Source: Porticoccaceae bacterium
GTDB lineage: Bacteria > Pseudomonadota > Gammaproteobacteria > Pseudomonadales > Porticoccaceae
Direction of reading: 5' to 3'
Assembly: GCA_024639885.1 (NCBI GenBank)
Contig: JAHEGD010000004.1
Coordinates: 171,549-235,548, forward strand
Length of the DNA: 64,000 bases
The notes beneath the pieces are model-generated. The model was not told the DNA's origin. It saw only the letters and a list, made by a program, of their open reading frames with translations, and ran no database searches. Below are positions 1 through 64,000 of this stretch, piece after piece. Every line of letters begins with the position of its first letter. The stretch's first letter is position 1. The position numbers were made by a program, and so were the translations under genes.

Positions 1-1419
1 AAACACCCGGTAGACGGCGAGCATAAACAGCAGCACCAGCCCCATGCCGATCGTCACCGAGCGAACCCCGAGCTGGATGTTCTCGGCGCCCAGCGATGGG
101 CCGATGGTGCGCTCTTCGACGATATACATCGGCGCGGCGAGCGCGCCGGCGCGCAGTAGCAGCGCCAGCTCGGATGATTCGCGCTGGCTGTCGAGCCCAG
201 TGATGCGAAAGCTCTTTCCGAGCTGAGCCTGTACCGTAGCAAGGCTGATGATGTTCTTTTCAACAAACGGCACCGGCGTCAACACAGTCTCGCCGCGGTC
301 GTCGACGCTCTTCTCGAGCTTGGTCTTGTACTCGATAAACAGCACGCCGAGACGGCGGCCGATGTTGTCGCGGGTGGCGTGGCCCATCTGCCAACCACCG
401 CCGGCGTCGAGGGTGATACTGACCTGCGGGCGACCGTTCTCGTCAAAGGCAGCGCGTGCGTCGGTGACATTCTCACCGGTAATGATCGGGGTATTTTGCA
501 GTACCGCGCTGGTCGCCGCGTCGCGGAAGGTGAAGCTCTCACCGAGCGCGCCGTCGGCCTCAAGGCGAAACTCGAGATTGGCAGTTTTACCGATGATGCG
601 TTTCGCCTCGGCGGTGTCCTGCACCCCCGGCAACTCGACAACAATGCGGTTTTTACCCTGCCGCGAGACCAGCGGCTCGGAGACGCCGAGCTCATTGACG
701 CGATTGCGCAGCGAGGTGAGGTTCTGTTTCAGGGCATTTTCTTGGAGGTCTTTTAGGGTCACCTCGGTAACCACAAAGACCAGTGACAGCGGGTTTTGGC
801 CCGGCTGTGACAGCGTCGTCAGCGCCTGCGACTGGGCGCGGATCGCGCTCTCAGCGGCGTCGCGCTCGGCCTCGTTGCGAAACTGGCCGATCAATTGGCC
901 GCCGACAATCTCCAGCGACCGGTAGCGCACCCGCGCCTCGCGCAGCGCGGTCTTGGCATCTTCCAACTCGCTCTCGAGCCGAGTCGCCAGCGCTGCATCC
1001 AGGTCCACCTCAAGCAGAAAGTGCACGCCGCCACTCAGATCGAGACCGAGCTTCATCGGCGCCGCGCCAAAGCTGCGCAGCCAGTCAGGGGTGGTCGGCG
1101 CCAAATTGAGCGCGACGATGTAATTGCTGCCCAGACTCTGCTGGATCACCTCTTTGCCGCGCAACTGCTGCTCTTTGTCGCGCAGTCTGATCAGCAGCGA
1201 CTCGCCGTCGGTCTCGCCGGCAAAGTGGCCAATCGAGGCGGCGTCGAGCGCCGCCTCAACCTGCTCGAGCACATCGGCGTCGATCACCATCGCACCGCTC
1301 TGCCCAGAGAGCTGGATCGCCGGGTCGGGGGGGTAGAGGTTGGGGGCGGCGTAGATAAATCCTAAGACGATAGCGGCCAGAATCAGCAGATTCTTCCACA
1401 GCGGGTATTTGTTGGGCAT
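1..1419 (-). CDS. secD: Protein translocase subunit SecD, C-terminus cut by window edge
   Basis: Reverse-strand translation from ATG at 1419 reads MPNKYPLWKNLLILAAIVLGFIYAAPNLYPPDPAIQLSG...GLDLSGGVHFLLEVDLDAA...LRNRVNELGVSEPLVSRQGKNRIVVELPGVQD..., diagnostic of SecD; open to the window edge. Confidence 0.96.
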   Translation of the reverse strand, partial: MPNKYPLWKNLLILAAIVLGFIYAAPNLYPPDPAIQLSGQSGAMVIDADVLEQVEAALDAASIGHFAGETDGESLLIRLRDKEQQLRGKEVIQQSLGSNYIVALNLAPTTPDWLRSFGAAPMKLGLDLSGGVHFLLEVDLDAALATRLESELEDAKTALREARVRYRSLEIVGGQLIGQFRNEAERDAAESAIRAQSQALTTLSQPGQNPLSLVFVVTEVTLKDLQENALKQNLTSLRNRVNELGVSEPLVSRQGKNRIVVELPGVQDTAEAKRIIGKTANLEFRLEADGALGESFTFRDAATSAVLQNTPIITGENVTDARAAFDENGRPQVSITLDAGGGWQMGHATRDNIGRRLGVLFIEYKTKLEKSVDDRGETVLTPVPFVEKNIISLATVQAQLGKSFRITGLDSQRESSELALLLRAGALAAPMYIVEERTIGPSLGAENIQLGVRSVTIGMGLVLLFMLAVYRVF

Positions 1420-1485
1420 TGCGCGGCAGTCCTTAAAAGTCGGCCGCCATTATAGCCGCTGAGCGCACCCAGTTAACAGTGCCGC

Positions 1486-2597
1486 TCAGCCGGCCGCCAT
1501 ATTCATCAGCCAGCCGAGCAGCAGCACCTGCGGCAGCGCCACCAGTGGCAGAAACAGCGCAATCTTCCACGACTGGGTTAAATCGCGCAGCACCATCACC
1601 TCGGTGTAATCGGTGGCCACCCCGGCCATCAGGAAGGTAAAGCCGTTGCCCGGTGCTGCGGCGCGCACCACGATATCGGCGGCGATCGGCGTCGAGCCCT
1701 CCGAGCAGACCTCGATAATGGTCGCCGCCAGCAACGTTGCCAGCAGCCCCAACACGGTCGGGCCAAACCACAGCTGGTAGCTCTCCAGCGGCACCAGCGC
1801 GCGCACCGCCACCGCCAGCAAGACGCCAAAGAACAGCCAGCGAAAGACCATCTTCGAGCCGCGCAGACCATCCAGCAGCAGCGCGCCAAATCCGCCCCAG
1901 CTCTTCTCGGCAGCGCGCCAACTGCTGGCCACCAGTGACGCCACGCCAACCGCCGGCTGGTCGCTGGGCGGCTGGCTGTTGGGGTTGGCGGCGAGCGTGC
2001 CGCGCGCCACCAAGCGGTCAAAAATCACCCCAGAGAGCACCCCGATCAGCATCGAGCCGGCGATAAACAGCAGTGTCCAGCTCCAGCCGATCAGTGCGAT
2101 CAACACCACCGTCAGCGACAGCGAGTTCCACGGGCTGGCGATCAAAAACGCCATCAACTGGCCGAGGCTGGCGCCGCGCTGGTAGAGCTTGGTGCCAACC
2201 ATCAAGATACCGTGGCTGCACAGATCGAGCAGCACACCGGCCAGCGTCGCCCGCCAGACGCCGGCCAGAGTGCCGCCGCGCCCAAGCAGACCGATAATCA
2301 ACTCCTGCGGCAGCCGCTCGAGCAGGCCGACAAAAAAGATCGCCATCAACAGCCCCCACCACATGGTGTTGATTAGCTCAAAGACGCCGCCGCTGGCGGT
2401 CGCCAGCCACGCCGGCAGCGCGCTGTCGGCGCCGGCTAACAGCGCCACCAAGTAGAGCAGGCCAACCCCGCTGGCCCCAAACCGCAGCAGGTAGTCGGGC
2501 CGCGCCGCCGGCTGCTCGCAACAGCTGGCGCCGCCCGGCGCCGCCGCTATCGGGCTATTTTTAGGTGGCTGTTCAGGCTGTTCACAGCAGTTGCTCA
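1486..2597 (-). CDS. PF03773-type permease (SO_0444-like Cu/Zn efflux / ArsP_1 family) with Cys-rich N-terminus
   Basis: Multi-TM ORF MSNCCEQPEQPP...CCEQP...ELINTMWWGLLMAIFFVGLLERLPQELIIGLLG...LCSHGILMVGTKLYQRGASLGQLMAFLIASPWNSLSLT; ATG at 2597 preferred over upstream GTG. Confidence 0.75.
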
Positions 2598-2721
2598 TCG
2601 CGCATCGCTCCACGGCGGCTGCCGCCCGGCGGGGCGGCGAGGATTTTTATTCACTGCGTACTATAATGGCCGCCACAGCGCCGCCGCGCAATGGCGGTGC
2701 GACCACCACAAGAGCCCTGAT

Positions 2722-4122
2722 ATGCTGCACTCCGCCATCCGCCCTCTCGTCCGCGCCGCCAGTCTTACCGGGCTGGCGGGCCTCTCGCCGGCCGCTCTAG
2801 CCGCGCCGCTCGACCTGTTTCGCTACGCCGACGGCTCGACCAACTGGCAGTATGTCTCCAACACCAGCGGCTCGCTGCTGATTATCGCGCTCTCCTACGT
2901 GGTCATTCGGCTGTTTCTGAGCCGCAGCCAGACCCGCCGCTACGCCCGCCAACTGGAAGAGATTCGCGGCCAGCTCGAGGAGCGCGTACAGCAGCGCACC
3001 GCCACCCTCGACGAGTTCAACCAGCTGCTCAAAGAGAGCAACAGCGCGCTCGAGAAAGAGGCCAAACAGCACCAACAGACCGCCCAGCAGCTGGCCCACT
3101 CCGAGCACTACCTAAACAACGTGCTGGCCTCGATGCCGCTAATTTTGATCGGCGTCGACGAGCGCGGCGCGGTCACTCAGTGGAACCGCCGCGCCGCCGA
3201 GATCAGCGGTATCAAAGCCGATCAGGCGATTGGCGCCAATCTCTGGGAGATCTACCCGGCGATCACCGTTCAGCCCGGCCAGGTCAATCAGGCACTCACC
3301 CAGGCCAAAACCGTCACCATCAAACACAGCCAGCGCGGTCAGTACCACTTCGACATCACCATCTACCCGCTGGCCAACAGTGCCGAGCCGGGCGTAGTGT
3401 TGCTGATCGACGACGTCACCGACCGTATTTTGGCCGAGAACAGCTTGGTACAGCGCGATAAAATGTCGTCGATGGGCGAGCTGGCGGCGGTGATGGCGCG
3501 CGACCTCGACAACCCGCTGGCGGCGGTCGACAGCGCACTGGCCGGCGGCGATGCCGACGCCGCGCGGGCGCGCAACCAGCAGGCGCGGGCGATCATTGCC
3601 AATCTGTTGCGCTTTTCGCAGCAGCGCGGTGGCCAGCGCGAATCGATCGAGCTGCCGGCGCTGGTCGACGCCGCCATCGCCGAAGCGCGCCAGCTGCTGT
3701 CGGCGGCCAACGGCCTACTGTTCAGTGATATCACCACCACCACCCATTACACGGACTCTCTGCCGGCAGTCGGCGGCTACCGCGCCGAGCTCGAGCAGGT
3801 GTTGCTGAGCCTGTTCCGGCACGCCTGCTCGGCGCTCGCCGACAGCCCGCAGCCAGCGCTGGCGATCAGCATCGAGCAGCGCAGCGGCGCGCTCTGGCTA
3901 AAGGTCAACTTCGCCGCGGCGCCGCTCAGCGACGACCAGCAGCGGCTGCTGTTCGAGCCCGCCTACCACGGCGACGGCCACGCCGCCGCCAGCCTAGATG
4001 CCGGCGAGCGACTGTCGTTTGCTCACTTTATTGTCTGCGAGCAACACGCCGGCAACCTGGCGGTCACCTCTCACCCCGATCACGGCACCAGCTTCCACCT
4101 GCGCCTGCCACTCGCCCCGTAG
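2722..4122 (+). CDS. Membrane PAS-domain histidine kinase-like protein with degenerate catalytic motifs
   Basis: N-terminal TM, coiled coil, PAS (ASMPLILIGVDERGAVTQWNRRAAEISG), HisKA-like DKMSSMGELAAVMARDLDNPLAAV, HATPase-like C-terminus ending HGTSFHLRLPL. Confidence 0.85.
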   Translation: MLHSAIRPLVRAASLTGLAGLSPAALAAPLDLFRYADGSTNWQYVSNTSGSLLIIALSYVVIRLFLSRSQTRRYARQLEEIRGQLEERVQQRTATLDEFNQLLKESNSALEKEAKQHQQTAQQLAHSEHYLNNVLASMPLILIGVDERGAVTQWNRRAAEISGIKADQAIGANLWEIYPAITVQPGQVNQALTQAKTVTIKHSQRGQYHFDITIYPLANSAEPGVVLLIDDVTDRILAENSLVQRDKMSSMGELAAVMARDLDNPLAAVDSALAGGDADAARARNQQARAIIANLLRFSQQRGGQRESIELPALVDAAIAEARQLLSAANGLLFSDITTTTHYTDSLPAVGGYRAELEQVLLSLFRHACSALADSPQPALAISIEQRSGALWLKVNFAAAPLSDDQQRLLFEPAYHGDGHAAASLDAGERLSFAHFIVCEQHAGNLAVTSHPDHGTSFHLRLPLAP

Positions 4123-4134
4123 TCAGCCCGCGAC

Positions 4135-6648
4135 TCAGTCGAGCTGGCGAAGCAGTTGCAGCGGCGGGACGCCGACCGAGCGAGCGCTGTAGCTAACCCC
4201 GAGCAGCGCCACCAGTGCCGCGCCACCCAGCGGCCCGGCCAGCCACAGCCACGGGCGCAGCTGGGCGCCACCGGCAAATAGCTGCTCGACGATCGCCGCT
4301 AGCGCCAGCTCGGCGGCGATCGCAGCGATCAGCCCGGCGATACCGCCGAGCAGGGCAAACTCCACCGCCTGAATGCGCAGCACCGTGCGCCGCGAGCTGC
4401 CGAGCGTACGCAGCAGCGCACTCTGCTGCAGCCGGACCGGCATCGACAGCGCCACACCGGCGTAGAGAATCAACACCCCGCAGAGCAGAATCATACCGGT
4501 CATCATCTGCAACCCTTGGGTGACCTGATTGACCACCGACTGAATCTGGCTGATCACCTTGTCGAGCTCGATCACCACCACGGTCGGATAGCGCCGCAAC
4601 AGGTCGTTGATCACTAACTTCTCGCTGGCCGGGATATGCAGGCTGGTAATGCCTGAGCGTGGAAACTCCTCGAGCACCCCTTCCGGAAATAGGAAATAGA
4701 AGTTCGGGGTCATGCTCTCCCAGCGCAGCGCGCGGGTGTTGACCAGCTCGGCCGAAAAGCGCAGCCCGCCAATACTAAAAGTGACCTGATCGCCGAGCTG
4801 AAGGCCGAGCTCGTCGGCCAGCTCGACCTCGATCGACATCGGGATCGGCTCACCGGCGCCAAGCGTCAGATCGGCCGGCCACCAGTCGCCGGCCACCAGC
4901 TGGTTGTTTTCCGGCAGCGTCGCGCTCCAGCTCAAGTTGAGCTCGCGGTTGAGCGACTCGTGGCGCTCTTTCAGATCGGCCGGCGGCGGCGCGCCGTTGA
5001 TCTCGACCAGGCGGCCGCGCACCATCGAGAACCAGCCGGCACTGCTCAGGTTGCGCTCGGCCAACAGCGCCTTGACCGGCTCGATCTCGTAGGGGGCGAC
5101 GTTGACCAGAAAATGGTTGGGGGCATCGTCGGCGAGCTGCCAGCGCCACTCGTCGATCAGCGAGCCGCGCACCACCGCCATCACCATCAATAGCGCGATC
5201 GCTGCGGCAAAACCGAGCATCTGCAGCTGGCTGTGCAGCCGCGCCCGCCACAGGTTGGCGGCGGCCATCCGCCACACCCCACCGAGCCGATTGCCGGCGC
5301 TGCGCGCGACCCGCAGCAGCACCACCGCCAACGTGGCGATCAGCAGCGCCAGTGCCGCCAGCGTCGCCAGCAGTGCCAGGCTGATCCACAGATTGCCGCT
5401 GTAACCGTACAGCAGCGCTACCGCCACGGCCGCGGCGATCGCCAAGCGCGCCGCCGCGCCGAGCGGACTGCCGGCGATGTCACTGCGCAGCACCGCCAGT
5501 GGCGGCAGCCCCGGCAGATGCCAGAGCGCCGGCAGCGCAAAGCCGACCAGCGCCAATACCCCGGTCGCCGCACCGACCAGCCACGGTTGGCCTCCGGCCG
5601 CCGGCAGCGACGCCGGCAGGTAGTCGGCCAACACCGCCAGTAAGGCGGCGTGAAATAGCCAGCCGAGCAGCAGCCCCGCGGCGCTGCCGAGCAGAGCCAA
5701 CAGCAGCAGCTGCGCCGCATAGAGGCGGCGGACGCGACCGGCGCCGACCCCCCAACACTTGAGCAGCGCGACCTGAGCCAGCTGACCGTCGGCAAACTGG
5801 CGGCTGGCCAGCGCCAGCGCCACGCCGGCCAGTATCACCCCGACCGAGCCGGCCAGCAGCAGAAAGGTGCGGCCGCGCTGGACAGTATCGGCGATACTCG
5901 CCTCGGCGCGCTCCGGGGTGATCAGCTCCCAATGCTGGTCGTCGCCGGCGCTCAGCTCGGCGCTCAAGCGCTGGTTGAAGCGGGCTACCTCGACGCTCTC
6001 TCCGGCCACCAAAAACCGGTAGCGAACACGGCTGCCGGGCTGGATCACCGCGGCCGCCTCAAGGTCCTGATAGTGCATCAATACCCGCGCGCCAAACAGT
6101 GAAAAACTGCCGCCGCGGTCGGGCTCGGTGACCACCACCTTACCGATAGTCAGCTCAGTGGTGCCAAGCTCAATGGTGTCGCCGAGCGCGACATCGAGCA
6201 GCGGCAGCAGCCGCGAGTCGACCCACACCTGACCGCGCGGCGGGCCGCTGCGCGACGGCTGCCAGTCTGCTGCCAACTGGCTAAACGGCTGCTCTGAGAT
6301 CACCACCTCGCCGCGCAGCGGGTAGCCATCATCGACCGCTTTGACCGCGGCCAGATGCATCTCATCGCCGGCGTAGACCATCGAGTTAAAGGCGGCGATG
6401 CGGCTGGCGCGCAGCCCCTGCTGCTGGGCCCACTGCTGCCAGACCGGCGGCGGTGGGTTGGGGCCGCGCACAGCTAGATCGGCGGCCAGGAAGGTCGCCG
6501 ACTGCTCGGTGAGCGCGCGCTCGACCCGGTCGGCGAGCAGCGCCACCGAAGTGACTACCGCGACCGCCAACAGCAGCGAGCCGACCACCAAGCGCAGCGC
6601 ACCACTGCGCCAGTTGCGCAGTAGCAGCTTGACCGCGATAGCGATCAT
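4135..6648 (-). CDS. ybbP: ABC transporter permease, FtsX/YbbP family
   Basis: 837 aa, multi-TM FtsX-like organisation; adjacent to ABC ATPase and tesA as in the ybbA-ybbP/tesA locus. Confidence 0.85.
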   Translation of the reverse strand: MIAIAVKLLLRNWRSGALRLVVGSLLLAVAVVTSVALLADRVERALTEQSATFLAADLAVRGPNPPPPVWQQWAQQQGLRASRIAAFNSMVYAGDEMHLAAVKAVDDGYPLRGEVVISEQPFSQLAADWQPSRSGPPRGQVWVDSRLLPLLDVALGDTIELGTTELTIGKVVVTEPDRGGSFSLFGARVLMHYQDLEAAAVIQPGSRVRYRFLVAGESVEVARFNQRLSAELSAGDDQHWELITPERAEASIADTVQRGRTFLLLAGSVGVILAGVALALASRQFADGQLAQVALLKCWGVGAGRVRRLYAAQLLLLALLGSAAGLLLGWLFHAALLAVLADYLPASLPAAGGQPWLVGAATGVLALVGFALPALWHLPGLPPLAVLRSDIAGSPLGAAARLAIAAAVAVALLYGYSGNLWISLALLATLAALALLIATLAVVLLRVARSAGNRLGGVWRMAAANLWRARLHSQLQMLGFAAAIALLMVMAVVRGSLIDEWRWQLADDAPNHFLVNVAPYEIEPVKALLAERNLSSAGWFSMVRGRLVEINGAPPPADLKERHESLNRELNLSWSATLPENNQLVAGDWWPADLTLGAGEPIPMSIEVELADELGLQLGDQVTFSIGGLRFSAELVNTRALRWESMTPNFYFLFPEGVLEEFPRSGITSLHIPASEKLVINDLLRRYPTVVVIELDKVISQIQSVVNQVTQGLQMMTGMILLCGVLILYAGVALSMPVRLQQSALLRTLGSSRRTVLRIQAVEFALLGGIAGLIAAIAAELALAAIVEQLFAGGAQLRPWLWLAGPLGGAALVALLGVSYSARSVGVPPLQLLRQLD

Positions 6649-7316
6649 CGAGTGGCCACCACCCGCCCCGCCTCGAGCGTCAACTGGGCGCTGCAGCGCG
6701 CCGCTAAACCCTGCTCGTGGGTGACCAGCACCAGCGTAGTGCCCTGCTCCTGATTGAGCTCAAACAGCAACTCGTCAACCGCCCGACCGGTCACGGTATC
6801 GAGGTTGCCAGTCGGCTCGTCGGCGAACAACACCTCCGGTCGACAGGCGAACGCGCGCGCCAGCGCCACCCGCTGCTGCTCGCCGCCGGAGAGCTGGCGC
6901 GGGTAGTGGCTGAGCCGCTCGCCAAGACCGACCCGGCCGAGAAATTCAGCGGCGTCGCGCTCGGCATTGCGCTGGCCGCGCAGCTCCAGCGGCAGCGCCA
7001 CGTTCTCCAGCGCAGTCAGGCTCGGTAGCAGCTGGAACGATTGAAAGACAAAACCGACGTAGCGTTCGCGGAGCGCCGCGCGCTGCTCCTCATCGCAGCC
7101 GCTCAGGTCGGCACCGGCCAGCAACACCCGGCCAGCGCTAGGCTGGTCGAGCCCGGCCAGCAGGCCGAGCAGGGTCGACTTACCGGAGCCCGAGGCGCCG
7201 ACAATCGCCAGTGACGCGCCGCGCTCGACGGCCAGATCAACACCATCGAGTATCCGCAACTGATCACCGCCAACCGCCACCTGTTTAGTCAACTGCTCTG
7301 CCTGTAGTATGGTCAC
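6645..7316 (-). CDS. ybbA: ABC transporter ATP-binding protein (YbbA-like)
   Basis: Walker [12 protein letters not shown], signature [16 protein letters not shown], Walker [16 protein letters not shown] at 7316 is the likely start (ORF open to 7391). Confidence 0.88.
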
Positions 7317-7416
7317 GCCGGCTCCTAAATTTGCCCTGGGTTGGTTGTAACATGCGGGGTAATCCCCAAATAACAATGGTGATATCACCACTATTCAGCA
7401 CCGACAGGACTCTACC

Positions 7417-8022
7417 ATGCGCCGACTATTGATTGTCTTTATCGCACTGATTGGCTGCGCCCCGCTGGGGTATGCTGAGCCGCCGCGGCTGCTGGTGCTC
7501 GGCGACAGTTTGAGCGCCGCCTACGGTATGCAGATCGAGCAGGGCTGGGTGGCGCTGCTCGCCGAACAGCTCGACGGTGAGCTGCAGATCGCCAACGCCA
7601 GCGTTAGCGGCGAGACCAGTGGCGGCGGTTTGGCGCGGCTGCCCCCGCTGCTGGAGCGCTACCAGCCGGACTGGGTGCTGATTGAGCTGGGTGCCAACGA
7701 CGGCCTGCGCGGCTACCCGCTGAGCCGGCTGCGCGACAACTTGAGCGAAAAGATTGCGCTGAGCCGCGCCGCCGGCGCCGAGCCGATCCTCTTTGCGATG
7801 GCGCTGCCGGCCAATTACGGTGAGCGCTACACCAGCCAGTTCAGCGCGCTCTACCCGAGCTTGGCCGACCAGCAACAGGTCGCCCTACTGCCGTTTCAAT
7901 TTGCCGATCTACTCGGCCAAGCGGCGATGATTCAGGCCGATGGACTGCACCCCACCGTCGCCGCGCAACCGATTATCGCCGCCCGGATCGCCGAGCAGCT
8001 GCGCGGCCTACTGCAACTTTAA
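7417..8022 (+). CDS. tesA: SGNH hydrolase, acyl-CoA thioesterase I / arylesterase TesA
   Basis: Signal peptide followed by LLVLGDSLSAAYGM, ELGANDGLRG, ADGLHPT blocks; divergent from ybbA. Confidence 0.92.
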   Translation: MRRLLIVFIALIGCAPLGYAEPPRLLVLGDSLSAAYGMQIEQGWVALLAEQLDGELQIANASVSGETSGGGLARLPPLLERYQPDWVLIELGANDGLRGYPLSRLRDNLSEKIALSRAAGAEPILFAMALPANYGERYTSQFSALYPSLADQQQVALLPFQFADLLGQAAMIQADGLHPTVAAQPIIAARIAEQLRGLLQL

Positions 8023-8027
8023 CCGCG

Positions 8028-9740
8028 CTAGAGCGGGTTGAGCTGTTCGACCATCAGCTGCACCGAGCGACGGCCGCGAAACAGGTTGATGTCTAATTTG
8101 TAGAGCAGCTCAACCCGATCGCCGACGCCGTTGGCCAAGCAGTGGTCGTCGGCATTGAACCAGATCGCGTCGAGCGCGTCGCCACCGGCCAGCGCTACCA
8201 CGGTCATTTTGATGTGGCGCTCGCCGACGATGCGCTGCGTACTCACCGCAAACTGGCCGTCAAACAGCGGCTCGGGAAACTGTTGCCCCCACGGCCCACC
8301 GGCGCGCAGCTGTTCGGCGCTGGCGATTGACAGCTCGGTGAGCTCGCCGTCGCTAAACTGCACCGCTTGCAGCTGTTCGTCGCTGAGCTTGGCTGCCGCC
8401 AAGCCGACCACCGCGCCGCGAAACCGCTCCAACTGATCGGCGCCGATGGTCAGCCCAGCGGCCATCGCATGGCCGCCAAACTTGTCGATCAAGGCGGGGT
8501 TCTCGCTGGCCACTTGGTCGAATAGATCGCGGATATGCAGGCCGTCGATCGACCGCGCCGAGCCCTTCAACTGGCCGCTCTCGCTGTCGGTAAAGACCAC
8601 CGTCGGGCGGTGGTAGCGCTCTTTGATGCGGCTCGCCAGCAGCCCCACCACCCCCTCGTGCCAATCCGGCCGGTAGAGCACCAACAGCGCCGGCAGTGGC
8701 TCACCGTCGAGCTCGCCGATCACCGCGGCGAGGTCGCGCAGCGCCTCCTGCTGCATACCCTGCTCGATGGCGCGGCGGTCGCGGTTGAGTTGGTCGAGCT
8801 CACTGGCCAGCGCCAGCGCCGACTCCGGCTGTTCGGCGAGCAGGCAGTCGATACCCACCGTCATATTGTCGAGCCGGCCGGCGGCGTTGAGCCGCGGTCC
8901 GACCGCAAAGCCCAAATCGCTGGCCTGTAGCTCGCTGCGCTCGCGACCGGCCAGCTGCAGCAGCGCGCTGATACCGGGCCGACAGCGGCCGGCGCGGATC
9001 CGCCGCAGCCCTTGATCGATCAATGTGCGATTGAGCTGGTCGAGCGGCACCACATCGGCGACGCTGCCGAGCGCGACAAGATCCAGCCAGTCGGCGAGGT
9101 TGGGCTCTTGGCGATCGGCAAAGACCGCGCGCTCGCGCAGTGCCGCGCGCAGCGCCAGCAGCAGATAAAAAGCGACCCCGACACCGGCGATGGCGCGGCT
9201 GGGAAACTGGCAACCGGGCTGGTTGGGGTTGACGATCGCCACCGCTGCCGGCAGTTCAGCGCCCGGCAGATGGTGGTCGGTAATGATCACGTCAATACCG
9301 AGCTGGTTGGCCCGCGCCACCCCCTCGATACTCGAGATGCCGTTGTCGACGGTGATCAACAGACTGGGTGCAAACTGCTCGGCAGCGATATCGACGATCG
9401 CAGCGCTGAGGCCGTAACCGAGCTTAAAACGGTCGGGAACAATAAAGTCGACGCTGTACCCAAAGGCGCGCAGCGCCAGCACCATCAGCGCGGTACTGGT
9501 CGCGCCGTCGGCGTCAAAGTCACCGACAATCAACAGCCGTTGGCCCTGCTCGCGGGCGACCAACAGCCGCGCCACGGCGGCGTCGATACCCAGCAACAGC
9601 GCCGGCGCTGGTAGGGTGCTCAGTGTGTAGTCGAGTTCGCTGCGGTCACTCACTCCGCGCTGGCGGTAGAGCCGCTCGAGCAGGGGCTGACCCGGCAGCA
9701 CCAGCTCGGAGAGCTCGGCGCGGCGAACGATCGCGCTCAC
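8028..9740 (-). CDS. recJ: Single-stranded-DNA-specific exonuclease RecJ
   Basis: LLIVGDFDADGATSTALMVLALRAFGYSVDFIVPDRFKLGYGL...TDHHLPG (DHH) ...FGGHAMAAGLTI (DHHA1); GTG start abuts upstream stop. Confidence 0.96.
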   Translation of the reverse strand: MSAIVRRAELSELVLPGQPLLERLYRQRGVSDRSELDYTLSTLPAPALLLGIDAAVARLLVAREQGQRLLIVGDFDADGATSTALMVLALRAFGYSVDFIVPDRFKLGYGLSAAIVDIAAEQFAPSLLITVDNGISSIEGVARANQLGIDVIITDHHLPGAELPAAVAIVNPNQPGCQFPSRAIAGVGVAFYLLLALRAALRERAVFADRQEPNLADWLDLVALGSVADVVPLDQLNRTLIDQGLRRIRAGRCRPGISALLQLAGRERSELQASDLGFAVGPRLNAAGRLDNMTVGIDCLLAEQPESALALASELDQLNRDRRAIEQGMQQEALRDLAAVIGELDGEPLPALLVLYRPDWHEGVVGLLASRIKERYHRPTVVFTDSESGQLKGSARSIDGLHIRDLFDQVASENPALIDKFGGHAMAAGLTIGADQLERFRGAVVGLAAAKLSDEQLQAVQFSDGELTELSIASAEQLRAGGPWGQQFPEPLFDGQFAVSTQRIVGERHIKMTVVALAGGDALDAIWFNADDHCLANGVGDRVELLYKLDINLFRGRRSVQLMVEQLNPL

Positions 9741-9935
9741 TTAGAAGAAGTTAGCCAGATAGCCCTGGCTTACCGCGATACCGCGCGCCAACACACCCAG
9801 CCCAACCACCACCACGGCTAGGATTGCGGCCAGCACCCAGCCGCGGAACGGCTTCTTTTCAGTTTGGTTGTGACCGCTGTGCAACACGGCATTGACGCGG
9901 GCTTGGTCCTCGTCGCTGAGACGCGCTTCACTCAT
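9741..9935 (-). CDS. DUF3094-family small membrane protein
   Basis: MSEARLSDEDQARVNAVLHSGHNQTEKKPFRGWVLAAILAVVVVGLGVLARGIAVSQGYLANFF; start overlaps bioD stop. Confidence 0.75.
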   Translation of the reverse strand: MSEARLSDEDQARVNAVLHSGHNQTEKKPFRGWVLAAILAVVVVGLGVLARGIAVSQGYLANFF

Positions 9936-10671
9936 AACAACTCTCCACAATCGGTTGGTGATCCAGATACTCGGCCAGCGCAGTGGCGCTGGGCTCCTGC
10001 AGGTGTGGCACGACCCCCCAGCAGGGGGCCGGCAACAGCGCCCGCAGGGTGGCGATATTCTCCTCCAGCCGGGCCGTGTCGGGATCGATAATATTGGCCA
10101 CCCAGCCAACAATTTGCAAGCCGTCACGGGCGATCGCCTCGGCGGTCAGCAGCGCGTGGCTGATGCAACCGAGCCGCACCCCGACCACCAGCACCACTTT
10201 GCAGTCGAGCGCCGCCGGCAGCGCCGCCAAACTCTCGCGCGGGTTGAGCGGCACGCGCCAGCCACCGGCCCCCTCGACCAGCGCCACATCGGCCGGGGTC
10301 AGCAGCGCACCGCGGCAGTAGCCGGCAAGCTTCTCGACGGTCAAATTGAGACCCGCCTCGGCGGCGGCGAGGTGTGGGGCGATCGCCGGTTGCAGCGCCA
10401 CCGGGTTGACCTGCTGGTAGTCGAGCGCCACGCTGGCGGCCGCCTGCAGGGCCAGCGCGTCGCTGTTGCGCAGACCGTCTTCGCTCTGTTCACAGCCGGC
10501 GGCGACTGGCTTTAGCGCCAGCGTGGTCAGGCCGTGGCGGTTGAGCAGCGTCAACAGCGCGGCGGCGACTTCAGTCTTGCCGACATCGGTATCGGTGCCG
10601 GTGACAAACCAGCGCTGGCGACGGCGCACTCGGCGCTCATCGGCTGTGGTGGTATCGGCTCGTTGACTCAT
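9928..10671 (-). CDS. bioD: Dethiobiotin synthase
   Basis: FVTGTDTDVGKTEVAAALL...LKPVAAGCEQ...LVEGAGGWRVPL. Confidence 0.96.
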   Translation of the reverse strand: MSQRADTTTADERRVRRRQRWFVTGTDTDVGKTEVAAALLTLLNRHGLTTLALKPVAAGCEQSEDGLRNSDALALQAAASVALDYQQVNPVALQPAIAPHLAAAEAGLNLTVEKLAGYCRGALLTPADVALVEGAGGWRVPLNPRESLAALPAALDCKVVLVVGVRLGCISHALLTAEAIARDGLQIVGWVANIIDPDTARLEENIATLRALLPAPCWGVVPHLQEPSATALAEYLDHQPIVESCYE

Positions 10672-10679
10672 CGGCACTC

Positions 10680-12212
10680 CTAACTGGGCTGGGGCGATGG
10701 CAGCCGAACCGCGCGACCGCGCAGTACCTGCCAGCTGGCTTGGCAACTGCCATCAGCGGCAGTCGGGTAGTGGTCGTAGAGCGCGGCGATACGCTGGCGA
10801 CCGGTCAGTTTGCGGCTGCGCTCGCGGTGGCTGTTGTGGGCGCCGACCGCTTTGATCGACTGCAGCAGCGCGCGCACCGAGCTGTGACGTTCGCTGTGCT
10901 GGTAGACGGCGAGCTGATCGACGGCAAAGCCGGCCGCGGCCAGCGCACTGCACCAGCGCTGCGGGGTGGCAAATTGATTGATGTGGACCTGCTCGTCGAC
11001 CGCCGCCCAGGCCGCCCGCAGTTCGGCGAGGGTACCGGCCACCGGCACTGCCAGCAGCAGCTCGCCACCCGGCTCCACCACCCGCGCCAGCTCGACGGCG
11101 AGCTGCTCGAGCTGCTCACACCACTGCAGCGCAAAACTACTGAAGGCAACCGCGACCGAACGATCGGCGAGCGGCAGCGCCTCGGCGTCGGCGCAGATGA
11201 GGCCGACATCGACAGTGGCGGTACTCGCCGCCTGCTGCAGCATCCCCTCGGCGATATCGAGCCCGACCAGTTCGGCGCCGGCAAAGCGGCTGCCCAGCGC
11301 CGCCAACTGCACGCCGCTGGCAGTGCCGATATCGACCACCCGGCGCGGCTGTTGGACGGCGCTGTCGGCCAGCAGCTGCTCGGCGACGGCGGCCTGCAGC
11401 GTGGCAGCGACGGCGTAGCCGGGCGCCGCGCGGCTAAAGCTCTCTGCCACGGCGCGCTTGTCGAGCTGCGGGCGCAGGCCGGCGCTACCCAATAGCTGCT
11501 CGACCAGCCCGACAATCTGGCCGGGCGCCGCCAGTGGCAGAAAATGGCCGCCGGCACAGCGCTGGCAGGTGATATCGGGAAAGATGGTGGCGATGCGCTC
11601 TGCAGCGGCGACCGGTACCAAGTTGTCGTCGTCGCCAAACAGCATCGCCACCGGCAGCCCGCTCGCCGCCAACTGGCCGGCCGCCGCGACTAGACAGAGC
11701 TCGCCGAGCAGGCCGAGCTGGTCGGCACCGGCGGCGACCGCGGGCGGCAGCGGCAGCACAGCGGCCAGCTGCTTTTTAACGGAGCGCTGGCCGCCGCTGG
11801 CGAGCGCCGAAAAGCGCGCAATGGTCGCCGCTGGGGCGTCGCGGTAGCTGTCGACAAAGCTCGCCAGTGTCGCCGTTGGCAGCGCGGTCGGCCACTCTGG
11901 GCGGGCCACGAAGCTCAAGTTGCTGGCCACGGTCACGACCCCCGCCAGCAGCCCCGGCCGGCGCGCCGCCAGCGCCAGCGCCAACATGCCGCCCAGTGAA
12001 AACCCGACCAGCAGTGCGCGCGCGGGCAGCCGCGCGGCCAGCCAGTCCAGATAGCTCTCCAGCGAACCATCGCCAACCATCGGCTCGCTGCCGTAGCCGG
12101 GCAGGTCGAGCGCGCGGACTGGGCCAAACTGGGCCAGCAGTGGCTGCACTGTCGCCCAGCAGCGGCTGTTGCCACCCCAGCCGTGCAGCAGCACGATCGG
12201 CGTCTGCGCCAT
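10680..12212 (-). CDS. bioHC: Bifunctional BioH carboxylesterase / BioC malonyl-ACP O-methyltransferase fusion
   Basis: N-half alpha/beta hydrolase (LLHGWGGNSRCW, LLVGFSLGGMLAL, FGDDDNLVP, GGHFLP), C-half SAM methyltransferase (VVDIGTASGVQLAALGSRFAGAELVGLDIAEGML); one uninterrupted frame. Confidence 0.93.
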   Translation of the reverse strand: MAQTPIVLLHGWGGNSRCWATVQPLLAQFGPVRALDLPGYGSEPMVGDGSLESYLDWLAARLPARALLVGFSLGGMLALALAARRPGLLAGVVTVASNLSFVARPEWPTALPTATLASFVDSYRDAPAATIARFSALASGGQRSVKKQLAAVLPLPPAVAAGADQLGLLGELCLVAAAGQLAASGLPVAMLFGDDDNLVPVAAAERIATIFPDITCQRCAGGHFLPLAAPGQIVGLVEQLLGSAGLRPQLDKRAVAESFSRAAPGYAVAATLQAAVAEQLLADSAVQQPRRVVDIGTASGVQLAALGSRFAGAELVGLDIAEGMLQQAASTATVDVGLICADAEALPLADRSVAVAFSSFALQWCEQLEQLAVELARVVEPGGELLLAVPVAGTLAELRAAWAAVDEQVHINQFATPQRWCSALAAAGFAVDQLAVYQHSERHSSVRALLQSIKAVGAHNSHRERSRKLTGRQRIAALYDHYPTAADGSCQASWQVLRGRAVRLPSPQPS

Positions 12213-13408
12213 CAGCCGCGCCGCTCCGCCAATGCCTCGCCGCTGCAGAGCTGGCCGAGCGCCTCGAGTAGACGGTCGACGTCGCTGCGGCTGTGCGCTG
12301 CGGTCAGTGTGATACGCAGCCGGGCGCTGCCGACCGCCACGGTCGGCGGACGGATCGCGCCGACCCACAGGCCGCGCCGGCGCAACTCAGCATCGATCGC
12401 CATCAACTCGGCTTCACCGCCGATCAACAGCGGCTGTATCGCCGTCTGCGACGGCAGCAGTGGCAGCCCGAGCTGATCGCCGGCGGTGCGGAAATAGCTG
12501 ATCAACTCGTTGAGCTGGTCGCGCCGCCAACGCTCGTCGCGGAGCAGCCGCAGCGCCGCCAGGCTGGCCGCGGCGATCGCCGGTGGCTGCGCCGTGGTGT
12601 AGATATAGCTGCGCGAGAACTGCAGCAGCGATTCGATCAAGGTCTCACTGCCGGCGACAAAGGCGCCGTAGCTGCCGAACGATTTGCCGAGCGTGCCAAC
12701 CAGCACCGGCACCTGCGCGGCGCTCAGCCCGAGCTGCTCGACCAGCCCGCCGCCGTTGGCACCGAGCAGACCAAAGCCGTGCGCGTCGTCGACCATCAGC
12801 GTGGCACCCCGATCGCTGCAGAGCGCCGCCAGATCGGTCAGTGGTGCGCAGTCGCCATCCATGCTGAACACCCCGTCGGTGGCGACCAGAGTCGCCCCCT
12901 GCCCGCTCTGGTGGCTGGCCAGCTGGCGCGCAGCGGAGTCGACATCGGCGTGTCGGTAGCGCTTGCTGGTCGCCTTGCAGAGCAGCCCGCCATCAATCAG
13001 CGAGGCGTGGTTGAGCGAATCTTGAAGCAGTAGGTCGGGGCGTTCGAGCAGCGCATTGATCGTACCCATATTGGCGGCGTAACCGCTGCCAAACAGTAGC
13101 GCGCGCGGCCGCCCAGTGAACTCGGCGAGCGCCTCTTCGAGCTCGGCGTGGGCGCGGTGGTGTCCGCTGATCAGATGTGAAGCGCCGGCGCCGGTGCCGT
13201 AGCGCTGCAGCGCATCGGTCGCGGCCGCCGCCAGCGCCGGGTGGCCGGCCAGCCCCAGGTAGTCGTTGCTGGCAAAACAGAGCTGTTCGACGCCGGCCAG
13301 TGCCATCTGCGCGCCACAGCGACCGCGGCTGGCGTAGCGCTGGCGGCTGCGCTGTTGGCTGGCGCGCTCGGCGAGCCGCTGGCGCAGCCTAGCGTCTAAG
13401 TCGACCAC
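12212..13408 (-). CDS. bioF: 8-amino-7-oxononanoate synthase
   Basis: FASNDYLGLAGHP...GTGAGASHLISGHH...DDAHGFGLLG...GTLGKSFGSYGAFVAGS; 1-nt overlap with bioHC. Confidence 0.96.
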   Translation of the reverse strand: MVDLDARLRQRLAERASQQRSRQRYASRGRCGAQMALAGVEQLCFASNDYLGLAGHPALAAAATDALQRYGTGAGASHLISGHHRAHAELEEALAEFTGRPRALLFGSGYAANMGTINALLERPDLLLQDSLNHASLIDGGLLCKATSKRYRHADVDSAARQLASHQSGQGATLVATDGVFSMDGDCAPLTDLAALCSDRGATLMVDDAHGFGLLGANGGGLVEQLGLSAAQVPVLVGTLGKSFGSYGAFVAGSETLIESLLQFSRSYIYTTAQPPAIAAASLAALRLLRDERWRRDQLNELISYFRTAGDQLGLPLLPSQTAIQPLLIGGEAELMAIDAELRRRGLWVGAIRPPTVAVGSARLRITLTAAHSRSDVDRLLEALGQLCSGEALAERRG

Positions 13409-13413
13409 TGCGG

Positions 13414-14466
13414 TCAGGCGGGGTAGAACGGGGCGCTGCGGTCGGCGGCGGCGATCTGGCGGTGCAGCGCCTGCTCCTGCTCGCTGCTATCTTCTGCCAC
13501 CGCCACGCTCTCACGGCGGATGCCGAGCTTGGCGAACAGCTGCATATCGGTATTGGCGTTGGGGTTGGCGGTGGTCAGCAGTTTCTCGCAGTAGAAGATC
13601 GAGTTGGCGCCGGCCATAAACGCCAGCGCCTGCATCTGCTCGTTCATCTCCTCGCGGCCGGCCGACAGCCGCACGTGCGCCTTGGGCATCATGATACGCG
13701 CCACGGCGATGGTGCGGACAAACTCAAACGGGTCCAGCTCGGTCTCGTCTTGCAGCGGTGTTCCGGCGACCTTGACCAGCATATTGATCGGCACCGAGTC
13801 GGGGTGCTCGGCGAGGTTGGCGAGCGCGATCAGCAGCCCAGCGCGATCCTGCTGACCCTCACCCATGCCGATGATACCGCCGGCGCAGACTTTCATGCCG
13901 GCCTTGCGGACGTTGTCGAGGGTCTCGAGGCGGTCTTGATAGGTGCGGGTGGTGATGATCTCACCGTAAAACTCCGGCGAGGTGTCGAGGTTGTGGTTGT
14001 AGTAGTCGAGACCGGCATCGGCGAGCTGCTGAGCCTGGCTGTCGTCGAGCATACCCAGCGTCATACAGGTCTCCAGCCCGAGCGCCTTGACCTCGCGAAC
14101 CATCGCCGCCACCGCCGGCATATCGCGCTGGTGCGGCGAACGCCACGCCGCACCCATACAGAAGCGGCTGGCGCCGCTCGCTTTGGCGGCGCGGGCCTCT
14201 TCGATCACGCGGGCCACCTCGACCAGCTTCTCTTTCTCGAGACCGGTATCGTAGCGGGCGCTCTGTGGGCAGTACTTGCAATCTTCTGGGCAGGCGCCGG
14301 TCTTGATCGACATCAGCGTCGACAGCTGCACGGTGTTCGGGTCAAAGTGGCGGCGATGGACCGTTTGGGCGGCGAACATCAAATCGTTAAAGGGCTGGTT
14401 GAAAAGCGCCAAAACCTCTTCGCGCTGCCAGTCGTGGCGGATCTCTTGGGGGGCGGTGGCGCTCAT
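13414..14466 (-). CDS. bioB: Biotin synthase
   Basis: [26 protein letters not shown] radical SAM motif, full-length. Confidence 0.98.
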
Positions 14467-14519
14467 AACAACCTCATTGATCGAACGGTTAAGCGCCCAT
14501 CATAGGGCCACCGCCAGCA

Positions 14520-14551
14520 CTGTCAACCAGATAATTATATTTGGTTTACAG
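14520..14551. promoter_or_regulatory. Probable BirA operator of the bio operon
   Basis: CTGTCAACC-N14-GGTTTACAG, one mismatch from a perfect dyad and matching the TTGTAAACC-N14/16-GGTTTACAA BirA site type; lies about 54 nt upstream of bioB. Confidence 0.85.
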
Positions 14552-14592
14552 TGCCGCCCGCGGCGAGACAAAGAGGGACAGCGACGGCGCTG

Positions 14593-14609
14593 GGGTTTAT
14601 ACTAATCCC
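14593..14609. promoter_or_regulatory. Near-palindrome over a putative marR -10 element
   Basis: GGGTTTATACTAATCCC contains TATACT (14598-14603) and is a one-mismatch dyad; marR ATG at 14636. Confidence 0.4.
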
Positions 14610-14635
14610 ACACTTACAGTAGAGATATACACCCG

Positions 14636-15127
14636 ATGAGCTCTATCGATCAGGTCTTGATCGCGGTGCGCCGCGTGATCCGCGCCACCGACCTGCAGTC
14701 CAAGTATCTGGCCCGCACCACCGGCCTGACCACCCCGCAAATTCTTATCCTGCAGACCATCAACGGCCAGCAAGAGCTGACCATTGGCCAGCTGGCGCGG
14801 GCTATCAGCCTCAGCCAAGCGACCGTGACGACGATTATTGATCGGCTCGAAAAACGCCAGTTGATCAGCCGCATTCGCTCTGCGACCGACAAGCGCAAGG
14901 TCTATCTGGAGCTCTCCGACGCCGGCCGCGAGACCCTGGCCAGCGCCCCGCCACTGCTTCAACAGCAGTTCATTGAGCAGTTCTCCAACCTCAAAGAGTG
15001 GGAGCAGTCGATGATTACCGCCTCGCTGCAGCGGGTCGCCGAGATGATGGATGCCGAGCACATCGACGCCTCGCCGGTGCTCGACGTCGGCACCCTCGAC
15101 CGCTCGTGGGAGCAGAGCGGCAGCTAG
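14636..15127 (+). CDS. MarR-family regulator, CosR/EctR-like
   Basis: wHTH ELTIGQLARAISLSQATVTTIIDRLEKRQLISRIRSATDKRKVYLELSDAGRE; C-terminal RVAEMMDAEHIDASPVLDVG resembles CosR/EctR-type osmoregulators. Confidence 0.85.
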   Translation: MSSIDQVLIAVRRVIRATDLQSKYLARTTGLTTPQILILQTINGQQELTIGQLARAISLSQATVTTIIDRLEKRQLISRIRSATDKRKVYLELSDAGRETLASAPPLLQQQFIEQFSNLKEWEQSMITASLQRVAEMMDAEHIDASPVLDVGTLDRSWEQSGS

Positions 15128-15144
15128 CCGCCCCGCCCTCGCGG

Positions 15145-17193
15145 CTAGTTGAGGGTGTGCAAGAAGTGCAGGTGGGCCTCGTAGCGCTGCAACAGGTCGA
15201 CGACGATCTGCTCTTGGGTCCAGCCCATCACGTCGTAATCCTGGCCGCCCTCACTGAAGTGGACCTCGGCGCGGTAGTAGTAGGATTCGCCGTCGTCGGG
15301 GGCCTCGCCAACCGACTCGCCGTCGGCGGTAAACCCGCCACTGGGCAGCGGGTGGTAGCGGCAGCGCACCTCGTAGACAAAATCTAACTCGCCGCCGTGA
15401 AAGACCTCAAGCCGGACCCGCTGGGCGTCGCTGATCTCGTCCACCACCTCGGCGACCACCTCATTTTTGCGCAGCTCCATAGCGAACTGTTCGAGTGCCG
15501 GCCGCACCACGCGGCGCTGAAAGCTCAGCACCTGGGTGTCGGAGGGAAACTTGAGCAGTAGCCGCAGCCGCTGCCGCCACTGGCTGCTGCTGCCGTCGAC
15601 TGCGGTCGGCGGCGGGCTGGGCACACTGCCGATCTGTACCTCGCGCTTGGCGTAGTCGACTTTGAGCGCCTTGATAAAGCCCCACATCGCCCACAGTAGC
15701 GCCAGCGAGAACGGCAGCGCGCCGACGATCGAGGCGGTCTGCAGCGCCGCCAACCCGCCGGCGTATAACAGCACCATAGTCAGCAGGCCGATCATCAGCG
15801 CCCACAGCACCCGCTGGCCGAGCGCGGTGTCGTCGCGGCCGTGCGCCGACAGCATGTTGAGTACCATCGCGCCGCTGTCGGCCGAGGTGACAAAGAACAC
15901 TACCACCATAATCAGCGAGACCACCGAGAGCAGCGCCGACATCGGCAGCGACTCTAAAAAGTGGAACAGCGCCACCGCTGGGTTGGCCTGCACCACCTCG
16001 CCAAAACCGGGCATGCTGTTGGATAGAATGAGATCGATCGCCGAGCTGCCAAACACACTCATCCAGAACAAATTGAAGGCACACGGCACCAGCATCGCGC
16101 CGAGAATAAACTGGCGGATGGTGCGGCCGCGCGAGATGCGGGCGATAAACAGGCCGACAAACGGCGCCCAAGATAGCCACCAACCCCAGTACAAAATGGT
16201 CCAGCCACCGAGCCACGAGGTCGGCCGGTAGGCGTAGAGATTAAATGTCTTAGAGATGATCTCTGAGAAGTAGTAGCCGACGTTCTGCAGGAAGGTCTGC
16301 AGAATAAAGATGGTCGGCCCGGCGATCACCACCCCGATCAGCAGCAGCCCGGCAAAGCCGATATTGATCTCGGAGAGCCGTTTGATACCGGCGTCGAGCC
16401 CCATCACCACCGATACGGTGGCCAGGCCGATGGTGATCGCGATCAAAAATAGCTGCACGGTTACCGATATCTCGACGCCGAACAGGTAGTTGAGACCGCT
16501 GTTGATCTGGATGACGCCGAGGCCGAGGCTGGTGGCGATGCCGCACAGTGTACCGATGATCGCAAAGACATCGACCGCGGCGCCGATCGGGCCGTAGATG
16601 CGCTCGCCGATCAGCGGGTAGAGCGCCGAGCGCAGCGTGAGCGGCAGCCCGTGGCGGTGGGCAAAATAGCCCAAGATCAACGCCACGATGGCGTAGATTG
16701 ACCAGGCGTGAATACCCCAGTGGAAGAAGGTCAGCCGCATCGCTTGACCGGCGGCGTCGATGGTGCCGCCCTCGCCCTGCGGTGGCGCCATAAAGTGCAT
16801 CACCGGCTCGGCGACCCCGTAGAACATCAAACCGATACCCATCCCGGCCGAGAACAGCATCGCAAACCAAGACAGGTTGGAGTAGGCCGGCGTCGAGTGG
16901 TCGGGACCAAGTTTGATATCGCCGATACGCGAGAATGACAAAAATAGCACGCAGACCAGAATGATCGCCACCACCACCACGTAGTACCAGCTAGCGTAGT
17001 GGACAATGGCTGACTGCAGCTCTGCAAACAGCGCTGCACTCGCCTCTGGGAAGGCGACCGTGCCGCCGGCCAACAGCGCCAGAAAGGTCAGCGTCCAGGT
17101 AAACACCGGCTTGTCGATAATCCAACTGCCGGTGGCGGCCAGACTGTCTGGGTGGGGGCCGCGCGGCGGTTGTTCTAAGCTGGTGTCATTCAT
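15145..17193 (-). CDS. betT: BCCT-family transporter, BetT-like with extended cytosolic C-terminus
   Basis: 12-TM BCCT core (FYGVAEPVMHF, GIHAWSIYAIVALILGYF, WTILYWGWWLSWAPFVGLFIARISRGRTIRQF) plus C-terminal YDVMGWTQEQIVVDLLQRYEAHLHFLH. Confidence 0.88.
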   Translation of the reverse strand: MNDTSLEQPPRGPHPDSLAATGSWIIDKPVFTWTLTFLALLAGGTVAFPEASAALFAELQSAIVHYASWYYVVVVAIILVCVLFLSFSRIGDIKLGPDHSTPAYSNLSWFAMLFSAGMGIGLMFYGVAEPVMHFMAPPQGEGGTIDAAGQAMRLTFFHWGIHAWSIYAIVALILGYFAHRHGLPLTLRSALYPLIGERIYGPIGAAVDVFAIIGTLCGIATSLGLGVIQINSGLNYLFGVEISVTVQLFLIAITIGLATVSVVMGLDAGIKRLSEINIGFAGLLLIGVVIAGPTIFILQTFLQNVGYYFSEIISKTFNLYAYRPTSWLGGWTILYWGWWLSWAPFVGLFIARISRGRTIRQFILGAMLVPCAFNLFWMSVFGSSAIDLILSNSMPGFGEVVQANPAVALFHFLESLPMSALLSVVSLIMVVVFFVTSADSGAMVLNMLSAHGRDDTALGQRVLWALMIGLLTMVLLYAGGLAALQTASIVGALPFSLALLWAMWGFIKALKVDYAKREVQIGSVPSPPPTAVDGSSSQWRQRLRLLLKFPSDTQVLSFQRRVVRPALEQFAMELRKNEVVAEVVDEISDAQRVRLEVFHGGELDFVYEVRCRYHPLPSGGFTADGESVGEAPDDGESYYYRAEVHFSEGGQDYDVMGWTQEQIVVDLLQRYEAHLHFLHTLN

Positions 17194-17209
17194 AACGGAT
17201 CCTATCGGG

Positions 17210-19216
17210 TTACAACGATGCGGCGATCTCGGCCGGCAGCAGTGCCGGGCCGAGCGCCTCAAATAGTGGCGTCAGCCGCTCTTGGTAGGGCTGCCACTGG
17301 CCGAGCCCGGTGCGGTTGAGCGGCTGGCGCACCTGCTCCGAGCTGGCGGTGCGCACGGCCCGCTTATTGGTGTGAAAGTCGAGGCAGGCCTGCTCAAACG
17401 GCAGCCCGCAGTAGTCGAGCAGACGGCGCACTTGCTGCTCAAAGTCGTCGACCACCTGCTCGTATTGAACGTGCAGAATCTCGCCCGGGTAGAGCGTCTG
17501 CCAGTGCTCCATCAGCGCCACGTAATCGCGGTAGTAATGGCCGACATCGGCGAGGTCGTAGGTAAACTCCTGGCCCTCGGCGAACAGCTGTTTGAAACCG
17601 CTGAAGCAGCAGTCCAGCGCAGCGCGGCGGGCATCGATAATCTTGGCGTTGGGCAGGATCGATTTAATCAGCCCAATATGGCGGAAGTTGTTCGGCATCT
17701 TGTCGATAAAGAACGGCGCACCGGCGCGGTGGATCTGGGTCTCGCGGATAAACTGCTCGCCAAACTCGGTCCGCTGCGCATCGCTCAGGGTCGCCAGCAC
17801 CGCCGGGTAGTGGCTCTGGCCATCGAGCTTTTGACCGCGCCGCAGCCGCTGCGCCAACGCCAAAATATTGGGCAGCTCAAGCGTGCCGTCGACCTGGCTG
17901 TGCGAGGCGAGAATCTGCTCCAGCAGGGTCGAGCCGGCGCGGGGTAGGCCGACAATAAAGATGGGATCCCGCACAGGGCAGCCAGCCGGCTGTTGCGCCG
18001 CCCGCCACGCCGGTGTGCAGACCGTCCGCTGGGCGGCCAGCTCGTCGCTCATACTGTCGGCGCTGTAGCGGCTCTGGGCTTTCTTTAAGCCGTTGCCGGC
18101 GGCGTAGTGGTCGAACGAGCGCCGGTAGTCGGCGCTGTCCTCAAACCCCTTGCCGAGCGCGAAATGCAGGTGCACACGGTCGGCCGGCGGCAGCGACGGG
18201 TCGTCGACCAGCTCGGCCATGGTCGCCAGCTGGGCGGCATCAAACTGGTAGGTTTTCAGGTTGGCGAGCGAGTACCACGCCTCGCCGTGACGCGGATTAG
18301 CGGCGATCGCGCGCCGGTAGGAGTCGATCGCCTGCTCGCTGTTGCCGGCGGTCTTGAGGGCGTGGCCGCGGGTGGTCAGGGTGACCGGCTCCTCGGGCAG
18401 CTGCTCGAGCACTTCGTCGAGCAGCGCCAGCGCCCGCGGGTAGTCGCCGGTCTGCATCAACTCGATCGCGTAGAGCGATTTAAACTGTGGGTTGCTCGGC
18501 TGCTCGGCGAGCAGATAGGCGGCCTGCTCGAGTGCGGCGGCAAACTTCTGGCGCTTGCGCAGCGTCTGCAGGTAGTCGATCCGCAGCTGCAGGTGATCTG
18601 GGGCCAGTTCAACGGCACTCTCGAGCAGAAACTCAGCGTCGTCGAGCACGCCGAGCCGCACGCCGATGTCGGCGAGTAGCCGCATCGCCTCAACATGGTG
18701 GGGGCGCTCGGCGAGAAAGTCGCGCACCCGCTGCTCGGCGACCACCAGCTTGCCCTGTGCGATCAAATCGGTCGCCGCCAACAGCGGCGCCGGCAGGGCT
18801 TTGAGGTGGGCGATTTGACGCTCTAACTGCGCCACCTGATGGCGATCGCCGCGCGCTGCCAAGATCTTCTGCTGGCTCTGCCAGCTGGCGATCAGCGCCG
18901 GATTGGCGCGCACCGCCTGTTGGTAGTAACCGAGCGCGGCGGCCCATTCGCCACGGTCGCGGGCCAGGTGGCCGCGCTCCTGTAGCGCGCGGCTGTGGCC
19001 CGGGGCCTGCGCGGTCAGCTCAGCCAACCACTGCGCGGCAGCATCGAACTGGCCGGCGTAGCGGCTGGCCACCGCAGCCAGGTAGAGCGCCTCGCTGTCG
19101 TCGGAGGCGACCGCCAGTCGCGCCTTGGCGGCGGCCAGCACGGCGTCAAACTGCTTGTCGCGCAGCAGCGCCTGCAGCGCTGGCATATCAAGACGGTGGT
19201 CGGTCGAATCGCTCAA
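17210..19216 (-). CDS. TPR-repeat sulfotransferase family protein
   Basis: N-terminal TPR array; C-terminal sulfotransferase PAPS loop DPIFIVGLPRAGSTLLEQILASHSQV; likely TTG start at 19216 after GAGG-like SD. Confidence 0.88.
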   Translation of the reverse strand: MSDSTDHRLDMPALQALLRDKQFDAVLAAAKARLAVASDDSEALYLAAVASRYAGQFDAAAQWLAELTAQAPGHSRALQERGHLARDRGEWAAALGYYQQAVRANPALIASWQSQQKILAARGDRHQVAQLERQIAHLKALPAPLLAATDLIAQGKLVVAEQRVRDFLAERPHHVEAMRLLADIGVRLGVLDDAEFLLESAVELAPDHLQLRIDYLQTLRKRQKFAAALEQAAYLLAEQPSNPQFKSLYAIELMQTGDYPRALALLDEVLEQLPEEPVTLTTRGHALKTAGNSEQAIDSYRRAIAANPRHGEAWYSLANLKTYQFDAAQLATMAELVDDPSLPPADRVHLHFALGKGFEDSADYRRSFDHYAAGNGLKKAQSRYSADSMSDELAAQRTVCTPAWRAAQQPAGCPVRDPIFIVGLPRAGSTLLEQILASHSQVDGTLELPNILALAQRLRRGQKLDGQSHYPAVLATLSDAQRTEFGEQFIRETQIHRAGAPFFIDKMPNNFRHIGLIKSILPNAKIIDARRAALDCCFSGFKQLFAEGQEFTYDLADVGHYYRDYVALMEHWQTLYPGEILHVQYEQVVDDFEQQVRRLLDYCGLPFEQACLDFHTNKRAVRTASSEQVRQPLNRTGLGQWQPYQERLTPLFEALGPALLPAEIAASL

Positions 19217-19353
19217 GAGCGCTCCTCGGTGGTTGATCTGGCTCGGGGCAGTGCCGAGAGTTTTTTGCGCAGCGGTGATTCTGCCACTAATACGCGGCAA
19301 GCTAAACCGCCGCAAGCCAACTGCGCTATTTGCGCGGGGCTAAAACCCAAAAT

Positions 19354-19374
19354 GCCCCTCTCAATGAGAGGGGC
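19354..19374 (-). terminator. Hairpin terminator after the TonB-dependent receptor
   Basis: GCCCCTCTC-AAT-GAGAGGGGC perfect 9-bp stem, followed on the minus strand by a T-rich tract (ATTTTGGGTTTT). Confidence 0.75.
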
Positions 19375-19398
19375 ACTCTGGACCACTCTAACGGTTGC

Positions 19399-21864
19399 TT
19401 AGAAGCTGTGAGAGAGGCGCACGCCCATGGTGCGCGGGCGAGCGTAAGAGACGCGCTGGACGTCGTTGACAAAGTTGCGGGCCACTTCGGCGCGCTCGTC
19501 GGTCAGGTTATCGACGTACATCTCAGCACTCCAGCTCTCGGTGGTGACACCGGCGGTGAGGCCGACCATCGTCCAGCTGTCGATCTTGTCGCGGTTGATG
19601 GTAATGATATCGCTGTACGACTCCGCCGAGTGAGCCACATGGGGCATCACGTGGGCGATCACACCGCCGTCGAGCGACCACTCGTAGCGGGCCTGCAAGT
19701 TGGCTTGCAGCTCCGGCGCGAAGGCCAGCTCGTCGCCCTTGCGAACATCGTCAGTGGGGGTCAATACCTTGGTGATCTCGCTGTCGAGCATCGATACCGC
19801 GCCGCTGATGGTCAGCCCTTGCAGGGCGTCGGGGGCGTAGATGAAGTCAGCCTCGACACCCTTCACTTCGGCGTCTGCCGCGTTGTCCGAGAAGAACAAG
19901 TTGGTGATGCTGGGGTCGAAGATGGTGGTCTGTAGCTTTTCGATCTCGACCATGAAGATGCTGCCGTTGAAGCGCAGCTGGCCACCGGCGAGGTCGGTCT
20001 TCCAACCCAGCTCGTAGTTCATGACGTCATCGGTATCCAGCTCGACCGGTACCGTGTAGGTACCGCCGCCGGCCAACTCAGCTACGGCGCCGCCGGGGCG
20101 GTTGATCAAGCCGGGGCGGAACCCTTCAGAGACAGTCGCGTAGTAGAGCGAATCGCTGGTTGGTGTCCAGTTGGCGGTCAACTTAAAGATAGAGCCCTTG
20201 GCCTCTGCCGGGCGGCCGTCGTTGAGCTGGGTGATATTGGTGCCGGCGCGCTGCTGATCTTCGTCGGCTCCCATGTTGTAAAACGATGAGTTGGCACTGC
20301 CGTCGAAATCGACCTCAATGTCGTAGCGGCGTGCGCCGGCAATCACCGCCCACTGGTCGCTCAACTCGAAGGTGAGCTCGCCAAACAGACCGCTCTGCTC
20401 ATCGATGCGGCGCACGTCGTTGCGGAAAATCACCCCCGCAGGGAACGGGCCGGCATCTGAGTACCAAGAGTTAGGCAGCGGAAAGTTGGGGGCAAAGCCG
20501 ACTTCGGTACTGCCCGGGTAGGTAAAGTCATTGCGCTCTTGCAGCTCTAACTTGCTGTAAAAGGCGCCGACGGTAAAGCGGGTGGCGCTGTTGAACTCAC
20601 CAGAGAGACGGAACTCGTGGGTCTGAACCTCGGTGCTGGTCTGGCTGTCAACGAACAGATTGGGCGCTTGGCAGGTTCCGCTCGGCGCATCGTCACCCGG
20701 GTAGGTTACCGACGCGTCACAGATGTAGTACGGAAGGTACTGGCCGACAAACAGGTAGTCTGAGTAGTCGACGCGCTGATCGGTATCGCGCTCGGTGTAG
20801 GCACCGGTGTAGACCATCTCCAACTGGTCGAAGCGGCCGGTTAGCGTCCAGCTGACGTTATCGAAGCCGTCTTCCATAGTGCTCTGCTCGTATTGCTGGG
20901 TCTCCAAGTCACCCAGCTCTGGGTCGGCGAAGAAGACACCGTCCGAGTCGACATCTTGGGTTGCATAACCGAGCAGCAGGTCAAAGTTTTCGTTGAGGTC
21001 AATCGCTGCGGCGATGCGGCCACCGCGATAGGTGGTGTCGTTGATGTCTTCATCGACCAAGTCGCTGTTGTCCGCCTCGAGGAAGGTGACACCACTCAGG
21101 TCGGCACCGGCCTGGAAGCCGTTGCGGCGCGCGGATACTGCCACGCCGTTGTCGCGGACGGTGCCGGCGGCGCGGAAACGAGCGCTCTCTTCAGTGGTGC
21201 GAGTACCGTGCACATTATCGATGTAGCCGCCTTTCTCGTCGTTGTAGACCACACCTCGGATAGCCACTGAGTCGCTTGCGACGACGTTAAACATAAACTC
21301 GCCGCTGTAGCTGTTGTCACCCTCTTCGGTCGAGCTAAACGAGCCCTTCAGCTTGGCGTAGTTGCCGCTGTGGTCTGGCTTGTTGGTGATCAAACGCACG
21401 GTGCCGGCCTGCGAGCTGGCGCCAAACAGGGTGCCCTGCGGGCCAGACAGCACTTCGACGCGATTCAAATCGGCGGCGTAGACATCGAGGTTGCGCCCCG
21501 GCTGCGAAAGCGGCTGCTCGTCGAGGTAGAGCGCGACATTAGGTGCCAGACCGGCAACGCCGGCAGTCGTCAGGTTGGGCGTGGTCGAGGCGACGCCGCG
21601 GATGTAGATAGTGTTTTGACCGGGGCCGCTGCCGCCGGCGGTGACGCCGGGCAGCTGCAGCAGGTAATCTTCAAAGTTGCTGATACCGAGCTGCTCGAGT
21701 GCCTGCTCGGTCACCGCAGAGACGGCAACGGGGATATCTTGGGTGGACTCAGCGCGCTTGGTGGCGGTTACCAGTACTTCCTCGATCGCTGCGCCGGCGA
21801 TGCCGGTGGCAAGAACTGATGAAGCGGCGACGACGCCGGTGAAGATTTTAGTTCGTGAAAACAC
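19399..21864 (-). CDS. TonB-dependent receptor
   Basis: Signal peptide, TonB-box-like IEEVLVTATKRAESTQDIPVAVSAV, plug domain, C-terminal ...YARPRTMGVRLSHSF; GTG start. Confidence 0.93.
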   Translation of the reverse strand: MFSRTKIFTGVVAASSVLATGIAGAAIEEVLVTATKRAESTQDIPVAVSAVTEQALEQLGISNFEDYLLQLPGVTAGGSGPGQNTIYIRGVASTTPNLTTAGVAGLAPNVALYLDEQPLSQPGRNLDVYAADLNRVEVLSGPQGTLFGASSQAGTVRLITNKPDHSGNYAKLKGSFSSTEEGDNSYSGEFMFNVVASDSVAIRGVVYNDEKGGYIDNVHGTRTTEESARFRAAGTVRDNGVAVSARRNGFQAGADLSGVTFLEADNSDLVDEDINDTTYRGGRIAAAIDLNENFDLLLGYATQDVDSDGVFFADPELGDLETQQYEQSTMEDGFDNVSWTLTGRFDQLEMVYTGAYTERDTDQRVDYSDYLFVGQYLPYYICDASVTYPGDDAPSGTCQAPNLFVDSQTSTEVQTHEFRLSGEFNSATRFTVGAFYSKLELQERNDFTYPGSTEVGFAPNFPLPNSWYSDAGPFPAGVIFRNDVRRIDEQSGLFGELTFELSDQWAVIAGARRYDIEVDFDGSANSSFYNMGADEDQQRAGTNITQLNDGRPAEAKGSIFKLTANWTPTSDSLYYATVSEGFRPGLINRPGGAVAELAGGGTYTVPVELDTDDVMNYELGWKTDLAGGQLRFNGSIFMVEIEKLQTTIFDPSITNLFFSDNAADAEVKGVEADFIYAPDALQGLTISGAVSMLDSEITKVLTPTDDVRKGDELAFAPELQANLQARYEWSLDGGVIAHVMPHVAHSAESYSDIITINRDKIDSWTMVGLTAGVTTESWSAEMYVDNLTDERAEVARNFVNDVQRVSYARPRTMGVRLSHSF

Positions 21865-21870
21865 TATTTA

Positions 21871-21894
21871 CACCTCTAATCAAAAATTGAGGTG
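21871..21894 (-). promoter_or_regulatory. SD-sequestering hairpin in the TonB receptor 5' UTR
   Basis: Minus strand CACCTC AATTTTTGATTA GAGGTG TAAATA GTG: the 3' arm GAGGTG is the Shine-Dalgarno, 6 nt from the GTG start. Confidence 0.55.
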
Positions 21895-22083
21895 CGGAGT
21901 CTACACTATTTTGAGCTGTAAATAAAATCTTCGGGAGCCAACCAACATGGACACCGGTAGTTTCGACAAGTTCAGGGCATAGGCTATTTTCAATCGAAAA
22001 AAAATAGGGCGGCGGCGGAAGGCCCTGCCTTTAATCGCAATATTTAATTAGACAACGAAAAAGCTTGTCGTAACGGCTTGTGG

Positions 22084-22938
22084 TCAGCGGCCCGCCCCCA
22101 TCAACCCACGCACCGCCGCCGGCAGATCGGCGGGCAGCACCACCAACTTGCTGTTGTCTGAGTCAGAGAGCGCCTTCATCGCCTCGACATAGCGCTCGCC
22201 GAGCAAAAAAGTAGCCGGCAGTTCTTTGTCTGAAATGGCAGCGCTGACTTTTTCGAGCGCCTCTTTGGTCGCCTCGGCGAGCACCACTTTGGCCTCGGCA
22301 TCGCGCCGTGATGCCTCTAACCGCCCTTCGGCCTGCAGGATGGCGGCTGTCTTATCGCCGTCGGCGCGCGTCACGGTGGCGCGTCGGGCGCGCTCAGCGG
22401 CAGCCTGCTCCTCCATCGCCGACTGCATGGTCGGCGATGGATTGATGTCTTGAATCTCGACGGTCTTGAGGGTGATGCCCCAGTCGGAGATATCGTCAGA
22501 GATCGTCTGCTTGAGCTGCGCCTTGATCTTGTCGCGCGACGAGAGCGCCGAGTCGAGCGCCATCTCGCCGACAATCGAGCGCAGCGAGGTCTGTACCAGC
22601 GTGCGGATAGCCAGCTCGTAATCTTCAACCCCATAGACCGCCTTCTCCGGCGAGATGATGTTGATGTAGGCGACCGCGTTGGCGATGATCACCACGTTAT
22701 CGAGGGTGATCACCTCTTGCGAGGGGATATCCAGAACGATGTCTTTGCTGGTCACCTTGTAGGCGACATTGTCGATGTAGGGGATGATAATGTTGAGCCC
22801 GGGGCCGAGCGTCGAATAGTACTTACCAAGCCGCTGCACCACCCATTTAGAGCCCTGCGGTACCAGCCGGATACCTTTGAACAGAGTGACCAGTGCCAGT
22901 AGCAGCACCGCTAATACAACAATCAAGCCATCCATCAC
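22084..22938 (-). CDS. SPFH/band-7 domain protein (stomatin/QmcA-like)
   Basis: GIRLVPQGSKWVVQRLGKYYSTLGPGLNIIIPYIDNVAYKVTSKDIVLDIPSQEVITLDNV; paired with nfeD. Confidence 0.92.
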   Translation of the reverse strand: MMDGLIVVLAVLLLALVTLFKGIRLVPQGSKWVVQRLGKYYSTLGPGLNIIIPYIDNVAYKVTSKDIVLDIPSQEVITLDNVVIIANAVAYINIISPEKAVYGVEDYELAIRTLVQTSLRSIVGEMALDSALSSRDKIKAQLKQTISDDISDWGITLKTVEIQDINPSPTMQSAMEEQAAAERARRATVTRADGDKTAAILQAEGRLEASRRDAEAKVVLAEATKEALEKVSAAISDKELPATFLLGERYVEAMKALSDSDNSKLVVLPADLPAAVRGLMGAGR

Positions 22939-22971
22939 TAGTACCTCTCAGTGGTTGAGGTCATCCGCAGT

Positions 22972-23433
22972 TCAGCTGACTGTGGTGACAATCAGTGTGT
23001 TACCCGAAATCTCTTTGACAAATACCCGGTCGCCGAGCGCAAGCGCGTCGCCACCGTCGGCAGCGATAAAGTCCCACTCGTCGTCGCCCATCAGCGGCGT
23101 TGTGAAGCGCGCCCGACCGCGGCCACCGGCGACCGGCAGGCGGATCACCTGCCCGGCCTCACCAATCGCCGCTTCGCGGGCCAATCCGGCCTTGGTGTGG
23201 TCGGCCATCAGCGGCTTTAACAGCTTGAACCAGCCAATCGTAAACAGCACAGAGAAGATCACCCAGAGCCAGAGCTGAGTGGTAAAGGTGAGCGGTGCCA
23301 GCCAGCTGATCAGGCCGACCACCAAGGCGCCGGCACCAAACCACAACAGGGTGAAGCTCGGCACAAAGATCTCGGCCATGGCGAGCAGAATACCCAGCAC
23401 TAGCCAGTGCCAGTAGAGCATCTCTAGGTTCAC
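22972..23433 (-). CDS. NfeD family protein
   Basis: Membrane protein with C-terminal OB-like domain; directly upstream of the SPFH gene. Confidence 0.85.
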   Translation of the reverse strand: MNLEMLYWHWLVLGILLAMAEIFVPSFTLLWFGAGALVVGLISWLAPLTFTTQLWLWVIFSVLFTIGWFKLLKPLMADHTKAGLAREAAIGEAGQVIRLPVAGGRGRARFTTPLMGDDEWDFIAADGGDALALGDRVFVKEISGNTLIVTTVS

Positions 23434-23642
23434 GACTGTTCACCTCGGTTGGCCAGCGGCTTGCCGCGGGAGAGTAGGTGGCGAATCAATGGCACCATCA
23501 ACACCAGCCCGACCACCACCTGTGACAGTGGCACAGCCGACATACCCGTGGCAATCAACTGCATGAAACCGACCGCGGCGAGCAGTGAACCGAGCAGGTC
23601 GAGCCAGAGCAGCCGCCAAGGGAAAGGTTGTCTGGTATTCAT
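23430..23642 (-). CDS. Small hydrophobic membrane protein, function unknown
   Basis: MNTRQPFPWRLLWLDLLGSLLAAVGFMQLIATGMSAVPLSQVVVGLVLMVPLIRHLLSRGKPLANRGEQS; 4-nt overlap with nfeD. Confidence 0.6.
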   Translation of the reverse strand: MNTRQPFPWRLLWLDLLGSLLAAVGFMQLIATGMSAVPLSQVVVGLVLMVPLIRHLLSRGKPLANRGEQS

Positions 23643-23712
23643 AGGTTCTCCGCGATTGATAAGTAACACCCAGCCCACAGTATAGGGCCAAACCAGCGGC
23701 GCTGCCGAGGGG

Positions 23713-24213
23713 CTAGCCAAACTCTAGGTCGAGCGCCATCACCAGCGCATCCTCGCGGCCGGCCAGCGGCTCGCAGCTGCGTCGGTAGTAGTCGCGGCGC
23801 TCGCCTATTTGGTTAAAGCCGACCGCGGCATAGAGCCCGATGGCAGCTAGGTTGGAGGCGCGCACCTCCAAAAACAGCGAGCTGACCGCCGCCGGCAGCT
23901 GCTCCAGCAGCGCCGTCAGCAGCGCCCGCCCGAGCCCGTGGCCGCGCCACTCTGGCAGCAGCGCAATGTTGAGCAGCTCAGCTTGGTCGGCGACCACCCG
24001 CCAGATTAAGAAACCGACCGCCACACCGTGCGGGTCAACCAGCAGCTGGGCGCCGTCCGGCGCCAAGCTCTGCTCGAAGGCGTAGCGCCGCCACGGGTCT
24101 GGAGAGGCTTGCTGTTCTATGGCCAGCGCCGCGTCGATATCGGCCGCGGCCATGGCGCGAAGCTGCCAGCCGGTCGGCAGCGCACCGCTGTTAGCCACCG
24201 CTGGCGACGGCAT
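23713..24213 (-). CDS. rimI: Ribosomal protein S18-alanine N-acetyltransferase
   Basis: GNAT fold: LLNIALLPEWRGHGLGRALLTALLEQ...FLEVRASNLAAIGLYAAVGFNQIGERRDYY. Confidence 0.92.
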   Translation of the reverse strand: MPSPAVANSGALPTGWQLRAMAAADIDAALAIEQQASPDPWRRYAFEQSLAPDGAQLLVDPHGVAVGFLIWRVVADQAELLNIALLPEWRGHGLGRALLTALLEQLPAAVSSLFLEVRASNLAAIGLYAAVGFNQIGERRDYYRRSCEPLAGREDALVMALDLEFG

Positions 24214-24937
24214 AGGGTTTTAGGCTCTGCCAGCAGCGCCGCTTGCAACCGCCGTCGGCCAGCTGAGCGGAGAGCGGCGGCAGCGCCACCTGTGCCAGCC
24301 CGGCCATTGCCCGGCCGGCGCCAGCACCGATCCGCGCCAGTAGATCGCCGTCGCTGAACAGCGCCACCCGCTTGACCGGCCGACTCTGCAGACGGGCATC
24401 CATCAGCACCGCCAAGAACTCGTGGCCGAGTGGGTCATCGGCGGCGGCCGAGCTGTCACCGGCCAACGGCCACTCGACCAGCTCCAGCGCACTGAGCCGC
24501 GGGGCGTTGAGCGCACTGGCGATATTGGCGAGCAGCTGCTGCTCTGCGTTGGTCGGCAGCTGCTGGCTGACGTCGGCGATAAACAGCCACTGCTGGTCGG
24601 CCTGCCAGAGCGCCAGCCGCAGCGGCGCTACCGGCTCGGCTGGCGGCACTGGCGCAGCCGCGGGGCTGGCCGGCGCTGACACGGTTGTAGGGGGCGTCGC
24701 GATCAGCGCTGGCTCCGCCGCTGCCGGAGTCGACCGCGCTGCAACAGGCTGCTGCGCTGCGCTCGGGCTGTCGCTACTGAGCTCGGCAAGCAGCGCCTGG
24801 GCGGCGGCCGGGGCCGCCACCTTGCTCAGTTTAGGCTGCGCCGGCGCGCTGCTGACCGCCAGCTGCCAGCTGTCGCGCGGCAGGTACTGGACCACACCGA
24901 GCGCCGCTAGGCAGTGCTGGCGCTGCTCGGTGTTCAC
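24191..24937 (-). CDS. holD: Divergent DNA polymerase III psi subunit (HolD-like) with long Ala/Pro-rich linker
   Basis: N-terminal RQHCLAALGVVQYLPRDSW resembles the HolD LQQLGITQW motif; C-terminal ALNAPRLSALELVEWPL and LPPLSAQLADGGCKRRCWQSL match HolD blocks; overlaps rimI as in holD-rimI. Confidence 0.7.
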   Translation of the reverse strand: MNTEQRQHCLAALGVVQYLPRDSWQLAVSSAPAQPKLSKVAAPAAAQALLAELSSDSPSAAQQPVAARSTPAAAEPALIATPPTTVSAPASPAAAPVPPAEPVAPLRLALWQADQQWLFIADVSQQLPTNAEQQLLANIASALNAPRLSALELVEWPLAGDSSAAADDPLGHEFLAVLMDARLQSRPVKRVALFSDGDLLARIGAGAGRAMAGLAQVALPPLSAQLADGGCKRRCWQSLKPYAVASGG

Positions 24938-24940
24938 CGC

Positions 24941-26485
24941 TTAAACGCCGCCCAGCTGCGGGTGCAGTCGGCCCGGGTTGCGCATCAAACTGAGCGCATT
25001 GAGGTAGGCTTTGGCGCTGGCCACCAGTACATCGGTGTCGGCGCCCTGGCCGTTGACGATACGGCCGTCTTTCTCTAGCCGCACAGTCACCTCACCCTGC
25101 GAGTCGGTACCCTGAGTGACCGCATTGACCGAGTAGAGCAGCAGCTCGGTGCCGCTCTCGATCATCTTCTCGATCGCTTTAAAGATGGCATCGACAGCGC
25201 CGTCGCCGTCGGCCTGAGCGCTGAACTCTTGGTCGCGGTAGCGCACCCCAATCGAGGCGGCCGGCAGCTGGCCAGTCTTGGAGACCACTTCGAGGTGGGT
25301 CAACGCGATCGACTGCTCCTCGCTGCCCATCTGCACATCGCTGACCAGCGCCTGCAAGTCTTCGTCAAAGATCTCGCGCTTCTTGTCGGCGAGCTCTTTG
25401 AAGCGGGCGAACACCTGGGCAAACTCCTCTTTGCTGTCAAAGCTGATGCCGAGTTCTTCGAGCCGCGCCGCCAGCGCCGCGCGCCCGGACAACTTGCCCA
25501 GCGAGAGCTTGTTGGTGTTCCAGCCGACATCTTCGGCCTTCATGATCTCGTAGGTTTCGCGGTGCTTTAAGATGCCATCTTGGTGGATGCCGGACTCGTG
25601 CGAGAACGCATTGGCACCGACAATCGCCTTGTTGGGCTGCACCGGAAAGCCGGTGATGCTGGAGACCAACCGCGAGGTCGGCACAATGTGTTGGGTGTCG
25701 ATGCGGGTCTCGACATCAAACAGGTCGTGGCGGGTGCGCACCGCCATCACGATCTCTTCAAGCGAGGCGTTGCCGGCCCGTTCGCCGAGCCCATTGATCG
25801 TACACTCTACCTGGCGGGCACCGTGGCGCACCGCCGCCAATGAGTTGGCGACCGCTAAGCCCAAGTCGTTGTGGCAGTGCACCGAGAAGATCGCCTTGTC
25901 GGCGTTGGGCACCGCGGCGATCACCCGGCCGATCATACTGCCGTACTCGTCCGGCTCGCCGTAGCCAACCGTGTCGGGAATGTTAATGGTACTGGCGCCG
26001 GCGTCGATCACCGCCTCGATAATGCGGCACATAAAATCAAATTCGCTGCGGCTGCCGTCTTCCAGTGAGAACTCGACGTCGTCGATCAAGTTGCGTGCCA
26101 TTTTGACCGCACCGACCGCTTGCGCCAACACCTCGTCGGGCTGCATCTGCAGTTTGTACTGCATGTGGATCGGCGAGGTCGCGATAAAGGTGTGGATACG
26201 CCCGGCGTTGGCACCGGCCAACGCCTCGCCTGCCCGCTCGATGTCACCGCGCACCGCCCGCGACAGGCTGCAGATACGGCTCTCTTTGATGGTGTCGGCT
26301 ATCGCCTTGACCGCCTCAAAATCGCCGGGGCTGGAGATCGCAAAGCCGGCCTCGATGACATCGACGCGGAGCTTTTCGAGCGATTTGGCGATACGCAACT
26401 TTTCGTCTTTGGTCATCGATGCGCCGGGGCTCTGCTCGCCGTCGCGCAAGGTGGTGTCAAAAATAATTAACGGTTGCTTACTCAT
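24941..26485 (-). CDS. leuA: 2-isopropylmalate synthase
   Basis: [27 protein letters not shown]...; 514 aa with LeuA dimer domain. Confidence 0.97.
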
Positions 26486-26533
26486 AGTAAAAATCTCTTT
26501 CTGCCGCGGCCCTTAACGGCCGCTAATCGTGAC

Positions 26534-26562
26534 GAATTCTCGCCCTAGCGGGGCCAGAATTC
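26534..26562. repeat. Inverted repeat in the leuA leader
   Basis: GAATTCT-c-GCCC-tagcg-GGGC-c-AGAATTC: 11 paired bases with a single 1x1 mismatch. Confidence 0.75.
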
Positions 26563-26589
26563 AACGGCTAATCAACGAACAGTGTGGTT

Positions 26590-26688
26590 TTAAGAGTTAG
26601 ATGCCCGCCAGGGCAGCAGACGCGCCAATGCCGCACCCAGCAGCGTGGCTAGGAGCAGAGAGAGTAGACTGTGGCGGTAGAGAGTCAT
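26590..26688 (-). CDS. 32-aa leucine-rich short ORF between pssA and leuA
   Basis: MTLYRHSLLSLLLATLLGAALARLLPWRASNS; 11 of 32 residues Leu; starts 9 nt after the pssA stop; below the length cut of the supplied ORF track. Confidence 0.4.
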   Translation of the reverse strand: MTLYRHSLLSLLLATLLGAALARLLPWRASNS

Positions 26689-26697
26689 GGCTATTAT

Positions 26698-27552
26698 TCA
26701 ATCAGCTTTTGGCCCGTATGCCAATGGCTGCTCGCTAGCCGCGCTGCTATCGGTCTGATCGGCTGGCGCTATCGGGCTGGCCTGCTCGGAGATAACCTCA
26801 TCGATCTGTTCGTCGCTGAGGTGGATGTCATCGGTCGGCGAGCCGCGCCACTTGCGGTGCAGCCACAGCAGCGGCGCCGCCGCGCAGTAACCGAGCGCAA
26901 ACAACAAGAAGAACTTGGGAGGATCCATGCTCACCAAGGCAAACCCGATAGCGATCGCAAACATCACCATAAACGGCACTTTGCCGTGCAGGTCGACCTC
27001 CTTAAAGCTGGGGTAGCGCAAGTTGCTAACCATCAACAGGCCGGCGCCGACGGTGACCAGCGCCGCCAGCAACGCCAGCGGGGTGCTCGGCTCGAGCTCG
27101 GCACCGCTCCAGATAAACGCCGCCACCACCGCCGCCGCAATTGGGCTGGGTATGCCGATAAAGTGACGCTGATCGTTATCTTTGACCTGGGTGTTGAAGC
27201 GCGCCAAGCGCAGCGCCGCACACGAGGCGTAGATGAACGCCGCCGCCCAACCGAGTTTGCCGAGCCCCTGCAACATCCAGCTGTAGCAGACAATCGCCGG
27301 CGCCACGCCAAATGAGACCATGTCGGAGAGGCTGTCGTACTGGACGCCAAAATCACTCTCGGTGTTGGTCATACGCGCCACCCGGCCGTCGAGGCCGTCG
27401 AACACCATGGCGACGAAGATCGCGATGGCGGCCATCTCAAAGTTGCCGCTAAAGCCGGCCAAGATCGCGTAGAAACCGCCAAACATCCCGGCTGTCGTCA
27501 GCAGGTTGGGCAGCAGGTAGATACCGCGCTTGCGCGCCGGTTGGTCACTCAT
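26698..27552 (-). CDS. pssA: CDP-diacylglycerol--serine O-phosphatidyltransferase
   Basis: CDP-alcohol phosphotransferase motif FDGLDGRVARMTNTESDFGVQYDSLSDMVSFGVAPA. Confidence 0.95.
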   Translation of the reverse strand: MSDQPARKRGIYLLPNLLTTAGMFGGFYAILAGFSGNFEMAAIAIFVAMVFDGLDGRVARMTNTESDFGVQYDSLSDMVSFGVAPAIVCYSWMLQGLGKLGWAAAFIYASCAALRLARFNTQVKDNDQRHFIGIPSPIAAAVVAAFIWSGAELEPSTPLALLAALVTVGAGLLMVSNLRYPSFKEVDLHGKVPFMVMFAIAIGFALVSMDPPKFFLLFALGYCAAAPLLWLHRKWRGSPTDDIHLSDEQIDEVISEQASPIAPADQTDSSAASEQPLAYGPKAD

Positions 27553-27610
27553 GGAAAATCCCGTTGGTTGTTGACAGTTTTCGCTTTATAGCTGACAGTC
27601 TACACCCTCG

Positions 27611-28399
27611 CTACCCTTGCAGGTAGCGGGCAGCGAGCGCTTCGCGCTCGGCCGGGCCGATGCCGAGCTGCTGCTCTAGGTAGTTATCGACGCTGCCAGA
27701 GAGTTCGTCGACCGACTCAAAAAAACCGGTCAAGTACTCCGGGTAGACGGCGCAGTAGGGCTCCAGCCAGCTGCGCTGCCACTCTTTGGCGCCGGCGTTG
27801 CGCAGGTGCTCTTCAATCAATCCCATCAACACTTCGGAGTCGAAATACTTACTGGTCAACATATAATCTTCGACAATCGCCTCGCGCTCGACCCCGAGCG
27901 CGGTGAGAATTAACGCCGCCGCCATCCCGGTGCGGTCTTTGCCGGCCGCGCAGTGGAACAGCGTCGCACCGGGGTCGTCGCGCAGCAGGTGGCTGAACAG
28001 CTGGCGGTAGCCCGGCACCACCTCGGCGGCGCAGTGGCGGTAGGAGTTGAGCACCAGATCGAAGGCGCGCTGGTCGCTCATGCCGCCGGCAAACAGGTAG
28101 TCCCAAAATTTGGAGACGCTGCCGATCGAAATGTCGTAGCCCTCGACCACCGTCGCCGGCAACGCCGGGGTCGGCGCCCGCTGGCGCTCCTCGGGGCGGC
28201 GAAAGTCGTGGATCTCACTGATGCCGAGCGCCGCTAACTGCTGCTGGCCGCGCTCGTCGAGCTTGGCCATGTGGCCGGAGCGATAGATCTGCCCCCAGCG
28301 CACGCTGCGTCCGTCGCGGCCACAGTAGCCGCCGATATCGCGCAGGTTGATCGCCCCCGCAAAAGCTAGATGGCGCTGGTTAACGGCACTCTGATCCAC
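27611..28399 (-). CDS. Tyrosine/lipid-type phosphatase (Y_phosphatase3 family)
   Basis: NLRDIGGYCGRDGRSVRWGQIYRSGHM and CX5R loop HCAAGKDRTGM. Confidence 0.88.
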   Translation of the reverse strand: MDQSAVNQRHLAFAGAINLRDIGGYCGRDGRSVRWGQIYRSGHMAKLDERGQQQLAALGISEIHDFRRPEERQRAPTPALPATVVEGYDISIGSVSKFWDYLFAGGMSDQRAFDLVLNSYRHCAAEVVPGYRQLFSHLLRDDPGATLFHCAAGKDRTGMAAALILTALGVEREAIVEDYMLTSKYFDSEVLMGLIEEHLRNAGAKEWQRSWLEPYCAVYPEYLTGFFESVDELSGSVDNYLEQQLGIGPAEREALAARYLQG

Positions 28400-28446
28400 G
28401 GCACACTCCTTATCGTTGGCGCTAAAGTCGCGCCGCAGAATAACAA

Positions 28447-28472
28447 AAAACGGCCCTCAAGAGGGCCGTTTT
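28447..28472 (-). terminator. Intrinsic terminator downstream of ilvC
   Basis: AAAACGGCCCTC-AAG-AGGGCCGTTTT symmetric hairpin with A/T flanks. Confidence 0.9.
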
Positions 28473-28494
28473 ACGATCTGCGCGGCTGGTTAGA

Positions 28495-30052
<1,558 letters not shown>

Positions 30053-30053
<1 letters not shown>

Positions 30054-31786
30054 CAGGTTCGCTCCGTTTTGCTCAGCCACATTTCGTTCATCGCGTTGCC
30101 GGCGATCTGCATCGGGTAGACGTGCTCGGCGCGGTCGACGACGATATCCATAAATACCACCCGATCTTTCATCGCAAAGCATTCGCGCATCTTCGCCTCA
30201 AGCTGGTCGTACTCGGTGACGCGCATACCGACGTGGCCGTAGGCCTCGGTCAGCGCGACAAAGTCGGGCAGCGAATCTTCATAGACGCTGCTGGCGTAGC
30301 GGGCGCTGTATTGCATGTCCTGCCACTGCCGCACCATACCCAGCGCCGAGTTATTGAGGTTGATAATTTTAACCGGCAGGCCGTGCTGGGTGCAGGTCGA
30401 CAGCTCCTGAATGTTCATCTGGATGCTGCCCTCGCCGGTGACGCAGGCGACCATAGCATCGGGGAACGCCAACTGCGCGCCCATCGCCGCCGGCAGGCCA
30501 AAGCCCATGGTGCCGAGGCCGCCCGAGTTGATCCAGCGGCGCGGCTTGTCGAACAGGTAGTACTGGGCGGCAAACATCTGGTGCTGGCCGACATCCGAGG
30601 TCACATAGGCGTCGCCACCGGTCACCTTGTGGAGCATCTTGATCACGTCCTGCGGCTTGATCAGGCTGCCGCCGCTCGGCTCAAAGCGGTCGGCGGTATA
30701 GATGCCGTGGCGCGCCCGCCAGTCGTCGATGGTCGCCCACCACTCGCCGAGTGCGCTCTGGTCGGGGCCAGCCATCCCCTCGAGCAGCGCCAGCATATCG
30801 GTCAGCACGGTCTTGCAGCTGCCGACAATCGGGATATCGGCACCGACCGTTTTAGAGATACAGGTCGGGTCGATATCGATATGGATAATGGTCGCGTTGG
30901 GGCAGAACTTATCGGTGGCGTTGGTCACCCGGTCGTCAAAACGGGCGCCGACCGCAAAGATCACATCGGCGTGGTGCATCGCTTGGTTGGCTTCATAGGT
31001 GCCGTGCATGCCGAGCATGCCAACAAATTGACGGTCGCTGCCGGGGTAGGCGCCGAGCCCCATCAGGGTGTTGGTGATCGGGTAGTTGAGCTTGCGCGCC
31101 AGTGTCGTCAGCAGCTCGCTGGCGTTGTCGATAATCACCCCGCCACCGGCGTAGATCATCGGCTTTTTGGCCGCCAACAACGTTTTCAGAGCGCGCTTAA
31201 TCTGGCCACTGTGGCCGCGCTCGTTGGGCTGGTAGGAGCGCATCGCCACCTGCGCGGGGTAGTCGTAGGGGACCTTGATGGCCGGGTCGGTCATATCCTT
31301 GGGGATGTCGACCACCACCGGACCGGGCCGGCCGGTCGAGGCGATGTAGTAGGCCTTGGCCACGGTGGCGGCAATGTCTTCGGGGCGCTTCACCAAAAAG
31401 CTGTGTTTAACAATCGGCCGCGACACGCCGACCATGTCGGTCTCTTGGAAGGCGTCCTCGCCAATCTTGGATGACGGCACCTGTCCTGAGATGACCACCA
31501 GCGGGATCGAGTCCATGTAGGCGGTGGCGATACCGGTGATCGCATTGGTCGCGCCGGGGCCAGAGGTGACCAGCACGGTACCCACTTTACCGGTCGCGCG
31601 GGCGAAGCCATCGGCGGCGTGAACGGCAGCCTGCTCATGGCGCACCAGCAGGTGTTTGACGTCGTCTTGACGGAAAATGGCATCGTAAATATGTAGCGCA
31701 GAGCCGCCCGGGTAACCCCAGATATACTCGACACCGGCATCGCGCAGGGCGCGGATGAGTAGGTCGCCACCGGATAATTTTTCCAC
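30053..31786 (-). CDS. ilvB: Acetolactate synthase large subunit
   Basis: ThDP enzyme [17 protein letters not shown]...[36 protein letters not shown] start with GAGGAG SD. Confidence 0.96.
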
Positions 31787-32009
31787 AATCGCTCCTCGCT
31801 GCTGGGCAGCTCACTGGTCAGTCTGCCAGTTCGACGGGGCGCATGGACATGTAGAGAGGACCGCCAAAGCGGTTGGATCAGCCACACCGGTAAGTGCGTT
31901 GGGCTGGATGCAGGCTGCGGGTAACAGCACCATCACTGAACATGACCAGCGGCACGGGTAATGCCGAACTGGCGGTTAGCATCTGCGCAGGTTCACGTCA
32001 GATGGCGGC

Positions 32010-32037
32010 ATTATCCTAATAATCCGCCCCAAGTCAA
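32010..32037 (-). promoter_or_regulatory. Sigma70-type promoter of ilvBNC
   Basis: Minus strand TTGACT-N16-GATAAT about 220 nt upstream of ilvB. Confidence 0.6.
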
Positions 32038-32118
32038 CTGCGGCGTGGGCTGGGCTAGCTGCCGCTGACCCGCCACTGCTACACTGCGCACTAATTTTCG
32101 GCAAAAAGAGAGCCCAAC

Positions 32119-32559
32119 GTGCACCCGGCACTACTGTTACTGACCGCAGTTGTTAGCGCGCTCATGCTACCCAACTCACTGGCCACCCCGGTCGAACGCT
32201 GGGTCGACGAACACGGCCGCATCCACTACGGCGAGCGCGCGCCACAGGGCATCGCCAGCCAGCGGTTGGCGATCGGCGCCACGGCGCCGTCCCAGCCGGC
32301 AGCACAACCGGCCCCGCGCCGGCCCACCCCACCGCTGCCGGCCGGCAGCGTGGTGGAAGGTGAACTGCCCAGGGAGAGCCGCGAGCTGGCGGCGCTCTGC
32401 GCGCAAGCCCGCGACAACGCGGCACTGTTCAAAGATGGCCGCAGGCTGCGGTTGCGCGACAGTGCGAGCGGCGAATACCGCTTCTTAAACGACAGCGAAC
32501 GGGAGGCCGAGCTGGCTCGCGCCGAGCAGCAACAGCGCCGCTACTGCACCCCAAACTAG
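32119..32559 (+). CDS. DUF4124-domain secreted protein
   Basis: Signal peptide then VERWVDEHGRIHYGERAPQ, typical of DUF4124. Confidence 0.7.
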   Translation: MHPALLLLTAVVSALMLPNSLATPVERWVDEHGRIHYGERAPQGIASQRLAIGATAPSQPAAQPAPRRPTPPLPAGSVVEGELPRESRELAALCAQARDNAALFKDGRRLRLRDSASGEYRFLNDSEREAELARAEQQQRRYCTPN

Positions 32560-32668
32560 CGCGGTATCAGACACGGTCGCTGATCAACAGATTTAAGCTG
32601 GCAGCTTTTCGCTGCGCGCGACCCTTGCGGGTGTTGGGTGGGGCTCGGCGGGCGTTCGCGGTTAACCG

Positions 32669-33229
32669 CTACAGGGTCGCGCCGAGCTGGTCGTTATCCA
32701 CGGCAACTGGCTGGGCCTTGCCGAGCATATCGATCAACATAATCGCCCGCTGCTCACCCTTGGCCATCTGGTAGACGCCGTTGATCCCGGCGAACGGGCC
32801 GCTGATGATCTCAACTCGATCACCGGGCTGGTGGCGCGCCGGTTCAGCCGGGCCGCCCTCGCCTTCAACCCGCTGCAACAGCTCTATTACCGCATCTGGC
32901 ACCGGGATAACCTGGTAACCAAAGCGCACTAAACTGAGCACCCCAGGGGTGGAGCGCACCACCGAGGTATCCTGCTCGGCAAGATTCACTTGGATAAACA
33001 GGTAACCGGGGAACAGCGCCTCGGTAACCTGCTGCCAGCGGTTGTTGCGGCGCTTGCGCTGGGTAATGGTCGGGCTGAACACAGTAAACCGCTGGTCGCG
33101 CAGGTTATCGGCTGCCTGCTGTTCGGCGCGCGGCTTGCAGCGCACCGCCAGCCAGACCAGCGGTGGCAGGCCGGTAGTCGGCTGGTTGGCCTCCGTGGCT
33201 TGGCCGTTGTCATCACTGTGGCTAGGCAA
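32669..33229 (-). CDS. rfaH: RfaH-type transcription antiterminator (NusG paralogue)
   Basis: NGN domain WLAVRCKPRAEQQAADNLRDQRFTVFSPTI...LFPGYLFIQV...TPGVLSLVRFG and KOW domain GDRVEIISGPFAGINGVYQ. Confidence 0.85.
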   Translation of the reverse strand: MPSHSDDNGQATEANQPTTGLPPLVWLAVRCKPRAEQQAADNLRDQRFTVFSPTITQRKRRNNRWQQVTEALFPGYLFIQVNLAEQDTSVVRSTPGVLSLVRFGYQVIPVPDAVIELLQRVEGEGGPAEPARHQPGDRVEIISGPFAGINGVYQMAKGEQRAIMLIDMLGKAQPVAVDNDQLGATL

Positions 33230-33264
33230 AAAAACGACTCCCTTTGTTAGAGCGCCAGCTTAGG

Positions 33265-34764
33265 CTACTGCAGCGGCGCTAGCAACCGAGAGAGCCGGCC
33301 CAAGGCGCGCTGATAGCGGTGGCTGCGCGCGTAGCTGAGCGGGTCAAACCGCTCGCTGTCGGCCATGTCGCGCTGCAACATCGCAGCCACTTGGGCGGCG
33401 CTGCTCGCAGAGCGGATAGCAATGGTCAGTTCGAAATTAAGCCGGAACGAGCGGTTATCCAGGTTAGCGGTGCCGATCAGTACCTCCGCATTATCGGCCA
33501 ACAACACCTTCTGGTGCATAAAGCCTTTGCGGTAGCGGTAAAACGTTATACCGGCCAGCGCGCACTCCTCCATATGGGCCATACTGGAGAGCTGCACCCA
33601 GCGACTGTCGGTCATCTTGGGGGTGATGATGTGTACCGCGACGCCGCGCAATGCGGCCAGCCGCAGGGCCTTGATAACCGGCTCATCGGGGACAAAATAG
33701 GGTGTGGCTATGATCAGGCTGGTTTGTGCCCGGCTGATGACATGGAGGAACATCAACTGGCAGCTCTCCAGCTCATCGGCAGGCCCAGTCGGAATCGCCA
33801 GCGCCTCGCCACTGGCGGCAGTGGCGTCGCCAACCGGTGGCGGCTGCCAGTGCAGCGGCAGCAGCTGCTCGGTAACCCAGTACCAATCCTCGGCAAAAGA
33901 GAGCTGCACCCCCATCACCGCCGGGCCGGTCAGCTGCGTATGGGTATCGCGCCACGGGGTAAGCCGCGGATGCTGGCCGGCGTACTCGTCACCGATATTG
34001 AGTCCACCCACCAGCGCGGTGTGGCCGTCGATCAGCACAATTTTGCGGTGGTTGCGAAAGTTTACCTGGAAGCGACCGCGCCAGTTAAAGCGGGTGGTGG
34101 CGAACGGCTCGGCACGGACTCCGGCGCCGCGCAGCTTGGCCAGATAACGCCGGCTCAGCCCCCAGCTGCCGATACCGTCATAGAGCAAATAAACGGCGAC
34201 GCCACGGTTGGCGGCGGCGATCAGCGCGCTCTGCAACCGGCGACCAGTGCGGTCATTGCGAATAATATAAAACTGCACCAGCAGGTAGCGCTCGGCGCTC
34301 GCTATGGCCGCCATAATCGCATCGAAGGTGGCCGAGCCATTCTCGAGCAGTACCACCCGGTTACCGCTGGTGGCGGGCAGGCGGGCGAGCTTTTCAAGTG
34401 TTGGCCAGTGGCCAGCTGGCGCGCTGCCGTCGAGCCGGTGGTCGCGACTGAGCCGGTCGATAACCTTGGCCGCGGTGGCCTGAATCTGTAGGTCGCCACG
34501 GCGCCGCGCCGCCACATAGCCGTAAAACCGCCGCTGGCCAACCGACAGATAGAGCGGCGCCGCCAGCAGCGGCATCGCCACCAATGCCACCGCCCAGGCT
34601 ATTGCACCCTGCGTAGTGCGCGCCTTGTCGATCGCGTCGACCACCAACGCCAGCGCCAACAGCTGGGCTGACAGGTAGAGCGCCAGCGCCGCGACCGGGC
34701 TGGCCGTGAGCGCCGCCAGCAGCTGCCAGCCGCCCTCCAGCAGTGCGGCGAAGCGCTCAGCCAC
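33265..34764 (-). CDS. cls: Cardiolipin synthase (PLD family)
   Basis: Two PLD regions: FQVNFRNHRKIVLIDGHTALVGGLNIGDEY and KGFMHQKVLLADNAEVLIGTANLDNRSF; GTG at 34764 overlaps the end of the ion channel gene. Confidence 0.92.
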   Translation of the reverse strand: MAERFAALLEGGWQLLAALTASPVAALALYLSAQLLALALVVDAIDKARTTQGAIAWAVALVAMPLLAAPLYLSVGQRRFYGYVAARRRGDLQIQATAAKVIDRLSRDHRLDGSAPAGHWPTLEKLARLPATSGNRVVLLENGSATFDAIMAAIASAERYLLVQFYIIRNDRTGRRLQSALIAAANRGVAVYLLYDGIGSWGLSRRYLAKLRGAGVRAEPFATTRFNWRGRFQVNFRNHRKIVLIDGHTALVGGLNIGDEYAGQHPRLTPWRDTHTQLTGPAVMGVQLSFAEDWYWVTEQLLPLHWQPPPVGDATAASGEALAIPTGPADELESCQLMFLHVISRAQTSLIIATPYFVPDEPVIKALRLAALRGVAVHIITPKMTDSRWVQLSSMAHMEECALAGITFYRYRKGFMHQKVLLADNAEVLIGTANLDNRSFRLNFELTIAIRSASSAAQVAAMLQRDMADSERFDPLSYARSHRYQRALGRLSRLLAPLQ

Positions 34765-35608
34765 CGCTGTCGCGCCGCCGCTCGCTCCACTCTGGCAGCG
34801 CAGTGCCACAGTGGTAGCAGTATTCCGCCTCGTCGTGGTGGCCACCGCGCTCGCAGATCTGGCAGCGCACCAGCGCCCGCGCTTTGCCCATCTCTTTGGA
34901 GATCTCGGCCGAGAGTATCCCGGTGGGGATGGCGATAATCGAGTACCCGATCAGCATCGCCAGCGTGGCGATAAACTGGCCGAGCACCGTCTGTGGGGTA
35001 ATGTCGCCGTAGCCGACGGTAGTAATCGTGACGATCGTCCAGTAGATACTGCGCGGGATACTGGTAAAGCCGTTGTCCGGTCCCTCGACCAAAAACATCA
35101 CGCTGCCAAAGATCACGCTGAGCACCAGCACCACGCCGAAGAATACGAAAATTTTGTGCCGCGCCTGGGTCAGCGAGCGCAGCAGCAAGCCGGCTTCCGC
35201 TGAGTAGCGGGCCAGCTTCAACACCCTGAAGATCCGCAGCACTCGCAGTAGCCGGACCACCATCCAATAGCTCGCCTCGGGAAAAAACAGCGCCGTATAA
35301 GTGGGCAGGATAGAGAGGAAGTCGACCACCCCATAAAAGCTGAACACGTAGTGCAGTGGCTTTGGCGACGAGTAAATACGGGCGGCGTATTCGATGGTAA
35401 ACAGCCCGGTAAAAAGCCACTCAGCAATCAGCAGCTGGCGGCCGTAGTGGGCGTTGACGGCCGCTACCGAGTCGAGCATTACCGCCGCCACACTGAGCAG
35501 TATCGCGTAGATCAGTGCCAGATCGAAGGCGCGCCCGGCAGGCGAATCCGTGCCAAAAATGACTTGGTAGGTCTGTTCACGCAGACTGCGGGGCATAGCA
35601 TCACTCAC
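34757..35608 (-). CDS. Voltage-gated K+ channel-type ion transporter with C-terminal zinc-ribbon-like tail
   Basis: 6-TM, selectivity filter TTVGYGDITPQT; C-terminal CQICERGGHHDEAEYCYHCG. Confidence 0.9.
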   Translation of the reverse strand: MSDAMPRSLREQTYQVIFGTDSPAGRAFDLALIYAILLSVAAVMLDSVAAVNAHYGRQLLIAEWLFTGLFTIEYAARIYSSPKPLHYVFSFYGVVDFLSILPTYTALFFPEASYWMVVRLLRVLRIFRVLKLARYSAEAGLLLRSLTQARHKIFVFFGVVLVLSVIFGSVMFLVEGPDNGFTSIPRSIYWTIVTITTVGYGDITPQTVLGQFIATLAMLIGYSIIAIPTGILSAEISKEMGKARALVRCQICERGGHHDEAEYCYHCGTALPEWSERRRDSGG

Positions 35609-35740
35609 GGTATAGGGCTTCCTGGCCGGTTAGCTGACAGAATACCACCGCCAGCCGGGGTTGGGCACTGCAACAATTGGCCTAGCGCCCTCTGGCAGTT
35701 AAACTGGCAACCCCTGTTCACTGCGTGTGGCTAGCCCTGT

Positions 35741-36754
35741 ATGACTGCCCAAACACCCTCTTACACAACCCCAGCACAGACTGCCGCGATAATCGCCCCA
35801 GTGCCTTGCGAGAGCGAACAGCTCCACCTCGGCGAGCAGCCGCTGGCAGAACTCGGCAGCGGCCAGCTGCTGATCAAAGTCGCTGCGGCGGGCGTCAACC
35901 GCCCAGACCTGTTTCAGCGCATGGGGCTATACCCGCCGCCGCCCGGCGCATCACCGGTACTTGGGCTTGAGGTCAGCGGCCACGTGCTAGCAGTTGGTAG
36001 CGCAGTCACCGCCTTCGCGGTGGGCGACAGCGTCTGTGCCCTGCTCAGCGGCGGCGGCTACGCGGAGTTTGCAGTGGCTGACAGCGAGTGCGTGCTGCCA
36101 CTGCCAGACGGCGTATCGCTGGAGGACGCCGCAGCACTGCCGGAGACCTGCTTCACCGTCTACCACAACCTGTTCGAACGCGCCGCACTCAAGGCCGGCG
36201 AGTGGCTACTGGTGCACGGCGGCTCGTCGGGGATCGGCACTACCGCTATCCAGATGGCGGCCGCGGCCGGCGTCAACGTCATCGCCACCGCCGGCAGTGA
36301 AGAGAAGTGCCAAGCGTGCTTGACGCTCGGCGCGGCACGGGCCATCAACTACCGCGAGGAGGATTACGTCGCCGCCGTGCGCGAACTGACCGGTAGCGGC
36401 GCCAATGTGATTTTGGATATGGTCGGTGGCAGCTATGTGGCCCGCAACATTAAAGCCGCCGCGCCGGGTGGCCGGATTGTCAGCATCGCTTTTTTACAAG
36501 GCTCCAAATTAGAGTTGGATATGATGCCGGTAATGCTCAAGCAGCTCGTGCTGACCGGCTCTACTTTGCGTTCACAGCCACTCGTCAATAAACAGCGGAT
36601 CGCCGATGGACTGCGCCGTGTGGTCTGGCCGATGATTGAGCGCGGCCAACTTAAGCCGGTGATCGCCGCGCGCTTTGCGCTCGGCGAGGCCGGCGCTGCC
36701 CACCAGCTGATGGAGTCTGGCGCGCATATCGGAAAAATTTTACTGCGCCCCTAA
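35741..36754 (+). CDS. NAD(P)H quinone oxidoreductase (zinc-independent MDR/PIG3 type)
   Basis: VNRPDLFQRMGLYPPPPGASPVLGLEVSGHV...VHGGSSGIGTTAIQMA. Confidence 0.9.
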   Translation: MTAQTPSYTTPAQTAAIIAPVPCESEQLHLGEQPLAELGSGQLLIKVAAAGVNRPDLFQRMGLYPPPPGASPVLGLEVSGHVLAVGSAVTAFAVGDSVCALLSGGGYAEFAVADSECVLPLPDGVSLEDAAALPETCFTVYHNLFERAALKAGEWLLVHGGSSGIGTTAIQMAAAAGVNVIATAGSEEKCQACLTLGAARAINYREEDYVAAVRELTGSGANVILDMVGGSYVARNIKAAAPGGRIVSIAFLQGSKLELDMMPVMLKQLVLTGSTLRSQPLVNKQRIADGLRRVVWPMIERGQLKPVIAARFALGEAGAAHQLMESGAHIGKILLRP

Positions 36755-36772
36755 GCGGCGCGAGGGGAGATC

Positions 36773-37093
36773 ATGAGCAGCAGCCGATTAGTCTATTCGA
36801 CCGACGCCGGACGGGTAAAACCAGAGCAGGCCCGGCCGCCGGTCGCCAGTGGCGACGGCATCGTCCGGATCCGCCTCGAGACCGCCGGCCGCAAGGGCAA
36901 GGGGGTCACAACCCTGACCGGCTTCAACTTGGATGCCGCCGAGCTCAAGGCGCTCGGCAAACAGTTAAAACAGCTCTGCTCTACCGGCGGTACGGTGAAG
37001 GATGGCGTCATAGAAATTCAGGGCGACCATCGCCAGCAGCTCAAGGCGGCGCTCGAAAAACAGGGCTACAACGTCAAACTGGCGGGGGGTTAA
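36773..37093 (+). CDS. yciH: SUI1/YciH-family translation factor
   Basis: IRLETAGRKGKGVTTLTGFNLDAAELKALGKQLKQLCSTGGTVKDGVIEIQGDHRQQLKAALEKQGYNVKLAGG. Confidence 0.93.
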   Translation: MSSSRLVYSTDAGRVKPEQARPPVASGDGIVRIRLETAGRKGKGVTTLTGFNLDAAELKALGKQLKQLCSTGGTVKDGVIEIQGDHRQQLKAALEKQGYNVKLAGG

Positions 37094-37095
37094 CC

Positions 37096-37491
37096 GTGAC
37101 CGATCAACTGACAGAGTACACCGGCGGCTGCCACTGCGGCGCCGTGCGCTGGCGGGCATTGGGGGCGCGCCATATCGAAGCCGAGCGCTGCAACTGCTCT
37201 ATCTGCTCGATGAGCGGCTACCTCGAGTTCATTGTGCCGGCTGCCCGGTTCACCCTGCTGCAGGGCGGCGATGCCCTATCGACCTACACCTTCAACAGCA
37301 GCGTAGCCCAGCACCACTTCTGCCGCCACTGCGGCGTCAAGTCCTACTACATACCGCGCTCTAACCCAGACGGGGTATCGCTCAATGTCCACTGCTTTGA
37401 CCAGCCGCCGAGCGACATCACCATCAGTGCGTTTGACGGCGTTAACTGGGAGCAGAACGCCCACACGCTGGCCGACCGCTCCAAGCTTTAA
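37096..37491 (+). CDS. GFA-family (glutathione-dependent formaldehyde-activating-like) protein
   Basis: GGCHCGAVRWRA...CNCSICSMSGYLEFIV...HHFCRHCGVKSYYIPRSNPDG. Confidence 0.9.
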   Translation: MTDQLTEYTGGCHCGAVRWRALGARHIEAERCNCSICSMSGYLEFIVPAARFTLLQGGDALSTYTFNSSVAQHHFCRHCGVKSYYIPRSNPDGVSLNVHCFDQPPSDITISAFDGVNWEQNAHTLADRSKL

Positions 37492-37571
37492 GCGCAGCCC
37501 CGGCCGGCGATCGGCTACAATACGGCTGATTCATTTGCGGGCGACGACCCCGGCACCACAAGGACCCTTCT

Positions 37572-37910
37572 ATGAGTGATGAGACACTACCACCCTGCCC
37601 CGCCTGTCAGTCGGTTTACGCCTACAGCGATGGCGCCATGCTCAACTGCCCCGAGTGCGGCCACAGCTGGGACCCCGATGCCAGCGAAGAGCAAGAGAGC
37701 GGCATCACCGACAGCAACGGCAACCCCCTCGCCGATGGCGACACCGTCACGGTCATCAAAGACCTCAAAGTGAAAGGTTCATCGGCGGTGGTCAAGGTTG
37801 GCACCAAGGTCAAAAATATCCGGTTGGTCGGCGGCGACCACGACATCGACTGCAAGATCGACGGCTTCGGCGCCATGAAGCTAAAATCTGAGTTTGTAAA
37901 GAAAGCGTAA
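37572..37910 (+). CDS. yjdM: YjdM/PhnA-family zinc-ribbon protein
   Basis: [25 protein letters not shown]...[25 protein letters not shown]. Confidence 0.93.
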
Positions 37911-37944
37911 CCGCGACTGCGCACCCCCACGAAGAGAATCCACT

Positions 37945-38805
37945 ATGAGCACCTCCCCCGCTATTGAACTGTTTGTCGCCCTGCAGCGCGTGCTGCCGCG
38001 CACCTGGCTGTCGCGAACCATCGGCAAGCTCGCCGAGAGCCGCCGGCCGTGGCTAAAGAACGGCTTAATCCGCGCCGCGGTGCGCCACTTCAATATCAAC
38101 TTTGACGAGGCGGCATCGACCGAGCTGGCCGACTACGAGCACTTCAACGCGTTCTTTACCCGCGCCCTGCGCGAAGGTGCGCGGCCAATCCACGCCGCCA
38201 GCGACGCGATTGTCTCGCCGGCCGACGGCGTCATCAGCCAGTTTGGTGAGATCGACGATGGCCAGCTGATCCAAGCCAAGGGTGTCCACTACTCGGCGGC
38301 GCAGCTGCTCGGCAGCGAGACCAGTGCCGAGCACTACCGCGGTGGCGAGTTCGCCACTGTCTACCTGTCGCCGCGCGACTACCACCGGGTACACATGCCG
38401 TGCGATGGCACGCTGGTGCGCAGCCGCTACATCCCCGGCGAGCTGTTCTCGGTCAACGAGAAAACCGCCGCCGGTCTGCCCAACCTGTTTGTCCGCAACG
38501 AGCGGCTGGTCTGTGAGTTCGACAGTGACCACGGCCCATTTGCGCTGGTACTGGTTGGCGCCATGCTGGTCGCCGGCATCGAGACGGTGTGGGGCGGCCA
38601 CGAGCAGCCGGGGCCGGGCGAGGTGCGCGAGCGCGACCACCGCGACGACGCGCTCAGCTATGCGCGCGGCGACGAGATCGGCCGGTTTAAGTTTGGCTCA
38701 ACGGTGATCGCGCTGTTCCCCGACGACCGGCTCGACTGGTTGAACATCATCGAACCGGGCTGCGCGGTACTGATGGGCGAACAGATCGCCCGCACCGAGG
38801 GGTGA
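37945..38805 (+). CDS. psd: Phosphatidylserine decarboxylase proenzyme
   Basis: FNAFFTRALREGARPI...SPADGVISQFGEI...YLSPRDYHRVHMP; autocleavage FGST motif (GRFKFGSTVI). Confidence 0.95.
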   Translation: MSTSPAIELFVALQRVLPRTWLSRTIGKLAESRRPWLKNGLIRAAVRHFNINFDEAASTELADYEHFNAFFTRALREGARPIHAASDAIVSPADGVISQFGEIDDGQLIQAKGVHYSAAQLLGSETSAEHYRGGEFATVYLSPRDYHRVHMPCDGTLVRSRYIPGELFSVNEKTAAGLPNLFVRNERLVCEFDSDHGPFALVLVGAMLVAGIETVWGGHEQPGPGEVRERDHRDDALSYARGDEIGRFKFGSTVIALFPDDRLDWLNIIEPGCAVLMGEQIARTEG

Positions 38806-39891
38806 TTAACCGCCGTGGAAACGCGGCGAGTAGTCGACCACCTCGTTGGTGAAGGTGGCCACCCGCGCCGGATCGATATCGGGTGTGATGCCGTGGCCGA
38901 GGTTGAAGATGTGGCCGCTGCCGCTGCCGTAGCTATCGAGTATCCGCCGCACTTCGGCGACGATGGTGGCGTCGTCGGCGCGCAACAGCGCCGGGTCCAT
39001 GTTGCCCTGCAGCGCGACGCGGTCGCCGACGGTGGCGCGCACCGCCGCTAAGTCGACCGTCCAATCGACCCCTAGCGCACTGCAACCGCTGTCGGCCATC
39101 GCCGGCAGCCACTGGCCGCCCCCTTTGGTAAACAGGATCACCGGCACTTCGCGGCCGTCGGCGTGGCGGTTGAGGTCGGCGACGATGTCGTTCATGTAGC
39201 GCAGCGAAAACTCGCGGTAGGCGAGGTGGCTGAGCGCGCCGCCCCAAGTATCAAAAATCTGTACCGCTTGTGCGCCGGCGGCAATTTGCGCGTTGAGGTA
39301 GTTGGTTACCGACGCGGCCAACTTGGCGAGCAGTTGGTGCATCAGCTCCGGCTGGGTGTAGAGCATCGTCTTGGCGCGGGCAAAATCGCGCGATGAACCG
39401 CCCTCGACCATGTAAGTGGCCAGCGTCCACGGGCTGCCGGAGAAGCCGATCAGCGGCACCGCACCGTTGAGCTCGCGGCGGATCATCGTCACGGCATCGG
39501 TCACATAACTTAAATCGCGCGCGGTATCGACCACCTCGAGCGCCTCGATCGCCTGCTCGGTGCGCACCGGCTTGTGAAACTTGGGCCCTTCACCGGTCTC
39601 GAAGTAGAGCCCGAGCCCCATCGCATCGGGGATGGTGAGAATATCCGAAAACAGAATCGCGGCATCCAGCGGATAGCGGCGCAGCGGCTGCAGAGTCACC
39701 TCGCAGGCCAGCTCGGTATTTTTGCAGAGGCTCATAAAGTCACCGGCCTGGCCGCGCGCGGCGCGGTACTCGGGCAGGTAGCGGCCGGCTTGGCGCATCA
39801 TCCAGACCGGGGTACGGTCGACCGGCTGGCGCAGCAGCGCGCGCAAAAAGCGGTCGTTCTTTAGTGGGGCAAACTCGGTGGCGCTGGTCAT
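38806..39891 (-). CDS. hemE: Uroporphyrinogen decarboxylase
   Basis: [35 protein letters not shown] signature. Confidence 0.97.
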
Positions 39892-39918
39892 GGCAGTACT
39901 CTATCAAAGGCTATAACA

Positions 39919-39941
39919 AACGGGCCGCAGTGCGGCCCGTT
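39919..39941 (-). terminator. Intrinsic terminator downstream of gltD
   Basis: AACGGGCCGC-AGT-GCGGCCCGTT followed on the minus strand by TTGTTAT. Confidence 0.8.
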
Positions 39942-39957
39942 AGCGGTGGTCTGGCAG

Positions 39958-41418
<1,461 letters not shown>

Positions 41419-41443
41419 TCAATTAGTTGGTTGTGTGGTTGCC

Positions 41444-44400
41444 CTACTGTGGGTTGGCAACTGCCTGCGCGATCAAGCCGCTCAAGCTCGCCGCCTTGGG
41501 CTTAACTAACCAGAACTTCCATGCGTGGTCGGCAAAGTTGGCATCGATTTCCTTTGCCCACTCGCTGTCAGTCGCTTCTACGTGCTCGGCGAGCAGCTTG
41601 CGCAACAGCCAGCGGTGCGACTCGGTCGACTCCGAGGTGATGTGGGCAATCTCAACCAGCTCGCTGTTGTAGCGATCGACAAAGCTGCGGTCCTCGTCAT
41701 AGACGTAGGCAAAACCACCAGTCATACCGGCGCCAAAGTTGTAACCGACCCGGCCGAGTACCGCGACGATTCCGCCGGTCATGTACTCACAGCAGTGGTC
41801 GCCCGCCCCCTCGACAATCGCCGTCGCGCCCGAGTTGCGCACGGCAAAGCGCTCGCCGGCGGTGCCGGCCGCGTGCAGCCGGCCACCGGTGGCACCGTAC
41901 AGACAGGTGTTGCCGATGATGGCGGTATCGCGCGCAGCAAACTGGCTGGCCGCTGGTGGCGTGACCACAATCTTGCCGCCGGCCATCCCTTTGCCGACAT
42001 AGTCGTTGGCGTCGCCCTCGAGGTAGATCTCCAAGCCGCCGGCGTTCCAGACGCCCAGCGACTGGCCTGCCACCCCGGTCAGGTTGAGCCGCAGCGGTGT
42101 CTCGCTGAGCCCCTCGTTGCCGTAGCGCAGCGCAATTTCACCGGAGAGCCGCGCGCCGATCGAGCGGTCGCAGTTGCCGATGGTGTAGTGGTAATCCCCG
42201 CTCTGCTTAGCTTCGATCGCCGGCAACATATCGCGGACCATCTGCTCGGCGAGCTCACCGCGGTCAAACGGCGCGTTCTTCGGTTCGACACAGTACTGCG
42301 GTTTGCCGTCCAGCTCGGCGTGCTGCTCGAGTAGTGGCGACAGATCGAGCCCCTGTTGTTTGGGGGTTTCTCCGGGCAGCAGCTGGAGCAGGTCGACGCG
42401 GCCGATCAACTCGGCCAGCGAGCTGACGCCGAGCACCGCCAGCCATTCGCGGGTCTCCATCGCGACAAACCGGAAGAAGTTGATCGCCATCTGCACGGTG
42501 CCTTTGTAGTGGTCGTTGCGCAGTCGCGAATCCTGGGTGGCAACCCCGGTCGCACAGTTGTTGAGGTGACAGATACGCAGGTACTTACAGCCCAGCGCCA
42601 CCATTGGGCCGGTGCCAAAGCCAAAGCTCTCGGCGCCCAAAATAGCCGCCTTGACGACATCTAGGCCGGTCTTCAGGCCGCCGTCGGTCTGCACCCGCAC
42701 TTTGTCGCGCATGTCGTTGGCGCGCAGCGTCTGGTGGGTCTCGGTAAGACCGAGCTCCCACGGCGAGCCGGCGTGGCGGATCGAGCTGAGCGGGCTGGCG
42801 GCGGTACCGCCGTCGTAGCCAGAGATAGTGATCAGATCGGCGTAGGCCTTGGCGACGCCGGCGGCGATGGTGCCCACACCGGGGCGCGAGACCAGCTTGA
42901 CCGAGACCAGCGCACGCGGATTGACCTGCTTGAGGTCAAAGATCAGCTGGGCGAGATCTTCGATCGAGTAGATATCGTGGTGCGGCGGCGGTGAAATCAA
43001 GGTCACCCCCGGCACCGAGTAGCGCAGCCGCGCAATCAGGTCGTTGACCTTGCCGCCCGGCAGCTGACCGCCCTCGCCGGGCTTGGCACCCTGCGCGACC
43101 TTAATCTGCAGCACCTCGGCGTTGCTCAGGTAGGCGGGGGTGACGCCGAAGCGGCCGGAGGCGACCTGTTTGATCTTGGAGGTTTTAATGGTGCCGTAGC
43201 GGGCCGGGTCTTCGCCGCCCTCACCGCTGTTGGAGCGACCGCCGAGGGTGTTCATCGCCTCGGCGAGCGCCTCGTGGGCCTCCGGCGAGAGCGCACCGAG
43301 CGACATACCGGCCGAGTCGAAGCGGCGCAGGATCGCCTCAACCGGCTCGACGGCGTCGATCTCGATCGGCGCGATGTCGCTGCGCAGCGCCAACATATCG
43401 CGCAGGGTCGCCACCGGGCGGTGGTTGACGTGGTCGGCGTATTCGCGCCAGTGGCGGAAGTCGCCGCTCTGCACCGCGCGGTGCATGCTCTGCACCACGT
43501 CGGGGTTGTAGGCGTGGTACTCCTGGCCGTGCACATACTTGAGCAGACCGCCGGGGCTGATCGGTTTGCGCGGCTTGAAGGCGATCTTGGCGAGCTCGGC
43601 CTGGTCGGCTTGGATCTCGGCAAAGCCGGCGCCCTCGATGCGGCTGGGCATACCGTCAAAGCAGACCGACATCACTTCGCTATTCAGGCCGATCGCTTCA
43701 AACAGCAGCGCGCCGCGGTACGAGGCGATGGTTGAGATACCCATCTTGCTGAGAATTTTCAGCAGCCCTTTGTTGATCCCTTTGCGGTAGTGCTTGAAGG
43801 CCATATCGACGCTCAGCAACATCTCGCCGCTGTCGACCAGGTCGCACAACACGTGGTAGCTGAGATAGGGGTAGACCAGCGAGGCGCCACAGCCGATCAG
43901 CGCGGCGATCTGGTGCGAGTCGCGGGCGTAGCCGGTGCTGGCCAAAATGCCGGCGTCGCAGCGCAGCCCGACCTTGGTCAGATGGGTGTGGACGGCACCG
44001 ACCGCGAGCAGGATATGGATCGGCTGCAGGCCGGGCTTAATGTCGTGGTCTGAGAGCGTCACCACCCGCACACCGCCGCGCACTGCCTGTTCGACGTCGC
44101 TGCAGATCCGCGCCAGCGCGCTCTTCAGGTCCTCTTGGCTGGCATCGTAGTTGAGTGGAAACTTCTCGACCCGGAACTCGGCCAGCTCGTTGTGCTTGAG
44201 CGCGTAGTACTTGCGCGGCGACAGCACCGGGCTCGAGAACGAGACGCAGCGCGCCAGATCGGCGGTCTGCTCAAACAGCCCCGACTCGCGGCCAATTTCA
44301 ACCGTCAGCGACATCACCATCGACTCGCGCAGCGGATCGATCGGCGGGTTGGTCACCTGCGCAAACTGCTGGCGCAGGTAGTCAAACAGGTTGCGCTGGC

Positions 44401-45901
44401 GGCTCGACAGCACCGCCATCGGGGTATCGTCGCCCATTGAGCCGACCGCCTCTTGGCCGCCCTCGGCCATCGGCCGTAGTACCTGGTCGCGCTCCTCAGA
44501 GGAGACCTGATACATCTTCATGTAGGTGTGAATCTGCTCGCGGCTGAGCGTCCCCTCTAGCTCGATGCTGTCCATATCAAAGCCAGAGGTAATGCTGTGG
44601 CGGCCGGTTTTGAGCCACTCGCCGTAGGGGTGGCGCGCGGCCAGCTGGTCTTCGATTTCATCGCGCCACAGAATCCGCCCGGCGACCGTGTCGACCGAGA
44701 GAATATCGCCCGGCCCCAAGCGGCCCTTGGCGACCACGTTCTCTGGCTGGTAGCGGTAGACACCGACCTCAGAGGCGACGGTGATTACCTCGTCGTCGGT
44801 GAGCACCCAACGCGACGGCCGCAGGCCGTTGCGGTCGAGCGTACAGACCGCGTAGCGACCGTCGGTAATCACCAGGCCGGCGGGGCCGTCCCACGGCTCT
44901 TGGTGCAGCGACAGGTACTCGTAGAGTGCGCGGTGGGCCGGGTCGCGGTCCTCGATGTTCTGCCACGCCGGCGGCACCAACATCCGTACCGCTAGGTGCA
45001 GGTCGATGCCACCGGTGACCAGCATCTCCAACATGTTGTCGAGGCTCGATGAGTCCGAGCCGGTGCGGTTGACCAGCGGCGCCGCCTCGGCGAGGTCGGG
45101 GATCAGCGCAGTCTGGTACTTCGGCGTGCGCGCCACCGCCCAGTTGCGGTTGCCCATGATGGTGTTGATCTCGCCGTTGTGGGCGAGCATCCGGAACGGC
45201 TGGGCGAGCGGCCACTGCGGCATGGTGTTGGTCGAGAAGCGCTGGTGGAAGACACAGATCGCAGTCTCTAGCTCGGGGTTGGCCAGATCGGGATAGAACT
45301 TGGGCAGGTCGACCGGCATCATCAGCCCTTTGTAGCTGACCACCCCGATCGCGCAGCTGGCGATGTGAAAGCGCGGATCGTCCTGTAGCTGCTGCTCCGC
45401 CTTGCGGCGGCCCATATAGAGCCGCGCCGAAAACTGCTGTTCGTCCGCGATGGCCGCCGGGCCGACTAATAGCTGGGCGAACTCGGGCAGCGTGCGCAGG
45501 GCGATCTCACCGAGGCAGCCGGGGTCGGTCGGCACCTCGCGCCAGCCGAGCACATCGAGCCCCTGGGCGCTAAATTCAGCGGCCAGGATATCGCGGGCGC
45601 GCTGGTTGGCGGCCGGCTCTGGGTTGAGCATCACTGCCGCTACCGCATAGCGCTCGGGTAGCTCAATACCCAGCTGCTGGCGCGCCTGGGCGCGCAAAAA
45701 GCTGTCCGGTTTCTGTAGCAGTAGGCCACAGCCGTCGCCAGTTTTTCCATCTGCGGCGACTCCACCGCGGTGCGTCATGCAGGTCAGTGCTTCAATGGCG
45801 TTTTGCAACAAGCTGTGACTGGGCGCGCCTTTAATGTGCGCCATCAGCCCGAAACCACAGTTGTCCTTGAAATCATCCAGCCGACACAAACTCTGAGCCA
45901 T
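41444..45901 (-). CDS. gltB: Glutamate synthase large subunit
   Basis: 1485 aa, [13 protein letters not shown] amidotransferase N-terminus, FMN/Fe-S synthase domain, GXGXG C-terminal domain. Confidence 0.98.
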
Positions 45902-45934
45902 AAGAACACTCTTAATAAAATCAGTATGTTAGGT

Positions 45935-45964
45935 CACCGGCGGGAAGGTCAACAGGGGCCGGTG
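45935..45964. repeat. 7-bp inverted repeat flanking the probable gltB -35
   Basis: CACCGGC-N16-GCCGGTG with TTGACC (minus strand) in the spacer and CATACT downstream. Confidence 0.4.
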
Positions 45965-46040
45965 GGCAAAAAAAAGCAGCGTATTTTACACGCGCGGGGC
46001 AGTTTCGCCAAATCGCAGGCGGCGCTGGCTGCGGCTGACT

Positions 46041-47135
46041 TTACAGCGACTGGGCAATCGACTCGAGCAGCAGCTCTGGGGGAGTGTCGACCACTACCAT
46101 CGCCTCGCCGATCGCCCCCATCAGCACCAGCCGCAACTGGCCGTCGAGCACCTTTTTGTCGCGCAGCATCAGCTTGGAGAAGTCCTCCACCTGCATGCCG
46201 GCCGGCACCGCGGTCGGCAGCCCGAGCGCCTCCAGCAGCGCCGCCAGCCTGGCCACCTCGGCGGCGCTGAGCCAGCCGCGCAGCGCCGACAGCCGCGCCG
46301 CCATCAACATACCAACCGCCACCGCCTCGCCGTGCAACAGGCCGGTGTAGCGCTGCCAGGTCTCAATGGCGTGGCCGAAGGTGTGGCCGAGGTTGAGAAT
46401 TGCCCGCCGGCCCTGTTCGGTCTCGTCGCTGCTGACCACCGCCGCCTTGGCGCGGCAGGACTGCTCGATAGCGTAGCTGAGCGCGTCGCCGTCGCGGGCC
46501 AGCAGCGCCTCGGCGTGCTGCTCCAGCCAAGCGAAAAACTCGGCGTCGACGATCGCGCCGTACTTGACCACCTCGGCCAGCCCGGCGGCAAACTCCCGCG
46601 GCGGCAGTGTCGCCAGGCAGTCGGTATCGATGAACACCGCTTGGGGCTGGTAAAAAGCGCCGATCATATTCTTGCCGAGCGGGTGGTTGACGGCGGTCTT
46701 GCCGCCCACCGACGAGTCGACCTGCGAGAGTAGCGTGGTCGGCACCTGAATGAAATTGACGCCGCGCTGGTAGCTGGCGGCGGCAAACCCGGTGATATCG
46801 CCGACTACCCCGCCGCCGAGAGCGATCAGCGTGGTCTTGCGGTCGTGGCCGTGTTCAAGCAGATGACTGTAGATCAGATTGAGCGAGTCGAGGGTTTTGT
46901 ACTGTTCACCATCTGGCAGTGCCAGCACCTCCACCTCAATCCCGGCTAGGCGCGCCTTGAGTACGTCGGCGAGCAGCGGCTCGATCGTGGTGTTGGTGAC
47001 AATCAGTGCGCGCTTGCCGTGGACATGGGCGGCGATATCGGCGCGCGCCAGCAGCCCGGCACCGATTGCAATCGGGTAGCTGCGCGCACCAAGATCGACA
47101 TTGACCAGCGTGTCGCGGGGGGCTGATGTGGCCAT
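46041..47135 (-). CDS. aroB: 3-dehydroquinate synthase
   Basis: [79 protein letters not shown]. Confidence 0.98.
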
Positions 47136-47167
47136 AGGGGGTCCTCAATAAGGTTATTAGAGCGCGC

Positions 47168-47698
47168 TCACTGCGCTGCGAGCGCGTCGAGCTGTTCAAT
47201 CAAGCGCGCCGCCGAGCGACCCGCTGAGCCGTCGCCGGAGCGAAAGGTCAGCCCGGCCACCTCGCGGTAGAGCGGCTCGCGCTCGGCGAGTATCTGCTCG
47301 ACCACCGCTGCGCGGTCGGCGACCTGCAGCAGCGGCCGCGAGCTGTCGTTACGGGTACGGCGCAAAATTTGCGCCGCCGACGCGGTCAGGTAGATGACCG
47401 TACCAACGCCGCTGCAGAGCAGCTCGCGATTGGCCGGCACCGTGACGATACCGCCGCCGGTGGCGACCACCAGCGGCTGCGGCTCGGCCAGTACTTCGGC
47501 CAGCATCGCGCTCTCCCGGCGGCGAAAGCCCGCTTCACCCTCAACATCAAATATCCACGGGATATCGGCACCACAGCGCTCCTCGATAGCGCTGTCAATA
47601 TCGACCAACGGCCGCCGGTAGTGCTCGGCGAGCTGGCGGCCGATGGTGCTTTTACCGGCGCCCATCGGCCCCACCAAGATTAAGTGCGAACCACTCAC
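47168..47698 (-). CDS. aroK: Shikimate kinase
   Basis: LVGPMGAGKSTIGRQLAEH...DIDSAIEERCG...ATGGGIV. Confidence 0.96.
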   Translation of the reverse strand: MSGSHLILVGPMGAGKSTIGRQLAEHYRRPLVDIDSAIEERCGADIPWIFDVEGEAGFRRRESAMLAEVLAEPQPLVVATGGGIVTVPANRELLCSGVGTVIYLTASAAQILRRTRNDSSRPLLQVADRAAVVEQILAEREPLYREVAGLTFRSGDGSAGRSAARLIEQLDALAAQ

Positions 47699-49863
47699 TG
47701 TGGGTCAACAGAGCGGCTCGGCTCTGGGCTCAGCTCTACGAGGCCGGCGTCGTCGACAATTTTCGGGGTGATGAAAATTAGCACCTCGCGCTTGTCATTG
47801 CGCCGCGCCTCGCTGCGGAACAGCCGACCGATACCGGGCAGATCACCGAGCAGCGGCACCTTTTCAACCGCGTTGAGCTCCTCGGTCTGAAAGATTCCAC
47901 CGAGCACCAGCGTCTGACCGTTGCCGACCAGCGCCTGGGTCTCAACCGCGGTAACGTCGATCGACGGCTCGCCGGTCGGGGTAAATGCGCCGACTGAGTC
48001 CTGCGACACCTTCAGATCCATAATGATGCGGTCATCCGGAGTGATCTGCGGGGTCACCTGCAGCTGCAGCACCGCCTCTTTAAACTCGACCGCGGTGGCG
48101 CCACTGCTGCTCGCTTTGCGGTAGGCGATCTCAGTGCCCGACTTGATGCTCGCCTGCTGTTTGTCGCCGGTCAGCACCTTCGGCTGCGAAACAATTTCGG
48201 CCATACCGTCTGACTCCAGCGCGCTGAGTTCCATGTCGATAAAAAAGTCATCGGTCAAAAAGCCAACCGCAAACGCCGCCGACGGCTCGGCGACCGCCAG
48301 GTCGACCGCCAGGGTGTCGCTCAGCGCAAAATCAAAGTTGCGGTCGTAACTGGTCTGCACCACGCTGTTGTCGGTGGTGGCATCGAGATCGGGATCAAAC
48401 AGCGCGGTCTGCACCTCGCCGCTGTCGTAGCTGAAGCTCTCGACCACTCCGGCGCCCGGTGCCAGCCCGCTGCGCCGCCCTGAAAAGCCGATGGTCTTGT
48501 CGCCTGGCGCGCTGACCAGCCCGCCCTTGACGCGATTGACACCGCCAAATCCCCAGCTGACACCGAGCTCTTTACTGAAGTCGGTACTGGCAATCACGAT
48601 GCGCGCCTCAATCAGCACCTGACGAATCGGCACATCGATCTCGTCCACCAGCTGCTCGATAGCCAGCAGCTTGTCCTGGGTGTCGTTGATAATCAGTGTA
48701 TTGGTGCGCTGATCGACCATCGCCGAACCGCGCGCCGAGAGCCGCGCCGCCTCGCCGCCACCTTGTAGCAGCGCGTGAATATCTGTGGCGTTGGCGTACT
48801 TAATCCGCAAGAAGGCGCTGCGCAGCGGCGCTAGCTCCTCTAGCTGGCGGCCCGCCTCTAGGCGCTGGCGCTCCTGCTCGGCGATCTCGGCGGCCGGCGC
48901 CACCATGATCACATTGCCTTCACGGCGCTTGTCGAGCCCTTTGGCGCGCAGCACGATATCCAGCGCTTGGTCCCACGGCACACTGTCTAAACGCAGCGTC
49001 ACCGAGCCGCGCACCGCGTCGCTAGCAACCAGATTAAAGCCGGTGAAGTCGGCGATAATCTGCAGCACCGCGCGCACTTCAATGTCTTGAAAATTGAGCG
49101 ACAAGCGCTCGCCTGAATAGGCCGCACCGCGCTCTTTGAGACCGCCGTCAACACGGCTGCGCGGGCTCACCGTCACCAGATAGCTGCGCTCGCGCTGCAC
49201 CACCAGGTGCTCAAACGGCGCATTGCTGGACAGGGTTAGCAGCAATCCGGTGGCACTCTGGGCGAGCGACAGCTGCTCAGCCGGGGTGCCAAAATCACTG
49301 ACATCTAACCGCCGCAGCAGGCTATCGGCGGCGCTGCTGGCGGCGATTTCAAGCAGTAGCTGATCGCCAACGCGGCGTGTATCGACGACAAAATCGTGGC
49401 GATCAAAGAGCAATTCGAGCTGCCCTGCACCCGCCTGGCTGCGCCGGTAGTCTACACCCAGCAGCTCACTTGGAGTCGGCGCCGGGGCGGCCAGCTGGAT
49501 GACGATCTGATCGCCTTCGCGCTGCTCGGTGACACTCATGCGCTCGCGCAACTGCGCCACCAAGCGCACCCCGGTGCCGTTGACGGCCGCGCTCAGCCGG
49601 CTATCCGCGGCCGGCAGCGCCAACAGTAATTCAGGCTCCAGCTGGGTCTCGGCCAGGTCGACCACCAGCTGGGCGGGGCTATCCAACACAAACAGCTGGC
49701 TGGCCGGCGCCGGGCCATCAAACCGAAGCGTCAACTCCAGCGGTTCAGTCGTACTCATTTCCACTGCCACCAGCGCGCCGCCGAAGACCGGCCCGGCCGC
49801 TACCAGTAGCAGCGCCGAGGCCGCGCCGCGCAGCCGCACAGCCCATCGTTGTAGGGTACCCAT
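47695..49863 (-). CDS. pilQ: Type IV pilus secretin PilQ
   Basis: AMIN domain, STN-like LNFQDIEVRAVLQIIADFTGFNLVASDAVRGSVTLRL, secretin domain VPLLGDLPGIGRLFRSE; ATG at 49863. Confidence 0.96.
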   Translation of the reverse strand: MGTLQRWAVRLRGAASALLLVAAGPVFGGALVAVEMSTTEPLELTLRFDGPAPASQLFVLDSPAQLVVDLAETQLEPELLLALPAADSRLSAAVNGTGVRLVAQLRERMSVTEQREGDQIVIQLAAPAPTPSELLGVDYRRSQAGAGQLELLFDRHDFVVDTRRVGDQLLLEIAASSAADSLLRRLDVSDFGTPAEQLSLAQSATGLLLTLSSNAPFEHLVVQRERSYLVTVSPRSRVDGGLKERGAAYSGERLSLNFQDIEVRAVLQIIADFTGFNLVASDAVRGSVTLRLDSVPWDQALDIVLRAKGLDKRREGNVIMVAPAAEIAEQERQRLEAGRQLEELAPLRSAFLRIKYANATDIHALLQGGGEAARLSARGSAMVDQRTNTLIINDTQDKLLAIEQLVDEIDVPIRQVLIEARIVIASTDFSKELGVSWGFGGVNRVKGGLVSAPGDKTIGFSGRRSGLAPGAGVVESFSYDSGEVQTALFDPDLDATTDNSVVQTSYDRNFDFALSDTLAVDLAVAEPSAAFAVGFLTDDFFIDMELSALESDGMAEIVSQPKVLTGDKQQASIKSGTEIAYRKASSSGATAVEFKEAVLQLQVTPQITPDDRIIMDLKVSQDSVGAFTPTGEPSIDVTAVETQALVGNGQTLVLGGIFQTEELNAVEKVPLLGDLPGIGRLFRSEARRNDKREVLIFITPKIVDDAGLVELSPEPSRSVDPQ

Positions 49864-49891
49864 TAACCGCTCCTCACTGCTCTGGCCGCTG

Positions 49892-50422
49892 TTACGGTTG
49901 CGCATTTTTCAACACCATACTGCGCGGCCGCAACCGCCAGCCGCCATTGCCACTGGGGATCTTCTCCAACAGCTCGATACGCAACTCATTGACTGTACTG
50001 ACCCGGCCGTAATTCTGCCCGACAAAATCACCGACGGCGACGGTAAATATCCGCCCACCGCCCTCGATCAACCCCCAGCGCTGGCCGTCGACCAGCATCG
50101 AGCCAACCATCCGCAGCGACCCCAACGGCAGCGCCTCGAGCGCGCTGCGCTGGCGGTTAAAGTCTGGCGCGGTGACCGCCGAGCCGCCCAACATCTCACT
50201 GCCAACATCGAGCAGCGGCGAGTGGAACGGACTGCGCTGGCCGCTGGCCAGGTAGCTGCGCGGCAGCAGCGGTGCAAATACCGGCAGCGGCTCGACAACC
50301 CCAGCCGGTCGGTTGCGGGCCTTCGCCAGCGCGCGATCAAGGTCGTCAAAATCAGCACTGCCGCACGCCATCAGCAGACTGCAAGCGAGCGTGAGTAGAC
50401 CGTTCCAAACAACCCGTTTCAT
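49892..50422 (-). CDS. pilP: Type IV pilus lipoprotein PilP
   Basis: Lipobox LLTLACSLLMACGS; PilP motif LRMVGSMLVDGQRWGLIEGGGRIFTVAVGDFVGQNYGRV. Confidence 0.94.
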   Translation of the reverse strand: MKRVVWNGLLTLACSLLMACGSADFDDLDRALAKARNRPAGVVEPLPVFAPLLPRSYLASGQRSPFHSPLLDVGSEMLGGSAVTAPDFNRQRSALEALPLGSLRMVGSMLVDGQRWGLIEGGGRIFTVAVGDFVGQNYGRVSTVNELRIELLEKIPSGNGGWRLRPRSMVLKNAQP

Positions 50423-51111
50423 TCTGCCACCCCGCCGTCGACCGCGCGCTGATAGCGGTAGGTGAGCGCCTCTATGGTCAGTGTCAACGAGCCGTCACTG
50501 GCCGCCACCACACTGAAGTCATGCAGCGTAACAATCCGCGGCAAAGCGGCCAAACCAGCCACAAAATTGCCAAAATCGTGGTAACCGCCGGTCACTTTGA
50601 GTGCGATCGGCAGCTCGGTATAAAACGCCGCCTGGCGCTCGTCTTGCAGCGTCAGCGATTCGACCGCCAACCCCGAGCCGTTGGCCAACAGGGTGATCTC
50701 TTCCAACAGGGCCGGCACTTCGGCATCGCCGGGCAGCTGCGCCAACAGCTCGGCCAAGCTGGTGTTTAGCGCCGCCATCTGCTCGCGGTAGGTGGTTAGG
50801 TTGGCCGCCTGAAACGCGAGCCGCGCGTAGCGGTCGAGCAGCGCCGCTTCGGCGTTGACCGCGCTCGCTTGGCGCTCACTTTGCGGTGCAACCAGCAGCC
50901 CGTAACCGACCAACAGACTGATCAAAAACACCACCGCGATCGCCGCGCGGCGCACGACCACCGGCCATGAGCCGGCGCTGTTGATATCCAGCTCGGCGTA
51001 GTCGATGGCGGCCAGCGCCCGCCCATCGCGGCGCGCTGCGGCCACCGCGCGGCGCCACTGCGCCGCCAACCAAGTGCCGAGTGAGCGCCACCGCGCTGGC
51101 AGGGCGATCAT
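50419..51111 (-). CDS. pilO: Type IV pilus assembly protein PilO
   Basis: Position in pilMNOPQ; single TM then coiled coil; ALKVTGGYHDFGNFVAGLAALPRIVTLHDF. Confidence 0.94.
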   Translation of the reverse strand: MIALPARWRSLGTWLAAQWRRAVAAARRDGRALAAIDYAELDINSAGSWPVVVRRAAIAVVFLISLLVGYGLLVAPQSERQASAVNAEAALLDRYARLAFQAANLTTYREQMAALNTSLAELLAQLPGDAEVPALLEEITLLANGSGLAVESLTLQDERQAAFYTELPIALKVTGGYHDFGNFVAGLAALPRIVTLHDFSVVAASDGSLTLTIEALTYRYQRAVDGGVAE

Positions 51112-51683
51112 CGCTGGGGCTCCTGGTCACCGCCGCGCTCAACCACTGCGGTGGCGCTCACCTGCAGCGTAAAACGGCTGCCGTTATCGCCGAGCCGGCT
51201 GTCTCTATCGACCCGACTGAGGGTTGCGCCGACAAACACCTCGCTGCGCTCAAGGGCGCGCATCAATGCAGAGATCGCCTCATTGGTAGCCGCGTAGCCG
51301 CGAACCAAAAGCAGCCCATCGCGCGAGTTGAGCTCGGTAAAGTAGAGCTCAGCCGGGGTCGCCTTGGCCAGCTCATCAAACAGCGCTACCAGGTCGCTGC
51401 GCTGGCTCTGCAGCGACCGAATCAGCGCTACCCGCTCCAACTGGCGCTCGCGCTTCTGCTTGAGGCTCTTAATCTCGGCCACTTCTGCCGCCATCTGGTC
51501 GACGTGTTGTTGCAGGTAGCGGTTGCGCTCCAACTGGTCATCTAACCAGAGCTGGCTGAGCCAGATCCAGACCACAATCAGGGCCAGTCCGGCACCGCTG
51601 GCGAGCAATAGCTGCCAGCCAAAGCGTTGGTTGCGCCGCGCCCGGGCCGCCTCCCGCCACGCTAAAAGGTTGATCTTGGTCAC
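51108..51683 (-). CDS. pilN: Type IV pilus assembly protein PilN
   Basis: TKINLLAWREAARARRNQRF N-terminus; ELYFTELNSRDGLLLVRGYAATNEAISALMRALE. Confidence 0.94.
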   Translation of the reverse strand: MTKINLLAWREAARARRNQRFGWQLLLASGAGLALIVVWIWLSQLWLDDQLERNRYLQQHVDQMAAEVAEIKSLKQKRERQLERVALIRSLQSQRSDLVALFDELAKATPAELYFTELNSRDGLLLVRGYAATNEAISALMRALERSEVFVGATLSRVDRDSRLGDNGSRFTLQVSATAVVERGGDQEPQR

Positions 51684-52639
51684 CAGCTATCACCCCCGAC
51701 CGCTAGGCCGATGGCAACCAGCAAGCCCGACTGCACAGCGGCTAATGGGGCGCGCTCGAGTGTACCGGCGACCGCCACCGCGGCCAGTGGCTCGGCGATC
51801 GTGCAGGTCAGCTGCGTGCGCTCTGCGAGGCCCGCAGCCAACCCGGGATCGGCGGCCAGCGCCCCGCAAATAAACAGCTGGTCGACAAAGTTGTAGGGGC
51901 TTGATGCGTAGAAGAACTGCAGCTCGCGGGCAATCTGCTCGACCAGCGCCTGAACACCTCGATAGTCATCCGCGCGCGGTTGATCACGGCTGTAGAGCAG
52001 CTCACCGCGCAACATCACCGTTAGGGCGATCGCCTGTTCACCGACATCGACTAGCGCGACCACCTCTGCGGCGTCGCTGAGCTGGTGCTGAAGCAGCGCA
52101 AAGGCGCGCTGCAGGGCAAAATTCTCAACATCGATCAAGACCGGCTCAAGACCGGCAGCGCGCAACAGGTCGCGGCGCGCCTCAACATACTCGCGCCGGC
52201 AGGCGACCAACTCGACCGCGGCGTGCGGGCTGTCAGCAATCGGCGCGGCGCGGGTAAAGTCCCAACAGATCTCATCACTCGGATAGGGAATGTGCTGCTC
52301 TATTTCAAAGCCCAACAGCTCTTCTAACCGACTCTCGCTGAGCTCGGCCGGCATCTCCAACCGCTTGCTGATCGCCGCCGCAGTCGGCACCGCAATCGCC
52401 GCCCGCACGCCACTGCCACCGAGGCTGGCGACCGCCGCAGTGAGCTGTTCGGCGAGCGCAGCGGGCTCGGCGATCTGCCGCTCGACAAGCGCACCGACGG
52501 CCAACCGCTCGCGATAAAATCCGCTCACGGTAAGGCCGGCCGGGCGATACTCGACACGCAACAACGTCATATGCGTCGACGACAGATCGACACAGAGGAG
52601 CGCGCGCGTTCGAGCGGGGAGCAGCCGTTGCCAGTTAAT
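51680..52639 (-). CDS. pilM: Type IV pilus assembly ATPase-like PilM; probable ATT start
   Basis: CVDLSSTHMTLLRVEYRP...LLGFEIEQHIPYPSDEICWDF; in-frame ATT at 52639 with GAGG SD 8 nt upstream gives the expected PilM N-terminus. Confidence 0.85.
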   Translation of the reverse strand: MNWQRLLPARTRALLCVDLSSTHMTLLRVEYRPAGLTVSGFYRERLAVGALVERQIAEPAALAEQLTAAVASLGGSGVRAAIAVPTAAAISKRLEMPAELSESRLEELLGFEIEQHIPYPSDEICWDFTRAAPIADSPHAAVELVACRREYVEARRDLLRAAGLEPVLIDVENFALQRAFALLQHQLSDAAEVVALVDVGEQAIALTVMLRGELLYSRDQPRADDYRGVQALVEQIARELQFFYASSPYNFVDQLFICGALAADPGLAAGLAERTQLTCTIAEPLAAVAVAGTLERAPLAAVQSGLLVAIGLAVGGDSW

Positions 52640-52734
52640 AGGTAAAACCTCGTTAATAATGATTTTGCTACAACAGCCTTGGCCTGCCGCCAGCGGGCGG
52701 TTTAGCTCACAACGCAAGACCTCGGCTGGTAGAG

Positions 52735-52749
52735 GCTCTATAATAGAGC
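52735..52749. promoter_or_regulatory. 15-nt palindrome over ponA -10 in the pilM/ponA divergent region
   Basis: GCTCTA-TAA-TAGAGC, containing TATAAT at 52739-52744. Confidence 0.45.
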
Positions 52750-52784
52750 GACATAATACACGCTCCCTGCAAGAGACGCCTACC

Positions 52785-55274
52785 GTGCCCAAAAAGCTTT
52801 CCAGCCTCGCCTATCGCCTCGTCGGCGCGCTCCTGCCCTTTGCGCTGGCGGCGGTCGGCGGCACTCTGATGCTGGCCAGTTTTCTGTTTCTCTATCTCAG
52901 CCCAAAATTGCCGGCGGTCGACCAGCTCAACCAGATCGAGCTGCAGATACCGCTGCGGATCTACAGCCAAGACCTGCAATTAATGGCCGAGTTTGGGGAG
53001 AAAAAACGCAACCCGGTCGATTTCGAAGAGATCCCCACGCCGCTCATCAACGCCTTCTTAGCCGCCGAGGATGACGGCTTCTTCAGCCACAGCGGTGTCG
53101 ATTTCACCGGCTTGGCGCGGGCCGCCTTTGAGCTGGCCACCAGCGGCTCGATCCAGAGCGGCGGCAGCACCATCACCATGCAGGTAGCGCGCAACTTCTT
53201 TCTCGACGCCCGCCAGGAGTTCGCCCGCAAATTTAACGAAATCCTGCTCGCATTAACCATTGAGCGAAAACTCGACAAACAGGCGATTCTGTCGCTCTAC
53301 GTCAACAAGATTTACCTCGGCAACCGCGCCTATGGGGTCGGTGCGGCCGCCCAGATCTACTACGGCGCCACCCTCGACGAGCTCTCGATCGCCCAGATGG
53401 CGATGATCGCCGGGCTGCCCAAGGCGCCCTCGCGCTACAACCCGATCGCCAACCCAGAGCGCGCCACCCAGCGCCGCGACTGGATTCTGGGCCGTATGCA
53501 ACGGCTCGGCTGGCTGTCGACCGAGCAGTATCAAGCCGCTATCAACGAGCCGGACGACGCCCGCTACCACGGCTCGCTAGCCGATCTCGAGGCGGCCTAC
53601 GGCGCCGAGATGGCGCGCCGCGAGATGATCGAGCGCTACGGCCTGCGCGCCTATGAAGAGGGGCTGCAGGTGATCACCACGATCGACTCCAACCTGCAGC
53701 GCGCCGCCACTCGCGCAGTCCAGACCGGCATCCTCGAATACGACTGGCGGCACGGCTACCGCGACCTCGAACAGCGCGAGCTGGCCGCCGAACAGTGGCC
53801 GAGCGCGCTCGCCGACAGCCCCGACTACGGCGACCTGCAGCCGGCCATCATCACCGCCCTGCAGCCGCGCCAACTCAGCCTGCTGCTGCGCGACGGCAGC
53901 CGCGCGACACTCGGCTGGCAGCAGGGGCTCGAGGGGCTGCGCCGCTACCAGTCGGTCAACAGCCGCTCGGCACCCATTGCCAGCACCGACGAGCTATTTC
54001 GGGTCGGCGATCTGATCCGGGTCCGCCGGGTCGACGGCGACTGGCAGCTCAGCCAGCTGCCGGCGGTACAGGCGGCGCTGATCGCACTCAACCCCGACGA
54101 TGCCGCCGTGCGCGCCATCGTCGGTGGCTTTGACTACCGGCTGAGCAACTTCAACCGCGCCAGTCAAGCGGTCCGCCAACCGGGCTCCAACTTTAAGCCG
54201 TTTCTCTACGCCACCGCGTTGGCCAACGGCTACAGTCCGGCGTCGATCATCAACGACGCGCCGGTGGTGTTTGCCGATGCCAATCTCGAAGAGGCGTGGC
54301 GGCCGGAAAACGACGGCGGCAAATTTTACGGGCCAACCCGCTTGCGGCAGGCGCTCTACCGGTCGCGCAACTTGGTCTCTATCCGGCTGCTGCGCGAGCT
54401 CGGTATCGAGACCGCGCTCGACGGTATCGGCAAATTTGGCTTTGACACCGCCGCCATGCCGCGCGACCTATCGCTGGCACTGGGTACCTTTGCGGTCACC
54501 CCGCTGCAGGTCGCGGCCGGCTACGCGGCGCTCGCCAACCAGGGCTTTAAAGTGGCGCCCCACCTAATCGATAAAGTGATCGACCGCGACGGCCGGGTTA
54601 TTTTTGCCGCCAACCCCGCCACCGCCTGCAGCGACTGCGAGCGCCAACAGCCCGCCGCTGCGCCACAGCTCGCCCAGCGCGAGGCGCAGCTGGCCGCGCT
54701 GCTCGGCCGGCTCGGCGAGAAGAGCGCCAACGCCGACGACCGGCTCGGCGTCGCCGCGCTCCAGCAGGCGCTGCTCGCCACCGCCCCGGCTGACCGGCCG
54801 CGCGCCGAGCGGGCGCTGTCGACGCAGGATGCGTTTCTAATCGACTCGATGCTGCGCGACGTGATCAGCTTGGGCACCGGCCGCCGCGCCCGCCAGCTTG
54901 AACGCAGCGACCTGGCCGGCAAAACCGGCACCACCAACGGTCCGCGCGATGCGTGGTTCTCCGGCTACTCGCCGAGTATGGTGGCGACCGCCTGGGTCGG
55001 CTTTGACGACAACAGCCAGCTCGGCCGCAACGAGTACGGCGGCTCGGCGGCGCTGCCAATCTGGATCAACTACATGCGCGACGCGCTGGCCGGGGTCGCC
55101 GACCAACCGCGCCAGCAGCCGGCCGGGATTGTCCGCGCCACCATCGACCCGACCAGTGGGCTGCGCGTCGCCCCCGGCAACGAGGGTATCGATGAGTTCT
55201 TCAAAGCCGGCCAACTGCCGCCCCAACAGAGCCAACAGCCGCGCGCCAACTCACTGCCCGACGATCTGTTTTAA
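52785..55274 (+). CDS. mrcA: Penicillin-binding protein 1A
   Basis: GT51 motifs (AAEDDGFFSHSGVDFTGLARA, GGSTITMQVARNFFL), transpeptidase AGKTGTTNGPRDAWFSGYSP; GTG start at 52785. Confidence 0.96.
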   Translation: MPKKLSSLAYRLVGALLPFALAAVGGTLMLASFLFLYLSPKLPAVDQLNQIELQIPLRIYSQDLQLMAEFGEKKRNPVDFEEIPTPLINAFLAAEDDGFFSHSGVDFTGLARAAFELATSGSIQSGGSTITMQVARNFFLDARQEFARKFNEILLALTIERKLDKQAILSLYVNKIYLGNRAYGVGAAAQIYYGATLDELSIAQMAMIAGLPKAPSRYNPIANPERATQRRDWILGRMQRLGWLSTEQYQAAINEPDDARYHGSLADLEAAYGAEMARREMIERYGLRAYEEGLQVITTIDSNLQRAATRAVQTGILEYDWRHGYRDLEQRELAAEQWPSALADSPDYGDLQPAIITALQPRQLSLLLRDGSRATLGWQQGLEGLRRYQSVNSRSAPIASTDELFRVGDLIRVRRVDGDWQLSQLPAVQAALIALNPDDAAVRAIVGGFDYRLSNFNRASQAVRQPGSNFKPFLYATALANGYSPASIINDAPVVFADANLEEAWRPENDGGKFYGPTRLRQALYRSRNLVSIRLLRELGIETALDGIGKFGFDTAAMPRDLSLALGTFAVTPLQVAAGYAALANQGFKVAPHLIDKVIDRDGRVIFAANPATACSDCERQQPAAAPQLAQREAQLAALLGRLGEKSANADDRLGVAALQQALLATAPADRPRAERALSTQDAFLIDSMLRDVISLGTGRRARQLERSDLAGKTGTTNGPRDAWFSGYSPSMVATAWVGFDDNSQLGRNEYGGSAALPIWINYMRDALAGVADQPRQQPAGIVRATIDPTSGLRVAPGNEGIDEFFKAGQLPPQQSQQPRANSLPDDLF

Positions 55275-55280
55275 CGGCGG

Positions 55281-56138
55281 TTAGCGGCTGATCTCGCTTT
55301 TGCGCAGCGGCGCCGGCAGCCACGACCACCACGCCAGCGACGGGTCGCCGACTGCGACAAAGCTGTTGTTGTAGGGGGTCGGCTTGCTGTAGCGGAGCCG
55401 CTCGCCGCTGCTGGCAATGACATCGCCACCGGCGCCGCGCAAGATCGCGTGGCCGGCGGCGGTATCCCACTCGCCGGTACGCCCGTAGCGCGGGTAGCAG
55501 TCGAGCTCGCCGCTGGCGATCCGACAGAGCTTCAGCGAACTGCCCAACGCCACCCGCTCGACAGCGCCAAACGGCACGCTCAGCGCCGCACCGATACGCG
55601 CTGCGGCGCTGGCACTGTGGCGGCTGCTGGCGGTGACCCGCAGTGGCCCGGCAGCGCTGCCGAGCGGCGCCGCGCGGCACTGTAGCGGGCGCTGCTGGCC
55701 ACCGCTAGACAACCAACTGCCAGTGCCCGGGCCACCCCAGTAGAGCTCGTCGCCAACCGGTAGATAGACCGCACCAAACACCGCCTCGCCCTCGTCGATG
55801 AGGGCAATATTGACGGTAAATTGGCCGGTTTTGGCGAGAAACTCTTTGGTGCCGTCGAGCGGGTCGACCAGCCAGTAGCGCGACCAGCTGCGCCGCTCGC
55901 GGTCGCAGACCGCCGCCGACTCCTCAGAGAGCACCGGCCAGCCGGGAAACTCGGCGGCGAGTCCGTCGACAATGATGTGGTGGGCGGCCAGGTCGGCGGC
56001 GGTGATCGGCGAGTCGTCGCTCTTGTGACTGAGCTGCCAGTCGTCGCCGCGGTAGATGGCGACAATAGCCGCGCCGGCGCGGCGCGCCAGCGCAGTGACC
56101 GCGGCAACTTGGTCGGCAGTGAGGGGCAGATCAGCCAC
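55281..56138 (-). CDS. cysQ: 3'(2'),5'-bisphosphate nucleotidase CysQ
   Basis: LSEESAAV...YWLVDPLDGTKEFLAKTGQFTVNIALI...YGRTGEWDTAAGHAIL. Confidence 0.94.
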   Translation of the reverse strand: MADLPLTADQVAAVTALARRAGAAIVAIYRGDDWQLSHKSDDSPITAADLAAHHIIVDGLAAEFPGWPVLSEESAAVCDRERRSWSRYWLVDPLDGTKEFLAKTGQFTVNIALIDEGEAVFGAVYLPVGDELYWGGPGTGSWLSSGGQQRPLQCRAAPLGSAAGPLRVTASSRHSASAAARIGAALSVPFGAVERVALGSSLKLCRIASGELDCYPRYGRTGEWDTAAGHAILRGAGGDVIASSGERLRYSKPTPYNNSFVAVGDPSLAWWSWLPAPLRKSEISR

Positions 56139-56212
56139 GCCGCACAGCCGGCTTTAAAACGGTGGCGATTGGATTAGAATGGGCGACAACTTTCATCTGG
56201 CGGATTATACGT

Positions 56213-56872
56213 GTGAAACTCGACTGGAACAGCATCGACACCGTGCTCTTGGATATGGACGGCACCCTGCTCGATCTGCACTTTGACGATTTTTTCTGGC
56301 TGCAGCACCTGCCGCAGCGCTACGCCGAGCACCACCGGGTGTCGCTCGACAGCGCCCGCGCCCAGCTCAATGTCTGGTTCACCGCCCACCGCGGCCTACT
56401 CGAGTGGTACTGTCTGGACCACTGGCGCGGGCTCACCGGCATGGACTTGGTACCGCTCAAGCGCGAGGTCGAGCACCTGATCGGGCCGCGCCCCAACGCC
56501 GTCGAGTTTCTGCAGTTTTTGCGCACCATCGGCAAGCGCCGGGTGCTGATCACCAACGCCCACCGCGCCAGTCTCGACATCAAACTGGCACTGACCGGTA
56601 TCGACAGCGAACTCGATCTGATCATCAGCTCACACGACTACGGCTACCCCAAAGAGCACCAAGCGTTTTGGCAGAGTCTCTACCGCCAGCTGCCCTGCGC
56701 GCCGGCGCGGGCGCTGTTTATCGATGACTCGGAGCCGGTGCTGCGCGCCGCCGGCCAGTTTGGCATCGGCCAGCGGCTGGGTATCGAGCGGCCGGACAGC
56801 CAGCGGCCGACGCCGGCACACGACGCCGCGCCACTGCTGGGCTGCTTTAGCCAGCTGATGGTGGCGTCGTGA
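56213..56872 (+). CDS. yrfG: HAD-type GMP/IMP nucleotidase YrfG
   Basis: VLLDMDGTLLDLHFDDFFWLQHLPQRYAE...ITNAHRASLDIKLALTGI; GTG start at 56213; cluster yrfG-hslR-hslO-pckA. Confidence 0.92.
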   Translation: MKLDWNSIDTVLLDMDGTLLDLHFDDFFWLQHLPQRYAEHHRVSLDSARAQLNVWFTAHRGLLEWYCLDHWRGLTGMDLVPLKREVEHLIGPRPNAVEFLQFLRTIGKRRVLITNAHRASLDIKLALTGIDSELDLIISSHDYGYPKEHQAFWQSLYRQLPCAPARALFIDDSEPVLRAAGQFGIGQRLGIERPDSQRPTPAHDAAPLLGCFSQLMVAS

Positions 56873-57264
56873 GCGAGAGCGCCGACAAGCTGCGCATCGA
56901 CCGCTGGCTGTGGGCGGCGCGTTTTTACAAAACCCGCAGCATAGCCAAAGCGGCGATCGAGAACGGCAAGGTGACCGTCGATGGCGCTAAAATCAAACCG
57001 AGCCGGGCGGTCGAGATCGGCCAGCAGATCAAACTCAGCCAGGGCTGGGACGACAAGACAGTGTCGGTGACGGCACTCTCTGCACAGCGCCGCGGCGCCC
57101 CCGAGGCGGCCCTGCTGTACAGCGAGACCGCGGACAGTATTGCCGCCCGCGACGCCCACCGCGAGCAGCGCCGGCTGCAACCGGACACCGCCAGCGATGC
57201 GCGCCCCACCAAGCGCCAACGCCGCCAGATCCACCGTTTTATCCACCAAGACCAGGCCGATTAG
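56869..57264 (+). CDS. hslR: Heat shock protein 15 (ribosome-associated, S4 domain)
   Basis: LRIDRWLWAARFYKTRSIAKAAIENGKVTVDGAKIKPSRAVEIGQQI. Confidence 0.95.
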   Translation: MSESADKLRIDRWLWAARFYKTRSIAKAAIENGKVTVDGAKIKPSRAVEIGQQIKLSQGWDDKTVSVTALSAQRRGAPEAALLYSETADSIAARDAHREQRRLQPDTASDARPTKRQRRQIHRFIHQDQAD

Positions 57265-57285
57265 CGCCCCAAGACGAGACCCTCA

Positions 57286-58197
57286 ATGCCAGACACCACC
57301 CCCCACGCGCCGCTCAACGGCGACCAGCTGCAGCGCTTCACCTTTGTCGACGCCGACGTCCGCGGCTGCGTGGTGACCCTCAACCAGAGCTACCGCGAAC
57401 TGGTCGGCAACCACCCCTACCCGGCCGCTGCCGCCGAGCTGCTCGGCCAGTTTGCCGCCGCCGCGACGCTGTTGGCGACCCTGCTTAAACAGGATGCCAG
57501 CGTCACTATTCAAGCCCGCGGCAGCGGCCTATTGTCGACGGTGATGGCCGAGTGCGACCACCAGCTCAATATTCGCGGCATCGTCACCGCCGCCGAGCAG
57601 GCCGACGGCGTCGCCGCGATAGGCGCGGACGCAACCCTCGCCGAGCTGCTTGGCGAGGCGACCCTGGCGATCACCATCGCCCCCGCCAATGGTCAGCGCT
57701 ACCAGGGCATTGTCGCCCTCGAGGGCGGCGACTTAGCGGCCTGCCTGAGCGACTACTTTGAGCAATCCGAGCAGCTTGGCAGCGTTATTAAACTGGCCGC
57801 CGACGGCGAGCTGGCGGCCGGCCTGCTGCTGCAACAGCTGCCGGCTGCCAACGCCGCCGCCGGCGCCCGCCAAGACCCCGAGCAGTGGCGCGAGCTGAGC
57901 CTGCTCGGCGCCACTCTGAGCGCCGCCGAACAGCTCTCGCTCGGCCACACCGAGCAGCTCACCCGGCTGTTCCACGAGCACCCGCTCAATCTGCGCGAGG
58001 CGCAGCCGGTCGCGTTCCGCTGCAGCTGCTCAGAGCAGCGCACCATCAACGCCCTGTTGGCGCTCGGCGGCGACGAGCTGAGGGCGATTATCGCCGAACA
58101 GCCGGTCACCGAGGTGGTCTGCCAGTTCTGTAACTACCCGTACAGCTTTAGCGCCGGGCAGCTGCAGGCACTGCTCGACCAGCCGAACCTCCACTAG
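57286..58197 (+). CDS. hslO: Redox-regulated chaperone Hsp33
   Basis: C-terminal CxC...CxxC zinc centre (FRCSCSEQRTINAL...VVCQFCNYPYSF). Confidence 0.96.
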   Translation: MPDTTPHAPLNGDQLQRFTFVDADVRGCVVTLNQSYRELVGNHPYPAAAAELLGQFAAAATLLATLLKQDASVTIQARGSGLLSTVMAECDHQLNIRGIVTAAEQADGVAAIGADATLAELLGEATLAITIAPANGQRYQGIVALEGGDLAACLSDYFEQSEQLGSVIKLAADGELAAGLLLQQLPAANAAAGARQDPEQWRELSLLGATLSAAEQLSLGHTEQLTRLFHEHPLNLREAQPVAFRCSCSEQRTINALLALGGDELRAIIAEQPVTEVVCQFCNYPYSFSAGQLQALLDQPNLH

Positions 58198-58274
58198 CCA
58201 CTGGCTGCGCTCAAACAGACGATATTGATACTGTGAATAGTGGCATTTGCGACTCTTATTATCCCCGTCGACTG

Positions 58275-58320
58275 TGGCACAATATGGCACCTTATTTGGC
58301 ACCGTCTGATGACACCATCA
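58275..58320. promoter_or_regulatory. TGGCAC triple repeat plus TGATG-ACAC-CATCA dyad upstream of pckA
   Basis: TGGCAC at 58275, 58285 and 58297; perfect 5-bp inverted repeat at 58307-58320. Confidence 0.5.
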
Positions 58321-58360
58321 GCTCTGCATGGTTTAAGACTACTGAAGAGAGACGCACACA

Positions 58361-59905
58361 ATGACCGAACCGACCGTATACCGCGACTTAAGCGCCGCCC
58401 AACTGACTGAACTGGCCATCGCCCGCGGCGAAGGCTCACTGACCGACACCGGCGCGCTACTCGCGGTAACTGGCCAGCGCACCGGTCGCTCACCGGCCGA
58501 CCGCTTCATCGTCGACGAGCCGAGCAGCAGCGACGCCATCGATTGGGGTTCGGTCAACCGGCCGATCGCCGGCGACCTGTTTGATGCGCTGTGGGAGCGC
58601 GTTGGCGAGCATCTGGCCGCCACCGATCGCTTCGTCTCGCGCCTCCATGTCGGCCAAGACAGCGAGCACTACATCCCGGTCAAAGTGACTACCGAAACCG
58701 CCTGGCACCAGCTCTTCGCCCGCAACATGTTCATCCGCACCGACAAATACAACGGTGCCGGCAAAGAGGAGTGGAAGATTCTTCACGCCGCCAACTTTGT
58801 CTGCGACCCAGCCCGCGACGGTACCAACAGCGACGCGGTGGTGATCGTCAACTTCGCACAGCGCAAAGTGTTGATCGCGGGTATGAAGTACGCCGGAGAG
58901 ATGAAAAAAGCGATGTTCTCGGTACAGAACTTCCTGCTCCCCGAAAAAGATGTAATGCCGATGCACTGCTCGGCCAACGTCGGCGAAGACGGCGACACCG
59001 CGCTGTTCTTCGGCCTCTCGGGCACCGGTAAAACGACCCTGTCGGCCGACCCCGACCGCTACCTGATCGGCGACGACGAGCACGGCTGGGGCAAAGGCAC
59101 CGTATTCAACCTTGAGGGCGGCTGCTACGCCAAAACCATCGATCTTTCACAGAAGAACGAGCCGGTTATCTGGGACGCCATCCGCTTTGGCGCGATTGTT
59201 GAAAACGTGGTGGTCAATGACCAGCGCCAGCCCGACTACTGCGACACCAGCCTCAGCGAAAACGGTCGCTGCAGCTACCCACTCGAGCACGTTGAGAAGC
59301 GCTGTGTCGCCAACCAGAGCGGCGAGCCGAAGAACATTATCTTCCTCACCTGCGATGTCACCGGGGTGTTGCCGCCGGTCTCTATCCTCAGCAAGGAGGC
59401 GGCCGCCTACCACTTCTTGAGCGGCTACACGGCCCGCGTCGGCTCCACCGAGATGGGCGCCGAAGCCGGTATCCACCCAACCTTCTCGACCTGCTTTGGC
59501 GCGCCGTTTATGCCCCGCCCGGCCGCCGTCTATGCCGAGCTGCTGATGCGCCGCATCGAAGAGTTTGGCTCGCGTGTCTACTTGGTTAATACCGGCTGGA
59601 CCGGTGGCGCTGGCGGTGCCGGCGGCAGCGGCAGCCGCTTCCCGATCCCGGTCACCCGCGCCGTGGTCACCGCGATCACCAACGGCGCGCTGGAAGGCTG
59701 TGCCACCGAGCGGCTCGAGCAGCTCAATCTCGAGATCCCGACCGCCGTGCCGGGCGTCGACGCCAGCTACCTCAACCCGCGCAACAACTGGGGCGACACC
59801 GCCGCCTACGATGCCCAAGCGAGCAAACTGGCCGGACTGTTCGTCGAGAACATCAAAAAGTTCGCCCCCGCCGCCGAGGTGGTGGCAGCCGGCCCGAAAG
59901 CCTAA
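58361..59905 (+). CDS. pckA: Phosphoenolpyruvate carboxykinase (ATP)
   Basis: [28 protein letters not shown]. Confidence 0.98.
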
Positions 59906-59926
59906 CGACCGCGGCTTTGACAACTA

Positions 59927-59957
59927 AAACCGGCTGCGGTGACGCAGCCGGTTTTTT
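59927..59957 (+). terminator. Intrinsic terminator downstream of pckA
   Basis: AAAACCGGCTGCGGTGACGCAGCCGGTTTTTTT. Confidence 0.95.
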
Positions 59958-59975
59958 TATCTCTGGAGAGCGCCC

Positions 59976-60668
59976 ATGAGTGAACTGTTTTTAATCCGCC
60001 ACGGCCAGGCCTCGTTTGACGCCGACGACTACGATCAGCTGTCTCCGCTCGGCGAGCGCCAGAGTGTGCTGCTTGGCGAGTACTTCGCCGCTCAGCAGAT
60101 TCGCTTTGATCTGCTCGCTTGCGGCTCTCTGCGCCGCCACCAGCAGACGCTGAGCGGTATCTGCAGCGGTCTCGGTCAGCCGCTCGACGGCTACAGCGAA
60201 CAGCCCGGCATCGACGAGTACGATTTTAGAACACTGACCAGCGACTACGCCGCCGCGTTTGCCGATGACCCACTGTGGCTGGCGGTACAGCAGCAGCCGC
60301 GCGACAAGAGCGCCTACTACCGGCTGCTGCGGCGGGTGCTGATCGCCTGGCAGGCCGAGCGCTTTGCGACCCGTGCCGAAAGCTACCAGCAGTTTGTCGA
60401 CCGCGTCGCCGAAGTCAGCAGCTGGGCCCAGCAGCAGGCGCAACACCATCGCCGCATCGCCATCGTCGGCTCGGGTGGCTCGCTGGCGCTGTTTATCGGC
60501 GCGGTGCTCGGGCTCGGTGTCGAACAGATCGTCGACCTCAATCTGCAGACCAAAAACACCGCGCTACACCGCTGCTACCTGAACCGCGACACCATCAAAC
60601 TGGCGAGCTGGAACCACACCCCCCACCTCGATGCCATCGACCGCCACGAGCTGGTCAGCTACGGCTGA
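59976..60668 (+). CDS. Histidine phosphatase (phosphoglycerate mutase-like) family protein
   Basis: LFLIRHGQASFDADDYDQLSPLGERQSVLLGEYF...RHQQTLSG. Confidence 0.9.
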   Translation: MSELFLIRHGQASFDADDYDQLSPLGERQSVLLGEYFAAQQIRFDLLACGSLRRHQQTLSGICSGLGQPLDGYSEQPGIDEYDFRTLTSDYAAAFADDPLWLAVQQQPRDKSAYYRLLRRVLIAWQAERFATRAESYQQFVDRVAEVSSWAQQQAQHHRRIAIVGSGGSLALFIGAVLGLGVEQIVDLNLQTKNTALHRCYLNRDTIKLASWNHTPHLDAIDRHELVSYG

Positions 60669-60723
60669 GCCGCAGCCAAAAACCGGCTACACTAGCGCCC
60701 TCACCGTCAACGAGCAGAGCACC

Positions 60724-60960
60724 ATGGACCCGCGTTTTATTGCCGACAGCTTCATCGAGAAACTCACCCAGCAGCTGCCCGCCGGCGCCAGCAAGCTTGG
60801 CGAGGAGCTTCGCGAGCAGCTAAAAAAAGCCGCCACCGCCGCCTTTAAAGAGCTCGACCTGGTTACCCGCGACGAGCTTGACAGCCAGGCCGCTCAGCTC
60901 GACCGGCTCGGCGAGCAGCTCCGCCGCCTCGAGCAGCAGCTCGACGAGCTCAACCAGTAA
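60724..60960 (+). CDS. ubiK: Ubiquinone biosynthesis accessory factor UbiK (BMFP/YqiC)
   Basis: MDPRFIADSFIEKLTQQLP...DLVTRDELDSQAAQLDRLGEQLRRLEQQLDEL; adjacent to comM. Confidence 0.92.
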   Translation: MDPRFIADSFIEKLTQQLPAGASKLGEELREQLKKAATAAFKELDLVTRDELDSQAAQLDRLGEQLRRLEQQLDELNQ

Positions 60961-61060
60961 CCGCCGACAACCAACCTAGCCAGAGCAGTTTTGCTGCAGC
61001 CAACTATACTCAGAGGCAGCGGTGGCGACAGGCGCCCCGCGTCGCCAACTGAGGGCTGCC

Positions 61061-62560
61061 ATGTCGTACGCCACCCTGCTCACCCGCGCCAAACAGGGCG
61101 TCAGCGCGCCGCTGGTGAGGGTCGAAGTACACATCAGCGCTGGGCTGCCCAGCTTTACCATTATCGGCCTCGCCGAGACCGCCCTTAAAGAGTCCCGCGA
61201 TCGGGTTCGCTCTGCGCTGATCGCCAGCCATTTTGAGTTTCCACTGCGCCGTATCACCGTTAATCTCGGCCCAGCCGAGCTGCCCAAAGCGGGCGGCCAC
61301 TACGACCTCGCCATCGCCGTCGGTATCCTGATCGCCTCTGAACAGCTGCAAGGTGAGGGGCTCGACGGCTACGAACTGATCGGCGAGTTGGCGCTCAACG
61401 GCGAGCTGCGCGCGGCCAGCGGGCTGTTGCCAGCCGCGATCAGTTGCAGTGAGGCCGGCCGCCAGTTGATCGCCAGCCGCGACCACGGCATCGTCGCCGC
61501 ACTGTTAGAGAGTGTCGCCGGCTTTGGTGCCGGCCACCTGCTCGAGGTCTCTGCCCACCTGCAGGGCCGCGCGCCGCTGCCGGTGCTGGCGGGGTTGCCA
61601 GTAGTGCCGGCGCCGGCCAGCCACAGCGGCGGCGACATCGCCGACATCATCGGCCAGCCGGCTGCCAAGCGGGCGTTGCTGATCGCCGCCGCCGGCGGCC
61701 ACAACTTGCTGTTCAGCGGGCCGCCCGGCAGCGGCAAGACCATGCTCGCCAGCCGTCTGCCGACCCTGCTGCCGGCGCTCGACAAGGCGCAGTTTCGCGA
61801 GGTGGCGATACTCTACGCGACCGCCGGTGAGCCGCTGCCCGAGCCGCTCTACCAGCCGCCGTTTCGCGCCCCGCACCACAGTGCCTCGGCGACTGCGCTG
61901 GTCGGCGGCGGCAGCCAGCCACAGCCAGGCGAAGTGTCGCTGGCCCACCGCGGGGTGCTGTTTTTAGATGAGCTGGCCGAGTACCCGCGCCACACCCTAG
62001 ACCTGCTCCGCGAGCCGCTGGAGTCGGGCGAGATCAACATTATCCGGACCCGCGCCTCGGCGCTGTTCCCGGCCCGCTTTCAGCTGCTGGCGGCCACCAA
62101 CCCGTGCCCGTGCGGCTACGCACCGGGGCCGCGCTGCGAGTGCGCCAGCGACCAGATTCGCCGCTACCGGGCCCGGCTCAGCGGGCCGCTGCTCGACCGC
62201 ATCGACCTGCAGGTCGAGGTCGCCGCACTCAGCCGCGAGCAGCTCACCGGCCGCCAGCAGCCGGCCGACGGCCCTACCAGCGCCGATTACCGAGCCCGGG
62301 TGGCGACTGCCCAGCGCCGTCAGATCGACCGCCAGGGGCAGCTCAACAGCCTGCTCGACCGCGAGCAGTTAGAGCAGCACTGCCCGCTCGACGACGCCCA
62401 ACGCCAGCTGCTCGGCAGCGCTATCGAGCGCTACGGGCTGTCGGCGCGCAGCTACTACCGGGTGCTGCGGGTAACCCGCACGCTGGCCGACCTGCGCGAT
62501 GCCGAGCAACCCAACCTCGACGACCTCTATGAGGCGCTGAGCCTGCGGATGGGTGAGTAA
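61061..62560 (+). CDS. comM: YifB/ComM Mg-chelatase-like AAA+ ATPase
   Basis: TRAKQGVSAPLVRVEVHISAGLPSFTIIGLAETALKESRDRVRSAL...GPPGSGKTMLASRLPTLLP. Confidence 0.96.
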   Translation: MSYATLLTRAKQGVSAPLVRVEVHISAGLPSFTIIGLAETALKESRDRVRSALIASHFEFPLRRITVNLGPAELPKAGGHYDLAIAVGILIASEQLQGEGLDGYELIGELALNGELRAASGLLPAAISCSEAGRQLIASRDHGIVAALLESVAGFGAGHLLEVSAHLQGRAPLPVLAGLPVVPAPASHSGGDIADIIGQPAAKRALLIAAAGGHNLLFSGPPGSGKTMLASRLPTLLPALDKAQFREVAILYATAGEPLPEPLYQPPFRAPHHSASATALVGGGSQPQPGEVSLAHRGVLFLDELAEYPRHTLDLLREPLESGEINIIRTRASALFPARFQLLAATNPCPCGYAPGPRCECASDQIRRYRARLSGPLLDRIDLQVEVAALSREQLTGRQQPADGPTSADYRARVATAQRRQIDRQGQLNSLLDREQLEQHCPLDDAQRQLLGSAIERYGLSARSYYRVLRVTRTLADLRDAEQPNLDDLYEALSLRMGE

Positions 62561-62636
62561 TGAGGTAGCTCGGCATCGGCACTAGTATTCGGCATTTTTA
62601 GGAACTATGTTTAGACCATTAAGCGGGAGGACGGCC

Positions 62637-62915
62637 ATGAAATATTCTTCGCAAATCAAACCGATCAGCTATCTAAAAACCCATGCGGCCAGCGTGCTGG
62701 AGGAGTTATCGGTTCAGGACGAACCACTGATCATCACCCAAAACGGCGAAGCCAAAGCTGTGATCCAAGGGGTGAAAAGCTACGAGAAGACCCAGCAGAC
62801 TCTCGCTCTGCTAAGAATATTGGCCCTTGGCCAACAGCAGATCGACGCCGGCAACGTCACCCCGGCCGCAGAGGCGATTGCGCGGCTGCGCACTCAATAC
62901 CGTGGCGATCAGTGA
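62637..62915 (+). CDS. Phd/YefM-family antitoxin
   Basis: MKYSSQIKPISYLKTHAASVLEELSVQDEPLIITQNGEAKAVIQGVKSYEKTQQTLALLRIL; GGGAGG SD upstream. Confidence 0.9.
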   Translation: MKYSSQIKPISYLKTHAASVLEELSVQDEPLIITQNGEAKAVIQGVKSYEKTQQTLALLRILALGQQQIDAGNVTPAAEAIARLRTQYRGDQ

Positions 62916-63238
62916 GCTTTTCGGTCTTCCTTAGCGCCGACGCTGACCACGATCTTGAGGGTATTTGCGGTTAAATCGCCAGGCACGACTGGTCAGCGGC
63001 CGCCAACTCGATGCTCGATCAAATCGAGGCGGTATGCGCTGCGCTAGCCGATAACCCGCAGCGCGGCAGCTACCCGGCGGAGCTGGTTGGGCGGGGCAAA
63101 AACACCTACCGCGAGCTCTACTTTAAACCCTATCGGGTTATCTACCAGATCAAGGGCGGAACGGTGGTGATTGCCATGATCGCCGATGGACGCCGCGACC
63201 TAGTCAACCTCTTAGAGCAGCGCCTTTTTCGCAGTTAG
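62912..63238 (+). pseudogene. RelE/ParE-family toxin with single in-frame premature stop
   Basis: GTG at 62912 reads VSFSVFLSADADHDLEGICG-TAA(62972-62974)-IARHDWSAAANSMLDQIEAVCAALADNPQRGSYPAEL...YRELYFKPYRVIYQIKGG...IADGRRDLVNLLEQRLFRS in the same frame. Confidence 0.88.
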
Positions 63239-63243
63239 CTCAG

Positions 63244-64000
63244 TTACTCCGGCCGCATATGCGGGAATAGCAGTACATCGCGGATTGACGGCGAGTCGGT
63301 CAGCAGCATCACCAAACGGTCGATACCGATGCCCTCGCCGGCGGTTGGCGGCAGCCCGTATTCGAGCGCGCGGATATAGTCGTGGTCGAAGTGCATCGCC
63401 TCATTGTCGCCGGCCTCTTTCTCGGCGACCTGCTGGCGAAACCGCTCGGCTTGGTCTTCGGCGTCGTTGAGCTCCGAGAAGCCGTTGGCCAGTTCGCGGC
63501 CGCCGACGAAAAACTCAAAGCGGTCGGTGACAAACGGGTCGCTGTCACTGCGTCGCGCCAGCGGCGACACTTCGGCCGGGTAGTGGGTAATAAAGGTTGG
63601 CTGGATCAGGCGGTGCTCGACGGTCTCCTCAAAGATTTCGATCTGCACCTTGCCCAGCCCCCAGCTCGGCTTGAGCTTGATGCCCAACTGGGCGGCGATC
63701 TCGCGGGCACCGCTCTCATCGGCCAACTGCTCGGCAGTCAGCTCAGGGTTGTAGTGGAGGATCGAGTCGAACACAGACAGTTGGGCAAACGGCTTAGCAA
63801 AGTCGTAGTGAATCTCATCAACCACCTCGCCGGCCTCGTTGCGGACAGTGTTGACCACGTCGCTGCTGCCAAGCACAGTCTGGGTCAGCTGGCGCAACAT
63901 ATCCTCAGTCAGTGCGATCAGATCGCGGTAGTCGGCGTAGGCTTGGTAGAACTCGAGCATGGTGAACTCGGGGTTGTGGCGGGTCGACAGCCCCTCGTTG
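63244..64000 (-). CDS. lysS: Lysyl-tRNA synthetase (class II), N-terminus outside window
   Basis: [27 protein letters not shown]...[37 protein letters not shown]. Confidence 0.97.

Follow-up and report, generated by a model that had tools for sequence, protein, structure and literature searches.

The question raised by this locus is whether a gene with the layout of a PAS histidine kinase and degraded catalytic motifs encodes a maintained, noncatalytic sensor, as the first-pass annotation proposed, or is decaying. The gene lies in a 64,000-nucleotide stretch of Porticoccaceae DNA (the window) and has the following features.

2722..4122, + strand: pseudo-histidine-kinase gene, 466 aa, stop codon at 4120-4122 (open reading frame and translation; Pfam PAS and HATPase_c)
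2722..2925, + strand: aa 1-68, signal-like N terminus, ~20-residue periplasmic signature DGSTNWQYVSNTSG and a single transmembrane (TM) helix (alignment and column counts; topology inferred from sequence)
2926..3099, + strand: aa 69-126, signalling coiled coil (part of a single continuous helix, 42-136, in the model)
3100..3459, + strand: aa 127-246, PAS domain (Pfam PAS_4/PAS; model)
3460..3636, + strand: aa 247-305, degenerate DHp hairpin with Arg260 at the acceptor column (HisKA under the cut-off)
3637..4119, + strand: aa 306-466, degenerate CA (ATPase-fold) domain with His367, FAAAP and DAGERLS (HATPase_c, 27.9 bits; model)

The reading frame from 2722 to 4122 on the plus strand is uninterrupted over its 466 aa and is thus open, as had been annotated. 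The accompanying view that the PAS domain, coiled coil, TM helix and C-terminal fold are all kept agrees with the domain matches and with the predicted structure. In Pfam searches, the window protein scores just above threshold for HATPase_c (27.9 bits; cut-off, 26.4) and below it for HisKA (9.4 bits; cut-off, 26.9). Its AlphaFold2 model has a mean pLDDT of 81.9, and the cores of PAS, DHp and CA are confidently predicted. The CA domain is predicted as an alpha/beta sandwich with a core pLDDT of ~90 and a disordered lid (residues 416 to 423, pLDDT below 50). Foldseek matches to the model are histidine kinase structures, among them ThkA (3a0r), HK853, ZraS, DivL (4q20) and the NifL-NifA complex (9qq6). 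The fold of the window protein is therefore predicted to be intact and histidine kinase-like.

We compared the catalytic motifs with those of canonical relatives. The H-box reads MSSMGELAAVMARDLDNPLAAV, with codons ATG GCG CGC GAC at positions 3493 to 3504; Arg260 (CGC, 3499 to 3501) occupies the phospho-acceptor column, which holds His in 23/23 canonical relatives. This bears out the replacement of the acceptor His by Arg described in the first-pass annotation, and alignment revealed no other His of the window protein in register with that column. The annotated Asn-to-His change in the N-box (LEQVLLSLFRHACSAL) is likewise real: His367 stands at the Asn column, and the alignment contains no alternative Asn in register. 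G1 reads VNFAAAPLS (FAAAP) and, as had been noted, lacks DxGxG. Two further losses were absent from that annotation. The G2 box is DAGERLS, compared to GTGLGLS in canonical relatives, and the DHp hairpin is unusually short, at 33 residues versus 69. The N-box Asn normally coordinates Mg-ATP and the G1 Asp contacts adenine (PMC10017428). Judged from its alignment, the window protein is without every residue required for ATP binding or phosphorylation.

The gene is single copy in the window genome, where the sole other match is a distant kinase with 26% identity. A 77% identical copy is found in a genome of the same genus (G001) and in LSUCC0057, a cultured isolate of the SAR92 clade (PMC6588378). 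This copy has Arg at the acceptor position, His at the N-box, FFGQL at G1 and DAGERLS at G2. Orthologues occur across Porticoccaceae/SAR92, Marinobacterium, Nitrincola, Teredinibacter, Dasania and others, including 5 of 369 genomes sampled over the class outside the order of the window genome, and reading frames are intact in all loci examined. An extremely diverged orthologue (L027, in genome G003 of the window's own family) has Gly at the acceptor position, HPAP at G1, GPGERLS at G2 and a branch length of 2.85. The GTGLGL of one locus (L159) sits at a contig end and was set aside as a likely chimera. No prior description of this pseudokinase family was found in openly searchable papers; subscription journals may hold one. 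Pseudo-histidine kinases are already known, and this family of them appears to be new.

To place the losses in order, we aligned 138 proteins and reduced them to 93 representatives (23 canonical and 70 degenerate), removing the motif columns before tree building. A second, careful tree contained 49 rows and left out the long-branch row L027. Every degenerate member falls in a single clade (SH-aLRT of 98 in the tree including L027; bootstrap/SH-aLRT of 100/100 in the 49-row tree, also built with motif columns removed). This clade is nested inside the canonical kinases, and its sister is a canonical pair (L024/L110). The acceptor His, the N-box Asn and the G1 Asp are each present in 23/23 canonical representatives, all of which have GTGLGL or GSGLGL at G2. 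Among the 70 degenerate members, the G1 Asp is found in none (it is replaced by His in 68 and by Phe in 2, both from the window's genus), G1 mostly reads HNG, the N-box Asn is replaced by His, Ser or Tyr in 65, and G2 is xxxxRLS in most. No orthologue with intact motifs was found within the clade. The expectation that the substitutions would be conserved in orthologues thus held for the N-box, G1 and G2 losses, which are clade-wide, but not for Arg260, which is genus specific: 42 of the 70 retain the phospho-acceptor His despite a destroyed ATP site, and the others carry Tyr, Gln, Asn, Arg, Ser or Gly.

Loss of the G1 Asp maps to one change on the tree, while the acceptor state requires at least 8 changes on the 49-row tree and at least 14 on the 93-row tree. 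As read from these reconstructions, the order of losses is therefore ATP binding first and the acceptor His afterwards, repeatedly, once the residue had been freed from constraint. With 16 changes, the His column lies near the median, 196 of the 411 columns changing as much or more. The residues flanking the acceptor (G252, E253, A259, D261 and P265) stay fixed in 70/70 members, and on this alignment the loss of constraint at the acceptor column is specific rather than regional. In 23/23 canonical kinases, exactly 69 residues separate the acceptor position from the conserved helix 2 Asn; this spacing is 33 to 59 residues in the degenerate clade and shortest, at 33, in the window's genus. The total loss of motifs in the window gene is the endpoint of an ancient, family-wide process and not a peculiarity of this gene; within a pseudokinase family that is conserved and widespread, its product has eroded furthest.

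We next considered the H+4 position, where T or N is an important determinant of histidine kinase phosphatase activity (PMC6345502). Fourteen residue types occur in this column, with 35 changes; Asn there is mostly replaced, and T or N persists in a minority of members. One of these is the window protein, which has Asn at H+4 and thus does not share the loss seen across the family. Despite this minority, the lack of constraint across the family argues against a phosphatase-only role.

Selection was assessed by the Nei-Gojobori method on the window gene and its LSUCC0057 counterpart. The overall dN/dS was 0.30, with values of 0.07 for the periplasmic/TM segment, 0.20 for the coil, 0.12 for PAS, 0.32 for DHp and 0.40 for CA; all are below 1, the outcome anticipated for a maintained gene, and codon bias at 66% GC probably depresses dS and so inflates these ratios. 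Across the wider alignment, canonical relatives conserve CA more strongly than PAS (median CA/PAS difference ratio, 0.84), and this order is reversed in the degenerate clade (1.08 overall and ~1.9 in close pairs). The ratio of 3.2 for the window pair is high, yet the genus-specific excess is not significant (Fisher P = 0.14, with pairs that are not independent). The DHp hairpin shows the same reversal, with mean differences for DHp and PAS of 0.57 and 0.47 in degenerate members versus 0.46 and 0.61 in canonical ones, and its positions H+4, +7, +8 and +11 are highly variable in the family. The best-kept parts are the periplasmic/TM segment, the coil, PAS and the C-terminal CA strands (RLSF...EQHxGxxxVTS...GTTFHIQLP). 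By column counts, G38, T40, W42, Q43 and N47 of the periplasmic signature are each present in at least 68/69 members, and L85, E86, R88, V89 and R92 of the coiled coil are near-invariant. These patterns indicate that the protein is maintained by selection, with constraint shifted towards its sensory half.

The conserved losses, the dN/dS values and the predicted fold all support a maintained noncatalytic sensor over decay, as the first-pass annotation had favoured. We consider it probable that the window protein is maintained, noncatalytic and acts by protein contact. The gene could instead be heading for loss, with the N-terminal half alone, or nothing, still mattering. The higher dN/dS of CA (0.40) than of PAS (0.12), the absence of an ortholog from some genomes of the window's family and the very divergent copy in G003 would fit such a relic, and the weak CA constraint in the window's genus means that the CA domain might be disappearing there. 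We nevertheless give a relic a low probability, considering that CA dN/dS is itself below 1, that the Fisher test above gives no significant excess of CA divergence for this genus relative to other degenerate pairs, that frames are intact in all loci examined and that the degenerate HNG/RLS motif persists across many genera and outside the order. A sequencing, assembly or frameshift artefact has a negligible chance of explaining the losses. We found nothing in its support, the frame is open, and substitutions of identical type occur in the independently sequenced LSUCC0057; since that sister species shares them at 77% identity, they are not due to chance, sequencing or assembly error.

Two other readings would leave the transmitter with more of its usual work. 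One is an atypical but active kinase or phosphatase that relies on residues that have migrated, or on a different nucleotide or acceptor. ATP binding by VanS kinases is only weak, with a noncanonical G1, and an Asp-to-Asn change at G1 of VanS is compatible with kinase activity (PMC10017428); the HATPase_c score of the window protein also stays just over the Pfam cut-off. Activity of this kind is nonetheless very unlikely here, because the acceptor His, the Mg ligand, the adenine contact and the glycine lid are all missing together, no substitute His or Asn is in register, and H+4 is unconstrained across the family. As 42/70 family members still have His and most have HNG at G1, some of them may be left with a weak or trans-phosphorylated function, of which the window protein could make no use. 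The other reading is that the transmitter fold has been retained as a docking site for a (phosphorylated) response regulator whose information it relays, for which DivL is the precedent (PMC4211667). The structural matches include DivL (4q20), and the H-box core is invariant, but we regard such a reader as improbable: DHp is the least conserved part relative to PAS, positions H+4, +7, +8 and +11 vary strongly, the hairpin length drifts between 33 and 59 residues, and there is no linked response regulator.

For the protein that acts by contact, the proposed mechanism begins with a membrane-anchored PAS sensor, presumably dimeric, whose transmitter half would have no normal ATP binding, autophosphorylation or standard response-regulator phosphatase action. 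Signals arriving at PAS and at the short DGxTNWQY segment in the periplasm would shift the coiled coil and transmitter into another conformation, which in turn would bind a partner protein differently. In the family, the DHp surface that faces response regulators is not conserved, whereas the membrane segment, coil, PAS and CA strands are kept, which favours association with a kinase or a NifL-like CA contact over a reader of the DivL type. By analogy with RocA-CovS or ChrS-HrrS, the contact may be with another membrane sensor kinase through the membrane/coil half, a tentative assignment falling somewhat short of an even chance; by analogy with NifL-NifA, it is less probably a contact of the CA domain with a cytosolic regulator. 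It is possible, if rather doubtful, that the clade has turned the Bergerat ATP site into a conserved nonnucleotide docking module (signature RHA / HNG / RLSF...EQHxG...GTTFHIQLP) driven by the periplasmic DGxTNWQY sensor; across a broad range of marine gammaproteobacteria, the kinase fold would then do nothing but relay conformational change.

The genomic neighbourhood was searched for partners. In agreement with the first-pass annotation, no response regulator lies near the gene; the nearest on the contig is ~105 kb off, and a cognate regulator encoded farther away is possible. The receiver model for this search was built from the window genome's own regulators, and that genome holds 12 receivers, 7 HisKA matches and 15 HATPase_c matches (the last including non-kinase ATPases). 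Among degenerate loci, an adjacent response regulator is found only at L102, with L083, L101 and L105 having one ~5 kb away. The L102 neighbour (1625-2242), a MerR-like HTH plus receiver protein beside the pseudokinase, is a possible partner lead. The DGxTNWQY segment is confined to the pseudokinase family at one copy per genome, and a segment search gave no second protein sharing it that might serve as a partner. A canonical paralogue, present in G046, G057, G098, G332 and G081, was rejected as an obligate partner, being absent from the window genome.

Neighbours differ between lineages. At the window locus they are a divergent SO_0444/ArsP-like permease and a YbbP-YbbA-TesA group. The permease (1486-2613, minus strand) is SO_0444/SaoE/ArsP_1-like with a Cys-rich N terminus and scores well under NCBIfam cut-offs; at 13 loci such a permease is divergently oriented relative to the pseudokinase. 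SelO, a protein-kinase-fold AMPylating enzyme, lies upstream of the pseudokinase, directly or one gene further, at L011-L017, L041, L059-L064, L068-L072 and other SAR92 loci, where DUF411 and FetB-like genes recur upstream; its proximity is probably a coincidence. A metal function suggested by these neighbours (the permease, and DUF411 and FetB-like genes in other SAR92 lineages) was rejected, as Porticoccus-type loci carry unrelated AtoE-like genes. Elsewhere in the window is a compact biotin cluster, in which a BioH-BioC fusion (10680-12368, minus strand; BioH at aa 56-265, BioC at aa 310-553) is followed next by bioD (9928-10746, minus strand).

Characterized proteins resemble the window protein in part. 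DivL of Caulobacter is a PAS sensor with a histidine kinase fold, a non-His acceptor and poor nucleotide binding that is kept by selection, but it is alphaproteobacterial, has a Tyr (or Ala) acceptor and several PAS domains, and its partner is DivK~P (PMC4211667). The window protein has Arg, one PAS, no intact motif and a variable DHp, and belongs to SAR92-type gammaproteobacteria. The CA motifs of DivL are far less eroded. RocA of group A Streptococcus is a membrane histidine kinase homologue with a degenerate CA domain and no response regulator of its own that acts on CovS; it differs in its six TM segments (one predicted TM helix in the window protein), its Firmicute lineage and its retention of a dispensable His (PMC7028121). 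The ChrS frameshift pseudokinase is also catalytically dead and works through a heterodimer with its active paralogue HrrS (PMC9491836), but it is recent and laboratory evolved with the paralogue present, whereas the window case is ancient and natural, with no close paralogue in the genome. NifL combines PAS, an H-domain and a GHKL domain and controls its partner through direct binding; the Klebsiella pneumoniae protein has lost ATP/ADP-binding features, while that of Azotobacter vinelandii still binds ADP (PMC9866876). NifL is cytosolic, usually has two PAS domains (FAD) and acts on NifA, and no NifA-type gene was found among the pseudokinase neighbours.

The nearest active-looking relatives (AtoS-like score, 109 bits; cut-off, 646) are the canonical PAS kinases L024, L110, L025 and L183-L199, which share the domain order and, in L024 and L110, a DGSTNWQY periplasmic segment with the degenerate family. 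Unlike that family, they keep the His, the N-box Asn, the G1 Asp, GTGLGL/GSGLGL and the 69-residue hairpin. The canonical sister L024 and the more distant canonical L025 each lie immediately upstream of a queD-like gene.

Few natural pseudo-histidine kinases have been characterized, DivL and RocA being the main cases that we found. The family described here is old, widespread and single copy. Its sister kinases are intact and serve as a baseline against which the order of losses can be read directly. Marine two-component censuses likely count such proteins among ordinary sensor kinases. The family is a test case for kinase-fold signalling without phosphate.
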